Assembly (NCBI RefSeq): GCF_010731635.1
Contig: NZ_AP022583.1
Location: forward strand, 4,154,001-4,218,000
From: Mycobacterium noviomagense
GTDB taxonomy: Bacteria > Actinomycetota > Actinomycetes > Mycobacteriales > Mycobacteriaceae
Length of the DNA stretch: 64,000 nt
Direction of reading: 5' to 3'
The position numbers were made by a program, and so were the translations under genes. Shown here in pieces: positions 1-64,000 of the stretch. Every line of letters starts with the position of its first letter. Within the stretch, counting starts at the first letter, position 1. The notes below the pieces were generated by a model. The model saw only the letters and a list, made by a program, of their open reading frames with translations, had not been told where the DNA came from and did not search any database.

Positions 1-1
1 C

Positions 2-838
2 CAGGCGGTTGCGGCCGCGAAAAACGCACCGGCGACGCGCATCGATTTCCGCACGACGCACCAGATGCTGCAGGTGGTCGACTTCAACCACCAGGTGCAA
101 GATGTGGTCAACGCCCATAACGCCAACGTCGACATCGTCAAAGCCGACAACAAGTCGTTGGCGCGCCCGCGACATTGGGACTACGTCGACTACGACGTCT
201 ATCACCGTCCCGCTCTGTACAACCCGCTCAACCAGGCGATGACCTTTCGCTATTTCTACAACGGCGCGTATCGGGAGGCGTACGTGCCGGCCGGAGGCCG
301 GGTGGTGCTCGATGTCGCTAGCGCAGGCGTGTTCCCGTTCACCGCGGTCGGCGGCAGCTATCTGGCCTCGGGCAGCTTCAACGGCGGGGCCTGGATACCG
401 CCGGACGGCTGGAATGGCCCACCGCCGCCGGAGTACACCCCGCCGGCCCCGCCGGACGTCTTCCAGGACGTCTTGGCCGATGTCCCCGCCCGCAACCAGA
501 TCGTCAAAGTGGGCCAAGTGGTCGTGGTGGGCCGCGACGAGAGCCAACCCGCCGGCAGCCAGGACACCTTCCTTCTCGACGACTCCACCTTTGCGTGGGG
601 TCAGACGAACGATCCGAGCGGCAACGCCCAGATCAGGATCACCAAGACCCAGTCGCTGCCGGGTGTCGGGCCGACCGACAATGGCAGCTTCTTGGTGGCA
701 CTGGCCGGTTACGAGGAGCCCAGCCAACCCAGCGAACCGTGGTGGCCCTCGGTGCTGGGCTACGGTGGGTTGGCGATAGCAGTGGTCTTTGTCGCCTGGA
801 TGATCAGTCGAGGAACGGCGCGAGAATCTGAAGGTTAG
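2..838 (+). CDS. 5'-truncated membrane-anchored protein, function unknown
   Basis: The frame is open from the window edge to TAG at 836-838, so the true start lies upstream. About 279 residues are visible. The first half looks like a folded extracytoplasmic domain rich in Tyr, Asp and Val. A proline-rich linker follows (around nt 410-460), then a second beta-rich part. Near the C-terminus is one hydrophobic segment (around nt 745-800), closed by a short charged tail, so the protein probably sits outside the membrane on a C-terminal anchor. A DivIVA-like gene follows in the same direction after about 185 bp. I do not recognise the family; a surface or cell-envelope role is inference only. Confidence 0.6.
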   Translation, partial: QAVAAAKNAPATRIDFRTTHQMLQVVDFNHQVQDVVNAHNANVDIVKADNKSLARPRHWDYVDYDVYHRPALYNPLNQAMTFRYFYNGAYREAYVPAGGRVVLDVASAGVFPFTAVGGSYLASGSFNGGAWIPPDGWNGPPPPEYTPPAPPDVFQDVLADVPARNQIVKVGQVVVVGRDESQPAGSQDTFLLDDSTFAWGQTNDPSGNAQIRITKTQSLPGVGPTDNGSFLVALAGYEEPSQPSEPWWPSVLGYGGLAIAVVFVAWMISRGTARESEG

Positions 839-1023
839 TGGCCCGAGCGGTCGGCACGGCGCTGTACGCAGTACGACGCTGACGTCTTGCCCGCGAGGCC
901 GCATGCCTCGCTACCCTCGGCGTGAGCGGTCCTGTCGGCGCAAGCGTAGGACCGTGACACAGTCTCGACGCCCAGAGGGCGGTTTCAGCGAGTCTGCCAG
1001 GCGTTTTCAGAAGGGAAGTGGCA

Positions 1024-1770
1024 GTGAACACCGAATCCGCAAAGACGTTTTCTCGCGCCTTTATGGGCTACGCTCCGGCGGCGGTTGACGCCCACATCGA
1101 GGCGTTGACCATCAAGCAGGAGTTGCTGTTCAAGGACGTTGAAAGCCTTCGGGCCCGGCTAAGGGAATGCGACGACGAAACAGCCGCGCTGCGCAGGGAG
1201 ATCGCCGTCCTCAGGGACACCTCGCCCTCACCGCACGCGGTCCAACATCGGATGGGCGAGATGCTGCGACGTGCGGTCGACGAGGTTTCCGAGATGCAGG
1301 CCGAGGCGCGCGCCGAGGCAGACGCGCTGATCGCCGCCGCCAAGGCCGAAGCCGAGGCGGAGCAGCAAAAGCAGGAAAAACTACTGGCGGACCTGGTCGC
1401 AAAGCAAAACGCTTTAGAAGCTGAGTACGAGCAAACCAAGAAAAAGCTCGACGCCGAACTTGTCAGGATGCGCGCCGAAACCAAGTCAGAGATCGATGCG
1501 GCGTGGCAGGACGCCCAGCAGGAGCGTGAGCAACTCCTCGCCGATGCTAAGCAGGAGGCCGATCATTACCGTGAACAGGCCCGGCGCGCGGCGATCGAGG
1601 CGAGGCAGCAACGAATCAGGGTGCTCGAGCAACTGATGGACGTATACCGCGACCTAGAAGCGGTTCCGGCGGCTCTTGAGGCTGCGTATCAGGATGCGAG
1701 GAATTCGCCGGAGCTCAGCCCGGAGACGAACGGCGTGATGCCATTAGACGAGAAAGTAAGCACCGGATGA
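1024..1770 (+). CDS. DivIVA/Wag31-like coiled-coil protein
   Basis: A protein of about 248 residues. The N-terminus (SAKTFSRAFMGYAPAAVD, with a following IEAL) resembles the DivIVA membrane-binding head. A very long Ala/Glu/Lys/Arg coiled coil occupies roughly residues 25-220, and the tail is short and disordered. DivIVA-domain proteins polymerise at curved membrane and organise polar growth or septation. Wag31 is the essential mycobacterial member; this one has a different head and is more likely an accessory paralogue. GTG codons occur at 1018 and 1024. The AAGGGA at 1011-1016 is correctly spaced only for 1024, so I chose that. Its partner may be the membrane protein upstream, on the same strand. 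Confidence 0.7.
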   Translation: MNTESAKTFSRAFMGYAPAAVDAHIEALTIKQELLFKDVESLRARLRECDDETAALRREIAVLRDTSPSPHAVQHRMGEMLRRAVDEVSEMQAEARAEADALIAAAKAEAEAEQQKQEKLLADLVAKQNALEAEYEQTKKKLDAELVRMRAETKSEIDAAWQDAQQEREQLLADAKQEADHYREQARRAAIEARQQRIRVLEQLMDVYRDLEAVPAALEAAYQDARNSPELSPETNGVMPLDEKVSTG

Positions 1771-1908
1771 GCCCGCGGTAACTAGGCGCCCAAATGTCTG
1801 CAGGACAACAATTCTGATTACGGCTTCGACTGTTTCAGCTTTCGGACCGACATGACTTAAGCCATAGGTCTACGGCCGCACTTCCAATCAAACAATTAGG
1901 TTGTAGCT

Positions 1909-4479
1909 ATGGACAACGACCCGGGTGAATCGGCGTTCACCTGGCAAGACCGGCGCGAGCGGGTAAGCCGAATGCGCGAAGAGCGTGACGAGCACGCGGC
2001 AGCCCGCGATCAGATGGAACAGCTGGTCCGGGTCATCGTCGAGATCAGTTCCAATCTGGACTTCGACGTGACGTTGCACCGAATCGTCAATGCGGCGATG
2101 GAGCTGGCAGGCGCCCGCTATGGAGCGCTGGGTATCCGCGGCGGCGACGGAACCCTCGTCTCTTTCGTCCGGACAGGAATCGGTGACGACATTGCGCGTC
2201 GGCTCGCCGATTTGCCGGTAGGTGAGGGTCTGCGTGTCGACGATCTGAGCGCTGATCCGCAGGCTGCCGCGCTGCACGCACATGACCCGCCGATGCGGGC
2301 ACTCCTCGCAATACCGATCACGGTGCGCGACGCAGACTTCGGCACCCTCTACCTCGCCGACGACCAGCCCGGCCGGGTGTTTTCCGACGCTGAAGAACGT
2401 GCCGTGCGTGCGTTAGCCACCGCAGCGGCCGCCGCCATCGACAACGCGCGACTGTTCGAGCGAGAACGTGAATCGGCGAAATGGACCAAGGCCAGTCGCG
2501 AGATCACCACCGCGCTGCTGTCCGGTAACCCACAGACAGGGCCCTTGCAGCTCATCGTGAACCGGGCGCTGGAGTTGGCTGATGCCGAACAGGCGATATT
2601 GCTGGTTCCCAGAGAGCCCAATCTGCCCGCCGATGAAGTCGACACCCTGGTCGTAGCCGCCACGGCGGGCCGCTACACGTCGCAGGTGATCGGTCAGCAG
2701 GTTCCGATGGAAGGCTCCACGACGGGCGGTGTCGCGCGTCGCGGGCAACCGCTGATTACCGATTCCTTCCAGTATCCGATCCAGGGGTTCACCGACGTCG
2801 GTGAACGCTCGGCGATCGTCATGCCGCTGATTGCGGACGACAGGGTGCTTGGTGTGATCGCTGTCGCCCGCCGCCCGCAGCAGCCGTCGTTCGACAACGA
2901 CTACCTCGAGCTCGTCAGTGACTTCGCCCGGCACGCTGCCATTGCCCTGGCGCTGGCGGCAGGTCGCGAACATGCCCTCAACCAGGAACTGACCCAAGCG
3001 AACACGGTCGATGACGCGGTGCGCGCTGCAGCCGAGGAGCTGCGTCGGCTATGGCGGGCACGCCGCGTTCTGGCCGTCACCTTCCCGGCACACGGTGCTT
3101 CCGTCGACACCGCCCGAGGGGCACCCCAGGTGGTGTCGGTCGGCGAGCCCGCCCAGTGGGCCGACTTGCCATCCGACACAAAACAGATGCTGAGCGCCTT
3201 GCGCGACGGCGACCTGCTTACCCCCAACGCAACAGTGCCGGGGACGGCGGGCATCGCACTGCAGCACCCCGAGGGCGTGCTCGTCGTCCGAATCGATCTG
3301 GCCGAGCAACGGCCGTTCACTCTCGAGGACCAGACGTTGCTCACCGTGCTCGCCGGCCGGCTTGGCCAGGGCCTGCAGCGGGTGCATCAAGTGGATCAGC
3401 AGCGCGAAACCGCCCTGGCGCTGCAGCACGCAATCCTCGGCCCTGCTCAGCTGCCGAGGGGGTTCGCGGTGCGCTATCAGGCTGCCAGCCCCCCATTACA
3501 GGTGGGCGGTGACTGGTACGACGTCGTCGACCTCGACGACGGACGCATCGCGCTGATCGTCGGCGACTGTGTCGGCCACGGCCTCGCCGCCGCCACTGTG
3601 ATGGGGCAGGTGCGCAGCGCCTGCCGCGCGCTGCTGTTCGAAAATCTCAGCCCCAGTGCCGCTCTTGGGGGGCTGGACCGCTTCGCGGCGCGACTGCCCG
3701 GTGCTCAGTGCACCACGGCCGTCTGCGCGGTGCTCAATACCGACACCGGTGAGCTGGTGTACTCCAGTGCGGGGCATCCGCCGCCCATCCTGGTCTACGC
3801 CGACGGCACGACCCGGATCCTGGAGGACGGCCACACCATTGCTTTGGGCGTACGAACCGACTGGCCCCGCCCAGAAGCTCGTGTGACCGTGCCAGCGCGG
3901 GCGACCCTGCTGTTCTACACCGACGGCCTGGTCGAGCGTCGCCGCATCGCGCTGGGGCAGGGTATCTCGCGCGCCGCCGCCCTGGTTCAGGAAGGCCGCG
4001 TCTCCACGCTGGACGATCTGGCAAACCAGATCATGACGCGGCTGGCGCCCGAGGGCGGCTATCAGGACGATGTTGTGCTTCTGCTCTACCGCCACCCCGC
4101 CCCGCTGGAGTTGAAGTTTCCGGCCCACGTCAGCCACCTGGCCCCGACCCGCAGCGCCTTGCGCAGCTGGTTGAGCCGAGCCCGGGTGAACCCGGATCAG
4201 ACGATGGACGTGCTTGTCGCCGCCGGAGAAGCCGTCGCCAACGCCATCGAGCACGGTCACCGCGACAGCTCCGAAGGCACAATTCGATTGGATGCGATCG
4301 TATCGGTTAACCAGGTGAACGTGATTATCACTGACATGGGCTCGTGGAAGCCTCCCAAAGCGGCTAGCGACCCCTACCGCGGCCGGGGTATCGCCCTCAT
4401 GCGAGGGCTGATGCATGACGTCGCAATCAACTCCGATACCGCCGGGACCATAGTTCAGCTCTCCGCGAGGATCACCTGA
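1909..4479 (+). CDS. GAF-GAF-SpoIIE/PP2C phosphatase with C-terminal HATPase (RsbU-like stress regulator)
   Basis: A protein of 856 residues with four readable parts. GAF domain 1 lies at about 45-180 and GAF domain 2 at about 205-350. A divergent region follows to about 500. The SpoIIE/PP2C serine phosphatase domain is at about 515-735, with metal-binding acids in GGDWYDVV (near 534), GDCVGHG (near 552), FYTDGLVE and QDDVVLLLY (near 719). An RsbW-type HATPase ends the protein, with N-box VAAGEAVANAIEHGH near 770. One polypeptide therefore holds both the phosphatase and the kinase of a partner-switching module and would act on the STAS protein encoded next. The M. tuberculosis analogue of this logic is Rv1364c, which uses a PAS sensor. 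The stop overlaps the next start (TGATG), implying translational coupling. Confidence 0.88.
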   Translation: MDNDPGESAFTWQDRRERVSRMREERDEHAAARDQMEQLVRVIVEISSNLDFDVTLHRIVNAAMELAGARYGALGIRGGDGTLVSFVRTGIGDDIARRLADLPVGEGLRVDDLSADPQAAALHAHDPPMRALLAIPITVRDADFGTLYLADDQPGRVFSDAEERAVRALATAAAAAIDNARLFERERESAKWTKASREITTALLSGNPQTGPLQLIVNRALELADAEQAILLVPREPNLPADEVDTLVVAATAGRYTSQVIGQQVPMEGSTTGGVARRGQPLITDSFQYPIQGFTDVGERSAIVMPLIADDRVLGVIAVARRPQQPSFDNDYLELVSDFARHAAIALALAAGREHALNQELTQANTVDDAVRAAAEELRRLWRARRVLAVTFPAHGASVDTARGAPQVVSVGEPAQWADLPSDTKQMLSALRDGDLLTPNATVPGTAGIALQHPEGVLVVRIDLAEQRPFTLEDQTLLTVLAGRLGQGLQRVHQVDQQRETALALQHAILGPAQLPRGFAVRYQAASPPLQVGGDWYDVVDLDDGRIALIVGDCVGHGLAAATVMGQVRSACRALLFENLSPSAALGGLDRFAARLPGAQCTTAVCAVLNTDTGELVYSSAGHPPPILVYADGTTRILEDGHTIALGVRTDWPRPEARVTVPARATLLFYTDGLVERRRIALGQGISRAAALVQEGRVSTLDDLANQIMTRLAPEGGYQDDVVLLLYRHPAPLELKFPAHVSHLAPTRSALRSWLSRARVNPDQTMDVLVAAGEAVANAIEHGHRDSSEGTIRLDAIVSVNQVNVIITDMGSWKPPKAASDPYRGRGIALMRGLMHDVAINSDTAGTIVQLSARIT

Positions 4480-4805
4480 TGTCCGCACCGCTCACTTTGG
4501 ACACCACACGCGGCAACGACGGAAAACTCGTGCTGGTCGCAGCGGGGGAAATCGATCTCAGCAATATCGACAGATTCGATCGAGCCCTCACCACCGCCAG
4601 CACGGAGGCCGCTAAAAGCGGCGGAAAACTTACCGTCGACCTCAGTGCTGTGGAGTACCTCGACAGCGCGGCCATCAACGCCTTGTTCACCCACGCCGAG
4701 CACATCCACCTGATCGCCCGCCCTCTTTTGATGCCGGTCTTCAGGATCAGCGGCCTCACCGAACTGACCACCATCGAAACTTCGCCCCCGACAGCAGAAC
4801 ACTGA
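4479..4805 (+). CDS. STAS-domain anti-sigma factor antagonist
   Basis: A 108-residue single-domain STAS protein. The conserved loop DLSAVEYLDSAAINAL carries the expected phospho-acceptor Ser63. In partner switching, dephospho-STAS binds the HATPase kinase and releases its sigma factor, and phosphorylation reverses this. The start codon overlaps the stop of the upstream phosphatase/kinase gene by one base, so the two are made together and are very probably cognate partners. No sigma factor gene is adjacent, so the final target cannot be read from context. Confidence 0.88.
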   Translation: MSAPLTLDTTRGNDGKLVLVAAGEIDLSNIDRFDRALTTASTEAAKSGGKLTVDLSAVEYLDSAAINALFTHAEHIHLIARPLLMPVFRISGLTELTTIETSPPTAEH

Positions 4806-4936
4806 CGGACCCGCGAATCAGGTCGGAATTTCTGAGCGTCTTGGCGTTGTCGAGGAGGCACCGCACGGTGACAGGGACTCGGTCCCTCGACAGGGATAGT
4901 GCGTCAGGGTCCTGCTGCCATGCTTACCCTCCTTCG

Positions 4937-5335
4937 GTGCAGGTAAAGAAAACTGCTGTAGCGGCAGTGGTGATGCTGCTGGTCGGTTGCTCGCCGCCAG
5001 GGCAGCCGGTGGCCACGGTGACATCCACAGTGCAACCCGTCATCACCAAAACCGTGACGGTGACCGGCTCACCGCCGGCGACGCCCCTGCCCAAGACGAT
5101 CATGGAAACCGATGGAACCTATCGAGTCGGTACCGACATCGTGTTGGGTACCTACCGCTCCGGCGGAAAAAGCAGTGAGGGAGAATCTGATTGCTATTGG
5201 GCCCGGCTGAACAGTCTTAATCCGACCGACATCATCGACAACAACATCAGTACCGGACCTCAGGTAGTCGCACTACAGCCGAGTGACAAGGCGTTTTTGA
5301 CGCATAGCTGCCAGCCCTGGCAGAAAGCCGACTGA
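4937..5335 (+). CDS. Small secreted lipoprotein
   Basis: About 132 residues from GTG 4937, chosen because it places a short KK-positive, hydrophobic signal sequence directly before the lipobox LVGC. An upstream ATG in frame (4841) would bury the signal sequence. The mature part starts with a Thr/Pro-rich linker. It is followed by a compact domain with DGTYRVGTDIVLGTYRS, CYWARL and a late Cys in HSCQPW, a pattern seen in many small actinobacterial secreted proteins. The two Cys outside the lipobox probably form a disulfide. Function is unknown. It follows the STAS gene in the same direction after a 130-bp gap. Confidence 0.65.
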   Translation: MQVKKTAVAAVVMLLVGCSPPGQPVATVTSTVQPVITKTVTVTGSPPATPLPKTIMETDGTYRVGTDIVLGTYRSGGKSSEGESDCYWARLNSLNPTDIIDNNISTGPQVVALQPSDKAFLTHSCQPWQKAD

Positions 5336-5409
5336 CCAGCCAACGGACGCGGTGCTGTTCGAGGCCGGCATGATCTTCGAATCCATTAAATAGCAATAAC
5401 TTTCAGTGG

Positions 5410-6105
5410 TCAGCCCTGATTCACGGTGACGCCGATCCCGGACTCGGTGATTTTTGGTGTGCCCCAGTGGTAGACGGTCACGGTGTAGGTGCCGCCGGCG
5501 TCGATGGTGTCAGCACTGTCGACGGTGACATGGGTGTAGTTGCCCGAGACTTCTACCTTGAGACAGTGACCGGCGACTGTGAACGTATTGCTGTTGCCGG
5601 ACAACCGAAGCGTGCCGCCATTGCAGGCGAATGTTTGGGATTGCCTGTTACCGCTGGCGCTGACCACTGCGCCGGGGCCGACGGTCAGGGCGTCCGGCAA
5701 GGGTTGCGTTGGGAACGCGGCGACGGTGGGGCTGACGGTTGTCGGGTGCATGCCGGTGGAGGAGTGATGCGTCAGATGCGTGACAATCCGAGCCACCCCG
5801 TGGCTTACCGGAATCAGCAACCAGAACACCGCGATTATCGACACCAAACGCCAACGACGCCGGGGATGACTGCGTTGCCACCGTGGGGAATCGGCGCCGC
5901 CCATGCCGTACAGCTCCCCGGTAGCTGCACCGTACGGTGTGGACGATCCTGCAGCGGGTGATGGTGGCGGGGCGCCTGGCGTCTCCGGAGCAGTGGTTAC
6001 CGTCGCACTCGGGTGTCTCAGTTCCACGATGGGCGCCCGCTCCGCCAGCTGGCGTTCGAGCTCGGCGATGCGTTTCTCGGGGTCGTCCTGGTCGTCCATC
6101 AGCAA
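5410..6105 (-). CDS. DUF3060-type membrane protein
   Basis: A protein of 231 residues. The short acidic N-terminus contains DDPEKRIAELERQLAE, a motif that begins many mycobacterial proteins of this type. A Pro/Ser/Thr-rich stretch comes next, then one transmembrane helix (LVSIIAVFWLLIPVSHGVA, about residues 88-106). The C-terminal part has repeated short beta strands (ACNGGTLRLSGNSNTF, VEVSGNYTHVTVD) typical of DUF3060, which folds as a small beta-helix outside the membrane. ATG 6099 is an alternative start. The gene is convergent with the lipoprotein gene. Function is unknown. Confidence 0.7.
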   Translation of the reverse strand: MLMDDQDDPEKRIAELERQLAERAPIVELRHPSATVTTAPETPGAPPPSPAAGSSTPYGAATGELYGMGGADSPRWQRSHPRRRWRLVSIIAVFWLLIPVSHGVARIVTHLTHHSSTGMHPTTVSPTVAAFPTQPLPDALTVGPGAVVSASGNRQSQTFACNGGTLRLSGNSNTFTVAGHCLKVEVSGNYTHVTVDSADTIDAGGTYTVTVYHWGTPKITESGIGVTVNQG

Positions 6106-6182
6106 ATGCTCCCACCGGCATGTCGCTACCGCACGAAATCACCCCAAGGCCGCGGCATCCGCGCAGGACCGGTGAAAGAGGA

Positions 6183-7676
6183 TCACACGGCGTCATCGAT
6201 ATGTCGGCTCTTCGGCTCCGCCGCGTCCTCATCCGGTATGGCTGCGGCGATACTGCGGTCGCCGCAGCCATTGAGGGCACTGTGCCTGCGGCCCCAACCC
6301 AGATAAAAGATCAGCGCGACCGTGAGCCACACAGTGAAGCCGACCCACGTGTACCAGTGCAGGCTGGACAAAATGTAGACGCATGCCGCCACTGAAAGGA
6401 TCGGTGTGACCGGGTAGCCGGGAACCCTGAAACCGCGAGGCAAGTCGGGTTCTCGGACCCGCAGCACCATCACACCCACCGACACGACGATGAACGCAAT
6501 GAGCGTGCCGATGGAGACGATTTCGGCAAGATTCTCCAGCGGGACTAGCCCGGCCAACATCGCCAGAACCACGGCGACGATGACGGTGTTGCTGACGGGT
6601 GTCATCATGCGCGGGTTGACCTTGGCGAACGTGGTCGGCAGCAGCCCATCACGTCCGATCGAGAACAAGATGCGTGTCTGGCCGTACATCGTCACCAAAG
6701 TGACGGAGAAGATCGATATCACCGCTCCGGCCGCCAAAATGGTGCTGCCGACGACGTTTCCGGTGGTGTGCTCCAAGATCGCCGCGAGGTCAGCCTCTTG
6801 ACCTTTGAACTCCTGCCACGGCTGGCTTCCCATCGCGGCCACCGCCACGAGTATGTAAAAACCGGTAACGATGAGCATGGCCGCGATGATCGCCCGCGGC
6901 ATCGTGTGTTGCGGTTCCTTGACCTCGTCGCCGGCGGTGGACACCGCGTCAAGGCCGATGTAGGTGAAAAAGATCGTGCCGGCAGCCAAACTGATGCCCG
7001 AGACACCGAACGGCGCGAAGTCGGCGAAACGGTCTGCCCTGAACGCGGTGAACGCGATAGCGGCGAACATCAGCAGCACGGCGAGCTTGATCACCACCAT
7101 CACGGCATTGACCTTCGCCGATTCGCTGACACCCCGGATCAACAGGACCGCGCACATCGCGATCAAGACGATGGCCGGCAGGTTGACGACGCCAGGTTTG
7201 GTGTCCCACGGCGCAGCCGAGATTATTTGCGGCAGTTGGAACCCAAAGACGTTGTCGAACAACTTGTTTAGGTACTGACTCCATCCAACGGCAACTGCGG
7301 CGGTTGACACACCGTATTCAAGCAGTAGGCATGCCGCGACGCCCACTGCTGCGAGTTCACCCAGGATGGCATAGGAGTACGAGTAGGCCGACCCGGAAAC
7401 CGGTACCGCCGAAGCCAGTTCGGCATAGCAGATCGCGGTGAGTCCGGCCGCGATGCCGGCGAGCAGAAACGAGATGACGACTGCCGGACCGGCTTGGGGT
7501 ACCGACACCGACAGGATGACAAAGATGCCCGTGCCGATTGTCGAGCCGACACCGAACATGGTGAGCTGAAAAGTTCCCAAGCTGCGTCGCAGATGATCTG
7601 AGGCGCCGTGGGCGACTGGCGCGCCGCTCACCGGCCGGCGCCGCAGCATCTGCTGTGCCAAACTGTGCGCCGGCAT
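6183..7676 (-). CDS. APC-superfamily amino-acid permease (RocE/cationic amino acid transporter type)
   Basis: A 497-residue polytopic protein with about twelve hydrophobic helices. The first helix carries the APC signature FGVGSTIGTGIFVI, and the second begins GPAVVISFLLAG. The N-terminal sequence LRRSLGTFQLTMFGVG matches the style of M. tuberculosis Rv2320c (RocE), a predicted cationic amino acid importer, as does the overall length. Substrate assignment is inference. It would catalyse proton- or cation-coupled amino acid uptake at the cytoplasmic membrane. It stands alone, with the DUF3060 gene 77 bp downstream on the same strand. Confidence 0.85.
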   Translation of the reverse strand: MPAHSLAQQMLRRRPVSGAPVAHGASDHLRRSLGTFQLTMFGVGSTIGTGIFVILSVSVPQAGPAVVISFLLAGIAAGLTAICYAELASAVPVSGSAYSYSYAILGELAAVGVAACLLLEYGVSTAAVAVGWSQYLNKLFDNVFGFQLPQIISAAPWDTKPGVVNLPAIVLIAMCAVLLIRGVSESAKVNAVMVVIKLAVLLMFAAIAFTAFRADRFADFAPFGVSGISLAAGTIFFTYIGLDAVSTAGDEVKEPQHTMPRAIIAAMLIVTGFYILVAVAAMGSQPWQEFKGQEADLAAILEHTTGNVVGSTILAAGAVISIFSVTLVTMYGQTRILFSIGRDGLLPTTFAKVNPRMMTPVSNTVIVAVVLAMLAGLVPLENLAEIVSIGTLIAFIVVSVGVMVLRVREPDLPRGFRVPGYPVTPILSVAACVYILSSLHWYTWVGFTVWLTVALIFYLGWGRRHSALNGCGDRSIAAAIPDEDAAEPKSRHIDDAV

Positions 7677-7780
7677 GGTGCCTCCTAGGCGGGATGGTCC
7701 GAGTATGACTGCGGCCCACCCGGAACGCCCGTAATTTCGCGCGCTGCCGCGCCGTGCGCCCGTGGTTGTGCCCGACGACG

Positions 7781-8926
7781 TCAGCGGCGATGACGGGGAA
7801 TATGCCGGACTAATCGGTCCCGACCGGCGCCCAATACGGTCAGCATGCCCGCTGCCGCCCGTTGCCAGGGAAACATTTCGGCGCGGCGCCTGGCATCGCG
7901 CCGACGGTCGTTTTCCGGCCGCGCCACCACAGCGCAGACCGCTTCAGCGATGGCCGCCGGGTCGTTATCGGCGGTCGCGCCGCTGTCTGTGGTGATGATT
8001 TCGGTCAGCGCCGAGGTGCGCGACACCACAGCCGGTGTGCCGCAGGCCAGCGATTCCAGTGCGGCGAGGCCGAACGTCTCGTGCGGTCCCGGTGCCAGCG
8101 CGACGTCGGCCGAGGCCAGCACCCCGGCGACCGCGCGCCGATTGGCGATGAAACCGGTGAAGTCGACCGGGAGCCCCGCGGCTTGCCGTTGCAACCTGGG
8201 CCGCAGCGGGCCCTCGCCGACCACAAGCAGGCGGGCATCGACACCGGCATCGCACAACGCGGCGAGTGCGTCGATGCTGCGGTCGGCGCGCTTTTCCACC
8301 GACAACCGGCCGCAGTGGACGAGTAGCAGCTGCGACGGCGCGGCCCAGCGCTCACGCACCTGCGCCGAACGCCGACACGGGTGAAAGGTCTCCAGGTCCA
8401 CGCCTAGGGCCACGGTCACGGTGTTGGTCGCGCCGATGCGGTCGAACTCTTCCCGCGCGAACCCCGTCGTGCATACCACCGTGTCGTAGTTGGCGGCGGT
8501 GCGCGCGTTGGCGAAGTCGGCGAACCTTCGCGCCGTGGCGCGCGGAAGAAATTGGCCGACAAAGCGGTCAAGGCGCTCATGGGAGATCATCACCGTCGTG
8601 GCGCCGTGGTCGCGACCCCATTGGCCCAGCGATCGGAGCGTAAGCCGGTCGGATACCTCCAAGGCGTCCGGTTGTAGTGCTTGCAGCAGTGCACGCACGG
8701 CTGCGGGCATCACGGCGCGGTAGCCACCGGTGAACGGAATCAGCTTGGCGGGCACGCTAATTCGAACGACACCGCTGTTCAGCTGACTTCGTCCGGCGTA
8801 TGGGCCCGGTACGATGAGGAACACTTCATGGCCCATCGCGCAGTATTCCGCGCCCAGCCGATCTACAGCTGTTCGGAGGCCGCCGGAGCGAGGCCCATAG
8901 AAGTTGGCGACCTGGACGACACGCAT
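7781..8926 (-). CDS. GT4-family glycosyltransferase
   Basis: A protein of 381 residues from ATG 8926, where the Rossmann start MRVVQVANFYGPRSGGLRT begins; longer frames only add low-quality sequence. The N-terminal acceptor domain and C-terminal donor domain of a GT-B fold are both present. The donor site shows VHCGRLSVEKRAD, VGEGPLR and the GT4 signature HETFGLAALESLACGTPAVV with its two conserved Glu. The likely donor is a nucleotide- or GDP-sugar; the acceptor cannot be read. It resembles mycobacterial enzymes of the PimB/MgtA type but is not clearly one of them. Confidence 0.82.
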   Translation of the reverse strand: MRVVQVANFYGPRSGGLRTAVDRLGAEYCAMGHEVFLIVPGPYAGRSQLNSGVVRISVPAKLIPFTGGYRAVMPAAVRALLQALQPDALEVSDRLTLRSLGQWGRDHGATTVMISHERLDRFVGQFLPRATARRFADFANARTAANYDTVVCTTGFAREEFDRIGATNTVTVALGVDLETFHPCRRSAQVRERWAAPSQLLLVHCGRLSVEKRADRSIDALAALCDAGVDARLLVVGEGPLRPRLQRQAAGLPVDFTGFIANRRAVAGVLASADVALAPGPHETFGLAALESLACGTPAVVSRTSALTEIITTDSGATADNDPAAIAEAVCAVVARPENDRRRDARRRAEMFPWQRAAAGMLTVLGAGRDRLVRHIPRHRR

Positions 8927-9044
8927 ACGTCTGAGATCAACCGGCGTTGATGTGCGGTCAACAATGTGACAGCGACGGCTGACTGAACACCACGTGAACT
9001 CCCTGGCATCTCTACGGGTGCTAAAACAGCGCATACTTGGAGCC

Positions 9045-9884
9045 GTGACGACGCCCGACCACTCTTTACCGGGCCATGCGCCGATGCACGTGGAGAGCCT
9101 GTGGCGCTATCCGGTGAAGTCGATGCTCGGCGAAATCGTCACCGAGATGTTCGTCGACGAGCGTGGGGCCGACGGAGACCGCCGGCTGGCGCTGGTGGAC
9201 GCGGTTACCGGCCGGGTGGCCAGCGCCAAGCATCCCCGGCTGTGGCGGCAGCTTCTGCAGTTCACCGCCAAGGGATCGGGCGGGCGGGTCCGCATCCAGC
9301 TGCCCGACAAAACCTGCGTGGCCGCCGACGACCCTGGCATCGACGAGCTGCTCTCCCGGTTATTGGGACGGTCGGTCCGCCTGGTCAGCAAGCGCTCGCC
9401 GGGAGCTACGTTGGAACGGCCCGACCCGGAAAAGGTACTCGAGTTGGGCGTGGATGCCGAGGTGGAAGCCCGCATCGTCGAAATCGCCGGCGCGACGCCG
9501 GGCGATTCGTTCACCGACCTTGCCCCGCTGCACGCAATCACCACCGCCACACTGGAGCGGATCGGGGTGGAGGCGTTGCGTTACCGGCCGAACCTAGTGA
9601 TCGTGACACCGCCCGGTTACCCCCCGTACGCTGAAAACGACTGGGCGGGAAAGGAACTCGTGGTCGGTGAGACGCGGTTGCGGGTTCTCAAGCCGACATC
9701 ACGATGCGCGGTACCCACGCTCGGCCACGGTTCGCTGCCGCCGGCTCCGCAAGCGCTGCGCACCTTGGTCGCCGAAAACCGGGTAGCGCAAGCAGGATCG
9801 GCTGCCTTGCCCTGCGCCGGTGCATACCTGGAGGTGCTGGATGAAGGCGTCATCCGCGCCGGCGACCCGGTCACCCTGCAGTAG
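9045..9884 (+). CDS. MOSC-domain protein
   Basis: About 279 residues. It opens with the MOSC N-terminal beta-barrel motif HVESLWRYPVKSMLGE and ends with the MOSC domain carrying the conserved cysteine in SRCAVPT. These domains bind sulfurated molybdenum cofactor or use a Cys persulfide, as in mARC-type reductases and YiiM/YcbX. Starts are possible at GTG 8994, GTG 9045 or ATG 9084, and no upstream sequence decides clearly among them. The homologous part begins at 9084. It is divergent from the glycosyltransferase gene. The substrate is unknown. Confidence 0.8.
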   Translation: MTTPDHSLPGHAPMHVESLWRYPVKSMLGEIVTEMFVDERGADGDRRLALVDAVTGRVASAKHPRLWRQLLQFTAKGSGGRVRIQLPDKTCVAADDPGIDELLSRLLGRSVRLVSKRSPGATLERPDPEKVLELGVDAEVEARIVEIAGATPGDSFTDLAPLHAITTATLERIGVEALRYRPNLVIVTPPGYPPYAENDWAGKELVVGETRLRVLKPTSRCAVPTLGHGSLPPAPQALRTLVAENRVAQAGSAALPCAGAYLEVLDEGVIRAGDPVTLQ

Positions 9885-9927
9885 CGTCACCTGCGCTTGC
9901 CTGCTGCACTATCGGACAGCTAGCGCT

Positions 9928-10494
9928 TTAGATACCCACGTCAGGGCCGTCGCCCGGCGGCGGTGGATCCGCCTGTGGGCCAAGGGCGTCTGGAACCACG
10001 GCGTCGGCCGGCGCTGAATCAAGCGCTGGCGCTGCGGGTTCCACAGCACCGACCAGAATGGGCGCTTCCTCAGGCGGGGGAGCGTCTTGTAGTGCCTCAG
10101 GCTCGACGGGCAAAAACATGTGGTGGGTGAACTGCGGTTGATAGGCGCCTGCGCCACCGATTTTCACGCCACCGCCTTCGCCGCTGGACACCGAAGTCCC
10201 ATCCGGCAACGTCACCGCCGTGTGGCCGCCGTTCCACCCGATCACCAAAGCGCCGGGAGCAGTTCCGTATTGGAAGCCGCGGGCCAGCAAGGCGGACTCC
10301 TCGTTTCCGGTGTTGAACCGGTTTCCGAAGACCGGCCTGTCCGTGGCGATATTCGACACCCACGAAGCCAGGCCGGAGCAGTCGGTACCGGCAGGAGAGT
10401 CTCCACCCGTGACATACGGGGTACCCGACACCTGCTGAATAAGGGACATTACCGTAGCTAAAACAAACATGCGCCGGGACACTAACAACACCAT
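9928..10494 (-). CDS. NlpC/P60-like secreted cysteine peptidase candidate
   Basis: A protein of 188 residues. A short hydrophobic N-terminus is followed by GGDSPAGTDCSGLASW, in which Cys39 sits in the D-C-S-G context of NlpC/P60 or phage-lysin peptidases. His91 lies in GWNGGHTAV and would be the second catalytic residue. The last 60 residues are a low-complexity Pro/Ala/Asp tail, like those of secreted mycobacterial cell-wall enzymes such as RpfA. It would cut peptidoglycan peptides or a similar substrate. The domain is short, so a non-enzymatic relative is possible. Confidence 0.6.
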   Translation of the reverse strand: MVLLVSRRMFVLATVMSLIQQVSGTPYVTGGDSPAGTDCSGLASWVSNIATDRPVFGNRFNTGNEESALLARGFQYGTAPGALVIGWNGGHTAVTLPDGTSVSSGEGGGVKIGGAGAYQPQFTHHMFLPVEPEALQDAPPPEEAPILVGAVEPAAPALDSAPADAVVPDALGPQADPPPPGDGPDVGI

Positions 10495-10715
10495 TGCTTG
10501 GCCACCAAAATATGTGGTGCACTCACGATTCGGTAGATTTAGTGGTTTCAGTTACAGATCGAAGAATATCCGGGCTGTTGCACAGAATTCGGTATTGCGG
10601 TGCAAAGGCGCATCACAGCTTGCTATTTCGTCGTCAAGCACTACGCATTCGAAGTGCGCTCAGGGGCGAACAGGCGCGGTGAAGACAAAACACCCAGTAT
10701 GCCAACGGCTTTCGG

Positions 10716-11732
10716 TCAATCCTTGTCGACTCGTTTGATGACGCGAGCGGTGGCCCTTTCGATCAGGTGCTGACGTTCGACCGGATTGCGTTGGCGTGCA
10801 ACCCGTTGCAGCACTGGGCGGATCGTGATGCCTTGCTCGTAAGCCAGCACCACTCGCGGATCCACATAGGAACTGCGCGCGACCGCGGGTGTGTTGCCCA
10901 GTTCCTCGGACACTGCCCGCATCACCGCCGCTTCTTCGCGGCGGCGAGCCGTTTTCGACGTGGGCTCCCGCGCTGTCGCGAACCCCTCCGCCGCCAGCAC
11001 GGTGCCGTGCCAGGTGCGAAGGTCTTTGACGCTGAATTCCTCGCCGACGAGTTCACGGAACCGGGCGTTGAGGTCGTCGGCGCGTACCTCGCACCACCCC
11101 TCCGACGTCCGGTAAACGAGCAGCCGGGGGATGGGCGTCTCCGCGCGCAGTAGCGACTTCACCGCCCGAATCACCAGCGAGTCGTCGAGCGACACCGTCC
11201 GGCGCACCCCGCTTTTGGCGGGGTAGTCGAACTCCACACTGTCGCGGCGCACCCGTACATGGTCACGAAGCAAGGTGGCCAACCCGAAGCTGCCGTTCTC
11301 TTGCGCGTACTCCTCGCCGCCGGCGCGGAAATACCCGCGGTCGATCAGGTGCTGTGCGACGGCCAGGATACGGTCGCGCTCCAAGCCCCGGCTGCGCATA
11401 TCGGCCAACACGTGCGCGCGCCAGTCAGGCAGCCGCTTGGCCAGTCTCAGCACCCGGTCGTACTTCTCCTCGGCCCGCTCCAACTGCCACTGCTGGTGGT
11501 AGAGGTATTGGCGCCGGCCCGCGGCATCGGTGCCCACGGCCTGAATGTGGCCGTTCGGGTACGGACAGATCCACACGTTCTTCCACGCCGGGGGAATGAC
11601 CAGCGACTCGATGCGCGCGAGGACTTCGGGGTCGTCGACTGGCTCGCGCTGACCGTTGACGTAGCAAAAGCCGCGCCCACGGCGAATGCGGCGATAGCCA
11701 GGGCCCCCGACGGTGCTCCTGCGCAGCCTCAT
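10716..11732 (-). CDS. DNA topoisomerase IB (poxvirus-type)
   Basis: A protein of 338 residues, matching bacterial TopIB. The N-terminal domain has IPPAWKNVWICPYPNGHIQA and QYLYHQQW. The catalytic domain has KDLRTWHGT (Arg239, His242) and the active-site tyrosine Tyr289 in NTPAVARSSYVDP. Type IB enzymes relax both positive and negative supercoils through a 3'-phosphotyrosyl intermediate. The M. tuberculosis genome does not carry one as far as I recall, so this is an accessory enzyme. No operon partner is evident; the DUF4407 gene lies upstream on the same strand after 74 bp. Confidence 0.92.
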   Translation of the reverse strand: MRLRRSTVGGPGYRRIRRGRGFCYVNGQREPVDDPEVLARIESLVIPPAWKNVWICPYPNGHIQAVGTDAAGRRQYLYHQQWQLERAEEKYDRVLRLAKRLPDWRAHVLADMRSRGLERDRILAVAQHLIDRGYFRAGGEEYAQENGSFGLATLLRDHVRVRRDSVEFDYPAKSGVRRTVSLDDSLVIRAVKSLLRAETPIPRLLVYRTSEGWCEVRADDLNARFRELVGEEFSVKDLRTWHGTVLAAEGFATAREPTSKTARRREEAAVMRAVSEELGNTPAVARSSYVDPRVVLAYEQGITIRPVLQRVARQRNPVERQHLIERATARVIKRVDKD

Positions 11733-11806
11733 CTCGGTGCCTTACTCCATACCGGGAAACGTCGGGGGATTACCCGCCCCGGCCGCCCGCGACACCCAGC
11801 ATGAGG

Positions 11807-13573
11807 CTATTGCCCGGGCGGCAGCTGGCGCGGGCCCTCCGGTGCGCCCAATTCTGGCGGCCCGCCGCCCGCCTCCACTTCCCGCGGCCCCTGCGATGCG
11901 GTCAGCTGGTCGCGGCCAGCTGACCCCACCGAAAAGTCCACGTGGCCCGGGAAACGCACGCCGAGCCGGCTCTGCTCCTCGTCGTCGGGCGCCGGCAGCG
12001 ATGACTCGGTCGTGTGCTCGGCCGCCGCGGACGCCTCCGGCGGCGATTGCCCGACCCGCTCCTCGGCGCTGACGGTCACCCTGCGGGTGCGTTTGAGCGA
12101 GAAGCTGATCTCCTCGACCTCTTCGAACACCTGGCGGGCGGCCCGCAGCGGTTGGGTCGTGGTGTCGATCGCGCGGGCCACGAAGCCAGGCACCAGCGGA
12201 CGAACCCACCGGGCGGCGGCCTTGGTGACATCGGGGATGAGCGGCGACCCACGCTGCTGCTGCGGCTCGACGGCGCCGGTCTCAACCGGCGCGGGCAGGT
12301 TCTCGACAGCGGGTTCTTTGCCGGCGGGCAATTGCACGGCCTGCATGGCCGCTTTACTGGCGGCCTCGGCTTCCGCCGCGATCGGCAGGTACATATCGTC
12401 GTCGTCCGCCTCAGACACCCGCTCAGACGCCGCCCGCACCGGGCCCTCGATCGCCTCGGCGACCCGGCGGCGGTGCTGCGCGCGGTCGATTTCGGTCTGC
12501 GCCTCCACGGCCAGCCGAGCACTGGCCAGCTGCTGCTCGGCCCACATCGTCTCGGCCGCCTCGCGTACCTCGGCGCGCTTGACCGCGATCGCGGTGTCGG
12601 CCTGCAGCTCCGCGCGGTCCCGCTCGTCGCGGGCGGCCGCGTGGCGCTCATACGTTGTCTCGCCGCGCCACAACCGCAGGACCAGCGGCAACAGGTACAG
12701 CAGCGCGCAGAACGCGACCGTCAGCAGACGCAGCACCAACACCCCGGCACTGGCGAAGGTGAGGCCGTACATCGCGACCCACCGTGCCCCGAGGCCGCGG
12801 TCCGCGTCCGCGACCGCGGCTCGGCGCGCCTGGTCGAGCGCCTGTTCGTCGGCGGCGACGGTGGCGTCCAGCTCGGGTGCGCGACGCTCACGTGCGGCCA
12901 GTGCGGTGTCGAGCTCGCGCTGGGCATCGGCCAACAGCTCGTTCGAGGCGCGGGTTTCCGGCCCGGTTCCAGGGACACCGGTGATGCGCGTCTGCGGGCA
13001 CGCCGGCGTCGGGTGGTACTCGCAGCGCGCGATGACCAGCACCTCGTCGCGCTGAGCGCGGGCCTGCTCGACCGCCTGGTCGAGGGCGGCCCGCGCCGCA
13101 CGCGCCCGGTCGAGTTGCCCGGATGCCTGCGCCACCGCAGGCGTCGAGTCGGCCCGCTGCGCCGCCTGCTCCTGCAGACGCCGATCGATCGAACCGGAGA
13201 ACATCACCAGCCCCGCCAGCTCGGCCACCAGCACGCCGACGCCGACCGCCACCGCGCCGCGTGCCAGCACGCCGGCCCGACTGCGGATCGGGCCGTTCGC
13301 GGTGGCGCGCGTCACCGCGCCCACCAGCAGCCCGACGACCAGGGTCAACGGCAGGACGGCCGCAACCGGCCAGCGCACCGATTGGCCGACGACAACCGTC
13401 GCGGCTATCCAGGCCAGTACCGCGCCGAGCAGCACAACGACGCCGGCGATCGCGTGGGTGGAGCGCTCGTGACGCTCACCGAGCTCGTCCACGTGGCCGC
13501 CACCCAGCCAGGTGAGCGCCACTTCGAGTCGCGATCCGGTGGAGCGGGGTTCAGGAACTGTGTGGGCGGACAT
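11807..13573 (-). CDS. DUF4407 membrane protein with long coiled coil
   Basis: About 588 residues. Hydrophobic helices lie near residues 40-65, 68-90 and 105-130. A long Ala/Arg/Glu coiled-coil segment follows, containing a pair of Cys in CEYHPTPACP. Another transmembrane helix lies near 275-300 (FASAGVLVLRLLTVAFCALLY), and the cytoplasmic tail of about 280 residues is charged and probably helical, ending in low-complexity sequence. This is the DUF4407 architecture. GTG 13588 is an alternative start; ATG 13573 gives the more typical N-terminus. Role unknown. Confidence 0.72.
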   Translation of the reverse strand: MSAHTVPEPRSTGSRLEVALTWLGGGHVDELGERHERSTHAIAGVVVLLGAVLAWIAATVVVGQSVRWPVAAVLPLTLVVGLLVGAVTRATANGPIRSRAGVLARGAVAVGVGVLVAELAGLVMFSGSIDRRLQEQAAQRADSTPAVAQASGQLDRARAARAALDQAVEQARAQRDEVLVIARCEYHPTPACPQTRITGVPGTGPETRASNELLADAQRELDTALAARERRAPELDATVAADEQALDQARRAAVADADRGLGARWVAMYGLTFASAGVLVLRLLTVAFCALLYLLPLVLRLWRGETTYERHAAARDERDRAELQADTAIAVKRAEVREAAETMWAEQQLASARLAVEAQTEIDRAQHRRRVAEAIEGPVRAASERVSEADDDDMYLPIAAEAEAASKAAMQAVQLPAGKEPAVENLPAPVETGAVEPQQQRGSPLIPDVTKAAARWVRPLVPGFVARAIDTTTQPLRAARQVFEEVEEISFSLKRTRRVTVSAEERVGQSPPEASAAAEHTTESSLPAPDDEEQSRLGVRFPGHVDFSVGSAGRDQLTASQGPREVEAGGGPPELGAPEGPRQLPPGQ

Positions 13574-13833
13574 GGAACTGACAAACACCTCCAGGTTCTC
13601 GCAGCGTGACAGACGCCGGCCGAAGTGGGCGAATCAAGGGATTGGTGTGGTGCGGTGGACAACCAGACGGGAAATCGGACCAGGGCGCCGATGCGCCGTC
13701 GCGCCGGTGCAATGCCCGATCTTCTCACAGGGACAGCCGACTCCGCAGCAGCCGCCCGGCGGGCATCGAGAAATTCTCGGACGTCAGAGGGTCAGCGGTC
13801 GACAACACCGCTGACGTGAGACGGTATGAACTT

Positions 13834-14397
13834 ATGCTGCCCCAAAACTACGTGACCTACGAAGAGTTCGGTCGACGGTTCTTCGAGATCGCTGTCACCG
13901 AGGAGCGCGTCGCGGCGGCATTCAGCCAGATCGCCGGCGAGCAGTTCCAGACGGGCCCGATGCGTCAGGGGCCAGGGGGCCTTGCCCGGGTCAGCGCCAA
14001 CGTCAACATCCAGCAACCGCAGGTCACCCGGAACCTGGGACAGATGATCACGTTCGATATCCGGATTCCGCTGGCCATCGAGATGATCGTCGATCTGCGG
14101 TTGGACAAACAGCGGTTCATGGTCGACGGCGAAATCGCTTTGCGCGCCTCGGCGCATGCCGCCGAGCCGCTGCTGTTGGTCATCGAAGTCAGCAAGCCGA
14201 AGCCGTCCGACATCATGGTCCACGTCGCCGCCACGTCGATCCGCGGCGAACTGTTACGGATCGTCGCGGGCGTCGACGGAGAAATCCGGCGCTACATCGC
14301 CCAGTACGTCGCCGACGAAATCGACTCCCCGCAATCACAAGCGGCCCAGGTCATCGACGTCGCAAAGGAACTGGCCAGCGCCTGGGACGGTAACTGA
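13834..14397 (+). CDS. Conserved mycobacterial protein, function unknown
   Basis: A protein of 187 residues beginning MLPQNYVTYEEFGRRFFE, with no signal peptide or membrane helix. The body alternates strands and helices, including IPLAIEMIVDLRLDKQRFMVDGEIALRA and a closing helix before a polar tail. I recognise close relatives across mycobacteria but no characterised member. An in-frame GTG at 13816 would add six residues; longer in-frame extension is low quality. It is divergent from the DUF4407 gene and is followed by an SRPBCC gene 57 bp on. Confidence 0.65.
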   Translation: MLPQNYVTYEEFGRRFFEIAVTEERVAAAFSQIAGEQFQTGPMRQGPGGLARVSANVNIQQPQVTRNLGQMITFDIRIPLAIEMIVDLRLDKQRFMVDGEIALRASAHAAEPLLLVIEVSKPKPSDIMVHVAATSIRGELLRIVAGVDGEIRRYIAQYVADEIDSPQSQAAQVIDVAKELASAWDGN

Positions 14398-14454
14398 CGT
14401 CCGTCACGGCGGGTTGGTTTATCCCCTTACCGCGCGCGGGTATGAGTCGCCGGC

Positions 14455-14883
14455 ATGGCACGAGTAGACGTTTCGACGACATCCGAGCTTGAGCCCGCGG
14501 CCGCCTGGAAGCTGGCGTCCGATCTGAACCGGTTCGGCGAATGGATGACGATCTTCGGCGGCTGGCGCAGCCCCGTTCCCTCGACCGTCGAAGAGGGCAC
14601 GTGCGTGTCGGCGTGCATCAAGGTCAAGGGCTTCCGCAACGTCGTTCACTGGACGGTGACCCGGTTCGACGAGCCGGAAGTGATTGAACTGCAAGGCCGC
14701 GGCCGCGGCGGAATTCGGCTCGCGGTCGAGATGACGCTCAGCGACAACCATCCCGGAACCGCGTTTCATCTCACCGCCGAGCTCAAGGGCGGCGTGCTCA
14801 ACGGACCGATCGGGGGGCTGGTCGCCCGGGTGCTCAAGTCCGACGTGCATAAGTCGATCAACAACCTGGCCGCTCTGCGCTGA
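14455..14883 (+). CDS. SRPBCC (START/Bet v1-like) protein
   Basis: A 142-residue single-domain protein. It starts ARVDVSTTSELEPAAAWKLASDLNRFGEWM, the standard opening of the SRPBCC fold, and ends with a long amphipathic helix. The pattern is close to the Rv0910-type mycobacterial proteins, which bind hydrophobic ligands or act as toxin-like partners. No antitoxin-like small gene adjoins it here, so lipid or polyketide binding is the more neutral reading. It lies 54 bp upstream of the decarboxylase gene on the same strand. Confidence 0.78.
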   Translation: MARVDVSTTSELEPAAAWKLASDLNRFGEWMTIFGGWRSPVPSTVEEGTCVSACIKVKGFRNVVHWTVTRFDEPEVIELQGRGRGGIRLAVEMTLSDNHPGTAFHLTAELKGGVLNGPIGGLVARVLKSDVHKSINNLAALR

Positions 14884-14937
14884 CGGCATCGCTGGATCGC
14901 GGCCGGAAGCGCGCGGCTCGCGCAGTATCGTCTGGCC

Positions 14938-16398
14938 ATGGACCACAGCCGGGCGCCGTTGTTGGAGGCTTTGGCCGACTACCACCGCAAAGGCCGGTAC
15001 GGGTTCACCCCGCCCGGGCATCGGCAGGCCCGAGGGGTCGATGAACGGGTACTGGCGGTGCTGGGCCGCCAGCCGTTTCACGCCGACGTGTTGGCCAGCG
15101 GCGGCTTGGACGACGCACGCTCGACCGGCCAGTACCTCGAGCAGGCCGAGGAACTGATGGCTGATGCCGTCGGCGCGTCGTCGGCGTTCTTCTCCACATG
15201 CGGCAGTTCTTTGTCGGTGAGGGCAGCGATGATGGCGGTTGCCGGCGGCGCGGACACGGGTCTGCTTGTCCCGCGCGACAGCCACAAGTCGATCGTCGGC
15301 GGCCTGATTTTCTCCGGCATCCAGCCGCGCTGGATCACGCCACGTTGGGATGTCGAGCGCCACTTCTGCCACCCGCCGTCACCCGAGCGGGTCGCCGCAG
15401 CGTGGGAGAAGTACCCGGATGCGGCGGGGGCACTGATTGTCAGTCCGTCGCCGTATGGCACGTGCGCCGACCTGGTCCGCATTGCGGAGATCTGTCACGA
15501 ACGCGGCAAACCGCTGATCGTCGACGAGGCGTGGGGCGCTCACCTGCCGTTTCACGACGACTTGCCGACCTGGGCCATGGACGCGGGGGCCGACATCTGC
15601 GTGGTGAGCGTGCACAAGATGGGCGCCGGCTTCGAGCAGGGCTCGGTCTACCACGTGCAGGGCGACTTGGTCGACTACGACCGGCTGTCCGCCTGCGCGG
15701 ACCAGCTGATGACGACCAGCCCGAACGTGATGATCTACGCCGCGCTCGACGGCTGGCGTCGGCAGATGGTGCAGCAGGGTCGCGAATTGCTCGGCACCGC
15801 ACTAGAACTGGCTAGGCAGGCCCGGGAACGCATCGGCCGAATTCCCGACGTCGACGTCATGGAAGACGAGCTGCTCGGCACCGAGGCCTCGCACGACCTG
15901 GATCGGCTACAGGTGTTGGTCGACGTGTCGGCCACCGGCACATCGGGATATCAGGCGCGTGACTGGCTGCGTGAGCATCGCCATATCGATCTCGGTCTGG
16001 CCGATCACCGCCGCGTTTTGGCGACGTTGTCATTCGCCGACGATCAGCTCACCATCGACCGGCTGGTGGACGCTTTGGTGGCCTGGCGCAAAGCGGCCGA
16101 GTCGTTCGACCCTCCACCACAGCTCCGATTGCCGTCGCCGGACGAATTGCAACTCGAGACGGTGATGCTGCCGCGAGATGCCTTCTTCGGTCCCGTCGAG
16201 GTGGTGCCCGCAGCCAAGGCGGCTGGCCGCATCGCCGCCGAACAGATCACGCCGTACCCGCCCGGGATTCCGGCGGTGGTGCCGGGCGAGCGGCTCAACG
16301 AGGTCGTCATCGAGTATTTACGGTCTGGCGTACGAGCCGGGATGGCGTTGCCCGACCCCGCCGACCAACAGCTGGAACATATTCGCGTCGTTGCCTGA
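14938..16398 (+). CDS. PLP-dependent Orn/Lys/Arg decarboxylase-family enzyme
   Basis: A protein of 486 residues with the aspartate-aminotransferase fold of group III amino-acid decarboxylases. The motifs are YGFTPPGHRQ, the cofactor-phosphate loop FSTCGSSLSV, VDEAWGAH (Asp196 to the PLP ring nitrogen) and SVHKMGAGF, with Schiff-base Lys227. A small C-terminal domain contains YPPGIPAVVPGE. It lacks the N-terminal wing domain of the long bacterial enzymes and of the 947-residue Rv2531c. It is likely to decarboxylate lysine, arginine or ornithine to a polyamine. The exact substrate is not readable. Confidence 0.85.
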   Translation: MDHSRAPLLEALADYHRKGRYGFTPPGHRQARGVDERVLAVLGRQPFHADVLASGGLDDARSTGQYLEQAEELMADAVGASSAFFSTCGSSLSVRAAMMAVAGGADTGLLVPRDSHKSIVGGLIFSGIQPRWITPRWDVERHFCHPPSPERVAAAWEKYPDAAGALIVSPSPYGTCADLVRIAEICHERGKPLIVDEAWGAHLPFHDDLPTWAMDAGADICVVSVHKMGAGFEQGSVYHVQGDLVDYDRLSACADQLMTTSPNVMIYAALDGWRRQMVQQGRELLGTALELARQARERIGRIPDVDVMEDELLGTEASHDLDRLQVLVDVSATGTSGYQARDWLREHRHIDLGLADHRRVLATLSFADDQLTIDRLVDALVAWRKAAESFDPPPQLRLPSPDELQLETVMLPRDAFFGPVEVVPAAKAAGRIAAEQITPYPPGIPAVVPGERLNEVVIEYLRSGVRAGMALPDPADQQLEHIRVVA

Positions 16399-16408
16399 CT
16401 GCCGCCGT

Positions 16409-16705
16409 TCAGCGTCCAGCGCCGGGCGGGTGGGGGAGCCGTTGGCGTTGAAGTTCGCGTACCCGCCTGCCTTCCATGGTCAGCCAACCGAGCCCGGCTC
16501 CGACGGAAAGCAGCGCGACGACGACGGCTGCGACACCGACGCCGACTTGTCCCATCGCGAACGCGGCGAGGCAGACCACGAACGCCACCACACCGGCTCC
16601 GAGCAAGACGAGCCCGGGCACCTTCGCCGTGTCTTTGATCGATTCGCCCGCGCGCGGCCGTGTAGTTCGGTGGTGGTCGACCGGGTCGTGGAAGTTGTCC
16701 CCCAT
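16409..16705 (-). CDS. UsfY-like small membrane protein
   Basis: A protein of 98 residues. A polar N-terminus with DPVDHHRTTRPRAGESIKD is followed by two hydrophobic helices (about residues 29-50 and 53-73) and a basic tail. The RTTRPxAGES motif and two-helix layout recall UsfY, the sigF-locus protein of M. tuberculosis (Rv3288c). The match is from memory, so I leave the symbol blank. It is convergent with the decarboxylase gene, with only 10 bp between the stop codons. Function unknown; a stress association is inference. Confidence 0.55.
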   Translation of the reverse strand: MGDNFHDPVDHHRTTRPRAGESIKDTAKVPGLVLLGAGVVAFVVCLAAFAMGQVGVGVAAVVVALLSVGAGLGWLTMEGRRVRELQRQRLPHPPGAGR

Positions 16706-16801
16706 AAGCCTCTCCTCTGCTGTCGCTCCGCTGCCGCGTCGGGCATATCTTGACCACCTACCCGAATTGCCGCGAGGAAAAACGGCTCGCCACTGCAGTT
16801 G

Positions 16802-17410
16802 TCAGGCCGGGCGGAAACCGTTGAGCAGGGCCCGCATCGACCGCGCGACGGCGTCGCGGGTTTCGGAAGGATGCGGGGAGTTGGCGATCAGCATCGCCCC
16901 GCGACTCAGCGCTCCCAGCAGCAACCGGGTGACGGTCTCGGGGTCGTCGACGCGCAGCGTGCCGGCCGCTGCGGCTGCTCGCAGGGCCTCGACGATCACC
17001 GCAAACGCGTAGCGCTCGTCGAGCTCGGTGTAGCGGGCCACTCCCAGCACCGCAGGGCCGTCGATGATCAAGATGCGTTGCAGGTCGGGTTGCAGCACGG
17101 CCCCCAGGAACGCGTCGAAGCCGCGAGCGAGCTCGTCGAGATCGTCGGCTGCGCCCTGCGCCGCTTCCATGGCTGCGCTCATCAACTCGGTGTGCGCATG
17201 CTCGAAAACCGCCTCGAAAAGCGCGGTTTTGGTGGGGAAGTGGTGGTAGAGGGCACCGGTGGTGACCCGGGCCGCTCGTGCCAGGTCGTCGACCGACGTG
17301 GCGCGAAAGCCGTTCTGGCCGAACAGTTCTCGACCGGCACGAACCAGAGCGTCACGGGTCTGGGCGACTTGCTGGGCGCGCAGCGATGAGCGTGGCGTCG
17401 GATCAGGCAT
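16802..17410 (-). CDS. TetR-family transcriptional regulator
   Basis: A protein of 202 residues from ATG 17410. The N-terminal helix-turn-helix (LVRAGRELFGQNGFRATSVD, then a second block containing ARVTTGALYHHFPTK) is a textbook TetR DNA-binding domain, and a helical ligand-binding domain follows. The gene is divergent from the DinB/SCP2-type gene. The 105-bp intergenic region contains two near-abutting palindromes that are the likely operators, so it probably represses itself and that neighbour. An upstream in-frame ATG at 17455 would run into the operator and is disfavoured. Confidence 0.9.
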   Translation of the reverse strand: MPDPTPRSSLRAQQVAQTRDALVRAGRELFGQNGFRATSVDDLARAARVTTGALYHHFPTKTALFEAVFEHAHTELMSAAMEAAQGAADDLDELARGFDAFLGAVLQPDLQRILIIDGPAVLGVARYTELDERYAFAVIVEALRAAAAAGTLRVDDPETVTRLLLGALSRGAMLIANSPHPSETRDAVARSMRALLNGFRPA

Positions 17411-17451
17411 GGCCTCCACTTCCGTGTGCTGAACCGCGAAACAGCCTATTG

Positions 17452-17488
17452 ACATAGCACCGCTATGTGAGATAGTTGCACTATCTCA
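17452..17488. promoter_or_regulatory. Twin palindromic TetR operators over a divergent promoter
   Basis: Two perfect inverted repeats overlap by one base. The first is ACATAGC-ACC-GCTATGT (17452-17468). The second has 9-bp arms TGAGATAGT / ACTATCTCA around TGC (17468-17488). A plus-strand -35-like TTGACA sits at 17449-17454, so the palindromes cover the promoter spacer and -10 region. Position and symmetry fit repression of both divergent genes by the TetR protein. Promoter assignment is inference. Confidence 0.75.
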
Positions 17489-17515
17489 ACCGCTATGCCA
17501 ACAAAGGACTTGCTG

Positions 17516-18379
17516 ATGAAGACCGCACCCGTGATGCCCGCCGGGCCCACCGACGATGTCAGCCGCGCCGACGGCGCCACCAGGGCCGCCTTTGCCGAGG
17601 CCATCGGCCGCAGCGCCGAGCTGTGGCGCCGCATCGACAATCCCAGCGCGCCGGTGCCGGGACTGGCGTGGAACGTCGGCCAGACCGCAGCACATGTGGT
17701 CGGCGATCTGAGCGAATACACCGAGGCACTGAGTAGCCACGTCAACGGTCGCGACGTTTCCAGCGAGTTGCCTGATGAGCGACCCTGGCGGCTGCGCACC
17801 GCGGTCAACGCGCACCATCTGACGGTTGTGCCCGAACGAGATCCGCGCCGGCTCGCCGACATGCTGGAGCAGACCGCGGTTCGCTACCTCGCTGCCGCGG
17901 CAACGGTCGACGCGTCAGATCCTCCCGCGATCGCCACCGCCGACGGGTTGGTTCTCGAGCCGGCGCTCATGACGTGCCTGCTGCTCGGTGAGCAACTGGT
18001 CCACGGCCTCGACATCGCCCGAGCCGCCCATCAACCGTGGAGCATCCGCCGCGAGGACGCGTTGCTGGTGCTGCCCGCTGTGCTGGCGCTGGCACCGAAG
18101 TATCTGCGGCCGGACCGAAGCCGCGGCGTGCAGGTCAGCTTCGAGCTGCGCCTGCGGGGCGGGCCCCGCTACCGGATGACGGTCGACGACGGCACCGGCG
18201 TGGTCGGCCCGGCCGGTGAGCGCGCCGACTGTGTCATCACCGCCGATCCGGCAACGTTCTTGCTCGTCGGCTACGGGCGCGTCCCGCAGTGGGCGCAGAT
18301 CCTTCGGAGCAAGCTGCGTGCCAGCGGCCGTAAGCCCTGGCTGGCAGCGAAATTCGGCACACTGCTCGCCAGCCCGTAG
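17516..18379 (+). CDS. DinB-like / SCP2-type protein (maleylpyruvate isomerase N-terminal family)
   Basis: About 287 residues from ATG 17516, chosen because AAAGGA (17503-17508) lies seven bases before it; ATG 17495 has no such site. The N-terminal half is the four-helix DinB/MDMPI fold, with WNVGQTAAHVVGDLSEYTEAL and the later LLLGEQLVHGLDIARAA holding the conserved His. The C-terminal third resembles an SCP2 lipid-binding domain (RMTVDDGTG, then CVITADPATFLLVGYG). Family members are thiol-dependent isomerases or transferases (mycothiol) or are uncharacterised. It is very probably controlled by the divergent TetR gene. Confidence 0.78.
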   Translation: MKTAPVMPAGPTDDVSRADGATRAAFAEAIGRSAELWRRIDNPSAPVPGLAWNVGQTAAHVVGDLSEYTEALSSHVNGRDVSSELPDERPWRLRTAVNAHHLTVVPERDPRRLADMLEQTAVRYLAAAATVDASDPPAIATADGLVLEPALMTCLLLGEQLVHGLDIARAAHQPWSIRREDALLVLPAVLALAPKYLRPDRSRGVQVSFELRLRGGPRYRMTVDDGTGVVGPAGERADCVITADPATFLLVGYGRVPQWAQILRSKLRASGRKPWLAAKFGTLLASP

Positions 18380-18416
18380 ACCGGTCGGCCGCGGGCCCAC
18401 GACTACAGTGGTCCCA

Positions 18417-19730
18417 ATGGCATCGGTCGTGATCGTGGGCAGCGGATTCACCGGTTTCGAGTGCGCACGCCGACTCGCGCGTCGATTGCGGCGCAAAAGG
18501 GCATCAGACGTCGACGTCACAATCATTTCGCCGTGCGACTACATGCTCTACACGCCGCTGCTGCCCGACGTGGCCGGCGGAGTGGTCGACGCGCGGTTCG
18601 TGACCATCCCGCTGGCCGGCACACTCGACGGGGTGGGCAAGGTGCGCGGCCGCGTCGACAGCGTCGACCTCGACCGGCACACGCTCACGTTCACCGACCT
18701 CGAGCGGCGCTCGTCCGAAATGTCCTGGGACCGACTGGTGCTGACGCCGGGATCGGTCACCCGCTTGTTCGACATACCCGGATTAGCTACCCACGCAAGA
18801 GGGTTGAAGTCGATCGCGGAAGCGCTCTACTTGCGTGACCATGTGCTCGAGCAACTCGAGCTGTCGTGTGTGGATTCCGACGAGGAAAGCGCGCGGGCGC
18901 GGCGCACGATCGTCGTTGTGGGGGCGTCCTATTCGGGCACCGAACTCACCGCGCAGCTTCGCGCGTTGGCCGACGCCGCCGCCAAGCAGATGGAATTCGA
19001 TCCTGCCGCAGTCAAGTTCCTGCTTCTCGACTTGGCCCAGCAGGTGATGCCCGAGGTCGGCGAGAAGCTCGGTGCCCGAGCGATGCGGGTGCTGCGGCGC
19101 CGGGGAATCGACGTCCGGTTGGGCATGACCCTCAACGAGGTGCACGCCGATCACGTTGTGCTCAGCGATGGTTCGCGGGTGAACACCCGCACTGTCGCGT
19201 GGGTTACCGGCGTTGCGGCGGCACCGCTCATTCAGACGCTTGGACTGCCGACGGAAAAGGGTCGGTTGAAAGTGCAGACCGATCTACAAGTGCCCGGCTA
19301 TCCCGACGTGTTCGCCGCCGGTGACGCCGCAGCGGTGCCCGACGTGACTCAGCCCGGCAACATCACGCCGCCCACCGCCCAGCACGCCATTCGGCAGGGC
19401 AAGGTGCTAGCCGACAACGTCGCGGCGAGTCTGGGCTACGGGAAAAAGCGCGAATACAAACATCGCAACATGGGCTTGGTGGTGGACCTCGGGCCTCATC
19501 ATGCCGTGGCGAACCCCTTGGGGGTCCACTTGACCGGATTCCCGGCGAAGTTCGTCACCCGCGGCTATCACCTGTACGCCATTCCGCGGCTGGTCAATCG
19601 GTGGGCCGTGTCGCTGGCCTATCTCACCGACCTGTTCTTCCCGCGCACGCTGGTGTCGATGGGATTGTCGACGCAAAGCGACGCGGAATTCTCGACGAGC
19701 GAAGGCATTCCGCTGCCGGAAACCGACTAG
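18417..19730 (+). CDS. NDH-2-like FAD-dependent NAD(P)H oxidoreductase
   Basis: A protein of 437 residues. It begins ASVVIVGSGFTGFECARRLA, an FAD Rossmann motif. A second dinucleotide-binding motif, TIVVVGASYSGTELTAQL, is in the middle, and the flavin-closing motif PDVFAAGDAAAVPD comes later. The hydrophobic, amphipathic C-terminal part (HLYAIPRLVNRWAVSLAYL) matches the membrane-associating end of type II NADH dehydrogenases. A close relative with a different quinone or substrate is possible. It shares a strong bidirectional terminator with the convergent molybdoenzyme gene. Confidence 0.85.
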   Translation: MASVVIVGSGFTGFECARRLARRLRRKRASDVDVTIISPCDYMLYTPLLPDVAGGVVDARFVTIPLAGTLDGVGKVRGRVDSVDLDRHTLTFTDLERRSSEMSWDRLVLTPGSVTRLFDIPGLATHARGLKSIAEALYLRDHVLEQLELSCVDSDEESARARRTIVVVGASYSGTELTAQLRALADAAAKQMEFDPAAVKFLLLDLAQQVMPEVGEKLGARAMRVLRRRGIDVRLGMTLNEVHADHVVLSDGSRVNTRTVAWVTGVAAAPLIQTLGLPTEKGRLKVQTDLQVPGYPDVFAAGDAAAVPDVTQPGNITPPTAQHAIRQGKVLADNVAASLGYGKKREYKHRNMGLVVDLGPHHAVANPLGVHLTGFPAKFVTRGYHLYAIPRLVNRWAVSLAYLTDLFFPRTLVSMGLSTQSDAEFSTSEGIPLPETD

Positions 19731-19734
19731 CGCC

Positions 19735-19791
19735 GAGCAGACGCAAAAGCCCCCAATTTCGTTGCAAAATAGGGGCCTTTTGCGTCTGCTC
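19735..19791. terminator. Bidirectional stem-loop terminator
   Basis: A long inverted repeat between two convergent genes. The left arm GAGCAGACGCAAAAGCCCC pairs with a right arm ending CCTTTTGCGTCTGCTC, with a single bulged base and an 18-base AT-richer loop. The A-run and T-run in the two arms make it work in either direction. Confidence 0.88.
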
Positions 19792-19797
19792 GCGCTG

Positions 19798-21633
19798 TTA
19801 GAGCGTCTGGTGGCGGCCGAAGTACTTGTGGTCTTCGCTGTAGCCGCCGTAGCCGCTGCCGATGTCGCGGTAGTCGGCGACGAACTCGATGCCTTTGATC
19901 CACTTCACCAGCTTGAAACCATGCTGCAATTCGTTGCGGAGCCGCAGCGGCTTGCCGTGCATGTAGGGCAGCGGCTGGTCGTTCATGTTGTAGGCCAGCA
20001 TGGTCATGTGGTGGGTCATCTGGTCGATGGGATGCGCGTTGTAGTAGATCCCACCGGTCGCGCCGAGACCCATCGAGTAGAACACCACCCATTTGGCCTC
20101 GGGCAGCGGTTTGACGATGTCGAGGAGCGTCTTCATTTGCACGCCACCCCATTTGGCGACGCCCGACCAGGCCTGGATGCAGAAGTGCTGGCTGATCTGC
20201 TCGTGGTAGGGCAGTGCCTTCAGGTCGTCGAGCGAGAACTCCATCGGGTTCTCGACGAGGCCGTAAACCCGCAGGCGCCAATCGCGGAAGTCGTTCTGCT
20301 CCAACTCTTTGTACTCGACCGTCTCCGGCAGGCGCCCGTTACGCCAGTGATGCGGTGAGATGTCTTCTTCGGTGAACGCACCCGGCTTGGGGTCCAACTT
20401 CTCCAGCATGCGCTGGAAAGGCCCGACCAGCGCGTAGCCGACCCGCTGCACCACCCGCGGGTGACGAATGGTGAACGGAGTGGCCCAAACCCACGCCACC
20501 GCCGTCACCACCATTGCCGCAGCGAAAAACCAAAAACCGAGCCAGCTGTCGTCGTCGCGGGCGGCGAACATGTGGTTGAGGTTGCGCAGCGCCTCGGTGG
20601 TGAACACCAGCGTGACGTGCACCAGGATGAAGAACAAGAAGTACACCAGCACCACGAAGTGCAATGAGCGTGCGTGCTGAATGCTCAGCCGCTTGGACAG
20701 CCAGTGCACACGCTGCGATAACGCAGGTGACATCCCCAGCCCGGTGATCAGCGCAGCCGGCGCGGCGATGAAGACCGTGGTGAAGTACGCCAGCACCTGC
20801 AATCCGTTGTAGGCAACCCATCCGTTGTCGGTCGGCCAATGCAGCGACAGGTATTGAATCGCCACCGACGCAGAGTTGGGGAAGACATCCCAGCTGGTCG
20901 GCACGATGTGCCGCCACTGCCCGGTCGCGAACAGCAGAACGTAGAACACCGCGCCGTTGACCAACCACAAGACGTCGACGCCCAGGTGCCACCACCGAGC
21001 CAGGCCGATGGAGTGCCGGAATCCGGGAAGGCCGAAATGCCTTGGCAACGCAACGGTGTCGGCATTAGCCGTCCAGTACTCGTCGTCCGGAACGGGTGGA
21101 CCGACCCGCAGCCATTCGTCCTTACCGGGTGTGGCGTTGCGGCTGAAGTAGAGCCGCGGATGGTCGCACAGGATCTGAATCCCGGTCCTGATGATGAACA
21201 TCATCATGAACAGATTGAAGAAATGGGTCCAGCCGATCCACGCCGGAATGCCCGGCTTGACGCCCTTGGCGTCGGTGCCGGGGTAACGGTGGATGAATGC
21301 CTGCACCGCCGGCATGTGGTACAGGCCCTTACCGATTGCCACCGCGGCGACCAGCAGGGCGAAGCCGATCGGAATCAGCCACAGGAGGTTGAACCACTTG
21401 TCCCGGCCCACCCGCAGTTTGGGCGCGGTGGCCCGCCTGGTCAGGTCGAATCCGCCGCCGTAGGTCTCCACATCGATGGTGTCCTCGGCGGTATGCACCT
21501 CGCTGCGATAGTTCGGATCGAACGTCAGCGGCGTGCCGACCTGCAGTGACGTGGCGTTGCCGTTATGCGCTGCCGTAGCAGTAGCAGCCGAATCACCATG
21601 CCCTTGAGCACCATTAACGTCCGTCGTCGTCAC
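19798..21633 (-). CDS. Membrane molybdopterin oxidoreductase (cytochrome b561-like plus sulfite-oxidase domain)
   Basis: A protein of 611 residues. The N-terminal part holds about six hydrophobic helices with His-containing segments (GWTHFFNLFMMMF, ARWWHLGVDVLWLV, ARSLHFVVLVYFLFF) typical of a di-heme b561-like anchor. The C-terminal 200 residues are the sulfite-oxidase molybdopterin domain, with the expected Mo-ligand Cys in QHFCIQAWSGVAKWGG (near residue 483) and ATGGIYY. The predicted role is an electron-transferring oxidoreductase that passes electrons through the membrane heme domain. The physiological substrate is unknown. No partner gene adjoins it. Confidence 0.85.
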   Translation of the reverse strand: MTTTDVNGAQGHGDSAATATAAHNGNATSLQVGTPLTFDPNYRSEVHTAEDTIDVETYGGGFDLTRRATAPKLRVGRDKWFNLLWLIPIGFALLVAAVAIGKGLYHMPAVQAFIHRYPGTDAKGVKPGIPAWIGWTHFFNLFMMMFIIRTGIQILCDHPRLYFSRNATPGKDEWLRVGPPVPDDEYWTANADTVALPRHFGLPGFRHSIGLARWWHLGVDVLWLVNGAVFYVLLFATGQWRHIVPTSWDVFPNSASVAIQYLSLHWPTDNGWVAYNGLQVLAYFTTVFIAAPAALITGLGMSPALSQRVHWLSKRLSIQHARSLHFVVLVYFLFFILVHVTLVFTTEALRNLNHMFAARDDDSWLGFWFFAAAMVVTAVAWVWATPFTIRHPRVVQRVGYALVGPFQRMLEKLDPKPGAFTEEDISPHHWRNGRLPETVEYKELEQNDFRDWRLRVYGLVENPMEFSLDDLKALPYHEQISQHFCIQAWSGVAKWGGVQMKTLLDIVKPLPEAKWVVFYSMGLGATGGIYYNAHPIDQMTHHMTMLAYNMNDQPLPYMHGKPLRLRNELQHGFKLVKWIKGIEFVADYRDIGSGYGGYSEDHKYFGRHQTL

Positions 21634-21837
21634 GCGGCTGAAGATACACGAAGAGATCTGTGAGCCATGGTTAACCCCGTGGAAACAATTGCTGGGAGTT
21701 AGCTTTGAATCCTGAACTCGCTAAACATCGACTCTGAGCCCCTCGCTCCTTTGTGTGCGCGATATCAGCGGTTCGGCTGTCGTTCACTCCTGCGTCACGC
21801 AATAGCCATAGAGGTGCCGGCCCACGTGGGGTGTGGC

Positions 21838-22296
21838 TCAATGGCGGACCCGTCGCACTGGCCTGGTCTCGATGGCGTTGAGCGTCAACACGCGGCGAGA
21901 GATCCGCCACCCGCCATCGGTGCGCTGATATTCGTCGTCGTAGCGCACATGCCACACCACGTCGACGAGCTCGTCCCCGCGTCGGTCCCAATGGTGGGCG
22001 ATGCAGGTGATGCGCCCGCGGGCGGCGTCCGGCCCGGGACCGGCGTCGTAAACCTCGCCGACGATCGCATGCTCGGTGCGCAGGGTCGTGGCAACCGCGC
22101 CGATCGCCGTGCCGATGGCCTCCTGCCCGGTGTGACGCACGACCGGCTCGAGGCGAGCCGGCGGGTCTGGCACAGTCAGCTCGGCGCCCTGCGTGAAAAG
22201 CAGTACCACCTCGTCGAATCGGCGATCGTCGATCCCGCTGGCGTAGCGGTGCACGAGATCCGAGAGTGCCGCTCGATCGGCTGCGGAGACCGTCAC
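21838..22296 (-). CDS. SnoaL-like (NTF2-fold) protein
   Basis: A 152-residue single domain. ALSDLVHRYASGIDDRRFDEV at the N-terminus, the middle strand ARGRITCIAHHWDRRGD and YQRTDGGWRISRRVL at the end are the standard SnoaL-like pattern, used by small hydratases, isomerases and ligand-binding proteins. The start overlaps the end of the LLM-class oxidoreductase gene by 4 bp (ATGA), so the two are translationally coupled and probably act on the same compound. Confidence 0.82.
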   Translation of the reverse strand: MTVSAADRAALSDLVHRYASGIDDRRFDEVVLLFTQGAELTVPDPPARLEPVVRHTGQEAIGTAIGAVATTLRTEHAIVGEVYDAGPGPDAARGRITCIAHHWDRRGDELVDVVWHVRYDDEYQRTDGGWRISRRVLTLNAIETRPVRRVRH

Positions 22297-23174
22297 GTCG
22301 TCAGCGCTAACCGCTGCGCGCAGGCCGACAGAACATCCTTCGCCTCTTCGAGATCGGTGATCGCGGGCATACCCAGCACAATGCGGTCGGCGCCCAGATC
22401 AGCGAGCCTGCCCGCGCGTTCGGCGTCGATCTTGGTGACCAGATGGCCAAGAGAAATCTCCAAACCGGCCGGGTCGCGACCGGCTGCGACCGCTTCGTCA
22501 CGCATCACCGTCAGCAGCGACGCCAACTGCGCGCCGCCGACACCGAGGGGCTGAAAACCGTCGCCGAAGCGGCCCGCCCGTCGCGCCGCCGCCCGGCTAT
22601 GCCCGCCGATGTGCACCGGAAGACGCGGCCCTGCAAGAGGTTTCGGGTAACACATGACGTCATCGAAGTCGAAGAACTCACCGTGATGACTGACGCCTTG
22701 CGGGTGATCGGCCCACAGTGCCCGCAGCACCGCCAACTGCTCGTCGGCCCGCCGGCCGCGGCTGGCGAATGCGACCCCACACGCTTCAACCTCTTCGCGC
22801 AACCAGCCCACGCCGACGCACAGCCGAAGCCGACCACCCGAGAGCGCATCCACCGTCGCCGCGCGTTTGGCGAGCACGACGGGGTGGTGGTTGGGCAACA
22901 CCAGAACTCCGGTAGCCAACCCCAGCCGTGTGGTCTGGCCGGCCAAAAAAGCAAGCAGCTCAAGGGGATCCGGTACGGGGCAATCGGCTGTCAAGTCGAC
23001 GCGCCCAGAACTGTCGTAGGGGTAGACGCTGTCGTAGCGGGCCGCGAGCACGGTGTGCTCGGCAACCACGATCGATTCGAAACCGCAGGCTTCCAGGTGC
23101 GCCGCGAAGCTCACCATCCAGCCGGGGTCCGCGGTGACCCCGGCGGCGACCGGGGCGACCACGGCGACTTTCAT
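22293..23174 (-). CDS. LLM-class F420-dependent oxidoreductase
   Basis: A protein of 293 residues with the luciferase-like TIM barrel. Motifs are GFESIVVAEHT near the start, TRLGLATGVLVLPNHHPVVLAKRAATVDALSGGRL (quoted here only as a region, about residues 82-115), VGVGWLREE and PVHIGGHS. These are typical of mycobacterial F420-dependent enzymes. It is co-transcribed with the overlapping SnoaL-like gene and begins 11 bp after the malQ stop. Substrate unknown. Confidence 0.85.
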   Translation of the reverse strand: MKVAVVAPVAAGVTADPGWMVSFAAHLEACGFESIVVAEHTVLAARYDSVYPYDSSGRVDLTADCPVPDPLELLAFLAGQTTRLGLATGVLVLPNHHPVVLAKRAATVDALSGGRLRLCVGVGWLREEVEACGVAFASRGRRADEQLAVLRALWADHPQGVSHHGEFFDFDDVMCYPKPLAGPRLPVHIGGHSRAAARRAGRFGDGFQPLGVGGAQLASLLTVMRDEAVAAGRDPAGLEISLGHLVTKIDAERAGRLADLGADRIVLGMPAITDLEEAKDVLSACAQRLALTT

Positions 23175-23185
23175 GGGAACCGAAG

Positions 23186-25339
23186 CTAACAGGTGGGTTC
23201 CGGCGCGGTTTGAGCGCGCATTGCCTCGGCCAGCGCCGCCGCGCGACGGTCGGTGAACACGTCTTCAAGCAGCATCGGCCGACCGTCCGGCCCGGCCAGC
23301 GGTACCCGCCAATTGGGATATTCATCGGTGGTGCCGGGCTGGTTCTGGGTGCGCCGGTCGCCGACCGCGTCCGTCAGCGACAGGCCGAGCAGCCGCGACG
23401 GGGTACGGCCCAGATACCGGTGCAAGGCAAGCACGACCTGTTCTTGGTCCTGTTCGGGATCGGTGTGGTTATCCAGGAGCCCGACCCGGCGCAACTCCGC
23501 CAGCCACGCGTCCAACTCGCGCCGATTGGCCTCCAGTTCCTCCTCAACGGGCCGGGTCAGCAGGTCGAGCGCATTGCGCAGTCGCACATGCTCTCCGGTC
23601 AGATAGCCGGCTGTCGGGGGCAGATCGTGGGTGGTGACCGACGACAGGCAGTACTCCCGCCATCGCTCAGCGGGCAGTGGGGCGCCGTCGCCCTCTCGGT
23701 CGAGCTCGAACCACAGAATCGAGGTGCCGAGCACGCCGCGAGCCCGCAGATAGTCGCGCACCCACCGCTCGACGGTGCCCAGGTCCTCGCCTACCACCAG
23801 CGCACCGGCCCGGTGCGCCTCCAGAGCAACGATGCCGACCATTGCCTCGTGGTCGTAGCGCACATAAGTGCCCTCAGTGGGGGGTGCGCCGCGAGGGATC
23901 CACCACAGCCGAAACAGCCCGATGATGTGGTCGATGCGCACGCCGCCGGCATGCCGCAGCACCGTCCGGATCAGCGCGCGGAACGGCTCGTACTCGTGCT
24001 CTTCGAGGCGGTCCGGCCGCCACGGCGGCTGTGACCAGTCCTGGCCGAGTTGGTTGAACTCGTCCGGGGGTGCGCCCGCCGTCACACCGAGCGCCAGCAC
24101 GTCTTGCAGCGCCCAGGCGTCGGCGCCGTCCGGGTGCACGCCGACAGCAAGGTCGTGCATTATGCCCAGGCCCATCCCGGCCCGAACCGCCTGGGACTGC
24201 GCAGCGGCGAGCTGCTCGTCGAGTTGCCATTGCAGCCACCGGTGATAGTCCGCGGCGCGGCGATGCTTCGCGACGAAATCGGCGACTCCCGGTGCGGCGG
24301 GGTGCTGTAGCGATCGCGGCCATTGATGCCAGTCGCCGCCGTAGCGCTCGGAAAGCGCACACCAGGTGGCGAAGTCGTCCAGCGCGCTGCCCTCGCGGGC
24401 GCAGAACGCCTCATATGCCAGCTCGCGTCCCGCTGACCGTGGTACCCGGTACACCTGCTTGAGTGCCCGGCGCTTGGCCGCCCAGGCGGTGTCGCGGTCG
24501 ATCAGCTCGGATTTGTCGGCCCGCTGCTGGACCTCCGCGCGCTTGCGCCATACCCGGCCACGCTTGCGCAGGTAGGCGAATTCCGGGATTGCCTCGACGC
24601 GAAGGTAGAGCGGGTTGACGAAGCGTCGCGACGCCGGCAGATACGGCGAAGGTTCCATGGGCTTCGTCGGCGTGGCCGCATGCAGCGGGTTGACGAGCAC
24701 ATACCCGGCCCCATGCTTCGACGCCGACCAGACGGCGAGGTCGGTCAGGTCGCTGAGATCCCCTACGCCCCAGGATTGCCGGGACCGCACGCTATAGAGC
24801 TGGGTGGCTAGGCCCCAGGTGCGGCGGGCGCCGAGCCGCTCGGGGATCCCGAGCCAGTCCGGCGTCACGATCAGCGCGGCGTCAGCCTCGAGCCCGCCGG
24901 AACGCAGATGCAGCCGGTGGTAGCCCAGCGGCAGATCGGTGGGCAGCACAAAGCTGGCTTCGCCGATCGAGCGGCCGTCGATGTCGAACGGTGCGGTGAA
25001 GTTGTCGACCTGGCGCAGGCCGCGGCGCACGGTGCCGTCCTCCAGTTGCACCCACACCTCGGCAGGGTCGCCGTGGGTGACATGCGCCCAAAACCGGGTC
25101 TCGGCGCCGGCGCGCACGACGATCGTGGCCGGCAGCGGACGTGACCAATAGGAACGCTCATAAACATCCAGCGCCGCGCTGCGTTCCTGCTCGGTGGCGG
25201 CCGCAACGCCGAAAGCGGCGAGCACAGCCACCAAGGTGCTCTCCGGAATGGCGAGGTTGCGACCGGCCCAATCCTCGTACTCGGTGGCGATCCCAAACTT
25301 TTCGGCGAGGTCGGCCAACGAGGGCGCGGGCTCAGTCAT
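23186..25339 (-). CDS. malQ: 4-alpha-glucanotransferase (amylomaltase)
   Basis: A protein of 717 residues, the usual length for mycobacterial MalQ (Rv1781c). GH77 residues are visible: nucleophile region GVRIDHIIGLFRLWWIP (near residue 467), acid/base region VVGEDLGTVERW (near 515) and TTHDLPPTAGY (near 568). It moves maltooligosaccharide units between alpha-1,4-glucans in glycogen and maltodextrin metabolism in the cytosol. The gene is divergent from eccB5, exactly as in M. tuberculosis, so this edge of the ESX-5 locus keeps the ancestral order. Confidence 0.95.
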   Translation of the reverse strand: MTEPAPSLADLAEKFGIATEYEDWAGRNLAIPESTLVAVLAAFGVAAATEQERSAALDVYERSYWSRPLPATIVVRAGAETRFWAHVTHGDPAEVWVQLEDGTVRRGLRQVDNFTAPFDIDGRSIGEASFVLPTDLPLGYHRLHLRSGGLEADAALIVTPDWLGIPERLGARRTWGLATQLYSVRSRQSWGVGDLSDLTDLAVWSASKHGAGYVLVNPLHAATPTKPMEPSPYLPASRRFVNPLYLRVEAIPEFAYLRKRGRVWRKRAEVQQRADKSELIDRDTAWAAKRRALKQVYRVPRSAGRELAYEAFCAREGSALDDFATWCALSERYGGDWHQWPRSLQHPAAPGVADFVAKHRRAADYHRWLQWQLDEQLAAAQSQAVRAGMGLGIMHDLAVGVHPDGADAWALQDVLALGVTAGAPPDEFNQLGQDWSQPPWRPDRLEEHEYEPFRALIRTVLRHAGGVRIDHIIGLFRLWWIPRGAPPTEGTYVRYDHEAMVGIVALEAHRAGALVVGEDLGTVERWVRDYLRARGVLGTSILWFELDREGDGAPLPAERWREYCLSSVTTHDLPPTAGYLTGEHVRLRNALDLLTRPVEEELEANRRELDAWLAELRRVGLLDNHTDPEQDQEQVVLALHRYLGRTPSRLLGLSLTDAVGDRRTQNQPGTTDEYPNWRVPLAGPDGRPMLLEDVFTDRRAAALAEAMRAQTAPEPTC

Positions 25340-25417
25340 GCAGCCATCTTGCTTGGCGACCGGCGGCCGCGCCGCCGCGGCCCGGACGTGCCGGCGCTAG
25401 CGCGTTTGCCTGGCGGA

Positions 25418-25434
25418 CACGTGACGGTCACGTG
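25418..25434. promoter_or_regulatory. Palindrome in the malQ-eccB5 divergent region
   Basis: The 392-bp region between malQ and eccB5 contains CACGTGAC-G-GTCACGTG, with 8-bp arms and a single central base, followed at once by another GTGA..GTCAC pair (25431-25440). It lies about 80 bp before malQ and 300 bp before eccB5. This is a good candidate operator for the divergent promoters. The protein that binds it is not known. Apart from this and one small ORF, I see nothing else in the region. Confidence 0.45.
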
Positions 25435-25550
25435 AGCGTCACCGAACAACAGGGCTGGCGTGGTGTGTTAGCCGCTACTCTGTTCGCCGAGCCGACTTTG
25501 CTGTCCGCGGCTACGATGCCAGTGAAGACTCAACCATTTCAGCGGGGGAC

Positions 25551-25742
25551 ATGACGACTGACAGCACGGTGGTGCGCGCCGCTTGCAGCTCGGGGCGCGA
25601 CGCTGTCGACCCGTCCCGCGGCGGACAACTCGTCGCGTGGCGAGGTCGGTGGTGGTGCCTTACGGTTATCGATGTAAATCACGCCGCGGCCGCTGCCGTG
25701 GCATTCCGTCGGATGGGGATTGCGACCCAAAGTGCCATCTAA
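25551..25742 (+). CDS. Possible small leader ORF before eccB5
   Basis: A 63-residue frame beginning ATG at 25551, preceded by GCGGGGGAC as a possible ribosome site, and overlapping the eccB5 start by 11 bp. The translation (with WRGRWWCLTVIDV) resembles no family I know. It could be a translated leader of the ESX-5 operon or chance. Codon choice does not decide. Confidence 0.22.
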   Translation: MTTDSTVVRAACSSGRDAVDPSRGGQLVAWRGRWWCLTVIDVNHAAAAAVAFRRMGIATQSAI

Positions 25743-27255
25743 TTCAGAACGCGGGCAGCACAGGTCGGGCTACGGCCTGGGACTGTCGACCCGCACCCAG
25801 GTCACCGGTTATCAGTTCCTGGCCCGCCGTACCGCGATGGCGTTGACACGGTGGCGGGTCCGCATGGAGGTCGAGCCCGGCCGCCGGCAGGCGCTGGCCG
25901 TAGTCGCGTCGGTGTCGGCGGCCGCGGTGATCTGCCTCGGCGCGCTGCTGTGGTCCTTCATCAGCCCGTCCGGGCAGATGGGGGAGTCGCCGATCATCGC
26001 CGACCGCGACTCGGGGGCGCTCTATGTGCGGGTGGGCGACACCTTGTATCCGGCGTTGAACCTGGCGTCGGCGCGGCTGATTGCGGGGCGAGCCGAAAAC
26101 CCGCACAAAGTGCGCTCGAGCCAGATCGCCGAACAGCCGCACGGGCCGATGGTCGGCATTCCGGGCGCGCCGTCGGACATTTCCCCGACCAGTCCGACGT
26201 CGTCGTCGTGGCTGGTGTGCGACTCGGTGACGGCGGCACAGGGTGTGGGCGCGCCGGCCTCGGTCACTGTGACGGTCATCAACGGCACCCCGGATCTGTC
26301 GGGCCGCCGGCACGTGGTCAGCGGCTCGGACGCGGTGGTGCTGCGCTACGGCAACGACACGTACGTGATCCGGCAGGGCCGCCGGTCACGCATCGATGCG
26401 GCCAACCGCGCGGTGTTGTTGCCGTTGGGATTGACTCCCGAGGAGGTCAAGCAGGCCAGCCCGATGAGCCGGGCGCTCTACGACGCGCTGCCCGTAGGCC
26501 CGGAACTGGTGGTGCCGAAGGTGCCGGAAAGCGGTAGCAAGGCAGACTTCCCCGGCGCCCCCGCGCCGGTGGGCGCTGTGCTCGTCACACCGCAAATCAG
26601 TGGGCCGCAACAATATTCGGTGGTTTTGCCGGACGGCGTGCAGACCATTTCACCGATCGTGGCCCAGATCCTGCAGAACGCCGGCACCCCGTCGGGCAGC
26701 ACGCCGGTAGTAGTGGCGCCGGCGACATTGGCGAAAATGCCGGTGGTCCACGGGCTGGAGCTGTCGGCCTACCCCGACAGCCCGCTCAACGTGGTGAACA
26801 TGAAGGAGAATCCGGCAACCTGCTGGTGGTGGGAAAAGACCACCGGCGAAGAACGCGCCCGCGAACAGGTGGTCTCCGGACCGACCGTGCCGGTCGCTAC
26901 CGGCGACACCAACAAGGTGGTGTCGCTGGTGAAGTCCGACAACTCCGGCCGCGAAGCCGACCGCGTCTACTACGGCCCGAACTACGCCAACTTCGTCGTC
27001 GTCACCGGCAACGATCCGGCCGCTAAGACAGCGGAATCGCTATGGTTGTTGTCAAAATCCGGGGTGCGCTACGGCGTGGACAACTCGCGTGAGGCACGCA
27101 CCGCACTCGGGTTGACCTCCAACCCGAGCCCCGCACCGTGGGTGGCGCTTCGGCTGCTGGCTCCCGGCCCTGAGCTTTCGCGCCAGGACGCACTGGTGCG
27201 CCACGACACTCTCCCAACAGACACGAACCCTGCTGAATTGGCGGTACCGAAGTGA
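25732..27255 (+). CDS. eccB5: ESX-5 secretion system protein EccB5
   Basis: A protein of 507 residues. GTG 25732 gives an N-terminus aligned with the 506-residue M. tuberculosis EccB5 (Rv1782). After GYGLGLSTRTQVTGYQFLARR comes one transmembrane helix (ASVSAAAVICLGALLWSFI, about residues 60-80), then a large periplasmic domain of repeated segments, with Cys in SWLVCDSV and ENPATCWWWE likely forming a disulfide. EccB5 is a core subunit of the ESX-5 inner-membrane complex and projects into the periplasm. The stop overlaps the eccC5 start (GTGA), so the two are coupled. Confidence 0.97.
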   Translation: MPSNSERGQHRSGYGLGLSTRTQVTGYQFLARRTAMALTRWRVRMEVEPGRRQALAVVASVSAAAVICLGALLWSFISPSGQMGESPIIADRDSGALYVRVGDTLYPALNLASARLIAGRAENPHKVRSSQIAEQPHGPMVGIPGAPSDISPTSPTSSSWLVCDSVTAAQGVGAPASVTVTVINGTPDLSGRRHVVSGSDAVVLRYGNDTYVIRQGRRSRIDAANRAVLLPLGLTPEEVKQASPMSRALYDALPVGPELVVPKVPESGSKADFPGAPAPVGAVLVTPQISGPQQYSVVLPDGVQTISPIVAQILQNAGTPSGSTPVVVAPATLAKMPVVHGLELSAYPDSPLNVVNMKENPATCWWWEKTTGEERAREQVVSGPTVPVATGDTNKVVSLVKSDNSGREADRVYYGPNYANFVVVTGNDPAAKTAESLWLLSKSGVRYGVDNSREARTALGLTSNPSPAPWVALRLLAPGPELSRQDALVRHDTLPTDTNPAELAVPK

Positions 27256-30200
27256 AACGAGGATTCGCTCGCCCCACGCCCGAGCGGGCGCCGGTGGTGA
27301 AACCGGAGAACATCGTCCTGCCGACGCCGTTGAGCGTCCCGCCCCCGGAAGGCAAGCCGTGGTGGCTGGTGGTAGTTGGCGTTCTGGTGGTCGGCCTATT
27401 GGTCGGCATGGTCGGCATGACGGTGGCCAGCGGCTCACGGCTGTTCCTGGGGGCCGGCGCCATATTTCCGATCTTCATGATCGGTGGCGTCGCGATGATG
27501 ATGTTCGGCGGTCGCTTCGGCGGCCAGCAGCAGATGAGCCGACCCAAGCTCGACGCGATGCGCGCCCAGTTCATGCTGATGCTCGACATGCTGCGCGAGA
27601 CCGCCCAGGAGTCGGCCGACAGCATGGACGCCAACTACCGCTGGTTCCACCCGGCGCCGACGACGCTGGCGGCAGCGGTCGGCTCGTCCCGGATGTGGGA
27701 GCGCCAGCCCGACGGAAAGGACCTCAACTTCGGGGTCGTGCGGGTCGGGGTCGGTATGACGCGGCCCGAGGTGACCTGGGGTGAGCCCCAGAACATGCCG
27801 ACCGACATCGAGCTGGAGCCGGTGACCGGTAAGGCGCTGCAGGAGTTCGGCCGCTACCAAAGCGTCGTCTACAACCTGCCCAAGATGGTGTCGCTGCTGG
27901 TCGAGCCCTGGTACTCGCTGGTCGGCGACCGCGAGCAGGTTCTGGGGCTGGCGCGGGCGATCATCTGCCAGCTGGCGTTCTCGCACGGACCCGACCACGT
28001 CCAGATGATCGTCGTCACCTCGGATCCCGACCGGTGGGACTGGGTGAAATGGATTCCGCACTTCGGCGACCCGCGGCGCCGTGACGCCGCCGGCAACGCC
28101 CGGATGGTGTACACGTCGGTGCGTGAGTTCGCCGCCGAGCAAGCCGAATTGTTCGCCGGCCGTGGGTCTTTCACTCCGCGGCACGCCAGCTCGTCGGCGG
28201 AGACGCCCACTCCGCACCACGTGATCATCGCGGACATCGAAGACCCGCAGTGGGAGTACGTGATCAGCTCTGATGGCATCGACGGTGTGACGTTCTTCGA
28301 CCTCACCGGCTCGCCGGTGTGGACGACCGTGCCGCAGCGGGTGTTGCGGTTCACCGACAAGGCCGGCGTGATCGAGACGTTGCCCCGCGACCGCGACACC
28401 TGGATGGTGATCGACGACAACGCATGGTTCTTCGCGCTCGCCGACTGCATGACCGAACCCGACGCCGAACAGTTCGCCCAGCAGATGGCGCACTGGCGAC
28501 TCGCGGAGGCCTACGAGGAGATCGGTCAGCGGGTTGTACAGCTGGGTGCCCGAGACATCTTGTCTTACTACGGAATCGACGATGCCGGCGAGATCGACTT
28601 CAACTCGCTGTGGAGCGGCCGTCACGACATGCTCAGCCGATCACGATTGCGGATACCGTTCGGCAATCGCGCCGACAACGGCGAGCTGCTGTTCCTTGAC
28701 ATGAAGTCGCTGGATGAGGGCGGCGACGGTCCGCACGGCGTGATGTCGGGAACCACCGGCTCGGGTAAGTCGTCGCTGGTGCGCACGGTGATCGAGTCGC
28801 TGATGCTCGCCCATCCGCCCGAAGAGTTGCAGTTCGTGCTGGCCGACCTCAAAGGTGGGTCCGCGGTCAAGCCGTTCGACGGGGTACCGCACGTCTCCCG
28901 GATCATCACCGACCTGGAAGACGACCAAGCGCTGATGGAGCGCTTCCTGGAGGCGATGTGGGGCGAGATCGCCCGCCGCAAGGAAATCTGCTTTTCCGCC
29001 GGTGTCGACGGCGCGAAGGAATACAACGAACTGCGGTCCCGGATGCTGGCCCGCGGCCAGGACATGCCGCCGCTGCCGATGCTGGTCGTGGTCATCGACG
29101 AGTTCTACGAATGGTTCCGCATCATGCCGACCGCGGTCGACGTTCTCGACTCGATCGGCCGCCAGGGCCGCGCCTACTGGGTCCACCTGATGATGGCGTC
29201 GCAGACCATCGAGAGCCGGGCCGAAAAGCTCATGGAGAACATGGGTTATCGGCTGGTGCTGAAAGCGCAGACCGCGGGCGCCGCACAGGCGGCCGGTGTG
29301 CCGAACGCGGTGAACCTGCCGGCGCAGGCCGGTCTGGGGTACTTCCGCAAGAGCGGCGACGAGATCATCCGGTTCCAGGCCGAATACCTCTGGCGTGATT
29401 ACCGCCGCGGCTTGTCGCTCGACGGCGAGGAGCAAACGCCGCTGACGCACGCCATCGACTACATCCGCCCACAGCTCTTCACCACCGCATTCACTCCGAT
29501 CGAGGTCAGTGTCGGCGGGCCGAACGGCCAAAGCGCGCTTCCCGAGGTCGTCGACGGCGAGGTGCTCAACGGCCACCGTGACGGCGAGGGTGAGGAAGAA
29601 GAGGCGCTGCGGACGCCCAAAGTCGGCACAGTGATCATCGACCAACTGCGCCAAATCGACTTCGAGCCGTACCGGCTGTGGCAACCGCCGCTGGATGTGC
29701 CGCTGCCGATCGACGAACTGGTGAACCGCTTCCTGGGCCGACCGTGGCAGCAGGACTACGGCACCGCCAAGAATTTGGTGTTCCCGATCGGCATCATCGA
29801 CCGCCCCTACAAGCACGACCAGCCCCCGTGGACGGTCGACACCTCCGGGGCCGGCGCCAATGTGCTGATCCTTGGGGCCGGTGGTTCGGGTAAGACGACC
29901 GCGCTGCAGACCCTGATCTGCTCGGCCGCCATGACCCACACGCCCGAGCAGGTTCAGTTCTACTGCCTGGCCTACAGCGGCACGGCGTTGACCACGGTGG
30001 CCAGTCTGCCGCACGTCGGCGGGGTCGCCGGCCCGACCGATCCCTACGGTGTGCGCCGCACGGTCGCCGAGGTGCTGGGTCTGGTGCGGGAGCGCAAACG
30101 AAGCTTCCTCGAATACGACGTCCCCTCAATGGAGGTGTTCCGGCGTCGCAAGTTCGGCGGCGAACCCGGCAGCGTGCCCGACGACGGGTTCGGCGACGTG

Positions 30201-31418
30201 TATTTGGTGATCGACAACTACAGGGCACTGGCCGAAGAGAACGAGGTGCTCATCGAGCAGGTGAACCTGATCATCAACCAGGGACCGTCCTTCGGCGTGC
30301 ACGTGGTGGTCACCGCCGACCGCGAATCGGACCTGCGGCCCGCGGTGCGCAGCGGCTTCGGTTCGCGGGTCGAGTTGCGCCTGGCCGCGGTGGAGGACGC
30401 CAAGCTGGTGCGCTCCCGCTTCGCCAAAGACGTTCCGCCCAAACCCGGTCGCGGCATGGTTGCGGTCAACTATGTGCGACTCGACAGCGACCCGCAGGCC
30501 GGGCTGCACACGTTGGTGGCGCGCCCGGCGCTGGGGAACACCCCGCAGGCGGTGTTCGAGTGCGACAGCGTGGCCGCCGCGGTCCGGCAGCTGGCTGTCG
30601 GCGAGGCGCCTCCGGTGCGCAGGCTGCCGGCCCGCTTCGGGCTGGAGCAGGTGCGGGCGTTGGCCGCCGCCGACCGGCGCCAGGGCGTCGGTGCGGGCGG
30701 AATCGCTTGGGCTATCTCCGAATTGGATCTGCAGCCGGTGTATCTGAACTTCGCCGACAATGCGCATCTGATGGTGACGGGCCGGCGCGAGTGCGGTCGA
30801 ACCACGACGCTGGCCACCATCATGGCCGAGATCGGCCGGATCTACGCACCCGGGGCGAGCACGGCCCCGCCCACGTCGCGTCCGTCGGCGCAGGTGTGGC
30901 TGGTGGACCCGCGCCGTCAGCTGCTGACGGTGCTGGGCTCGGACTACGTGGAGAGGTTCGCCTACAACCTCGACGGCGTGGCGGTGATGATGGACGAGCT
31001 GGCGGCCACGCTGGCCCGCCGGGAGCCGCCGCCGGGACTGTCGGCCGAAGAGTTGTTGTCGCGCTCGTGGTGGAGCGGCCCGGAGATCTTCCTGATCATC
31101 GACGACATCCAGCAGCTGCCAGCCGGCTACGACTCCCCGCTGCACAAGGCCGCGCCCTGGGTGACCCGGGCCGCCGACGTCGGGTTGCACGTGTTCGTCA
31201 CCCGCACGTTCGGCGGCTGGTCCTCGGCGGGCAGCGACCCCATGCTGCGGGCGTTGCATCAGGCCAACGCGCCGCTGCTGGTGATGGACGCCGACCCGGA
31301 CGAGGGTTTCATCCGCGGCAAGATGAAGGGTGGCCCGCTGCCACGCGGTCGCGGGCTGTTGATGGCCGAAGACACCGGCGTGTTCGTTCAGGTGGCGGCT
31401 ACCGACGTGCGCCGGTAA
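27252..31418 (+). CDS. eccC5: ESX-5 FtsK/SpoIIIE ATPase EccC5
   Basis: A protein of 1388 residues (M. tuberculosis EccC5 has 1391), a fused EccCa/EccCb. Two transmembrane helices lie near residues 35-80. Three ATPase domains follow: the first has an intact P-loop GTTGSGKS at 500-507, the second GAGGSGKT at 875-882, and the third a degenerate loop GRRECGRTT at 1177-1185. This is the motor that recognises WXG100 and PE/PPE substrates and drives export. The C-terminal end is intact (GVFVQVAATDVRR). In M. tuberculosis the next gene is cyp143 in convergent orientation; here a glycosyltransferase gene begins 27 bp on. Confidence 0.97.
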   Translation: MKRGFARPTPERAPVVKPENIVLPTPLSVPPPEGKPWWLVVVGVLVVGLLVGMVGMTVASGSRLFLGAGAIFPIFMIGGVAMMMFGGRFGGQQQMSRPKLDAMRAQFMLMLDMLRETAQESADSMDANYRWFHPAPTTLAAAVGSSRMWERQPDGKDLNFGVVRVGVGMTRPEVTWGEPQNMPTDIELEPVTGKALQEFGRYQSVVYNLPKMVSLLVEPWYSLVGDREQVLGLARAIICQLAFSHGPDHVQMIVVTSDPDRWDWVKWIPHFGDPRRRDAAGNARMVYTSVREFAAEQAELFAGRGSFTPRHASSSAETPTPHHVIIADIEDPQWEYVISSDGIDGVTFFDLTGSPVWTTVPQRVLRFTDKAGVIETLPRDRDTWMVIDDNAWFFALADCMTEPDAEQFAQQMAHWRLAEAYEEIGQRVVQLGARDILSYYGIDDAGEIDFNSLWSGRHDMLSRSRLRIPFGNRADNGELLFLDMKSLDEGGDGPHGVMSGTTGSGKSSLVRTVIESLMLAHPPEELQFVLADLKGGSAVKPFDGVPHVSRIITDLEDDQALMERFLEAMWGEIARRKEICFSAGVDGAKEYNELRSRMLARGQDMPPLPMLVVVIDEFYEWFRIMPTAVDVLDSIGRQGRAYWVHLMMASQTIESRAEKLMENMGYRLVLKAQTAGAAQAAGVPNAVNLPAQAGLGYFRKSGDEIIRFQAEYLWRDYRRGLSLDGEEQTPLTHAIDYIRPQLFTTAFTPIEVSVGGPNGQSALPEVVDGEVLNGHRDGEGEEEEALRTPKVGTVIIDQLRQIDFEPYRLWQPPLDVPLPIDELVNRFLGRPWQQDYGTAKNLVFPIGIIDRPYKHDQPPWTVDTSGAGANVLILGAGGSGKTTALQTLICSAAMTHTPEQVQFYCLAYSGTALTTVASLPHVGGVAGPTDPYGVRRTVAEVLGLVRERKRSFLEYDVPSMEVFRRRKFGGEPGSVPDDGFGDVYLVIDNYRALAEENEVLIEQVNLIINQGPSFGVHVVVTADRESDLRPAVRSGFGSRVELRLAAVEDAKLVRSRFAKDVPPKPGRGMVAVNYVRLDSDPQAGLHTLVARPALGNTPQAVFECDSVAAAVRQLAVGEAPPVRRLPARFGLEQVRALAAADRRQGVGAGGIAWAISELDLQPVYLNFADNAHLMVTGRRECGRTTTLATIMAEIGRIYAPGASTAPPTSRPSAQVWLVDPRRQLLTVLGSDYVERFAYNLDGVAVMMDELAATLARREPPPGLSAEELLSRSWWSGPEIFLIIDDIQQLPAGYDSPLHKAAPWVTRAADVGLHVFVTRTFGGWSSAGSDPMLRALHQANAPLLVMDADPDEGFIRGKMKGGPLPRGRGLLMAEDTGVFVQVAATDVRR

Positions 31419-31445
31419 GCCACTCGTGGCCAGCCGCGTGCGGCG

Positions 31446-32669
31446 ATGAAATTCGTGGTGGCCGGCTATGGAAGCCGCGGCGATATCGAGCCCTGCGCCG
31501 CCGTCGGCCGCGAACTGCTGCGGCGAGGCCACGAGGTTCGGATGGCCGTCCCGCCCAACATGTTTGGCTTCGTCGAGTCGGCCGGGCTGGCGCCGGTCGC
31601 CTATGGGCCCGACCCGCCGGCGTTGCTTCACGACGTGGATTCCGTGGGCACGGTTCAGAATCCGATCAACATGCTGCCCGACGTCATCGAGCACGTCACC
31701 CGGCTCTGGGTGGAGATGGGCACGACGCTGATGTCGCTGGCCGACGGGGCCGACTTGGTGTTGGCGGGCACCAACGAACAGGCGCTCGCCGCCAACATCG
31801 TGGACTATTACGGCATTCCGCTGGCCGCACTGCACTGTTTCCCGATGCGGGAGTTCGTTCCGGTGTTGCCGCCGCCGCTGGGGTGGTTGGATTTCCGGGT
31901 CACGGAGGAGGCAGCGAAGGCCCAGCGCCGCGCCCTGGGATTGCCGGAGCGAACCGGGCCCTCGGCGCGAGGGATGGACCGCGGATCGCTGGAGATCCAG
32001 GCCTATGACGAGGTCTGCTTTCCGGGGCTGGCAGCCCGATGGGCGGACGTGTCCGATCGGCGGCCATTCGTAGGCGCGCTGACGCTGGAGTTGGCGACGG
32101 ATGCCGACGAGGAGGTCTTGTCGTGGATCGCGGCGGGAACACCGCCGATCTACTTCGGATTCGGCAGCATGCGGGTGCCCTCGCCGGCTGACACGGTTGC
32201 CATGATCGGCGCGGCCTGCATGCAGCTAGGTGAGCGGGCGCTGATCTGTTCGGGCGCAAACGATTTCAGCGGTGTCCCACGTTTCGACCATCTCAAGGTG
32301 GTGGCCGCGGTCAATCACTCGGCCATCTTTCCCGCCTGCCGCGCGGTCGTGCACCATGGGGGCGTCGGCACCACCATCGCGGGCCTGCGAGCCGGAGTCC
32401 CGACATTGATCCTCTGGATTGGACTCGATCACCCGATCTGGATTTGGGCGGCTGCCGTCGACCAGTTGAAAGTTGGCTTCGCGCGGCCCCTCTCGGCCAC
32501 GACTGAGCAATCACTTGTCGCTGACCTGCGCTGCCTGCTCGCCCCGGAATACCTCACGCGAGCCCGTGAGGTCGCCGCCCTGATGACCAATCCGGCTGAA
32601 AGCGCCGCCATGGCAGCCGATCTCCTGGAAGATGCCGCCCGGGTGGGGCGCTGTGGCGAACAACCGTGA
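31446..32669 (+). CDS. MGT-type glycosyltransferase 1 (GT1 family, Rv1524/GtfA-like)
   Basis: A protein of 407 residues with the GT-B fold of sterol/macrolide/GPL glycosyltransferases. The N-terminal motif is MKFVVAGYGSRGDIEPCAAV, and the donor site holds [10 protein letters not shown] and the signature VVHHGGVGTTIAGLRAGVPTL. The family includes Rv1524 and Rv1526c of M. tuberculosis and the GtfA/GtfB enzymes that sugar-decorate glycopeptidolipids. It begins 27 bp after eccC5 on the same strand, so it may share ESX-5 transcription. It is the first of three paralogues, separated by 15 and 21 bp. Donor and acceptor are unknown. Confidence 0.9.
   Translation: MKFVVAGYGSRGDIEPCAAVGRELLRRGHEVRMAVPPNMFGFVESAGLAPVAYGPDPPALLHDVDSVGTVQNPINMLPDVIEHVTRLWVEMGTTLMSLADGADLVLAGTNEQALAANIVDYYGIPLAALHCFPMREFVPVLPPPLGWLDFRVTEEAAKAQRRALGLPERTGPSARGMDRGSLEIQAYDEVCFPGLAARWADVSDRRPFVGALTLELATDADEEVLSWIAAGTPPIYFGFGSMRVPSPADTVAMIGAACMQLGERALICSGANDFSGVPRFDHLKVVAAVNHSAIFPACRAVVHHGGVGTTIAGLRAGVPTLILWIGLDHPIWIWAAAVDQLKVGFARPLSATTEQSLVADLRCLLAPEYLTRAREVAALMTNPAESAAMAADLLEDAARVGRCGEQP
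31995..32168 (+). repeat. Gene-conversion tract, copy 1
   Basis: A 174-bp block nearly identical (a few silent differences by eye) to 33228-33401 in the next paralogue. The flanking parts of the two genes are clearly divergent. The block encodes the domain junction from [11 protein letters not shown] to PPIYFGFGS. Confidence 0.85.
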
Positions 32670-32684
32670 GTCGGGTCCGGCTCG

Positions 32685-33884
32685 ATGAAATTTGTGCTGG
32701 CAAGTTATGGAACGCGTGGTGATGTCGAGCCCTGCGCCGCCGTCGGTCGCGAGCTGCTGCGCCGAGGGCACGAGGTGCGGATGGCCGTGCCGCCGCAGAT
32801 GCTTGGCTTCATCGAGTCGGTGGGCCTGGCTGCAGTTGCCTGCGGGCCGGACTCGCTGCTACGGGATGAAGAGCGCGACCGCTTCTCGCGGCTTCAGGAT
32901 CCGGTCATCGCGCTGTGCGAATTCGTTGAGTATGCGACGCAGCTCTGGTTAGAGATGAGCACGGTGTTGTCGACGCTGGCAGACGGAGCCGACCTGATAT
33001 TGACCGGGATGAGCGACAAACAGGGGCTTGCCGCCAACGTTGCGGAGCATCACGGCATTCCGCTGGCCACGCTGCACTGCTACCCGATCGACGAGTTCCC
33101 GTCGATGCCGGCGACCCTGTCGTGGCTTGATCGACAGATCACGAAGGAGGCCGAAGACGCCCAACGGCGCGCACTAGGCTTGCCCCAGCCGACCGGTCCC
33201 TCGGCACCGGAGCATGATCTGCTGGAAATCCAGGCCTACGACGAGGTCTGCTTTCCGGGGTTGGCAGCCCGATGGGCGGACGTGTCCGATCGGCGGCCAT
33301 TCGTAGGCGCGTTGACGCTGGAGTTGGCGACGGATGCCGACGAGGAGGTCTTGTCGTGGATCGCGGCGGGAACACCGCCGATCTACTTCGGATTCGGCAG
33401 CACCTCCGTTGAGTCTTTCGCCGACTCAGTCGCCATGATCAGCGCAGCGTGCACGGAGTTGGGGGAACGAGCGTTGATCTACACCGGGCTCCATGGTTTC
33501 GAAAACATCCCGCATTTCGACCATGTCAAAGTTGTGGGCACGTTGAACTACGCGACCGTCTTTCCCGCCTGCCGCGCCGTTGTTCACCACGGCGGCGCCG
33601 GCACGACCGCCGCAGGCCTGCGAGCCGGAATCCCGACGCTGGTCCTGTGGGTCGGTCACGACCAACCGATCTGGGCAGGTGTCGTTCAACGGCTGAAAGT
33701 CGGTGCAGCGCGCCACTTTCCGACGATCACCCGGCACTCGCTGGTGGCCGATCTGTGCTCCGTCCTCGCTGCCGACTGCGTGACGCGTGCCCGTGAGGTC
33801 GCCGCTGCGATGACAAAGCCAGCGCAAAGCGTTGCCGGCGCCGCCGACCTTTTGGAAGACGCCGCCCGTGCGCGTTTGGGCTGA
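32685..33884 (+). CDS. MGT-type glycosyltransferase 2
   Basis: A protein of 399 residues, paralogue of the preceding gene: [20 protein letters not shown] at the start, [10 protein letters not shown] in the donor domain and [21 protein letters not shown] as family signature. The N-terminal acceptor half has diverged most from its neighbour (loop residues around 50-85 and 140-170), as expected if the three enzymes use different acceptors. The middle is almost identical at the DNA level over 174 bp. The ATG is 15 bp after the first gene, in one transcription unit. Confidence 0.9.
33228..33401 (+). repeat. Gene-conversion tract, copy 2
   Basis: Partner of 31995-32168. Near identity stops abruptly after the FGFGS codons, which points to recent conversion and not to uniform recent duplication. 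Confidence 0.85.
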
Positions 33885-33905
33885 CTACGGCGAGCTAGGT
33901 TCGCA

Positions 33906-35078
33906 TTGATGAAATGTGTGGTAGCTGGCTACGGAGGTCGCGGTGACGTCGAGCCCTGCACGGCCTTGGCTGTGGAGCTGCAGCGGCGAGGCCACGAGGT
34001 CCGGATGGCGGTCCCGCCTAACATGCATCGCCTCGTCGAGTCAGCCGGGCTCGCAGCGGTCGCTTACGGGCCCGACTCACAGGCGCTGCTGCACGACGCG
34101 GATTTCGTCCGCAAGGTTCAGAACCCGATCAGCGCGCTACCCGAAGTCATGGACCACGTCACCCGGGTCTGGGCGGAGAAGAGCACGACGCTCATGTCGC
34201 TGGCAAACGGAGCCGATCTGGTGGTGGCGGGCATGAATGAGCAGGCGCTCGCGGCCAACGTCGCAGAGTATTACAGCGTTCCGCTGGCTGCGTTGCACTT
34301 CTATCCGCAGGTATTGCCCGTGGGGTCGCTGCATTGGCACATTACGAAGGAAGCTCAAGAGGCCCATCGCCGTGAATTAGGCTTGCCGCAGACAGCGTCA
34401 CGGGAAGCCGGAGCGCTGGAAATCCAGGCCTATGACAAGCTCTGCGTGCCCGGGCTTGCAGCCGAATGGGCGGAACATGGTGAGCGACGTCCCTTCGTCG
34501 GTGCGCTGACCCTCGAGTTGGCCACAGCTGCCGACGAGGAGGTCTTGTCGTGGATTGCGGCGGGACCACCGCCGATCTACTTCGGCTTCGGCAGCACGCC
34601 GATCGCGTTTCCAGCTGACACCGTGGCGATGATCAGCGCTGCCTGCGCGCAATTGGGTGAGCGCGCATTGATCTGTTCGGGGGCAAACAACTTCAGCCGA
34701 ATCCCACTGCCCGGCCATGTGAGGGTGGTTGAGGCGGTGAACCACTCAGCCGTCTTCCCGGCCTGCCGTGCGGTGGTGCACCATGGCGGCGCCGGTACGA
34801 CAGCCGCAGGCCTGCGAGCCGGCATTCCGACGTTGATTCTGTGGTTTTGGCTCGATCAGCCGATCTGGGCAGCGGCGGTCGGACGGCTGAAAGTTGGGAA
34901 ATCCCGGCAGTTTTCAGCTACGAATCGGGAATCATTAGTCGCGGATCTGCGCTGCATCATCACGCCGCAATACATCACGCGAGCGCATCAGGTGGCGGCG
35001 CTAATGACGAACCCCGCCCAAAGCGCCGCCAGCGCCGCGGATCTGCTGGAAGACACCGCCCGATCAGGAGGCCGCTGA
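33906..35078 (+). CDS. MGT-type glycosyltransferase 3
   Basis: A protein of 390 residues (or 389 from the second ATG). It starts MKCVVAGYGGRGDVEPCTAL, and has [10 protein letters not shown] and [21 protein letters not shown]. It is slightly shorter than its two paralogues because of a deletion in the acceptor-domain loop near residue 135. Twenty-one bp separate it from the second gene. It closes the three-gene set; the next sequence downstream is P450 debris. The role is the same as for the paralogues: sugar transfer to a lipid or peptide acceptor, identity unknown. Confidence 0.88.
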   Translation: MMKCVVAGYGGRGDVEPCTALAVELQRRGHEVRMAVPPNMHRLVESAGLAAVAYGPDSQALLHDADFVRKVQNPISALPEVMDHVTRVWAEKSTTLMSLANGADLVVAGMNEQALAANVAEYYSVPLAALHFYPQVLPVGSLHWHITKEAQEAHRRELGLPQTASREAGALEIQAYDKLCVPGLAAEWAEHGERRPFVGALTLELATAADEEVLSWIAAGPPPIYFGFGSTPIAFPADTVAMISAACAQLGERALICSGANNFSRIPLPGHVRVVEAVNHSAVFPACRAVVHHGGAGTTAAGLRAGIPTLILWFWLDQPIWAAAVGRLKVGKSRQFSATNRESLVADLRCIITPQYITRAHQVAALMTNPAQSAASAADLLEDTARSGGR

Positions 35079-35196
35079 TTTCGTGGTGGGCTTTCGGCGC
35101 GTCCGAGCTGGGCCGGCGCCGGTAGCTACCCAAGGCACGGTGCTTCAGCTCCGCTCGGAGATCCGCCTGAATCGTGGGAGCGCACCCGTGACCGGG

Positions 35197-35308
35197 TCAG
35201 CCCCAGCTCAACGGTAGGGACTTGAGCGCAAAACTTTTGGACGGGAAACTGATTTCGGGGGTGTAGCCCTGCGGCAGTTCGAAGTCGGGGGATCTGCTTG
35301 AGACATTC
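35197..35308 (-). pseudogene. cyp143-like 3' end remnant
   Basis: Read on the minus strand, the last ~36 codons of a CYP143-type P450 remain, including PDFELPQGYTPEISFPSK and the terminal [11 protein letters not shown]. The DNA matches the ends of the two P450 genes at 48252 and 49872, and so does the stretch before the stop (GTGACCGGGTCAGC at 35188). A one-base insertion breaks the frame just upstream, and homology stops near 35308. The heme and catalytic regions are absent. This is where the 3' end of cyp143 would lie if it had stayed next to eccC5. Confidence 0.85.
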
Positions 35309-35794
35309 GTTGATGCCAAGCAGATCGCACGCGCCGGTGTCGCCGTGCGACAAGCCGACGTCCTGGGCGAGGACGATCGGCTGGTATCCGTACTGCACGA
35401 GCGGCTGGCCGCGCGGGAAGTCTGCGAGCTCGACGGTGAACTCGGCGTACTGGTCGCGGCGATCGGCTCGTCGCATGCCGCGGCGAATGCGCGTACCGCC
35501 CAGGTGGCGGCCAAGCTTGCGGCGGGCACCGGGTGGGCCGCAGTCACGACCGCCTTCGTCACCGGGCCCCAGCCGTCGGTGCCTGAGGCCGCCAATCAAT
35601 TGCGGCGCCGCGGCGCCCGACGGCTCGTTATCGCGCCGTTCTTCCTGGCGCCGGGACGACTGACCGACAGGGTACTGGCCTACGCGCGAGCCGCCGATAT
35701 TCCGATGGCGGAACCGCTGGGCGCGCACCGGCTGGTGGTCGAGACGGTGCTGGACCGCTACGATCAGGCAGTTGCCGCACAAGCCGCGGCCTAA
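35309..35794 (+). pseudogene. cbiX/che1-like 5'-truncated remnant
   Basis: A plus-strand frame encodes the second half of a sirohydrochlorin-chelatase-type (CbiX) protein: ADVLGEDDRLVSVLHERL, AIGSSHAAANARTAQVAAKL, then RRRGARRLVIAPFFLAPGRL and AEPLGAHRLVVETVLDRY. The first half is missing, and the frame begins directly at the P450 remnant with no start signal of its own. A GTG at 35345 could start a 149-residue protein with one complete CbiX lobe, so residual function cannot be excluded. M. tuberculosis Che1 (Rv2393) has two lobes. Confidence 0.72.
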
Positions 35795-35913
35795 CCTAAC
35801 GTCCGCCTAACCGGTTATGCGTCGTCGAAACTTGTTTAGCAAAGCCAATCGCCGGCCGGTTGCCCTTGAAAGCCCGGTAGTCGGCGAGGTCACCGATTCG
35901 GATACCGATCCGA

Positions 35914-36870
35914 CTATTTGCGCGACCTCGGTGTGCGGGCACTGATGTGGCTGAGCAGATCTCGTATTGTGCCGACGGGTGGGGTGCGCCCGCCGACCCA
36001 GATAGCTCGAAGCGGGCGCCCCAATTGCAACTCGGGGACAGTGATGGCGCACAGACGACCGACCGCCAAGTCGTCGGCCACCGCGAGCCGGCTCATGACT
36101 GCCGGTCCCGCGCCGGCCAGGACCGCGGCCCGCACAGCTGCAGCAGACGGCAATTCGAGCACGGCGGGCGCTTGCTCGACGTTGTCGCCCAGCGCCCGAC
36201 GCAGAGCCATTGTCAGGTTGTCACGTATACCTGCCCCCACTTCGCGTGTAACTAGGGGTGTTTGCGCTAGTTCGGCGGCGCTTACGACTCGTGACCGTCG
36301 AGTCCACTTGTGATCCGGCGGCACGACGATCACCAGTTCGTCGTGCGCCACGACACAGCTGCCTAATCCCCGAGGGGGGCCAGGCTTTTCGACGAATCCG
36401 AGATCGGCGCTGCCGTCGCGAACCGCAGCGATCGCCTTGACGCTGGTGGTGGCCGTCAGAACCACTTCGGGGGCGGTGCCGCCGCGCCGGGCGACCGCGG
36501 CTTGGAAGGACACCAGCCAGCGGGGCATGAGCTGTTCGGCAATCGTCTGGCTGGCGACCACCTTGACGTGCCGGCGGCTTTCCGTTCGAAGCGAGCCCAG
36601 ACCGGCGTCGATCTCCTGGGCGACATCGAGCAAGCGAGCCGCCCACTCGGCGACGAGGACACCAGCAGACGTGAGTTGCGAGCCGCGTGTTGTTCGGACG
36701 GCCAACCGCACACCAATCTCTGCTTCCATAGACGCCAGCCGCGCCGACACAGCTTGTTGGGTCAACCCGAGTTCGCGGGCGGCACTGCCAAGGCTGCCTG
36801 TTTGGGCGACCTTCAAAAAGATTTCGAATGAGCCTAGTTCGGGCATGCGAGAACTGAGCACCATGCTCAA
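35914..36870 (-). CDS. LysR-family transcriptional regulator
   Basis: A protein of 318 residues (ATG 36846 would give 310 and a more usual N-terminus). The winged HTH is FLKVAQTGSLGSAARELGLT plus QQAVSARLASMEAEIG. The substrate-binding domain shows VKVVASQTIAEQLMPRWL at its start and a GLGSCVVAHDELVIVVPPDH core. The gene is intact, unlike most neighbours. Divergent from it lies an fprA pseudogene; on the other side is the cbiX remnant. A past role in sulfur or nitrogen assimilation is suggested only by the neighbouring debris (cbiX, fprA, narK). Confidence 0.85.
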   Translation of the reverse strand: MSMVLSSRMPELGSFEIFLKVAQTGSLGSAARELGLTQQAVSARLASMEAEIGVRLAVRTTRGSQLTSAGVLVAEWAARLLDVAQEIDAGLGSLRTESRRHVKVVASQTIAEQLMPRWLVSFQAAVARRGGTAPEVVLTATTSVKAIAAVRDGSADLGFVEKPGPPRGLGSCVVAHDELVIVVPPDHKWTRRSRVVSAAELAQTPLVTREVGAGIRDNLTMALRRALGDNVEQAPAVLELPSAAAVRAAVLAGAGPAVMSRLAVADDLAVGRLCAITVPELQLGRPLRAIWVGGRTPPVGTIRDLLSHISARTPRSRK

Positions 36871-37406
36871 TCACATCACAAATCGGCCTTGTGTGTCTGT
36901 AGGGGATCTTGTCCACGATTATAGGAGTGACCAGCGCAATGAGCCGGCCTTGTAGGCTGAAAGCAGGCAGCGCTTCCAGGCACCCGGTGGCTCGACAACC
37001 ACCTCACGAAAGTTGCTGTCATGTCAGGTTTCTCAGATCAACCTGACCAGGGCAAAACTTATAGGTTCCTACCGACGGTGCGGCAGCCTGGCTTGAGGAG
37101 CTTTTACACGCTATCTTCACAGCCGACATGCCTCAAACTCTCACCAAATCCGACGCTACTGATAGTCGTTCGCTTGCGGAATATCGTCAGGCCCCGACGG
37201 GGCGGGACCACCTGCCGTAGGGAGACACAACGAAGGCTTGTGCCTCCACAACGTCGACAACTCTACTGGCGATCCACCGGGCCAGGAACCATTAGGGGCG
37301 CGAGCCGCGAAATCAACATGGCACATACGCGCAGACTGGACCGGTGTTGCGGCAGCGCGTATCAGGCAGGACACGGTGATGCGTATCGCCACGCGGGACC
37401 GTGAGT
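36871..37406. other. Intergenic region between LysR gene and fprA pseudogene
   Basis: About 540 bp with no recognisable gene. Base composition is more AT-rich than the surroundings in 37020-37180. A 30-codon frame at 37128 (MPQTLTKSDATDS...) and longer frames lack family resemblance and good ribosome sites. The divergent LysR promoter should lie at its left end. Confidence 0.5.
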
Positions 37407-38770
37407 ATGCGCCCCTACCACGTCGCGATCGTCGGTTCCGGCCCCTCAGGATTCTTCGCCGCGGCATCACTGCTGAAGGCCGCCGACTCGTCGGACCAGC
37501 TCGACGTCGCGGTACACATGCTCGAGATGCTGCCCACGCCATGGGGGCTGGTGCGCTCCGGCGTAGCGCCCGACCACCGCAAGATCAAATCGATCAGCAA
37601 GCAGTTCGAAAAGACGGCCGACGACTCCCGCTTCCGTTCTTCGGCAACATGGTGGTGGGCGAGCACGTCGAGGCGGTCGAGCTTGCCAGGCACTATGACG
37701 CGGTGATCTACCGCGTCGGCGCGCAATCCGATCGAGCCTTGAACATCCCCGGTGAACACTTGCCCGGCAGCATCTCCGCCGTCGACTTCGTCGGCTGGTA
37801 CGACGCTCACCCGCACTTCTAGCGGATGATCCCTGATCTGTCCGGCGCCCGGGCCGTCGTGGTGGGCAACGGCAGCGTGGCACTCGATGTCGCCCGGATC
37901 CTGGTCACCGACCTCGATGCGCTGGCGCAGACCGACATCGCCGACCACGCGCTGGAATCGCTGCGCAACCGAGGGGTCGAGGAAGTGGTGATCATCGGTC
38001 GGCGCGGGCCGCTGAAGACCGCGTTCACCACCTTGGAGTTGCGTGAGCTGGTCGACCTCAAAGGGGTGGAAGTCGTGGTCGACCGGGCTGATCTGGAGGG
38101 CATCAGCGACGACGACGCGGCCACGGTGGGCAAGACGTGCAAGCAGAACATCAAGGTGCTGCGCGACTACGTCGGCCGCGAGCCGCGCCCGGGTCACCGC
38201 CGAATTATGTTCCGGTTCTTTACCTCTCCGATGGAGATCAAGGGCGACGGGGAAGTCGAGCGGATCGTGCTCGGGCGCAACGAGCTGGTCAGCGACGACA
38301 GCGGGCGCGTAGTGGCCAAGGACACCGGCGCACGTGAGGCGCTACCGTGCAGCTGGTCGTGCGCTCGGTGGGCTATCGCGGCGTGTCCACGCCGGGCCTG
38401 GCCGTTCGACGAGCGCATCGGAACCATCCCGAATACCAACGGCCGGGTGGAAGGCAGCCGCAACGAGTATGTCGTCGGCTGGATCAAGCGAGGCCCGACC
38501 AGGGTGATCGGCAGCAACAAGAAGGACTCGCAGGACACCGTCGACGTTGCTCGATGACCTGTCACGGGCCACCCTCGCCGATGTCGGCACCGACCACGCC
38601 GACAAGCTGGCCGAGTGGCTAGCCTCCCGGCAGCCCAAACTCGTCACTGATGCGCACTGGCAGCTGATCGACGAATACGAACGGTTCTGGGAACTCGTAC
38701 AGGACCACGACCGCCAACAAGACACGGCCGCATGGCATGTCGGCTTCGCGCCGCCACCGGGTCGAGATTA
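37407..38770 (+). pseudogene. fprA: Broken fprA (ferredoxin/adrenodoxin-type NADP+ reductase)
   Basis: Stretches in different frames match M. tuberculosis FprA (Rv3106) in order. They are [20 protein letters not shown] and [20 protein letters not shown]; then, after a frameshift near 37640, [16 protein letters not shown] to FVGWYDAHPHF; a TAG stop at 37820; PDLSGARAVVVGNGSVALDV to SGRVVAKDTGAREALP; further shifts near 38345 and 38405; and WIKRGPTRVIGSNKKDSQDT. Another shift near 38555 leads to ARQPKLVT-like sequence. At least four disruptions rule out function. FprA would have supplied electrons to ferredoxins of P450 systems. Confidence 0.9.
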
Positions 38771-38890
38771 TTCTCACGGTGAGCCAAACCACGCGGGGGA
38801 CCTGAGACGTCAAGCGAACGTCCTACGCACCCGTGAGGATGATTCGACGGCTGTGGCAAACAGCACGGGCACCCCTAAGGTAAGGACTGT

Positions 38891-40267
38891 ATGCGGCGCT
38901 CACATCGCATCACGGAGTGGGATCCCGAGGATCCGCTGGCCTGGGAGGCCGGTAACCAAGTCATCGCCCGGCGCAATCTAATCTGGTCTATCGCGACCGT
39001 GCACCTCGGCTATTCGGTGTGGTCGCTGTGGTCGGTGATGGTGCTGTTTATGCCCAAGCACGTGTACGGGTTTTCAGCGGGCGATAAGTTCCTGCTCGGT
39101 ACCACCGCCACCCTCGTCGGTGCATGCCTGCGCCTGCCCTACTCGATGGCCGCGCTGACCTTCGGTAGCCGCAATTGGACGATATTCTCGGCCTTCGTGC
39201 TGCTGATCCCGACCGGCGGCACGATGCTGTTATTGGCCCACCCGGGGCTGCCGCTGTGGCCGTACCTGGTGTGCGCGGCGTTGACCGGATTGGGCGGCGG
39301 CAATTTCGCGGCGTCGACAACGAATGCCAATGCCCTCTACCCGCACCGGCTCAAGGGCTCGGCGTTGGGACTTACCGGCGGGGCCGGCAATTTGGGGGTG
39401 CCGATAATCCAGGTGGTCGGGCTGGTGGTCATCGCCATAGCCGGCAACCGGCAACCGTACTGGGTGTGCGCGGTGTATCTGGTACTGGTAACTATTGTCG
39501 GCATCGGAGCCACAGTGTTCCTGGACCATCTCGAGCAACACCGCATAAACCCGACGTGCCTCCGGTCGATCCTGTCGTCGATCTTGTCTCACCGTGACAC
39601 ATGGTTGCTCGCGCTGCTCTACCTCGGCACTTTCGGCTCGTTTATCGGGTTTGCGTTCGCGTTCGGCCATGTGCTGCAGATCAGCTTCATCGCTGGGGGG
39701 CAAAGTCCCGCGCAGGCCTCGCTGCATGCCGCCCAAGTCGCGTTTGTCGGACCTTTGCTGGCGTCGTTGGCCCGGATTTATGGCGGCCGGCTGGCCGACC
39801 GACTCGGCGGCGGCCGCGTCACACTGGCGGTTTTCGCTGCCATGGTTGTAGCCGCCGGACTGCTGGCCGCCATCAGCACCCTGGATGACCATAACCCCGG
39901 CCCTGCCGCCGGCCCCGCGATGACCAGCTACATGGTTGCATTCATCGTCCTGTTCATCCTCTCCGGAATCGGGAACGCATCGGTGTACAAGATGATCCCG
40001 ACCGTTTTCGAGGCGTGCAGCCACACCCTTGACGGTAGCGGCGCCGAACGGCGCCGCTCGCGAGCCAGGTCGGGGATGGTCAGCGGGTTCGTTGCGGCGT
40101 TCGGAGCGCTCGGCGGCTCCGGAATCAATTTGGCGATGCGACAGTCTTACCTCTGCACAGGTACCGGCACGCCCGCGTTCTGGATGTTCACCGCGTTTTA
40201 TGTGGCCGCAGCGATACTGACCTGGATGGTATACGTTCGCCAGCCGGTCATAGCGCACCCGCTGTGA
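38891..40267 (+). CDS. Nitrate/nitrite transporter NarK family (MFS)
   Basis: A protein of 458 residues with about twelve transmembrane helices. The start RITEWDPEDPLAWEAGNQVIARRNLIWS and the NNP-family glycine-rich motifs (ALTGLGGGNFAASTTNANALYP, region 128-150, and LSGIGNASVYKMIPTVFE) are characteristic of mycobacterial NarK2/NarK3. It imports nitrate and/or exports nitrite. AAGG at 38877-38884 precedes the ATG. The gene is intact, 120 bp after the fprA pseudogene. NarK3 (Rv0261c) is the nearest I recall. Confidence 0.88.
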   Translation: MRRSHRITEWDPEDPLAWEAGNQVIARRNLIWSIATVHLGYSVWSLWSVMVLFMPKHVYGFSAGDKFLLGTTATLVGACLRLPYSMAALTFGSRNWTIFSAFVLLIPTGGTMLLLAHPGLPLWPYLVCAALTGLGGGNFAASTTNANALYPHRLKGSALGLTGGAGNLGVPIIQVVGLVVIAIAGNRQPYWVCAVYLVLVTIVGIGATVFLDHLEQHRINPTCLRSILSSILSHRDTWLLALLYLGTFGSFIGFAFAFGHVLQISFIAGGQSPAQASLHAAQVAFVGPLLASLARIYGGRLADRLGGGRVTLAVFAAMVVAAGLLAAISTLDDHNPGPAAGPAMTSYMVAFIVLFILSGIGNASVYKMIPTVFEACSHTLDGSGAERRRSRARSGMVSGFVAAFGALGGSGINLAMRQSYLCTGTGTPAFWMFTAFYVAAAILTWMVYVRQPVIAHPL

Positions 40268-40351
40268 CGCAGCGGATTTAACCAGGAAGGTTGACAAGTG
40301 CTCGCCACCGCGACTGTTGTCGCCTAGCAACTGCTTGCATAGGTTTGCCCC

Positions 40352-41596
40352 GTGATCCGCCGCCACCTGGAATTCGGCAGCGCGATCATAATCGTTGGGC
40401 TCGTGGCTGGTGCTGCGGGTGCAGCGACCACACTTTTCCTGCATGCCGTCGAGCACCTCACATACCACTATTCGTTCGGGTCGTTGTTGGTGGGTGTGAC
40501 CGAGAGCAGTCCGGCGCGGCGAGCGTTGGGGCCGATGTTCGGCGGCGCGCTGGCCGGGTGCGGCTGGTGGTGGCTTCGCCGACGTACGAGGGTGCCACAG
40601 TTAATCGATGTCATGACGCGGCGCGAGCAAATGGGCCGTCTGCCCCTAATAACCGACGCCGCACTGCAGATTTTCGTGGTGGGCTCCGGTGCGTCCCTAG
40701 GCCGAGAGGGCGCGCCCCGTCAGTTCGCCGCCGCATTGGGCGACTTTGGCACCTCGCGTTGGTGCCTGACCGCGCAAGACCGCCAGATCCTGCTAGCCTG
40801 CGCGGCTGGGGCCGGGCTTGGCGCAGTCTACAGCGTCCCGGTAGGTGGCGCATTGTTTGCCGCCCGGGTATTGCTAGGTACATGGCAGCCGCGCGTGTTA
40901 GGAACGGCGCTGATCACTTCTGCTCTCGCCGTGGCGGTGGCTGCCCCGGTCACCCACGACGCCACGCAACTGGTTTGGCCCGACAGGAGATTGTCTTATC
41001 TGATGGCCGCGTCTGCGCTGGCGCTCTCGCCGGTTGCGCTTGGTGTCGGGCTGGCGTTTAACCGGCTGATGGCTCTGGCGCACCGAGCCGCAGTTACCAC
41101 GTCGTGGCGGCTGATCCCCGAGATCGCCGCTGCAGGGCTGGTGACCGGCATGTGTTCGTTGTGGTGGCCGGGTTTACCCGGCAATGGCAAGAGTATCTTG
41201 ACGGTGATCTTGAGCGGTGAGCCGACGCTGGCCGCCGCGGCTGTGATCCTGGTCCTTAAACCCTTACTCACCGCCGTGTTCCTGCGGGCCGGCGCGGTCG
41301 GAGGCATGTTGACACCCGCATTGGCGACTGGCGCGGCGATGGGATCCGTTGTAACGCTGACGATCAACGCTTGGACGGATATGACGCTCAGCGTGCCTGC
41401 CGTCGCACTGATGGGGGCGGCGGGCGTAGTGGCGATAACCCAGCGGGCGCCCTTGTGGGCGGCGGTCTTCGTGTGGGAACTCGCGCGCCCGCCGTGGTGG
41501 CTGTTTCTGACATTCCTGGTAGTGGCCGTGGTAGCACACCGTTTGAGCATCCTGATCACGCGTCGGCGCAACCAATTGGCCGCCGACGTAGCGTAG
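40352..41596 (+). CDS. ClC-type chloride channel/antiporter
   Basis: A protein of 414 residues from GTG 40352. The selectivity motifs of the ClC fold are present: GSGAS at 111-115 and GREGA at 117-121, with the gating Glu119 retained (the usual Pro after GREG is Ala). A later motif pair is GAVGGMLTPALATGAAMG. About ten helices span the protein. It would exchange or conduct chloride, possibly coupled to protons. It is on the same strand as narK with an 84-bp gap. M. tuberculosis Rv0143c is a related type. Confidence 0.82.
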   Translation: MIRRHLEFGSAIIIVGLVAGAAGAATTLFLHAVEHLTYHYSFGSLLVGVTESSPARRALGPMFGGALAGCGWWWLRRRTRVPQLIDVMTRREQMGRLPLITDAALQIFVVGSGASLGREGAPRQFAAALGDFGTSRWCLTAQDRQILLACAAGAGLGAVYSVPVGGALFAARVLLGTWQPRVLGTALITSALAVAVAAPVTHDATQLVWPDRRLSYLMAASALALSPVALGVGLAFNRLMALAHRAAVTTSWRLIPEIAAAGLVTGMCSLWWPGLPGNGKSILTVILSGEPTLAAAAVILVLKPLLTAVFLRAGAVGGMLTPALATGAAMGSVVTLTINAWTDMTLSVPAVALMGAAGVVAITQRAPLWAAVFVWELARPPWWLFLTFLVVAVVAHRLSILITRRRNQLAADVA

Positions 41597-41620
41597 CGAG
41601 ACGACCGCGACCAGACATTG

Positions 41621-42125
41621 TCAGAACAGGAAATAGCGTTGGGCCAGCGGCAGTTCGGCCGCCGGTTGCTCCTGCCACACCTCCCCGTCGATGCGCACGG
41701 TGAAGGTGTCCGGGTCCACCCGGATATCCGGCAGGGCGTCGTTGAGCGGCAGCTGTGCCTTGCCGACCGCGCGGACATTCTCGACCGGGACCAGTCGCCG
41801 GTCGACGGCGAGCCGGTCGGCCAGACCGGCGTCGATGGCCTGCGGCGCGACGAAGTGGAGCGAGGTCGCCGCTGCCGCGGGTGCGGCGGCGCCGAACATC
41901 GGCCGCGGGAACACCTGCTGCGGGGTGGGTATGGAGGCGTTCGCGTCACCCATGCCGCCTACGCGATCATTCCGCCCTTGAGCACGGCGTGTGGGCGGAC
42001 CCCGAAGAATGCCGGCTCCGACAGCCCAGATCGGCCAGCTTGCCTACTTCCACTGATCCGATTTCGCGATCGAGGCCGTGCGCAATTGCCGGGCAGATCG
42101 TGTATTTGGCGACATAGCGCCGCAC
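41621..42125 (-). pseudogene. ureC: ureC (urease alpha subunit) 3' remnant
   Basis: Minus-strand segments match the end of mycobacterial Ure[21 protein letters not shown] to VGKLADL, then a frameshift, [16 protein letters not shown], a Trp-to-stop change with a lost base near 41958, and an in-frame run [11 protein letters not shown] to the natural end [12 protein letters not shown]. Only about the last 165 residues survive; the active-site region is gone. No ureA, ureB or accessory genes adjoin it. It ends abruptly against an MFS transporter fragment reading the other way. Confidence 0.88.
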
Positions 42126-42926
42126 CCGGTGTCGGGGTGGTTCCCGCCGCACCAGCGCGGTCTGGCGATGGGAATCCGCCAGACCGCGCAACCGCTGGGC
42201 GTTGCGATCGGCGCAGTCGGGATGCCCGAGCTGACCGAGATCGAAAACGGTTTCTTCGCCGCGCTGCTGTATCCGGCGATCGCATGCGCGGTGGCCGCGC
42301 TGGCCGCCTTATCTGCCTGGCCAACCCGCCGCGGCCGACGCGGGCGGCCGCCATCGACGAGCAACTGGCCAACCCGTACCGGCGCTCGAACGTGTTGCAA
42401 CGCATCCACCTGGTTTCGGCGCTGCTGATGGTGCCGCAGTCGGTGACGGTGACGTTTATGCTGGTCTGGTCGATTGTGACCATCACTGGTCAATACCGAC
42501 GGCTGGTGCGTTGGTGATGGTGGGGCAGCTGATCGGCGCGCTGGGCCGCATCGCGGTCGGCCGGTGGTCGGATCGCGCCGGTTCGCGCTTGCGGCCAACT
42601 CGAACGGTCGCCGTCGCCTGCTTCCTGGCGTTGCTGATACTTGCAGTCGACGATTACGTGAGCTCGCCGCTCGCCGAGACTGCCATGGTCGTCGCGGCGG
42701 TGAGCGGTGGGCTACAACGGGTTGGCCGCCAATCACGGAGTCCGCGGGACCGTTCTGGAGCGGGCGCGCGCTGGGGGCACAGAATATTTGCCAGCGGTTG
42801 ACGGCGGCAGTTACACCGCCAGCTTTCGGCGCGTTAATCACGGCGGCCGGTTATCCGCTGGCGTTCGTGATATGTGCGTTGTTCCCGCTGGGGGCGGCGC
42901 CGTTGGTGCCGGTAGGTGCGGAACCG
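42126..42926 (+). pseudogene. MFS transporter pseudogene
   Basis: Fragments of one MFS transporter lie in successive frames: [26 protein letters not shown] (42135-42320), then DEQLANPYRRSNVLQRIHLVSALLMVPQSVTVTFMLVW, then GQLIGALGRIAVGRWSDRAGSRLRP, then AGPFWSGRALGAQN to YPLAFVICALFPLGAAPLVPV. At least three frameshifts separate them, and the N-terminal third is missing at the ureC junction. Similar intact transporters occur in other mycobacteria. It is non-functional. Confidence 0.82.
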
Positions 42927-43117
42927 CGCGGGCCGGACGTTATAGCGCAGCAGCGATCCAGTCACCGACTTCGCCGAGGGCGAAAATCGCTCAGTCCCCC
43001 GAGCGGCGAGGCGAGCAGCCCTCGCCTGCTCAGTCGGCGCAGCGGCGTCGTGTTTTGCCGACATGGCGCAGCAGCATTAGCGGCGTCCTAGCGCGCGTTA
43101 GCTGATCGGGAGAGCGA

Positions 43118-44308
<1,191 letters not shown>

Positions 44309-44325
44309 CTATCGACAGTTGATGA

Positions 44326-44565
<240 letters not shown>

Positions 44566-44595
44566 CGGCATATTACGAACAGCTTTCTGATCCAA

Positions 44596-44637
44596 CTGCG
44601 GATGAACAGCAGTTGGCTGGGAATGAATTGTTGGCTG
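44596..44637 (+). repeat. Two 21-bp direct repeats upstream of PPE gene
   Basis: Units CTGCGGATGAACAGCAGTTG(G) and CTGGGAATGAATTGTTGGCT(G) follow each other with a 21-bp period. They resemble the repeat at 52704-52766, which also precedes a PE/PPE unit. Confidence 0.6.
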
Positions 44638-44810
44638 CGGTGGCGGCGTGTCCCGGTATGGCTCAGCTAATCTCACCAACGAGCAAGCTGTTGGCCAGGA
44701 AGTTCGCGGAAGGTTATGGAGAGAAGAAAGCGCATTTCATGGTGACCGCGCACCCCGACAACCCGCTGCACGCCGTCGCTGGTTCGTGCGCGGCAGCCGC
44801 GGTCGGCTAA
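44613..44810 (+). pseudogene. Probable ferredoxin/PE composite relic
   Basis: A frame of 65 codons between the ferredoxin and PPE genes. Its first part, NELLAAVAACPGMAQLI, resembles the C-terminus of the adjoining ferredoxin ([16 protein letters not shown]). Its end, AGSCAAAAVG, with the following TAAGGAAAGG, looks like the end of a PE gene, whose usual last residues are AGSYAVTEAANAxAAG. The middle (KLLARKFAEGYGEKKAHF) is unrecognised. I read it as debris of a duplicated ferredoxin tail joined to a PE end. A real small gene is possible. Confidence 0.4.
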
Positions 44811-44822
44811 GGAAAGGTATCG

Positions 44823-46049
44823 ATGGATTTCGGGGCGTTACCGCCGGAGATTAATTCGGGCCGAATGTATTCGGGCCCGGGCCCGGAATCGATGGTGGAG
44901 GCTTCGGCAGCCTGGGATGCTCTTGGCGCCGAATTGCGCTCGGCGGCAGAGTCCTACCGCTCGGTCGTCACGGGGCTGACAGGTGGCACGTGGCTGGGGC
45001 CGTCGTCGGTGATGATGGCGGCTGCGGCCGCACCGTATTTGGCGTGGATGAGCGGCACCGCCGGGCAGGCCGAGGAGGCGGCTAATCACGCCAGGGCGGC
45101 GGTGGCCGCCTATGAAGCGGCGTTTGCGGCCGTCGTGCCTCCGCCGGTGATTGCGGCCAACCGGGCCCAGCTGCAGGCATTGGTAGCGACGAACTTCTTC
45201 GGCCAGAACAGTCCGGCGATTGCGGCCACCGAGGCGCAATACGGCGAGATGTGGGCCCAGGACGCTGCCGCGATGTACAGCTATGCGGGCGCGTCGTCGG
45301 CTGCCTCGATGGTCACGCCGTTCACCGCGCCGCCGCTGGCCAGCAGCACCGCCGGACTAGCCAACCAAGCCGATGCGGTCAATAAGGCCCAGAGCACCCC
45401 GGCGGGCAGCGCGGCGCAGATCGCGTCGAGTGCCAGCTCGCAACTGACCTCTGCCGCCACGGTGCCCCAAGCACTACAGCAACTCTCGTCGGTGTCTGCG
45501 GCATCCACTACGTCCACAACCGGTACTTCACTGTTGGACGGCCTGAATCTCGGCCAAGGGGGGTGGGGTCTCGGGCTGACGACCGGGAACATGACGACAG
45601 TGCTCAAACAAACCCTGCAAGCGTATTTCGGAACTGGTGTAGTGCAGTTTTGCATCCAGATGGCACAGCAGATGACATTCGGCCCTGGGGGGACAACGGC
45701 CGGCGCCAACGGAGCTTGGTACCCGACGCCACAATTCGCCGGCTTGGGCGGCCTCGGGGGCTGGGGCGGCGCCCCGGCGTCGGTTTCTGCCAGCGCCGGC
45801 CAAGCGGGCACAATCGGACGGTTGTCGGTGCCGCCCGCCTGGGCCGCCGCGGCACCGCAAGCGCTGGAGACGACGGCCCCGGGGCTGTTGAGCGCACATG
45901 GCGCCAGCCATGTCAGCCCGGGCACGAGCGGTCTGCTGCGCGGTATACCGCTGGCCGGGACGGGCATAGGTCGGCGCGCCGCAGGCGGTTTCGTCCACCG
46001 CTACGGCTTCCGCCACGCCGTGATGCCGCGCCCGCCGTCTGCCGGATAG
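44823..46049 (+). CDS. PPE-SVP family protein (PPE25/PPE27-like)
   Basis: A protein of 408 residues. The PPE domain starts [20 protein letters not shown] and runs to about residue 175, with FFGQNSPAI and [14 protein letters not shown]. The linker is Ser/Ala/Thr-rich. The C-terminal part has the SVP motif ([10 protein letters not shown]) and a closing [11 protein letters not shown] with [17 protein letters not shown], as in M. tuberculosis PPE25 and PPE27. EspG5 binds the helical tip of such PPE proteins, and ESX-5 exports them as PE-PPE heterodimers. No intact PE gene precedes it; only a relic does. Confidence 0.9.
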
Positions 46050-46762
46050 GACTATGAGCCGCAATGGCTTTCGTAGTGGCGGCCTGCGGGTTGGCGGGTT
46101 GCTTCGGTGGTCTGGCTGGATGGCAGCGGCGACCCGCTTGAGACCCGACGCTGATCGAGCGTGACGGTTTATCTGCAACAAGATTTTTACCCTTCGCCGC
46201 CTTGTAGGCCGCAGCTCTGAGGGGATCAGTGATGTGTTGATCGGTATCGGCTAACGCTTTGTTTATGCAGGTCGTCGGTGCCGAGTTGGGCGGCCAATTA
46301 GCTGCGGCGAACGAATGGGCGCGCAGACGAACGCCAGCTTTCCGGAATACAACACGCCGTTGACTGCACGGTGTGCGGCCATGGCGAGCTACTGTCGCCA
46401 ACGAGCCTAACGCCGGGCAACAATGATCGTGGCCAAACGTCCGGTTAGGCAGTGTTATCGGGAAGAAAGTGGATTTGTTGGTGAGCAGACAGCCCGGAAC
46501 GCGGTCGCGCAGCTGCGAAGCGCTGGCGCTGATGAGCGCCGGAAATGCGCCGATCACCGCAACGAGCGTGTGGTTCCCGCCGGGTGAGCGCTGTCGCCGC
46601 TGACAGCAGCGTAGTTTGCCGCGTAGCCCGGCACGTATCGAGCTAGCGCCTAGTGCCTAGTGCACCAGCGATCCATGAGCCGTTTTATGACCACCCCGGA
46701 CGGTCGATTCGTACGCGACATAGGAGCCCGCCAACGCGACTGTGGCTATCGAAGGTTGAAAA
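46050..46762. other. 713-bp region between two PPE genes
   Basis: No convincing gene. Frames here are antisense or lack homology. TTTATCTGCAACAAGATTTT at about 46168-46187 is similar to TTTATCCGCGGCAAGATTTT at about 52572-52591, a possible shared border of rearranged segments. The second PPE promoter should lie at the right end. Confidence 0.5.
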
Positions 46763-47947
46763 GTGCTGGATTTTGCGTTGCTACCGCCCGAGATTAACTC
46801 GGGCCGCATGTATTCGGGACCGGGGCCGGAGTCGATGCTGGCGGCCGCGGAGGCTTGGAATGCACTTGCCGCCGAATTGAGATCGGCGGCGGCCTCCTAC
46901 GGCGCTGTGGTCACGGGACTGACGAGTGGGTCGTGGCGAGGCCCGTCGTCGGAGGCGATGGCCGCCGCCGCGACACCCTATGTGGCGTGGATGAGCGCTA
47001 CCGCCGGGCAGGCCGAGGAGTCGGCCAGCCGGGCGAAGGCGGCGGTGGCTGCCTACGAGGCGGCGTTTGCGGCCACCGTTCCCCCACCCGTCATCGCTGC
47101 GAACCGCGCCAAGTTGATGGCGCTCGCGGCCACCAACGTTTTTGGTCAAAACAGCCCGGCGATCGCGGCCACCGAGGCCCACTACGCGGAGATGTGGGCC
47201 CAGGATGCCGCGGCGATGTACAGCTATGCCGGCGCGTCGTCGGCCGCCTCGGCGGTGACGCCGTTCACGCCGCTGCAAACCGCTACCCTGGTCGGGCCGG
47301 CCGGCCAAGCTGCGGCGGCCACCAAAACGGCGGGCGAGCGAACCGCCTCCGCTACAACGGAACTGGCCTTGGCCGCCGCGGTGCCCCAGGCACTCCAACA
47401 ACTTTTTTCGGCATCGACGGCATCGACGAGGGACACGTCGCTGCTGGGCGGACTGAACATGGGTCAGGGAGCATGGGCTCTCGGGCTGACAACCAGCAAT
47501 CTCACGACAATCCTCAAACAGACGCTGACGGGATATTTCCATGCCGGACTGGCGAGTTTCAGCATGGGCATAGCACAGCAGCTGACATCCGGCCCGGGAG
47601 GAACAATGGCCGGTGTGGGCGGAGCGTGGTACCCCACTCCGCAATTCGCCGGCCTGGGTGGCTTGCGCGGCTGGGGCGACCCGGCGTCGGTGTCTGCAAG
47701 TCTCGGCCAAGCGGGCACGATCGGGCGGTTGTCGGTGCCGCCGAGTTGGGCCACGGCGACACCGCAAACGCCGGTCAACGAGGCACCCGGCTTCGTCGGC
47801 ATCCACTCGCACACTCACGGAAGTACGAGCGGTCTGCTGCGCGGTATGCCACTAGCCGGGACAAGCCTGGGCCGCGCCGCTGGCGGCTTCATTCACCGCT
47901 ACGGATTCCGCCAAGCGGTGATGTCGCGCCCACCGTCGGCCGGGTAG
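46763..47947 (+). CDS. PPE-SVP family protein (PPE25/PPE27-like), second copy
   Basis: A protein of 394 residues from GTG 46763, preceded by GAAGGTTGAAA. The PPE domain starts [21 protein letters not shown]. Further motifs are [25 protein letters not shown]-like [20 protein letters not shown], the SVP motif [10 protein letters not shown] and the end HRYGFRQAVMSRPPSAG. It is a clear tandem paralogue of the previous PPE gene, sharing most of the C-terminal domain. It has no PE gene directly upstream, so its PE partner must come from elsewhere. ESX-5 export is inferred from subfamily and locus. Confidence 0.9.
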   Translation: MLDFALLPPEINSGRMYSGPGPESMLAAAEAWNALAAELRSAAASYGAVVTGLTSGSWRGPSSEAMAAAATPYVAWMSATAGQAEESASRAKAAVAAYEAAFAATVPPPVIAANRAKLMALAATNVFGQNSPAIAATEAHYAEMWAQDAAAMYSYAGASSAASAVTPFTPLQTATLVGPAGQAAAATKTAGERTASATTELALAAAVPQALQQLFSASTASTRDTSLLGGLNMGQGAWALGLTTSNLTTILKQTLTGYFHAGLASFSMGIAQQLTSGPGGTMAGVGGAWYPTPQFAGLGGLRGWGDPASVSASLGQAGTIGRLSVPPSWATATPQTPVNEAPGFVGIHSHTHGSTSGLLRGMPLAGTSLGRAAGGFIHRYGFRQAVMSRPPSAG

Positions 47948-48242
47948 GAGGCGAAGCAGAACGCTGGCTAACCGGGTCCTCGGGCGAACTTGAATGAAGT
48001 CACGAAGTCCTGCTGTCGGTGTCGGGCACGGTCCCTGTCAATGCACCTTGATGTCGCCGATCTTGGCCGGATAAACGCGCCACCCCTTGTGAGGCGGTTA
48101 ACGGTGCGACCTCCTGCTCGTCTGAGCTGGATTGGCCAATCCGGTAGAGTCGCCGCCGCTGATGACGATCGGCGTGGTCGGAGCAGCCGGTCGAGAATGC
48201 TTACGGCTGTGGCGTTTTCGGACAGGACGGGCTGAGCCCGAA

Positions 48243-48251
<9 letters not shown>
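47948..48251. other. Intergenic region between PPE gene and P450 gene
   Basis: About 300 bp between convergent genes. I see no gene and no strong stem-loop. The last bases (from 48243) belong to the duplicated P450 cassette. Confidence 0.5.
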
Positions 48252-49513
<1,262 letters not shown>

Positions 49514-49579
49514 GCAAACACACCATTTGGCGAGCACTGGAACGTGGTCTGCCAGCAACCATGATCGCCCAAGCGTTTT

Positions 49580-49660
49580 GAGCGCACTACCGCGTGGGTC
49601 TCTTGGTGCCACCGCCGAACCGAACCACCAAGCGAACGACAGATGAACATTTCGTTGTCG
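49580..49660 (+). repeat. Possible IS256-type left-end remnant
   Basis: GCGTGGGTCTCTTGGTG and ACCGCC, then GAACAT, align with the untranslated leader of the intact element (51166-51217: GCGTGAGTCTCTGTGGTG, ACCGCC, GAACAT). Only the leader-like part is visible, without an end repeat or transposase. Weak evidence. Confidence 0.3.
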
Positions 49661-49709
49661 TGAATTGATCACAGATATCGAGGCCTCGGTGAAGCGGTCC
49701 AGAGCATTG

Positions 49710-49835
49710 ACGTTGAGCCGAGTACATCCACGCCAAGCTCAAGCGTGCCGCTGCCTCTCGTGGGCAGGGCCTGCTGACGGCCGAGGACAGCGGGTCTCCT
49801 GCAGGTCGCAGCCACCGACGTGGGCAAGTGGGCCG
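49710..49835 (+). pseudogene. eccC5 3'-end remnant
   Basis: Short matches to the last ~40 codons of eccC5 in order: ATTGACGTTGAGCCG (MDADPDEG region), AAGCTCAAG (KMKGG), CGTGGGCAGGGCCTGCTG then ACGGCCGAGGACAGC (RGRGLLMAEDTG), and GCAGGTCGCAGCCACCGACG (QVAATDV). Small deletions break the frame. It stops about 37 bp before the 3' end of P450 copy B, the spacing expected for an ancestral convergent eccC5-cyp143 junction. Confidence 0.7.
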
Positions 49836-49862
49836 CAAGCGCTGCACTGCGGCTGACCGCAG

Positions 49863-52515
<2,653 letters not shown>

Positions 52516-52703
52516 CTCGGTCGTCACCGGCTGGTGATGGCACCAATATTGCAGCCACGGCCCGAACAAGCCTTTATCCGCGGCAAGATTTTTAACCGCC
52601 AATAGTTAGGTAGCGATGAGCCCTGCGGGGTCATCGAGTCGCGACCGACCACCCCATCGGCGCATTCGTAGAGGTCGCGATAGCAACAGCCCGTCAACCC
52701 CAA

Positions 52704-52766
52704 CCGCGGATGAACAGTTGCTATCCGCGAATGAACAGTAGTCAATCGGGAATGAACACTTGGCGC
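52704..52766 (+). repeat. Three 21-bp tandem direct repeats upstream of PE gene
   Basis: Units CCGCGGATGAACAGTTGCTA(T), CCGCGAATGAACAGTAGTCA(A) and TCGGGAATGAACACTTGGCG(C) are exactly contiguous, so each GAACA is on the same face of the helix. They end 90 bp before the PE start. The rest of the 333-bp region 52524-52856 has the end of the P450 cassette on the left and no gene. Confidence 0.8.
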
Positions 52767-52856
52767 CGCTCGCGTGCCGTGGACGCGTGGCCATCTAACC
52801 TCTGTAGCGAAACTGCTTGTGCGAAGGTCGTTGAGGTCCATCCAGGAGGGAATCCG

Positions 52857-53156
52857 ATGTCATTCGTGACCACGCAGCCGGAAGCGTTGACGGCGGCGGC
52901 AGGCACTCTGTCGGGTATCGGCGGGGCAATGGCCGCCCAGAACGCGGCTGCAGCAGCCCCGACGACGGGAGTAGTGCCCGCGGCCGCCGACGAGGTGTCG
53001 GCGCTCACGGCGGCGCAGTTCGTCGCCCACGGCCAGATGTATCAGGCGGTCAGCGCCCATGCGGCGGCGATTCACGCGATGTTCGTCAACACACTGGCAA
53101 CTAGTGCTGGGTCGTATGCGGTCACCGAAGCCGCCAATGCGGTCGCGGCCGGCTAA
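52857..53156 (+). CDS. PE family protein (PE18-like)
   Basis: A protein of 99 residues, PE domain only: MSFVTTQPEALTAAAGTL, then PTTGVVPAAADEVSALTAAQF and the end SYAVTEAANAVAAG. AGGAGGG at 52844-52850 fixes the start. It lies 11 bp before the PPE26-like gene, the classic PE-PPE pair encoding a secreted heterodimer, and corresponds to PE18 in M. tuberculosis. A YxxxD/E-type export signal lies in the C-terminal helix (YAVTE). Confidence 0.93.
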   Translation: MSFVTTQPEALTAAAGTLSGIGGAMAAQNAAAAAPTTGVVPAAADEVSALTAAQFVAHGQMYQAVSAHAAAIHAMFVNTLATSAGSYAVTEAANAVAAG

Positions 53157-53167
53157 GGAGAGGACTA

Positions 53168-54436
53168 GTGGTCGACTTCGGGGCGTTACAGCCGGAAATA
53201 AATTCCGCACTCATGTACGCCGGTGCCGGCCCGGCGTCGCTCGAGGCTGCCGCGTCGGCATGGAATAGCCTTGCGGCTGAACTTAATTCGACTGCCATTG
53301 GCTACGACAATGTGATCAACCAGCTTGTCGGTGAGGAATGGTTCGGGCCGGCATCCACAGCGATGGCCAACGCAGCGCAGCCCTATGTCGCGTGGATGAA
53401 CACCACCGCTGCACAGGCCGAGCAAACGGCTAGTCAGCTCAGGACGGCGGTCGCTGCCTACGAGCAGGCGTTTGCGGCGACGGTTCCTCCGCCGATGGTC
53501 GCCGCCAACCGTGCTCAAACGGCGCAGCTGGTGGCGACCAACGTTCTGGGGCAAAACACGCCGCTGATCGCGCAGCTCGAGGCACAGTACAGCCAAATGT
53601 GGGCCCAGGACGCCGCCGCGATGTACGCATATGCCGGCCAGTCAGCTGTCGCCACAAAGGTGATCCCGTTCGCCTCGCCCGCGCAGGTTGCCGATCCGGC
53701 AGCGTCGGCGATACAGGGCACCGCGGTCAACAATGCCGTCACCACTGCGGCGGCGACTACGAGTTCGCAGAACGTCTTGCACCAGCTGGTGTCGTCGACG
53801 CCGACCTCGCTGCAGAACCTTGCGACACCCGCCACGACCGCTACCGACCCGATCTCGACGTTCTGGTCGTCGTCCAACCCGCTGTTCAACAACCCGATTT
53901 TCCAATTCTTGTTCGGGTCGACCGCCCCCTCGTCGCTTTCCGCTTTGCTAAATGACTACGCGCCATACTCGGGTTTCTTCTACAACACCGAGGGTTTGCC
54001 GTATTTCAGCGTCGGTATGGGCAACTCCGGCATTCAGATGGCAAAGACCATGGGATTGATGGGCGGAAGTGCCCCCGCAGCTGCCGGGGGCGCTGCGAAG
54101 GCCGCAACGGGAGGCTTGGGTGCCCTTGGAGGCCTGCTGGGCGGCGGCGCAGGCGGCGGTGCCGCGGCAGGAGCACACGTGTCCGCGGGTTTGGGTAACG
54201 CGGGTGCCGTCGGCGGGCTCACGGTTCCGCCCTCGTGGGTGGGAGGCGCCCCGTTGGCGAAACCCATGTCGCCACTACCGATCAGCAGCGTCAGCGCCGC
54301 TCCGGAATCCGGCGGCGCCGGCAACTTGCTTGGCGGGATGCCGCTAGCCGGTGCCGGGGCCGGGCACGTTGGTGGTCCTGGCCCCCGATACGGGTTCAAA
54401 CCCACTGTGATGGCGCGCCCACCCTTCGCCGGATAG
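53168..54436 (+). CDS. PPE26: PPE-SVP family protein PPE26
   Basis: A protein of 422 residues from GTG 53168. The PPE domain starts with QPEINSALMYAGAG; note QPE in place of PPE. The middle region, with SSLSALLNDYAPYSGFFYN, TEGLPYFSVGMGN and a Gly-rich run, and the end RYGFKPTVMARPPFAG match M. tuberculosis PPE26 (Rv1789) closely. The SVP-type motif is GGLTVPPSW. It is paired with the PE gene 11 bp upstream. ESX-5 exports the pair to the cell surface with EspG5 as chaperone. Confidence 0.9.
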   Translation: MVDFGALQPEINSALMYAGAGPASLEAAASAWNSLAAELNSTAIGYDNVINQLVGEEWFGPASTAMANAAQPYVAWMNTTAAQAEQTASQLRTAVAAYEQAFAATVPPPMVAANRAQTAQLVATNVLGQNTPLIAQLEAQYSQMWAQDAAAMYAYAGQSAVATKVIPFASPAQVADPAASAIQGTAVNNAVTTAAATTSSQNVLHQLVSSTPTSLQNLATPATTATDPISTFWSSSNPLFNNPIFQFLFGSTAPSSLSALLNDYAPYSGFFYNTEGLPYFSVGMGNSGIQMAKTMGLMGGSAPAAAGGAAKAATGGLGALGGLLGGGAGGGAAAGAHVSAGLGNAGAVGGLTVPPSWVGGAPLAKPMSPLPISSVSAAPESGGAGNLLGGMPLAGAGAGHVGGPGPRYGFKPTVMARPPFAG

Positions 54437-54447
54437 CGACGCTTGTA

Positions 54448-55509
54448 CTACGGCTGGTTCCCTGATCGAGCGCCTGCATTCGTCTTTTCGTAGACGAGCC
54501 AGCGCAATTCGATCGGGGACTCCTCGCGCTCGACGTCGAACACATCGAGGCCACTTGCCCAATTGGCGTACCAGCCGGTGGGCGGCCAAGCGCCTTCGGG
54601 CAGATGGGCTTTCTCGTATTCGTAGGCGGGGTCGTCGGCCACGAGCTCGAGAGGTAGCAAGGCCGCCGCACCCGTCATCTCCTCGCGGGTGAAAATCATG
54701 CTGTTACACTGTTGTCCGAGTTCTCGCGCGGCGTCGTCCGGGGTGTAGCCCTCGCGCGGCACAAACGTATTGAACACCAAGCGACCGCCGGGAACCAGGC
54801 ACTGCGCGGCAAGTTCGAACATGCCGCGCAGCTGCTGCGCGGTGCGGAAGTCGGGTACCACTTCTGAGACCACGACGAGCTGATAGTCCGTGCGCAGGCC
54901 GTCCATGGTGGCAAAGACGTCGCGCTGGATCACGCGCACGTCGAGCGATTCCCGTTCGGCCTCTGTCCGAAGGATGTGCGCAAATTTCGGGGAGAGCTCC
55001 ACGGCGTCGACCGGATGGCCGCGTCGCGCCAGGGCCAACGCATTGCGTCCGGTTCCCGCGCCGACGTCGAGCACCGGATAGCTTCTGGGATCGGCTGATT
55101 CGCCGGCCAGCGTCCACACGCGCGCGTCCGGTTCGGTGCCGAACAATGGCGGCTCGCGGATGGCAAGCCACTGGTCGTAAGCGGCGTCGATCGTCGACCA
55201 CTCGGCCTTGACACGGTAGTTCAGGATCGTGCCGACCGGGACGTGGAACGAGATGACGATGTTGGAACGCGAGGAAGCCGTATAGGCTTCGGCCAACTGG
55301 CTTTCCAGCACCGTCTTGAGTTCGGCGAACTGCCCGGCCGAAAACCGCACACCCAGGCCGGCGAAGACGTTGTCGCACATCACGACGTACTCGTCGACCA
55401 TGCTGGGCACGGCCGGAAGCGTTATCTGCCCCATAGCCACCGACCGGCGATACAACCGCCGTGCCATCGCTTCCCGCAGCACCGACGGATCGAGGGGCAG
55501 GTTTTCCAT
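54448..55509 (-). CDS. Class I SAM-dependent methyltransferase, antisense insert in the PE/PPE block
   Basis: A protein of 353 residues. The SAM-binding motif I is VLDVGAGTGRNALALARRG (about residues 145-163). VDAVELSPKF (motif II acid) and VVVSEVVPDF follow. An N-terminal domain of about 140 residues precedes the Rossmann fold, and a C-terminal lid contains AWPPTGWYANWASGLDVF. The enzyme class resembles TehB-like small-molecule methyltransferases; the substrate is unknown. It has no counterpart in the M. tuberculosis ESX-5 locus. It is convergent with PPE26 (11 bp between the stops) and divergent from the next PE gene. Confidence 0.85.
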   Translation of the reverse strand: MENLPLDPSVLREAMARRLYRRSVAMGQITLPAVPSMVDEYVVMCDNVFAGLGVRFSAGQFAELKTVLESQLAEAYTASSRSNIVISFHVPVGTILNYRVKAEWSTIDAAYDQWLAIREPPLFGTEPDARVWTLAGESADPRSYPVLDVGAGTGRNALALARRGHPVDAVELSPKFAHILRTEAERESLDVRVIQRDVFATMDGLRTDYQLVVVSEVVPDFRTAQQLRGMFELAAQCLVPGGRLVFNTFVPREGYTPDDAARELGQQCNSMIFTREEMTGAAALLPLELVADDPAYEYEKAHLPEGAWPPTGWYANWASGLDVFDVEREESPIELRWLVYEKTNAGARSGNQP

Positions 55510-55755
55510 CAGACTCTTCTACACGAGTTCAACGGCCTGACACCAGCGCTCGACAGCAGCAGCGCCCGGCCGTGAGCCGGCGGTTTCGTTGCCCGATGAT
55601 TTTTAACCTCAGCGCTGCGCTTCGGCCGCAACCCGCCCGGCCGTCGGCGGCGGTGCTGGAATCTCGCACCTTTCGAGACTTCTCCGCGGGAGCCGAAAAG
55701 ACCTGCGCGAACGTCCAGACCGACCTCAACTTGTTAATGGATTGTTGCGCAACGT

Positions 55756-55824
55756 GAACACTTGTTGCCGCTCGGTGAACACTTTCGAACACCTGCTTTC
55801 TAGGGCGACATAGCCGGTCGAACA
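55756..55824 (+). repeat. Four phased GAACA motifs upstream of PE gene
   Basis: GAACA occurs at 55756, 55777, 55787 and 55820 in the contexts GTGAACACTTG, GTGAACACTTT, CGAACACCTG and CGAACACCTT. The spacings of 21, 10 and 33 bp are near whole helical turns. They end about 55 bp before the PE start, in the 371-bp divergent region 55510-55880, where I see no gene. Confidence 0.6.
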
Positions 55825-55880
55825 CCTTTAGTCTTTCCCCGGAGCGATTGCTCTTCAGCTATCGAGGGGAAGGAAGCTAC

Positions 55881-56180
55881 ATGTCTTTCGTAACCACACA
55901 GCCGGAAGCGCTGACGGCGGCGGCTGCCAACCTGCAGGGTATCGGCGCGTCGATGAGCGCCCAGAATGCGGCCGCGGCCGCTCCGACGACGGGCGTGGTT
56001 CCCGCCGCCGCCGACGAGGTCTCGGCGCTGACGGCCGCGCAGTTCGTCGCGCACGCGCAGATGTACCAGGCGGTCAGCGCGCAAGCCGCGGCGATCCACG
56101 AGCAGTTCGTCAACACCTTGGGCACCAGCGCTGCTTCCTACGCGGTCACCGAGGCCGCCAACGCGGCAGCAGCGCAGTAG
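55881..56180 (+). CDS. PE family protein (PE19/PE18-like)
   Basis: A protein of 99 residues: MSFVTTQPEALTAAAANLQG, then PTTGVVPAAADEVSALTAAQF and SYAVTEAANAAAAQ. GGGGAAGGAAG precedes ATG 55881. It is nearly the same protein as the PE at 52857. It forms a pair with the PPE gene 24 bp downstream. The C-terminal YAVTE is the likely general secretion signal. Confidence 0.93.
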   Translation: MSFVTTQPEALTAAAANLQGIGASMSAQNAAAAAPTTGVVPAAADEVSALTAAQFVAHAQMYQAVSAQAAAIHEQFVNTLGTSAASYAVTEAANAAAAQ

Positions 56181-56204
56181 CAGGTTCTGGCGGGGGATAC
56201 CTAG

Positions 56205-57425
56205 ATGTTGGATTTCGGGCTGTTTCCGCCGGAGTTCAACTCCGCGCGGATGTACGCCGGTCCAGGAGCGGGGCCAATGCTGGCCGCTGCGGCGGCCTGG
56301 GACACCTTGGCCTCGGAGCTGTATTCGACGGCATCGTCGTACAGCTCGGCGATCGCGACACTTGCAAGTGGATGGCTGGGGCCGTCATCGGTATCGATGG
56401 CGGCTGCGGCCGCCCCCTATGTGTCGTGGATAAGTGCTACCGCCGGACAGGCCGAGGCCACGGGTATGCAGGCCAAGGCGGCGGTGGCCGCATACGAGGC
56501 GGCGTTCGCTATGACCGTGCCCCCGCCGGTCATCGCGGCCAACCGCGCGCTGCTGATGATGCTGATCGCGACCAACTTCTTCGGTCAGAACACGCCGGCC
56601 ATCATGGCCACCGAGGCCCACTACATGGAGATGTGGGCCCAGGACGCCGCGGCCATGTACGGCTATGCCGGTGCGTCACAGCTCGCGTCGACGTTCACGC
56701 CGTTCGTCCCGCCGATGCCAACTACCACCGAAGGTGCAACGGCCCTGCAGGCCGCGGCGGCGGCACAAGCTGCCGGCACCGGAGCCGGCACCAGCGCGCA
56801 AACCGTGGCACCGCTGACATCGACGATGTCGATGCCGTTGGCCGCCACGACATCGGCGCCGCTAACCGCGTCATCGACGTCGTCCTCAGGTACATCGTCG
56901 GCGACGGCATTGACCGGTCTGACGACGTCGTCCACGGCCCTGACCTCCGGCGCCAGCATGGCGTCCGGTGCGGGCGGCACGTCGGCGTCGCTGGGCTCGT
57001 CGGGCGCAGGGATGCTGGGCTCGGCCAGCTCGCTGATGCGGTCGGTGACTCCCGCCATGAGCATGTTCGGCAGCTTCCCCGGGCTCAGTTCCGCGGTGGG
57101 CAGCAGCTCCGGTGTGCTCGCCACACCGAGTTTCGGGAGTGCTGCGGTGACTGCGGGCCTGGGCCGGGCCACGTCGGTCGGAGTGCTGTCAGTCCCGCAG
57201 AGTTGGGCGTCGGCCGCTCCGGCGTTCAATCCCGTTGCCGCGTCGTTGCCGGCCACCACTGCCAGCGCCGCTACGCCGGCTGTCGGCGCAGCGAACCCGG
57301 GAAGCATGATGGGCGCGCCGTGGGCGCCGTTGGCCGGCCGCGCCGGTACGGCGGCGCCTGTCGCTTCGACTCCACGCTTCGATGTCCGTCCCACCGTGGT
57401 GCAACGCCCGGTCTACGCCGGTTAG
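56205..57425 (+). CDS. PPE-SVP family protein
   Basis: A protein of 406 residues. The PPE domain starts [21 protein letters not shown], with [21 protein letters not shown] long Ser/Thr/Ala-rich segment lies at about residues 210-310, then the SVP motif [10 protein letters not shown] and the end [17 protein letters not shown]. The C-terminal end is of the PPE18/PPE19 type and unlike the two PPE25/27-like genes upstream. It is paired with the PE gene 24 bp upstream and followed by esxM after 110 bp. Predicted ESX-5 substrate and surface protein. Confidence 0.9.
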
Positions 57426-57535
57426 GAAAGGGGGGACCAGCCGTGTATTTCCGGGTCGGCGGTTACGCCACCGCGTGATGCGTCCGGCCACCACATCCAA
57501 CACAACCAGCTGATTTCAAGCTAAGGAGATATCAG

Positions 57536-57832
57536 ATGCCAACTCGGTTTATGACCGACCCGGACCAGATGCGGGCGATGGCGGGACGTTTCGACGTGCA
57601 CGCTCAGACCGTTGAGGACGAGGCCCGCAAGATGTGGGCGTCGTCGGTCAACATCGCCGGTGCCAGCTGGAGTGGTACTGCACAGGCCACCTCCTACGAC
57701 ACCATGAGCCAGATGAATCAGGCCTTTCGCAACATCGTCAACATGCTCCACGGCGTGCGCGACGGTCTGATCCGCGACGCGAACAACTACGAGCAGCAAG
57801 AGCAGGCGTCCCAGAACATCCTGCGCAGCTAG
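57536..57832 (+). CDS. esxM: WXG100 protein EsxM
   Basis: A protein of 98 residues, same length as M. tuberculosis EsxM (Rv1792). It starts [20 protein letters not shown] and is a helix-WSG-helix hairpin (Trp in [10 protein letters not shown]). The end [14 protein letters not shown] is family-typical. It pairs with EsxN in a helical dimer that ESX-5 secretes and that is needed for export of other substrates. A strong AAGGAGATATC ribosome site precedes the ATG. Confidence 0.96.
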
Positions 57833-57882
57833 CGTCCACCGCGGCAGCTGCGTAGTCTTTCCCAGGTTAGGAGAAAACCCAC

Positions 57883-58167
57883 ATGACCATTAACTATCAG
57901 TTCGGCGACGTCGACGCCCACGGTGCGACGATTCGCGCGCAGGCTGCGGCGTTGGAGGCCGAGCACCAGGCGATCATCCGTGACGTGCTGGCCGCCGGTG
58001 ACTTCTGGGGTGGCGCCGGGTCGACGGCGTGCCAACAGTTCATCACCGAACTGGGCCGCAACTTCCAGGTGATCTACGAGCAGGCCAATGCCCACGGCCA
58101 AAAGGTGCAAACCGCCAGTGCCAACATGAACAGCACCGACAGCGCTGTCGGCTCCAGCTGGGCCTAA
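57883..58167 (+). CDS. esxN: WXG100 protein EsxN
   Basis: A protein of 94 residues: MTINYQFGDVDAHGATIRAQ, the WGG turn in GDFWGGAGSTACQQF, and the end TDSAVGSSWA. It is the QILSS/Mtb9.9-type partner of EsxM and lies 50 bp downstream. TAGGAG at 57868-57873 precedes the start. Confidence 0.96.
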   Translation: MTINYQFGDVDAHGATIRAQAAALEAEHQAIIRDVLAAGDFWGGAGSTACQQFITELGRNFQVIYEQANAHGQKVQTASANMNSTDSAVGSSWA

Positions 58168-58255
58168 CAACTAAACGCAGGCGCGGCAGCACACCTACCA
58201 TTCGGTGTGCTGCCGCGTCCTTCGGTGTCCGAGTACGCCAGACATGGGGGCAACG

Positions 58256-59167
58256 ATGGATCAGCAGAGCACACGCACCGACATCACCGTCAACGTCGAG
58301 GGTTTCTGGTTGCTGCAGGCACTGCTGGACATCCGCCACGTCGCACCCGAACTTCGCTGCCGGCCGTTCGTGTCCACCGAGTCGATGGACTGGCTCAACG
58401 AGCACCCCGGGATGGCGGTGATGCGCGAACAGGGCATCGTCGCCGACGACACGGTCAACGACCAGGTGGCCGAGCGGATGCGGGTGCTGGCCGCGCCAGA
58501 CTTGGAGGTCATTGCGCTGCTGTCGAGGGGCAAACTCCGCTACGGCGTCATCGAACCGGAGGAAGGGGAGGAGCAGCCGGTCGGCTCGCGCGACATCCCC
58601 GACAACGAGTTCCGCGTGGTGCTGGCACGCCGCGGGACGCATTGGGTGTCGGCCGTGCGGGTCGCTGATGAAATCACCGTCGACGACGTGGCGATCACCG
58701 ACACCCCATCGATCGCGGCCCTGGTCTTCGACGGCCTTGAGTCGATTCACCACGCGGAGCCCGCGCAGATCAACGCGGTCAACGTTCCGCTCGACGAAAT
58801 GCTGGAAGCAACCAAGGCCTGGCAAAGCGCCGGGTTCAACGTGTTCTCCGGCGGTGACCTGCGGCGGCTGGGCATCAGCGCGGCCACGGTGGCCGCACTC
58901 GGCCAGGCGCTGGCCGATCCCCAAGCCGAGGCGGCGGTCTATGCGCGCCAATACCGCGACGACGCCAAAGGACCCAGTGCCTCGGTGTTGTCACTGAAAG
59001 ACGGATCGGGCGGGCGCATCGCGCTCTACCAGCAGGCCCGCACGGCGGGTTCGGGAGAAACCTGGCTGGCGATCTGTCCCGCCACCCCACAGCTGGTGCA
59101 GGTAGGGGTCAAGACCGTTTTAGAGACCCTTCCCTTCGGCGAGTGGAAAACGCATCGAAGAGTTTAA
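58256..59167 (+). CDS. espG5: ESX-5 PPE chaperone EspG5
   Basis: A protein of 303 residues (M. tuberculosis EspG5 has 300). It opens MDQQSTRTDITVNVEGFWLL and ends with the conserved VKTVLETLPFGEWKTHRRV. ATG 58256 after GGGGG matches the reference start; upstream in-frame sequence is not homologous. In the cytosol EspG5 binds the hydrophobic tip of PPE proteins, keeps PE-PPE pairs soluble and directs them to ESX-5. A small Glu-rich insertion (PEEGEEQP, about residues 102-109) distinguishes it from the reference. A 172-bp gap without a gene precedes eccD5. Confidence 0.96.
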   Translation: MDQQSTRTDITVNVEGFWLLQALLDIRHVAPELRCRPFVSTESMDWLNEHPGMAVMREQGIVADDTVNDQVAERMRVLAAPDLEVIALLSRGKLRYGVIEPEEGEEQPVGSRDIPDNEFRVVLARRGTHWVSAVRVADEITVDDVAITDTPSIAALVFDGLESIHHAEPAQINAVNVPLDEMLEATKAWQSAGFNVFSGGDLRRLGISAATVAALGQALADPQAEAAVYARQYRDDAKGPSASVLSLKDGSGGRIALYQQARTAGSGETWLAICPATPQLVQVGVKTVLETLPFGEWKTHRRV

Positions 59168-59339
59168 CAACAGGCGTCGAATATCGGCCGTAGCAACAAC
59201 TTTCGGTAACGTATTCGCTCGGCGTGCGGACACAGCAAAATACTTTAGAATTGGCTCGATGGCGGCGGTAAGCAGGACAATTCAGAAATTGCGAGGCGAG
59301 GCAGATGCATTCAGTATTTATTGACCGGGCTGCGGGACA

Positions 59340-60848
59340 ATGACCGCAGTAGTAGAAGCGCCGCAGCCCGGCGCTGACGCAATCGGCACACCTCAGGCGG
59401 CGGTGGTGGCCATCATGGCCGCCGACGTCCAGATCGGCGTGGTACTGGACGCCCATGCGCCGTTGTCGGTGATGATCGACCCGCTGCTGAAGGTGGTCAA
59501 CACCCGGCTGCGCGAGCTCGGGATCGCACCGCTGCAGGCCAAGGGGCGTGGCCGCTGGACGCTGTGCCTCGTCGACGGCACACCGCTGCGGCCGAACCTG
59601 TCGTTGACCGAGCAAGAGGTCTATGACGGTGACCGGTTGTGGCTGAAGTTCCTGGAAGACACCGAACACCGCTCCGAGGTCATCGAACACATCTCGACGG
59701 CGGTGTCGGCAAACCTCAGCAAGCGCTTCGCCCCGATCGATCCCGTGGTCGCCGTCCAGGTGGGCGCCGCGATGGTGGCCGTCGGTGTCGTGCTGGCCAG
59801 CGGCCTGCTGGAGTGGTGGCGCTGGCGCCACGAGTCGTGGCTGCCGGCCCCGTTCGCGGCGGTGATCGCGGTGCTGGTGCTGACCGTGGCCGCGATGATT
59901 TTGATGCGGGCCGAAACCGTTGCGGATCGGCGGGTCGGCGACATCATGCTGCTGAGCGGCCTGGCGCCGCTGGCCGTGGCCTTATCCACCACCGCCCCCG
60001 GTCCCGTCGGCGCGCCGCACGCGGTGCTGGGCTTCGGTATCTTCGGCGTCGCGGCGATGCTGGTCATGCGGTTCACCGGTCGTCGGCTGGGAATCTATAC
60101 CGCGCTGGTGACGATCTGCGCTGCGGCGACCATCGCCGGTCTCGCCCGGATGGTGCTGCTGACCAGCGCGGTGACGCTGCTGACCTGTGTGCTCCTGGCG
60201 TGCGTGCTGCTGTATCACGGTGCCCCGGCGTTGTCGCGGTGGCTGTCGGGAATCCGCCTGCCGGTCTTTCCGTCCGCCACCAGCCGCTGGGTGTTCGAGG
60301 CGCGGCCCGATCTGCCAACTACCGTCGTGGTTTCCGGTGGGGGACAGCCGACTTTGGAAGGCCCCTCCTCGGTGCGCGATGTGATGCTGCGCGCAGAGCG
60401 AGCCCGATCTTTTTTGACCGGCCTGCTGGTCGGCCTCGGCGTGCTGACCGTGGTCTGCACCGCCGGGTTGTGCGATCCGCACGCCGGGCGCAAATGGCTG
60501 CCGCTGCTGCTGGCCGCCTTCACCTTCGGCTTCCTGATGCTGCGCGGCCGCTCGTATGTAGACCGTTGGCAGTCAATAACTTTGGCGGCTACCGCGGTGC
60601 TCATTATTGCCGCTGTCGTGGTGCGCTACATACTCGTGTCAGGCTCGCCGGCGGTGCTTTCGGCCGGGGTCTCGGTCTTGGTGTTGCTTCCGGCGGCCGG
60701 TTTGACAGCCGCGGCGGTGGTGCCGAACACGATCTACAGTCCGCTGTTCCGCAAATTCGTGGAATGGATCGAATACCTCTGCCTGATGCCGATATTCCCG
60801 CTGGCGCTGTGGCTGATGAACGTCTATGAAGCGATCCGGTACCGGTAA
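59340..60848 (+). CDS. eccD5: ESX-5 membrane channel protein EccD5
   Basis: A protein of 502 residues. An N-terminal ubiquitin-like domain (about 20-105, with GRGRWTLCLVDGTPLRP) is followed by eleven or so hydrophobic helices from residue 140 to the end, closing EYLCLMPIFPLALWLMNVYE. EccD is the main membrane-spanning subunit of the secretion complex and is present in two copies per protomer. It overlaps mycP5 by 23 bp, an unusually long overlap for the locus. Confidence 0.97.
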   Translation: MTAVVEAPQPGADAIGTPQAAVVAIMAADVQIGVVLDAHAPLSVMIDPLLKVVNTRLRELGIAPLQAKGRGRWTLCLVDGTPLRPNLSLTEQEVYDGDRLWLKFLEDTEHRSEVIEHISTAVSANLSKRFAPIDPVVAVQVGAAMVAVGVVLASGLLEWWRWRHESWLPAPFAAVIAVLVLTVAAMILMRAETVADRRVGDIMLLSGLAPLAVALSTTAPGPVGAPHAVLGFGIFGVAAMLVMRFTGRRLGIYTALVTICAAATIAGLARMVLLTSAVTLLTCVLLACVLLYHGAPALSRWLSGIRLPVFPSATSRWVFEARPDLPTTVVVSGGGQPTLEGPSSVRDVMLRAERARSFLTGLLVGLGVLTVVCTAGLCDPHAGRKWLPLLLAAFTFGFLMLRGRSYVDRWQSITLAATAVLIIAAVVVRYILVSGSPAVLSAGVSVLVLLPAAGLTAAAVVPNTIYSPLFRKFVEWIEYLCLMPIFPLALWLMNVYEAIRYR

Positions 60849-62592
60849 GGCTCGGCTGTGGTGCGGCCGAGCGGCCGGAGTGACCGCAACCACGCTGATC
60901 GTTGTCTCCGGCGCGCTGGCCGGCTCACCGTCGGCGGCTGCAATCGCTCCTCCCGTGGTCGATCCGGCAGCCCTGCCGCCTGACGGTCCACCCGGACCGG
61001 CACAACCGATGAGGCAGAGCTCCTACTGCACCGAGGTAGGGGTGTTGCCCGGCACCGACTTTCGGGTGCAGCCGAAATACATGGACATGCTGAACTTGCC
61101 TGAGGCGTGGCAATTCGGCCGCGGCGGCGGGGTGAAAGTCGCCGTCATCGACACCGGGGTGACACCACACCCTAGACTGCCGCACCTGACCCCCGGCGGC
61201 GACTACGTAATGGCCGGAGGCGACGGGTTATCGGACTGCGACGCCCACGGCACGATGGTGGCGTCGGTCATCGCCGCGGAACCGGCCAACGGTGCGGCAG
61301 CCGCCGCGCCACCGCCCCGCAGGCCGCTACCGGTTCCCACCAACGAGCCGCCTCCGCCGCCTCCGCCACCCCAGACGATCACCATGTCGGTGCCGCCACC
61401 GCCGCCCCAAACGATCACGATGGTGCCGGCGCCGCCGCCGTCGCAGTCGGAGGAACCAGCGGGCCCGCCGCCTCCGCCGTGGATGCCCCAGCCGCCGAAG
61501 GCGCCGGGCGCTGCCAACCGCGGGCACGGAAGCATCACCGCCCCCAGCTATTCCGGGGGCAGACAGGTAATTGTCGCTGATCGCACACACCCGCTCGACC
61601 CACCGCCGCCGCCTCCGCCTCCTGCGGCTCCGGATGCTTTCAACGGCATCGCCCCCGACGTCGAGGTGATTTCGATTCGTCAGTCGAGCCAGGCGTTTAC
61701 GGCTAAGGAGCCTTTCGGCGGAGACGAGGACCCGCAGACGCGGCAAAAGTCGGACAACATCCGGACCATGGCCCGCGCGATCGTGCACGCCGCGAATATG
61801 GGTGCATCGGTGATCAACATCTCGGACGTGACATGCATGACCGTCCGTAATGTGCTCGACCAAGCCGACCTTGGCGCTGCCGTCCGCTACGCGGCGGTCG
61901 AGAAGGACGCCGTCATCGTCTCCGCCGCCGGTGACACCAGCAAGAAAGACTGCAAGCAGAATCCGGTCTTTGATCCCTTGCAGCCCAACGATCCCCGCGA
62001 TTGGAATGGTGTGAATACCGTCGTAACTCCGTCGTGGTTCAGCGACTATGTGCTGTCGGTAGGTGCGGTGGATTCCAGCGGTGCGCCGATGACCAACATG
62101 AGCGTGGCCGGGCCGTGGGTATCGATCGCTGCCCCAGGCACAGACATCGTCGGGCTCTCACCTCGTGACGACAGCGTGATCAATGCGATTGAGGGGCCGG
62201 AGAATTCGTTGTTGGTCCCATCAGGCACGAGCTTTTCCACGGCGATTGTCTCCGGCGTGGCAGCGTTGGTCCGGGCTAAATACCCGCAGTTGTCAGCGCA
62301 CCAGGTGATCAACCGGTTGATCCGTACCGCGCGGCCGCCGGCTCGTGGCGTGGACAATCAGCTCGGCTACGGCGTCGTTGATCCGGTGGCCGCGCTGACC
62401 TGGGATGTGCCGGAGGGTCCGGCGAAGCCGCCGGAGAAGCTGTCCGCGCCACTGAAACCGCCACCGCCGACACCGCCCCGCAACATGACGCCGGTATGGG
62501 TGGCCGCCGGTGGGCTTGCTGCCGCCCTGCTGATCGCCGGCGCGGTGGTCGGTGGTGCAGTGTTGATGCGGCGACAAGGGAGGCAGCCATGA
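60826..62592 (+). CDS. mycP5: Mycosin-5 subtilisin-like protease MycP5
   Basis: A protein of 588 residues. It has a signal peptide (residues 1-39), the catalytic triad Asp109 (VAVIDTGV), His141 (CDAHGTMVA) and Ser469 (PSGTSFST), and a C-terminal transmembrane helix (AAGGLAAALLIAGAVVGGAVL). A proline-rich insertion of about 100 residues between His and Ser (162-268) is the known MycP5 loop 2. The oxyanion position is Asp (SAAGD), as I recall in M. tuberculosis MycP5. It is anchored outside the membrane and stabilises the ESX-5 complex. The stop overlaps eccE5 (ATGA). Confidence 0.97.
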   Translation: MKRSGTGKARLWCGRAAGVTATTLIVVSGALAGSPSAAAIAPPVVDPAALPPDGPPGPAQPMRQSSYCTEVGVLPGTDFRVQPKYMDMLNLPEAWQFGRGGGVKVAVIDTGVTPHPRLPHLTPGGDYVMAGGDGLSDCDAHGTMVASVIAAEPANGAAAAAPPPRRPLPVPTNEPPPPPPPPQTITMSVPPPPPQTITMVPAPPPSQSEEPAGPPPPPWMPQPPKAPGAANRGHGSITAPSYSGGRQVIVADRTHPLDPPPPPPPPAAPDAFNGIAPDVEVISIRQSSQAFTAKEPFGGDEDPQTRQKSDNIRTMARAIVHAANMGASVINISDVTCMTVRNVLDQADLGAAVRYAAVEKDAVIVSAAGDTSKKDCKQNPVFDPLQPNDPRDWNGVNTVVTPSWFSDYVLSVGAVDSSGAPMTNMSVAGPWVSIAAPGTDIVGLSPRDDSVINAIEGPENSLLVPSGTSFSTAIVSGVAALVRAKYPQLSAHQVINRLIRTARPPARGVDNQLGYGVVDPVAALTWDVPEGPAKPPEKLSAPLKPPPPTPPRNMTPVWVAAGGLAAALLIAGAVVGGAVLMRRQGRQP

Positions 62593-63797
62593 GAGCGCAG
62601 CGCCGATTCGGGCTCGACCTGTCATGGCCGCGCCTCACCGTGGTGTTCTTGATCGACGTCGCGGTGTTGGCACTGGTCAGTCATTTGCCGGACGCATGGC
62701 AGACGAATCACATCGCGTGGTGGTCGGGTGTCGCCGTGGCAGCGTTGGTGACGATCGTCGCGTTGATCAGCTATCGGCGGACTCCGCTCGCCACCGCGCT
62801 GGCCGCGCGGGTGCTGGACCGATTCGTCGATCCGGAAATGACGCTCACGGAGGGGTGCACGCCCGCCATCGACCACCAGCGCCGCTACGGCCGCGACGTG
62901 GTCGGTATCCGCGAGTACGACGGCCAGCTGGTCGCAGTCGTCGCGGTGGACGGGCACGACGAGGCCACATCGGGACGGCACCGAAACCAGGGAGCAGGAC
63001 AGGGGTGGTTGCCGGTGGAGGCGATCGCGGCTCGCCTGCGCCAGTTCGACGTGCGTCTCGACGCGATCGACATCGTTTCCGTGGGAACGAGGCACTCGTC
63101 CGAAACCAGGGTTGTCGCGGACGACGACGATGACGATGACACCGGTCCTCTGGAGGATTGGCGTCCTTTCGATGAGCACCACACCTGGCTGGTGTTGCGG
63201 ATGGATCCGCAGCGCAACGTCGCCGCGGTGGCGGCGCGCGATTCGGTGGCATCGACGTTAGCGGCGGCTGCCGAGCGGCTGGCTTATGACCTCGACGGGC
63301 GGCGTTGGAGAGCGCGGCCGCTGACCTCCGCTGAGATCGACGACATGGACGCCACTGTGCTGGCAGGGCTGCAGCCGGCTCATGTCAGCCCCCGCCGGCG
63401 CCGGCTGAAATACAAGCAGCCCGAAGGGCATAAGGAATTCGTGACCAGCTTTTGGGTTTCGCCGCGCGACATCACATCGGACACGCTGGAACGGCTGTGG
63501 CAGCCGGACACCGCGGCCACCGCGGTGACGCTTCGCCTCACGCCACGCCACGGCGGTGCCGAGGTGTCAGCGTGGGTGCGCTACCACAGCAGCCAGCGGC
63601 TCCGCCGAAGGGTATGGAGCGGACTGAACCGGCTGACCGGTCGCCAACTGGATGCGGTGTGCGCCAGCATGCCGGTGCCCACCCGGCGTTCACGGCTGGC
63701 GGTTCCTGGTCGCGAGTTGCGTGATGACGAAGACCTCGCGGTCCTGGTGGGCCAGGCGCCAGAGCAGTCGCCGACCCCGGCGGTGGCGCAACGATGA
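62589..63797 (+). CDS. eccE5: ESX-5 membrane protein EccE5
   Basis: A protein of 402 residues (M. tuberculosis EccE5 406). Two N-terminal helices (about 15-33 and 43-62) anchor a large domain on the outer face of the membrane. It begins MRAQRRFGLDLSWPRLTVVF. An acidic run of seven Asp near residues 178-184 lies in a loop. ATG 62589 overlaps the mycP5 stop; longer in-frame starts would run inside mycP5. It is the peripheral subunit of the core complex. Confidence 0.95.
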   Translation: MRAQRRFGLDLSWPRLTVVFLIDVAVLALVSHLPDAWQTNHIAWWSGVAVAALVTIVALISYRRTPLATALAARVLDRFVDPEMTLTEGCTPAIDHQRRYGRDVVGIREYDGQLVAVVAVDGHDEATSGRHRNQGAGQGWLPVEAIAARLRQFDVRLDAIDIVSVGTRHSSETRVVADDDDDDDTGPLEDWRPFDEHHTWLVLRMDPQRNVAAVAARDSVASTLAAAAERLAYDLDGRRWRARPLTSAEIDDMDATVLAGLQPAHVSPRRRRLKYKQPEGHKEFVTSFWVSPRDITSDTLERLWQPDTAATAVTLRLTPRHGGAEVSAWVRYHSSQRLRRRVWSGLNRLTGRQLDAVCASMPVPTRRSRLAVPGRELRDDEDLAVLVGQAPEQSPTPAVAQR

Positions 63798-64000
63798 GCA
63801 GTCCGCAGACTGCCACCGACGCCCGAAACGCGATGGTGGCTGGTCTGCTGGCATCCGGCATTTCGGTGAGCGGGCTTCAGCCCAGCCGCAACCCACAGGT
63901 GGCGCTGCAGATGTTCACCACGGCCACCAAGATCGATCCGGGCATGTGCGATGCCTGGCTGGCGCGACTGCTGGCCGGCGACCAGAGCATCGAAGTGCTG
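63794..64000 (+). CDS. eccA5: ESX-5 AAA+ ATPase EccA5, 5' part
   Basis: The first 69 codons are seen before the window ends. NAMVAGLLASGISVSGLQPS and MCDAWLARLLAGDQSIEVL match EccA5 (Rv1798) in its TPR-like N-terminal domain. The ATP-binding domain lies beyond the edge. The start overlaps the eccE5 stop (ATGA). EccA5 is a cytosolic factor thought to release EspG5 from PE-PPE substrates. Confidence 0.93.
   Translation, partial: MSSPQTATDARNAMVAGLLASGISVSGLQPSRNPQVALQMFTTATKIDPGMCDAWLARLLAGDQSIEVL

Follow-up and report, generated by a model that had tools for sequence, protein, structure and literature searches.

Close described counterparts of the genes considered here include the ESX-5 locus of slow-growing mycobacteria and the glycosyltransferases (GTs) of mycobacterial glycopeptidolipids (GPLs), named gtf1, gtf2 and gtf3 in the accessible part of one report (PMC1885439). 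According to the available portion of another paper, the predicted partners of M. tuberculosis Rv1523 include a probable glycosyltransferase (PMC7994892). Our window, the whole stretch of 64,000 nucleotides of Mycobacterium noviomagense that was analysed, was found to contain eccB5, eccC5, P450, PPE, EspG, EccD, a mycP-like subtilase and EccE, all of which it shares with the ESX-5 locus of slow growers. In 51 of 80 named loci, eccC5 is followed at a distance of no more than 500 bp by a CYP143-like gene, which agrees with the gene order that the sequence-only reading gave for M. tuberculosis.

The gene row of the window begins with eccB5 (25720..27255, + strand; TIGR03919 485 bits, cut-off 154), which stands at the head of a presumed transcription unit and overlaps eccC5 (27252..31418, + strand) by 4 bp. 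The latter matches TIGR03924 with 751 bits and TIGR03925 with 630 bits (NCBIfam T7SS_EccC_a/b), above the cut-offs, and is 86–88% identical to eccC5 of M. celatum, M. kyorinense and M. fragae, a kinship that may place the genome in the M. xenopi group. As the sequence-only reading had described, three glycosyltransferase genes, all of GT-B type, follow in tandem on the same strand: GT1 (31446..32669), which starts 27 bp past eccC5, GT2 (32685..33884) and GT3 (33909..35078 from an ATG, or from a TTG at 33906). The 15-bp gap that it gave between GT1 and GT2 is correct; its 21 bp between GT2 and GT3 holds from the TTG, but the ATG, which matches the two GT3 orthologs better, leaves 24 bp. A further ~8 kb with LysR, MFS and ClC genes separates GT3 from a cyp143-like P450 gene with a p450 domain (43118..44293, – strand).

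The order eccC5-GT1-GT2-GT3 recurs in two further genomes, G319 (gaps of 27, 14 and 13 bp) and G185 (23, 13 and 12 bp), and the triple is therefore not a chance arrangement. In both, cyp143 comes directly after GT3, without the ~8-kb LysR/MFS/ClC segment. A search of other slow growers for the same insertion, proposed earlier, thus found it in these two genomes. Including the window genome, the triple with similar spacing is present in at least 3 of 396 sampled Mycobacterium genomes. The genomes were drawn evenly from the larger genus, and up to nine, four and ten candidates per genome were scored in three surveys, so that absences are not proven. Among the 80 named eccC5 loci, 10 offered too little sequence past eccC5 for a verdict, and none of the 70 with at least 1.2 kb there has a GT gene directly behind eccC5. 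GT1–3 thus lack the conservation of an ESX-5 core component across these named loci and sampled genomes. For the eccC5 tree, 22 loci were used, G185 being represented by the longer of two frames.

It is plausible that GT1–3 are co-transcribed with eccC5, given the close spacing and the absence of consensus sites, and read-through from eccC5 may supply their transcript. The spacer between eccC5 and GT1 (31419..31445, + strand; 27 bp) was where a separate promoter and terminator would have contradicted such read-through. A scan for promoters, based on the sigma-70 consensus and thus weak evidence in mycobacteria, returned no promoter-like site, and a scan for terminators returned three terminator-like sites (2.9 expected), none of them in this spacer.

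Each of the three copies forms its own ortholog clade (support of 100/100 for GT1, 100/100 for GT2 and 97/94 for GT3, the last 97/93 in a second tree), and dN/dS values of 0.11–0.27 in nine of nine ortholog pairs, obtained with two methods, indicate purifying selection. Thus, the cassette is older than the divergence of the three species. The second tree comprised 53 of 63 rows, after ten from dense, distant clades had been dropped. A single clade of all nine triple genes was weakly rejected (p-AU 0.037), so GT1–3 may not stem from a single amplification; a clade of GT1 and GT2 was not rejected (p-AU 0.42). GT1 and GT2 also share a near-identical tract (32007..32169 in GT1 and 33240..33402 in GT2, both + strand) with 2 mismatches in 163 bp. 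The longest identical run between them is 90 bp, the maximum in 2000 shuffles being 40. From its sequence pattern, we read this tract, which does not figure in the sequence-only reading, as gene conversion.

GT1, GT2 and GT3 each carry Glyco_transf_28 and EryCIII-like_C domains above the Pfam gathering cut-off. Aligned with GtfB, all three show the N-terminal RGDxEP motif, which all 57 of the aligned family members carry, themselves included, and the HHGGxGTT donor motif, present in 52 of 57, again including themselves. We take the Asp of RGDxEP to be catalytic. GT1, the one protein that was modelled, gave an AlphaFold model with a pTM of 0.84, and Foldseek placed it in the GT-B fold with GtfB (1iir) as the nearest structure (E 2.7e-25). 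The eight PDB structures that match it best are those of GtfB, GtfA, GtfD and a GtfA-based chimera, at 25–28% identity, and a sequence search with GT3 likewise led to vancomycin-group Gtf enzymes as the nearest solved structures. The model has pLDDT values below 50 at 62–71 and 138–145, part of the acceptor half. Over alignment columns 1–185, identity is 59.8% for GT1/GT2, 67.1% for GT1/GT3 and 54.7% for GT2/GT3, compared with 73.1%, 75.3% and 68.8% after column 185; the earlier claim that the acceptor domains differ is borne out by these values. The assignment to MGT/GPL-type glycosyltransferases is likewise supported. The scores against the macrolide MGT model TIGR01426 of NCBIfam, 42–58 bits, are far below its cut-off of 260, which places GT1–3 outside that specific family. 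GT1–3 are enzymes of a known kind in an unusual place; judging by fold and motifs, they would glycosylate a lipid, a peptidolipid or another small hydrophobic acceptor.

A gene for a SAM-dependent methyltransferase (54448 to 55506 or 55509, – strand; Methyltransf_25), which the sequence-only reading did not mention, lies amid the PE/PPE genes of this ESX-5 locus. It is 19 kb from the GT genes and on the opposite strand, and is therefore outside their transcript. No specific NCBIfam name applies to it, the best match reaching 52 bits (cut-off 175). The gene occupies the same place in G319 and G185, and it is found within the ESX-5 locus in the three genomes with the triple and in two more (G070 and G116). 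M. celatum carries it on the ESX-5 contig, ~21–22 kb from a GT gene upstream of eccB5; in M. fragae, which has such an upstream GT, no methyltransferase match was found. In a set of 198 genomes searched for both genes (with E≤1e-130 required for the GT and E≤1e-90 for the methyltransferase), the two lie no more than 25 kb apart in 28 of 54 GT-bearing genomes, the window genome included; uniform placement would give ~1.0, a figure that is only a guide because the genomes are related. The other 26 comprise 19 in which the genes are unlinked or on other contigs and 7 without a methyltransferase match. The methyltransferase is likely a functional partner of GT1–3. In other species, such pairs are located near peroxidase/katG-like, fur, YkuD or cutinase genes, and no ESX core gene was seen in those stretches.

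Because of the gene order, family, motifs, GT1 fold model, conservation in three species, purifying selection and linkage of GT and methyltransferase, the best explanation, and in our view a probable one, is a lineage-specific GT cassette that ends the eccB5-eccC5 gene row and, together with a methyltransferase partner, decorates a small hydrophobic envelope molecule with sugars. GT1–3, presumably cytosolic, would use a nucleotide sugar through their C-terminal half, and their diverged N-terminal halves would recognise distinct acceptors, or distinct positions on an acceptor. Probably they attach one sugar after another, or alternative ones, to a lipid, a peptidolipid or some other small hydrophobic molecule of the envelope, an acceptor class that we infer, and the methyltransferase probably places an O-methyl group on either the sugar or the acceptor. 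Their position in the ESX-5 locus would give at most co-expression with the export system. The sequence-only reading had gone further and suggested a modification made in step with secretion; this is conceivable, but our analysis does not support it, since GT/methyltransferase pairs elsewhere occur in stretches without a visible ESX core gene. A link of GT1–3 to PE/PPE export is likewise something that we can only infer.

Relatives of the GT genes also occur at a second site near ESX-5, ~4–5 kb upstream of eccB5, in 5 of the 80 named loci and in 2 further genomes. There, the GT gene is flanked on one side by a molybdopterin oxidoreductase gene and on the other by a small gene that lies upstream of malQ-eccB5. 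That the GT genes arose once, through relocation of the upstream one, was rejected, as the seven upstream genes are not one clade (p-AU 2.4e-5). A clade of the triple with the four M. kyorinense/M. celatum-type upstream genes was rejected as well (p-AU 0.0096), and one of GT3 with the same four was not (p-AU 0.167), all AU p-values being weakened because the groupings were chosen with a tree already in view. At the corresponding upstream site of the window, no GT remnant was found.

This second site bears on the possibility that the location is a positional accident, to which we assign a chance just short of even. The site behind eccC5 would then be tolerant of insertions, and the GT genes would use its transcript without any functional link to secretion. 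In line with this, GTs of different lineages occupy the upstream site in relatives, related enzymes elsewhere sit away from ESX core genes, and the eccC5–cyp143 junction of the window holds a second segment, the ~8 kb missing from G319 and G185. However, an accident accounts poorly for the retention of order and close spacing in three species, and for the fact that several related genomes have both GT and methyltransferase genes in their ESX-5 locus.

We consider it unlikely that GT1–3 complete or vary the GPL of the organism itself, adding extra, perhaps strain-specific sugars to a peptide core made by NRPS enzymes. NRPS genes with condensation and adenylation domains at 1.66–1.74 Mb do adjoin five GT-family paralogs (a sixth lies at 1.63 Mb), which are 50–61% identical to GT1–3, and GT1 and GT2 are placed on the same side of the tree as these paralogs with support of 94/94 in one tree and 65/91 in the second. 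Moreover, M. xenopi has serine-containing GPLs that bear 6-deoxytalose together with a rhamnose di- or tetrasaccharide, as described in the accessible part of a review (PMC7261415). Yet the NRPS region already has its five GT-family genes and is remote from GT1–3 at 4.19 Mb, the GT-methyltransferase pairs elsewhere adjoin the peroxidase, fur, YkuD or cutinase genes mentioned above, and GT1–3 fall outside the clade of NRPS-region paralogs in both trees, where the comparison is with these paralogs and not with named GPL enzymes.

It appears quite improbable that the ESX-5 locus of this group encodes a dedicated, co-regulated glycan system, in which three diverged GTs on the eccB5-eccC5 transcript and the methyltransferase among the PPE genes would together make a methylated glycoconjugate that needs ESX-5 to be displayed or exported, and in which gene conversion between the copies would alter the sugars on display. 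Glycosylation of ESX-5 substrates (PE/PPE proteins) or of the translocon has very little probability: the gene neighbourhood speaks for it, PPE genes also lying beside GT genes in some other genomes, but GTs are absent behind eccC5 in all 70 judgeable named loci although eccC5 is present in 80 of 80, and protein modification is the least likely form because the closest solved relatives, by their titles, glycosylate antibiotics and sterols. We give scarcely any credence to the inactivation of drugs or xenobiotics, for although the best NCBIfam match of GT1–3 is the rifamycin-inactivating Rgt (NF000354), the scores of 101–110 bits are far from the cut-off of 800, and three diverged copies with a linked methyltransferase suit a biosynthetic role better.

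A conserved GT triple that starts 27 bp past eccC5, with a methyltransferase in the same locus, offers a concrete case in which it can be tested whether a surface glycoconjugate and a secretion system are produced together. Should the position be accidental, the locus still illustrates clearly how mycobacterial sugar genes undergo cassette turnover and gene conversion.

When comparing the locus with known systems, the arrangement is a lineage-specific variant of the ESX-5 locus, one not encountered in the accessible portions of the literature searched. Whereas the window agrees with slow growers in the ESX-5 genes themselves, it differs in the three GTs between eccC5 and cyp143 and in the methyltransferase among the PPE genes. 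Rv1523 (a methyltransferase) and Rv1524 (a GT), which we take to be neighbours in M. tuberculosis, likewise place a methyltransferase beside a GT, a likeness drawn from gene pairing. The GPL enzymes Gtf1, Gtf2 and Gtf3 probably have the closest characterised role for the family of GT1–3, a likeness drawn from role; in contrast to the five paralogs, GT1–3 lie outside both the NRPS region and its paralog clade. With the vancomycin-group enzymes GtfA, GtfB and GtfD, GT1–3 share the fold, RGDxEP and HHGGxGTT, whereas the donor loop of GT1 is altered: where GtfB has DQP, GT1 has D[H/Y]P and a 2-residue insert.

Behind the ESX-5 export ATPase gene eccC5, the source Mycobacterium genome (a single contig of 4.78 Mb) carries three tandem GT-B glycosyltransferase genes, GT1 (31446–32669), GT2 (32685–33884) and GT3 (33906 with a TTG start, or 33909 with ATG, to 35078). 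On the same plus strand, eccB5 (25720–27255) overlaps eccC5 (27252–31418) by 4 bp, GT1 begins 27 bp after eccC5, and the gaps within the cassette measure 15 bp between GT1 and GT2 and 21 or 24 bp between GT2 and GT3, depending on the GT3 start. Re-reading the gene positions in the 64-kb window showed that the sequence-only reading, which had proposed a cassette inserted behind eccC5, had placed the genes and their intergenic gaps correctly. Glyco_transf_28 and EryCIII-like_C score above the Pfam cut-offs in all three.

Of 80 named eccC5 loci, 51 have a CYP143-like gene no more than 500 bp behind eccC5, and none gave a glycosyltransferase match behind eccC5 (tblastn, E ≤ 1e-10; at least 1.2 kb present behind eccC5 in 70 loci and at least 9 kb in 37). 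The portion of the open-access literature covered by our search contained no description of the arrangement. Searching 396 Mycobacterium genomes, an even draw from the genus that included the source genome, with GT1 (four candidates scored per genome, E ≤ 1e-155) gave matches in 11, and the full triple in three: the source genome and two sampled genomes, G185 and G319. Both share the gene order behind eccC5, with gaps of 27, 14 and 13 bp in G319 and 23, 13 and 12 bp in G185. No further triple came from an additional search that covered 61 genomes marked as relatives, most of them already in the first sample. In the eccC5 tree, the three genomes are placed beside, not within, the M. fragae, M. 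kyorinense and M. celatum groups. In G185, eccC5 (locus L138, 14963–19140) appears as two open reading frames that overlap, which may reflect a frameshift or an error in sequencing.

Each glycosyltransferase forms its own three-species clade, with support of 100/100 for GT1 and GT2 and 97/94 for GT3 (97/93 in a second tree), which indicates that the cassette is older than the split of the three species. For each of the nine ortholog pairs, pairwise dN/dS lies between 0.11 and 0.27; eccC5, computed for one pair, gives 0.07. These values point to functional genes under less constraint than the export ATPase.

In the source genome, cyp143 (43118–44293) is separated from GT3 by an interval with an extra ~8 kb carrying LysR, MFS and ClC genes. 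Because this segment is absent from G319 and G185, where cyp143 directly follows GT3, while the cassette is present in all three, the eccC5–cyp143 junction probably records two events, one common to the three genomes and one seen only in the source genome. A ~120-bp piece (35189–35308), directly after GT3 and at the segment's edge, shares 83% identity with the 3' ends of two P450 genes (48252–49439 and 49872–51194). These are 90% identical to each other and, with cyp143, make up the three CYP143-like genes of the ESX-5 locus. A Mutator-family transposase gene (51399–52451) lies within the ESX-5 PE/PPE region.

As enzymes, GT1–3 belong to a familiar type. RGDxEP occurs in 57 of 57 aligned rows and HHGGxGTT in 52; GT1–3 keep both motifs, the five exceptions being genes of other genomes. 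By sequence, GT3 is closest among solved structures to GtfB and a GtfA chimera, and the AlphaFold model of GT1 (8-sequence alignment; pTM 0.84, mean pLDDT 81, with two low-confidence stretches in its N-terminal half) matched first GtfB, GtfA, GtfD and the same chimera. Among the 57 rows, only GT1 and its two orthologs have two extra residues in the donor loop, and they read D[H/Y]P where 47 of the 57 have DQP. In GT-B enzymes this loop touches the sugar donor, so GT1 may draw on a different one. GT1–3 diverge more in their N-terminal than in their C-terminal halves, as expected if their acceptors differ.

One stretch points to gene conversion between GT1 and GT2. GT1 32007–32169 and GT2 33240–33402 differ at 2 of 163 positions, whereas the whole genes are 75% identical; the longest run of identity between them reaches 90 bp, whereas in 2000 codon shuffles it averaged 22 and never exceeded 40. 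In one 60-column block the source-genome GT2 is nearer to G319 GT1 (0.92) than to G319 GT2 (0.72), and in the next block the values are 0.85 and 0.90. As only one of the two adjacent blocks favours G319 GT1, we name GT1 only tentatively as the donor of a converted tract. Among the six paralog pairs of G319 and G185, there are hints of similar events in G319 GT1/GT3 (a 41-bp identical run, matched by no shuffle) and perhaps G185 GT1/GT2 (33 bp; 0.0065 in shuffles); the remaining pairs have no clear excess over shuffles.

Relatives of GT1–3 also occur ~4–5 kb upstream of eccB5, beyond malQ, in 5 of the 80 named loci (at least 9 kb before eccC5 present in 68) and in two sampled genomes, G070 and G116. 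The named loci belong to M. fragae, M. kyorinense DSM 45166, M. celatum, Mycobacterium sp. 1245111.1 and the MAG Actino1. No such gene was found at this site in the other M. kyorinense strain (L010) or Ca. M. methanotrophicum (L081), and gene calling gave none in the three triple genomes either. From species to species, the glycosyltransferases at this site (L011 3448–4632, L012 3613–4764, L014 3512–4684, L034 3500–4630 and L079 3635–4771) come from different lineages. A single clade of the seven upstream genes is rejected (p-AU 2.4e-5), and a single clade of all nine triple genes is weakly rejected (0.037; GT1 and GT2 alone not rejected, 0.42); for this reason we do not propose that genes simply relocated from one site to the other.

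A SAM-dependent methyltransferase gene (54448–55506, minus strand) lies among the PE/PPE genes of the window, and its counterparts in G319 and G185 (83–84% identity) occupy the same position. The ESX-5 loci of G070 and G116 also contain one. At E ≤ 1e-80, four of eight genomes checked gave a match, with none in M. fragae, M. kyorinense E861, Ca. M. methanotrophicum or sp. SM1. In M. celatum the gene is on the ESX-5 contig, 21–22 kb from the upstream glycosyltransferase; M. kyorinense DSM 45166 has it on a different contig, and the matches of sp. 1245111.1 and Actino1 lie beside another glycosyltransferase or elsewhere. The ESX-5 methyltransferases, with that of M. kyorinense, form two neighbouring clades, a single clade not being rejected (p-AU 0.38). 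More widely, 54 of 198 genomes have a glycosyltransferase match, 47 of them with a methyltransferase match and seven without. The two lie within 25 kb in 28 genomes, including the source genome, where uniform placement predicts ~1 (13 under 2 kb, 12 at 2–10 kb, three at 10–25 kb); in 19 they are unlinked or on different contigs. Pairs elsewhere have peroxidase (katG-like), fur, YkuD, MOSC or cutinase genes as neighbours, and in some genomes a PPE gene as well. A neighbourhood of glycosyltransferase, methyltransferase, katG-like peroxidase and fur recurs at loci L151, L152, L154, L206–L209 and L216, some with YkuD, cutinase or MOSC.

The cassette is real and conserved within a small lineage, and it shows more structure than the sequence-only reading described; the putative functional link to secretion which that reading raised is possible. 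In its gene arrangement, the locus is a new form of ESX-5. The source genome holds six further paralogs, five in an NRPS-containing region at 1.66–1.74 Mb and one at 1.63 Mb, which suggests a GPL-like product that GT1–3 might serve, and serine-containing GPLs are described for M. xenopi (PMC7261415). The gtf genes and rmt O-methyltransferases of PMC1885439 offer a GPL precedent for the pairing of glycosyltransferase and methyltransferase.
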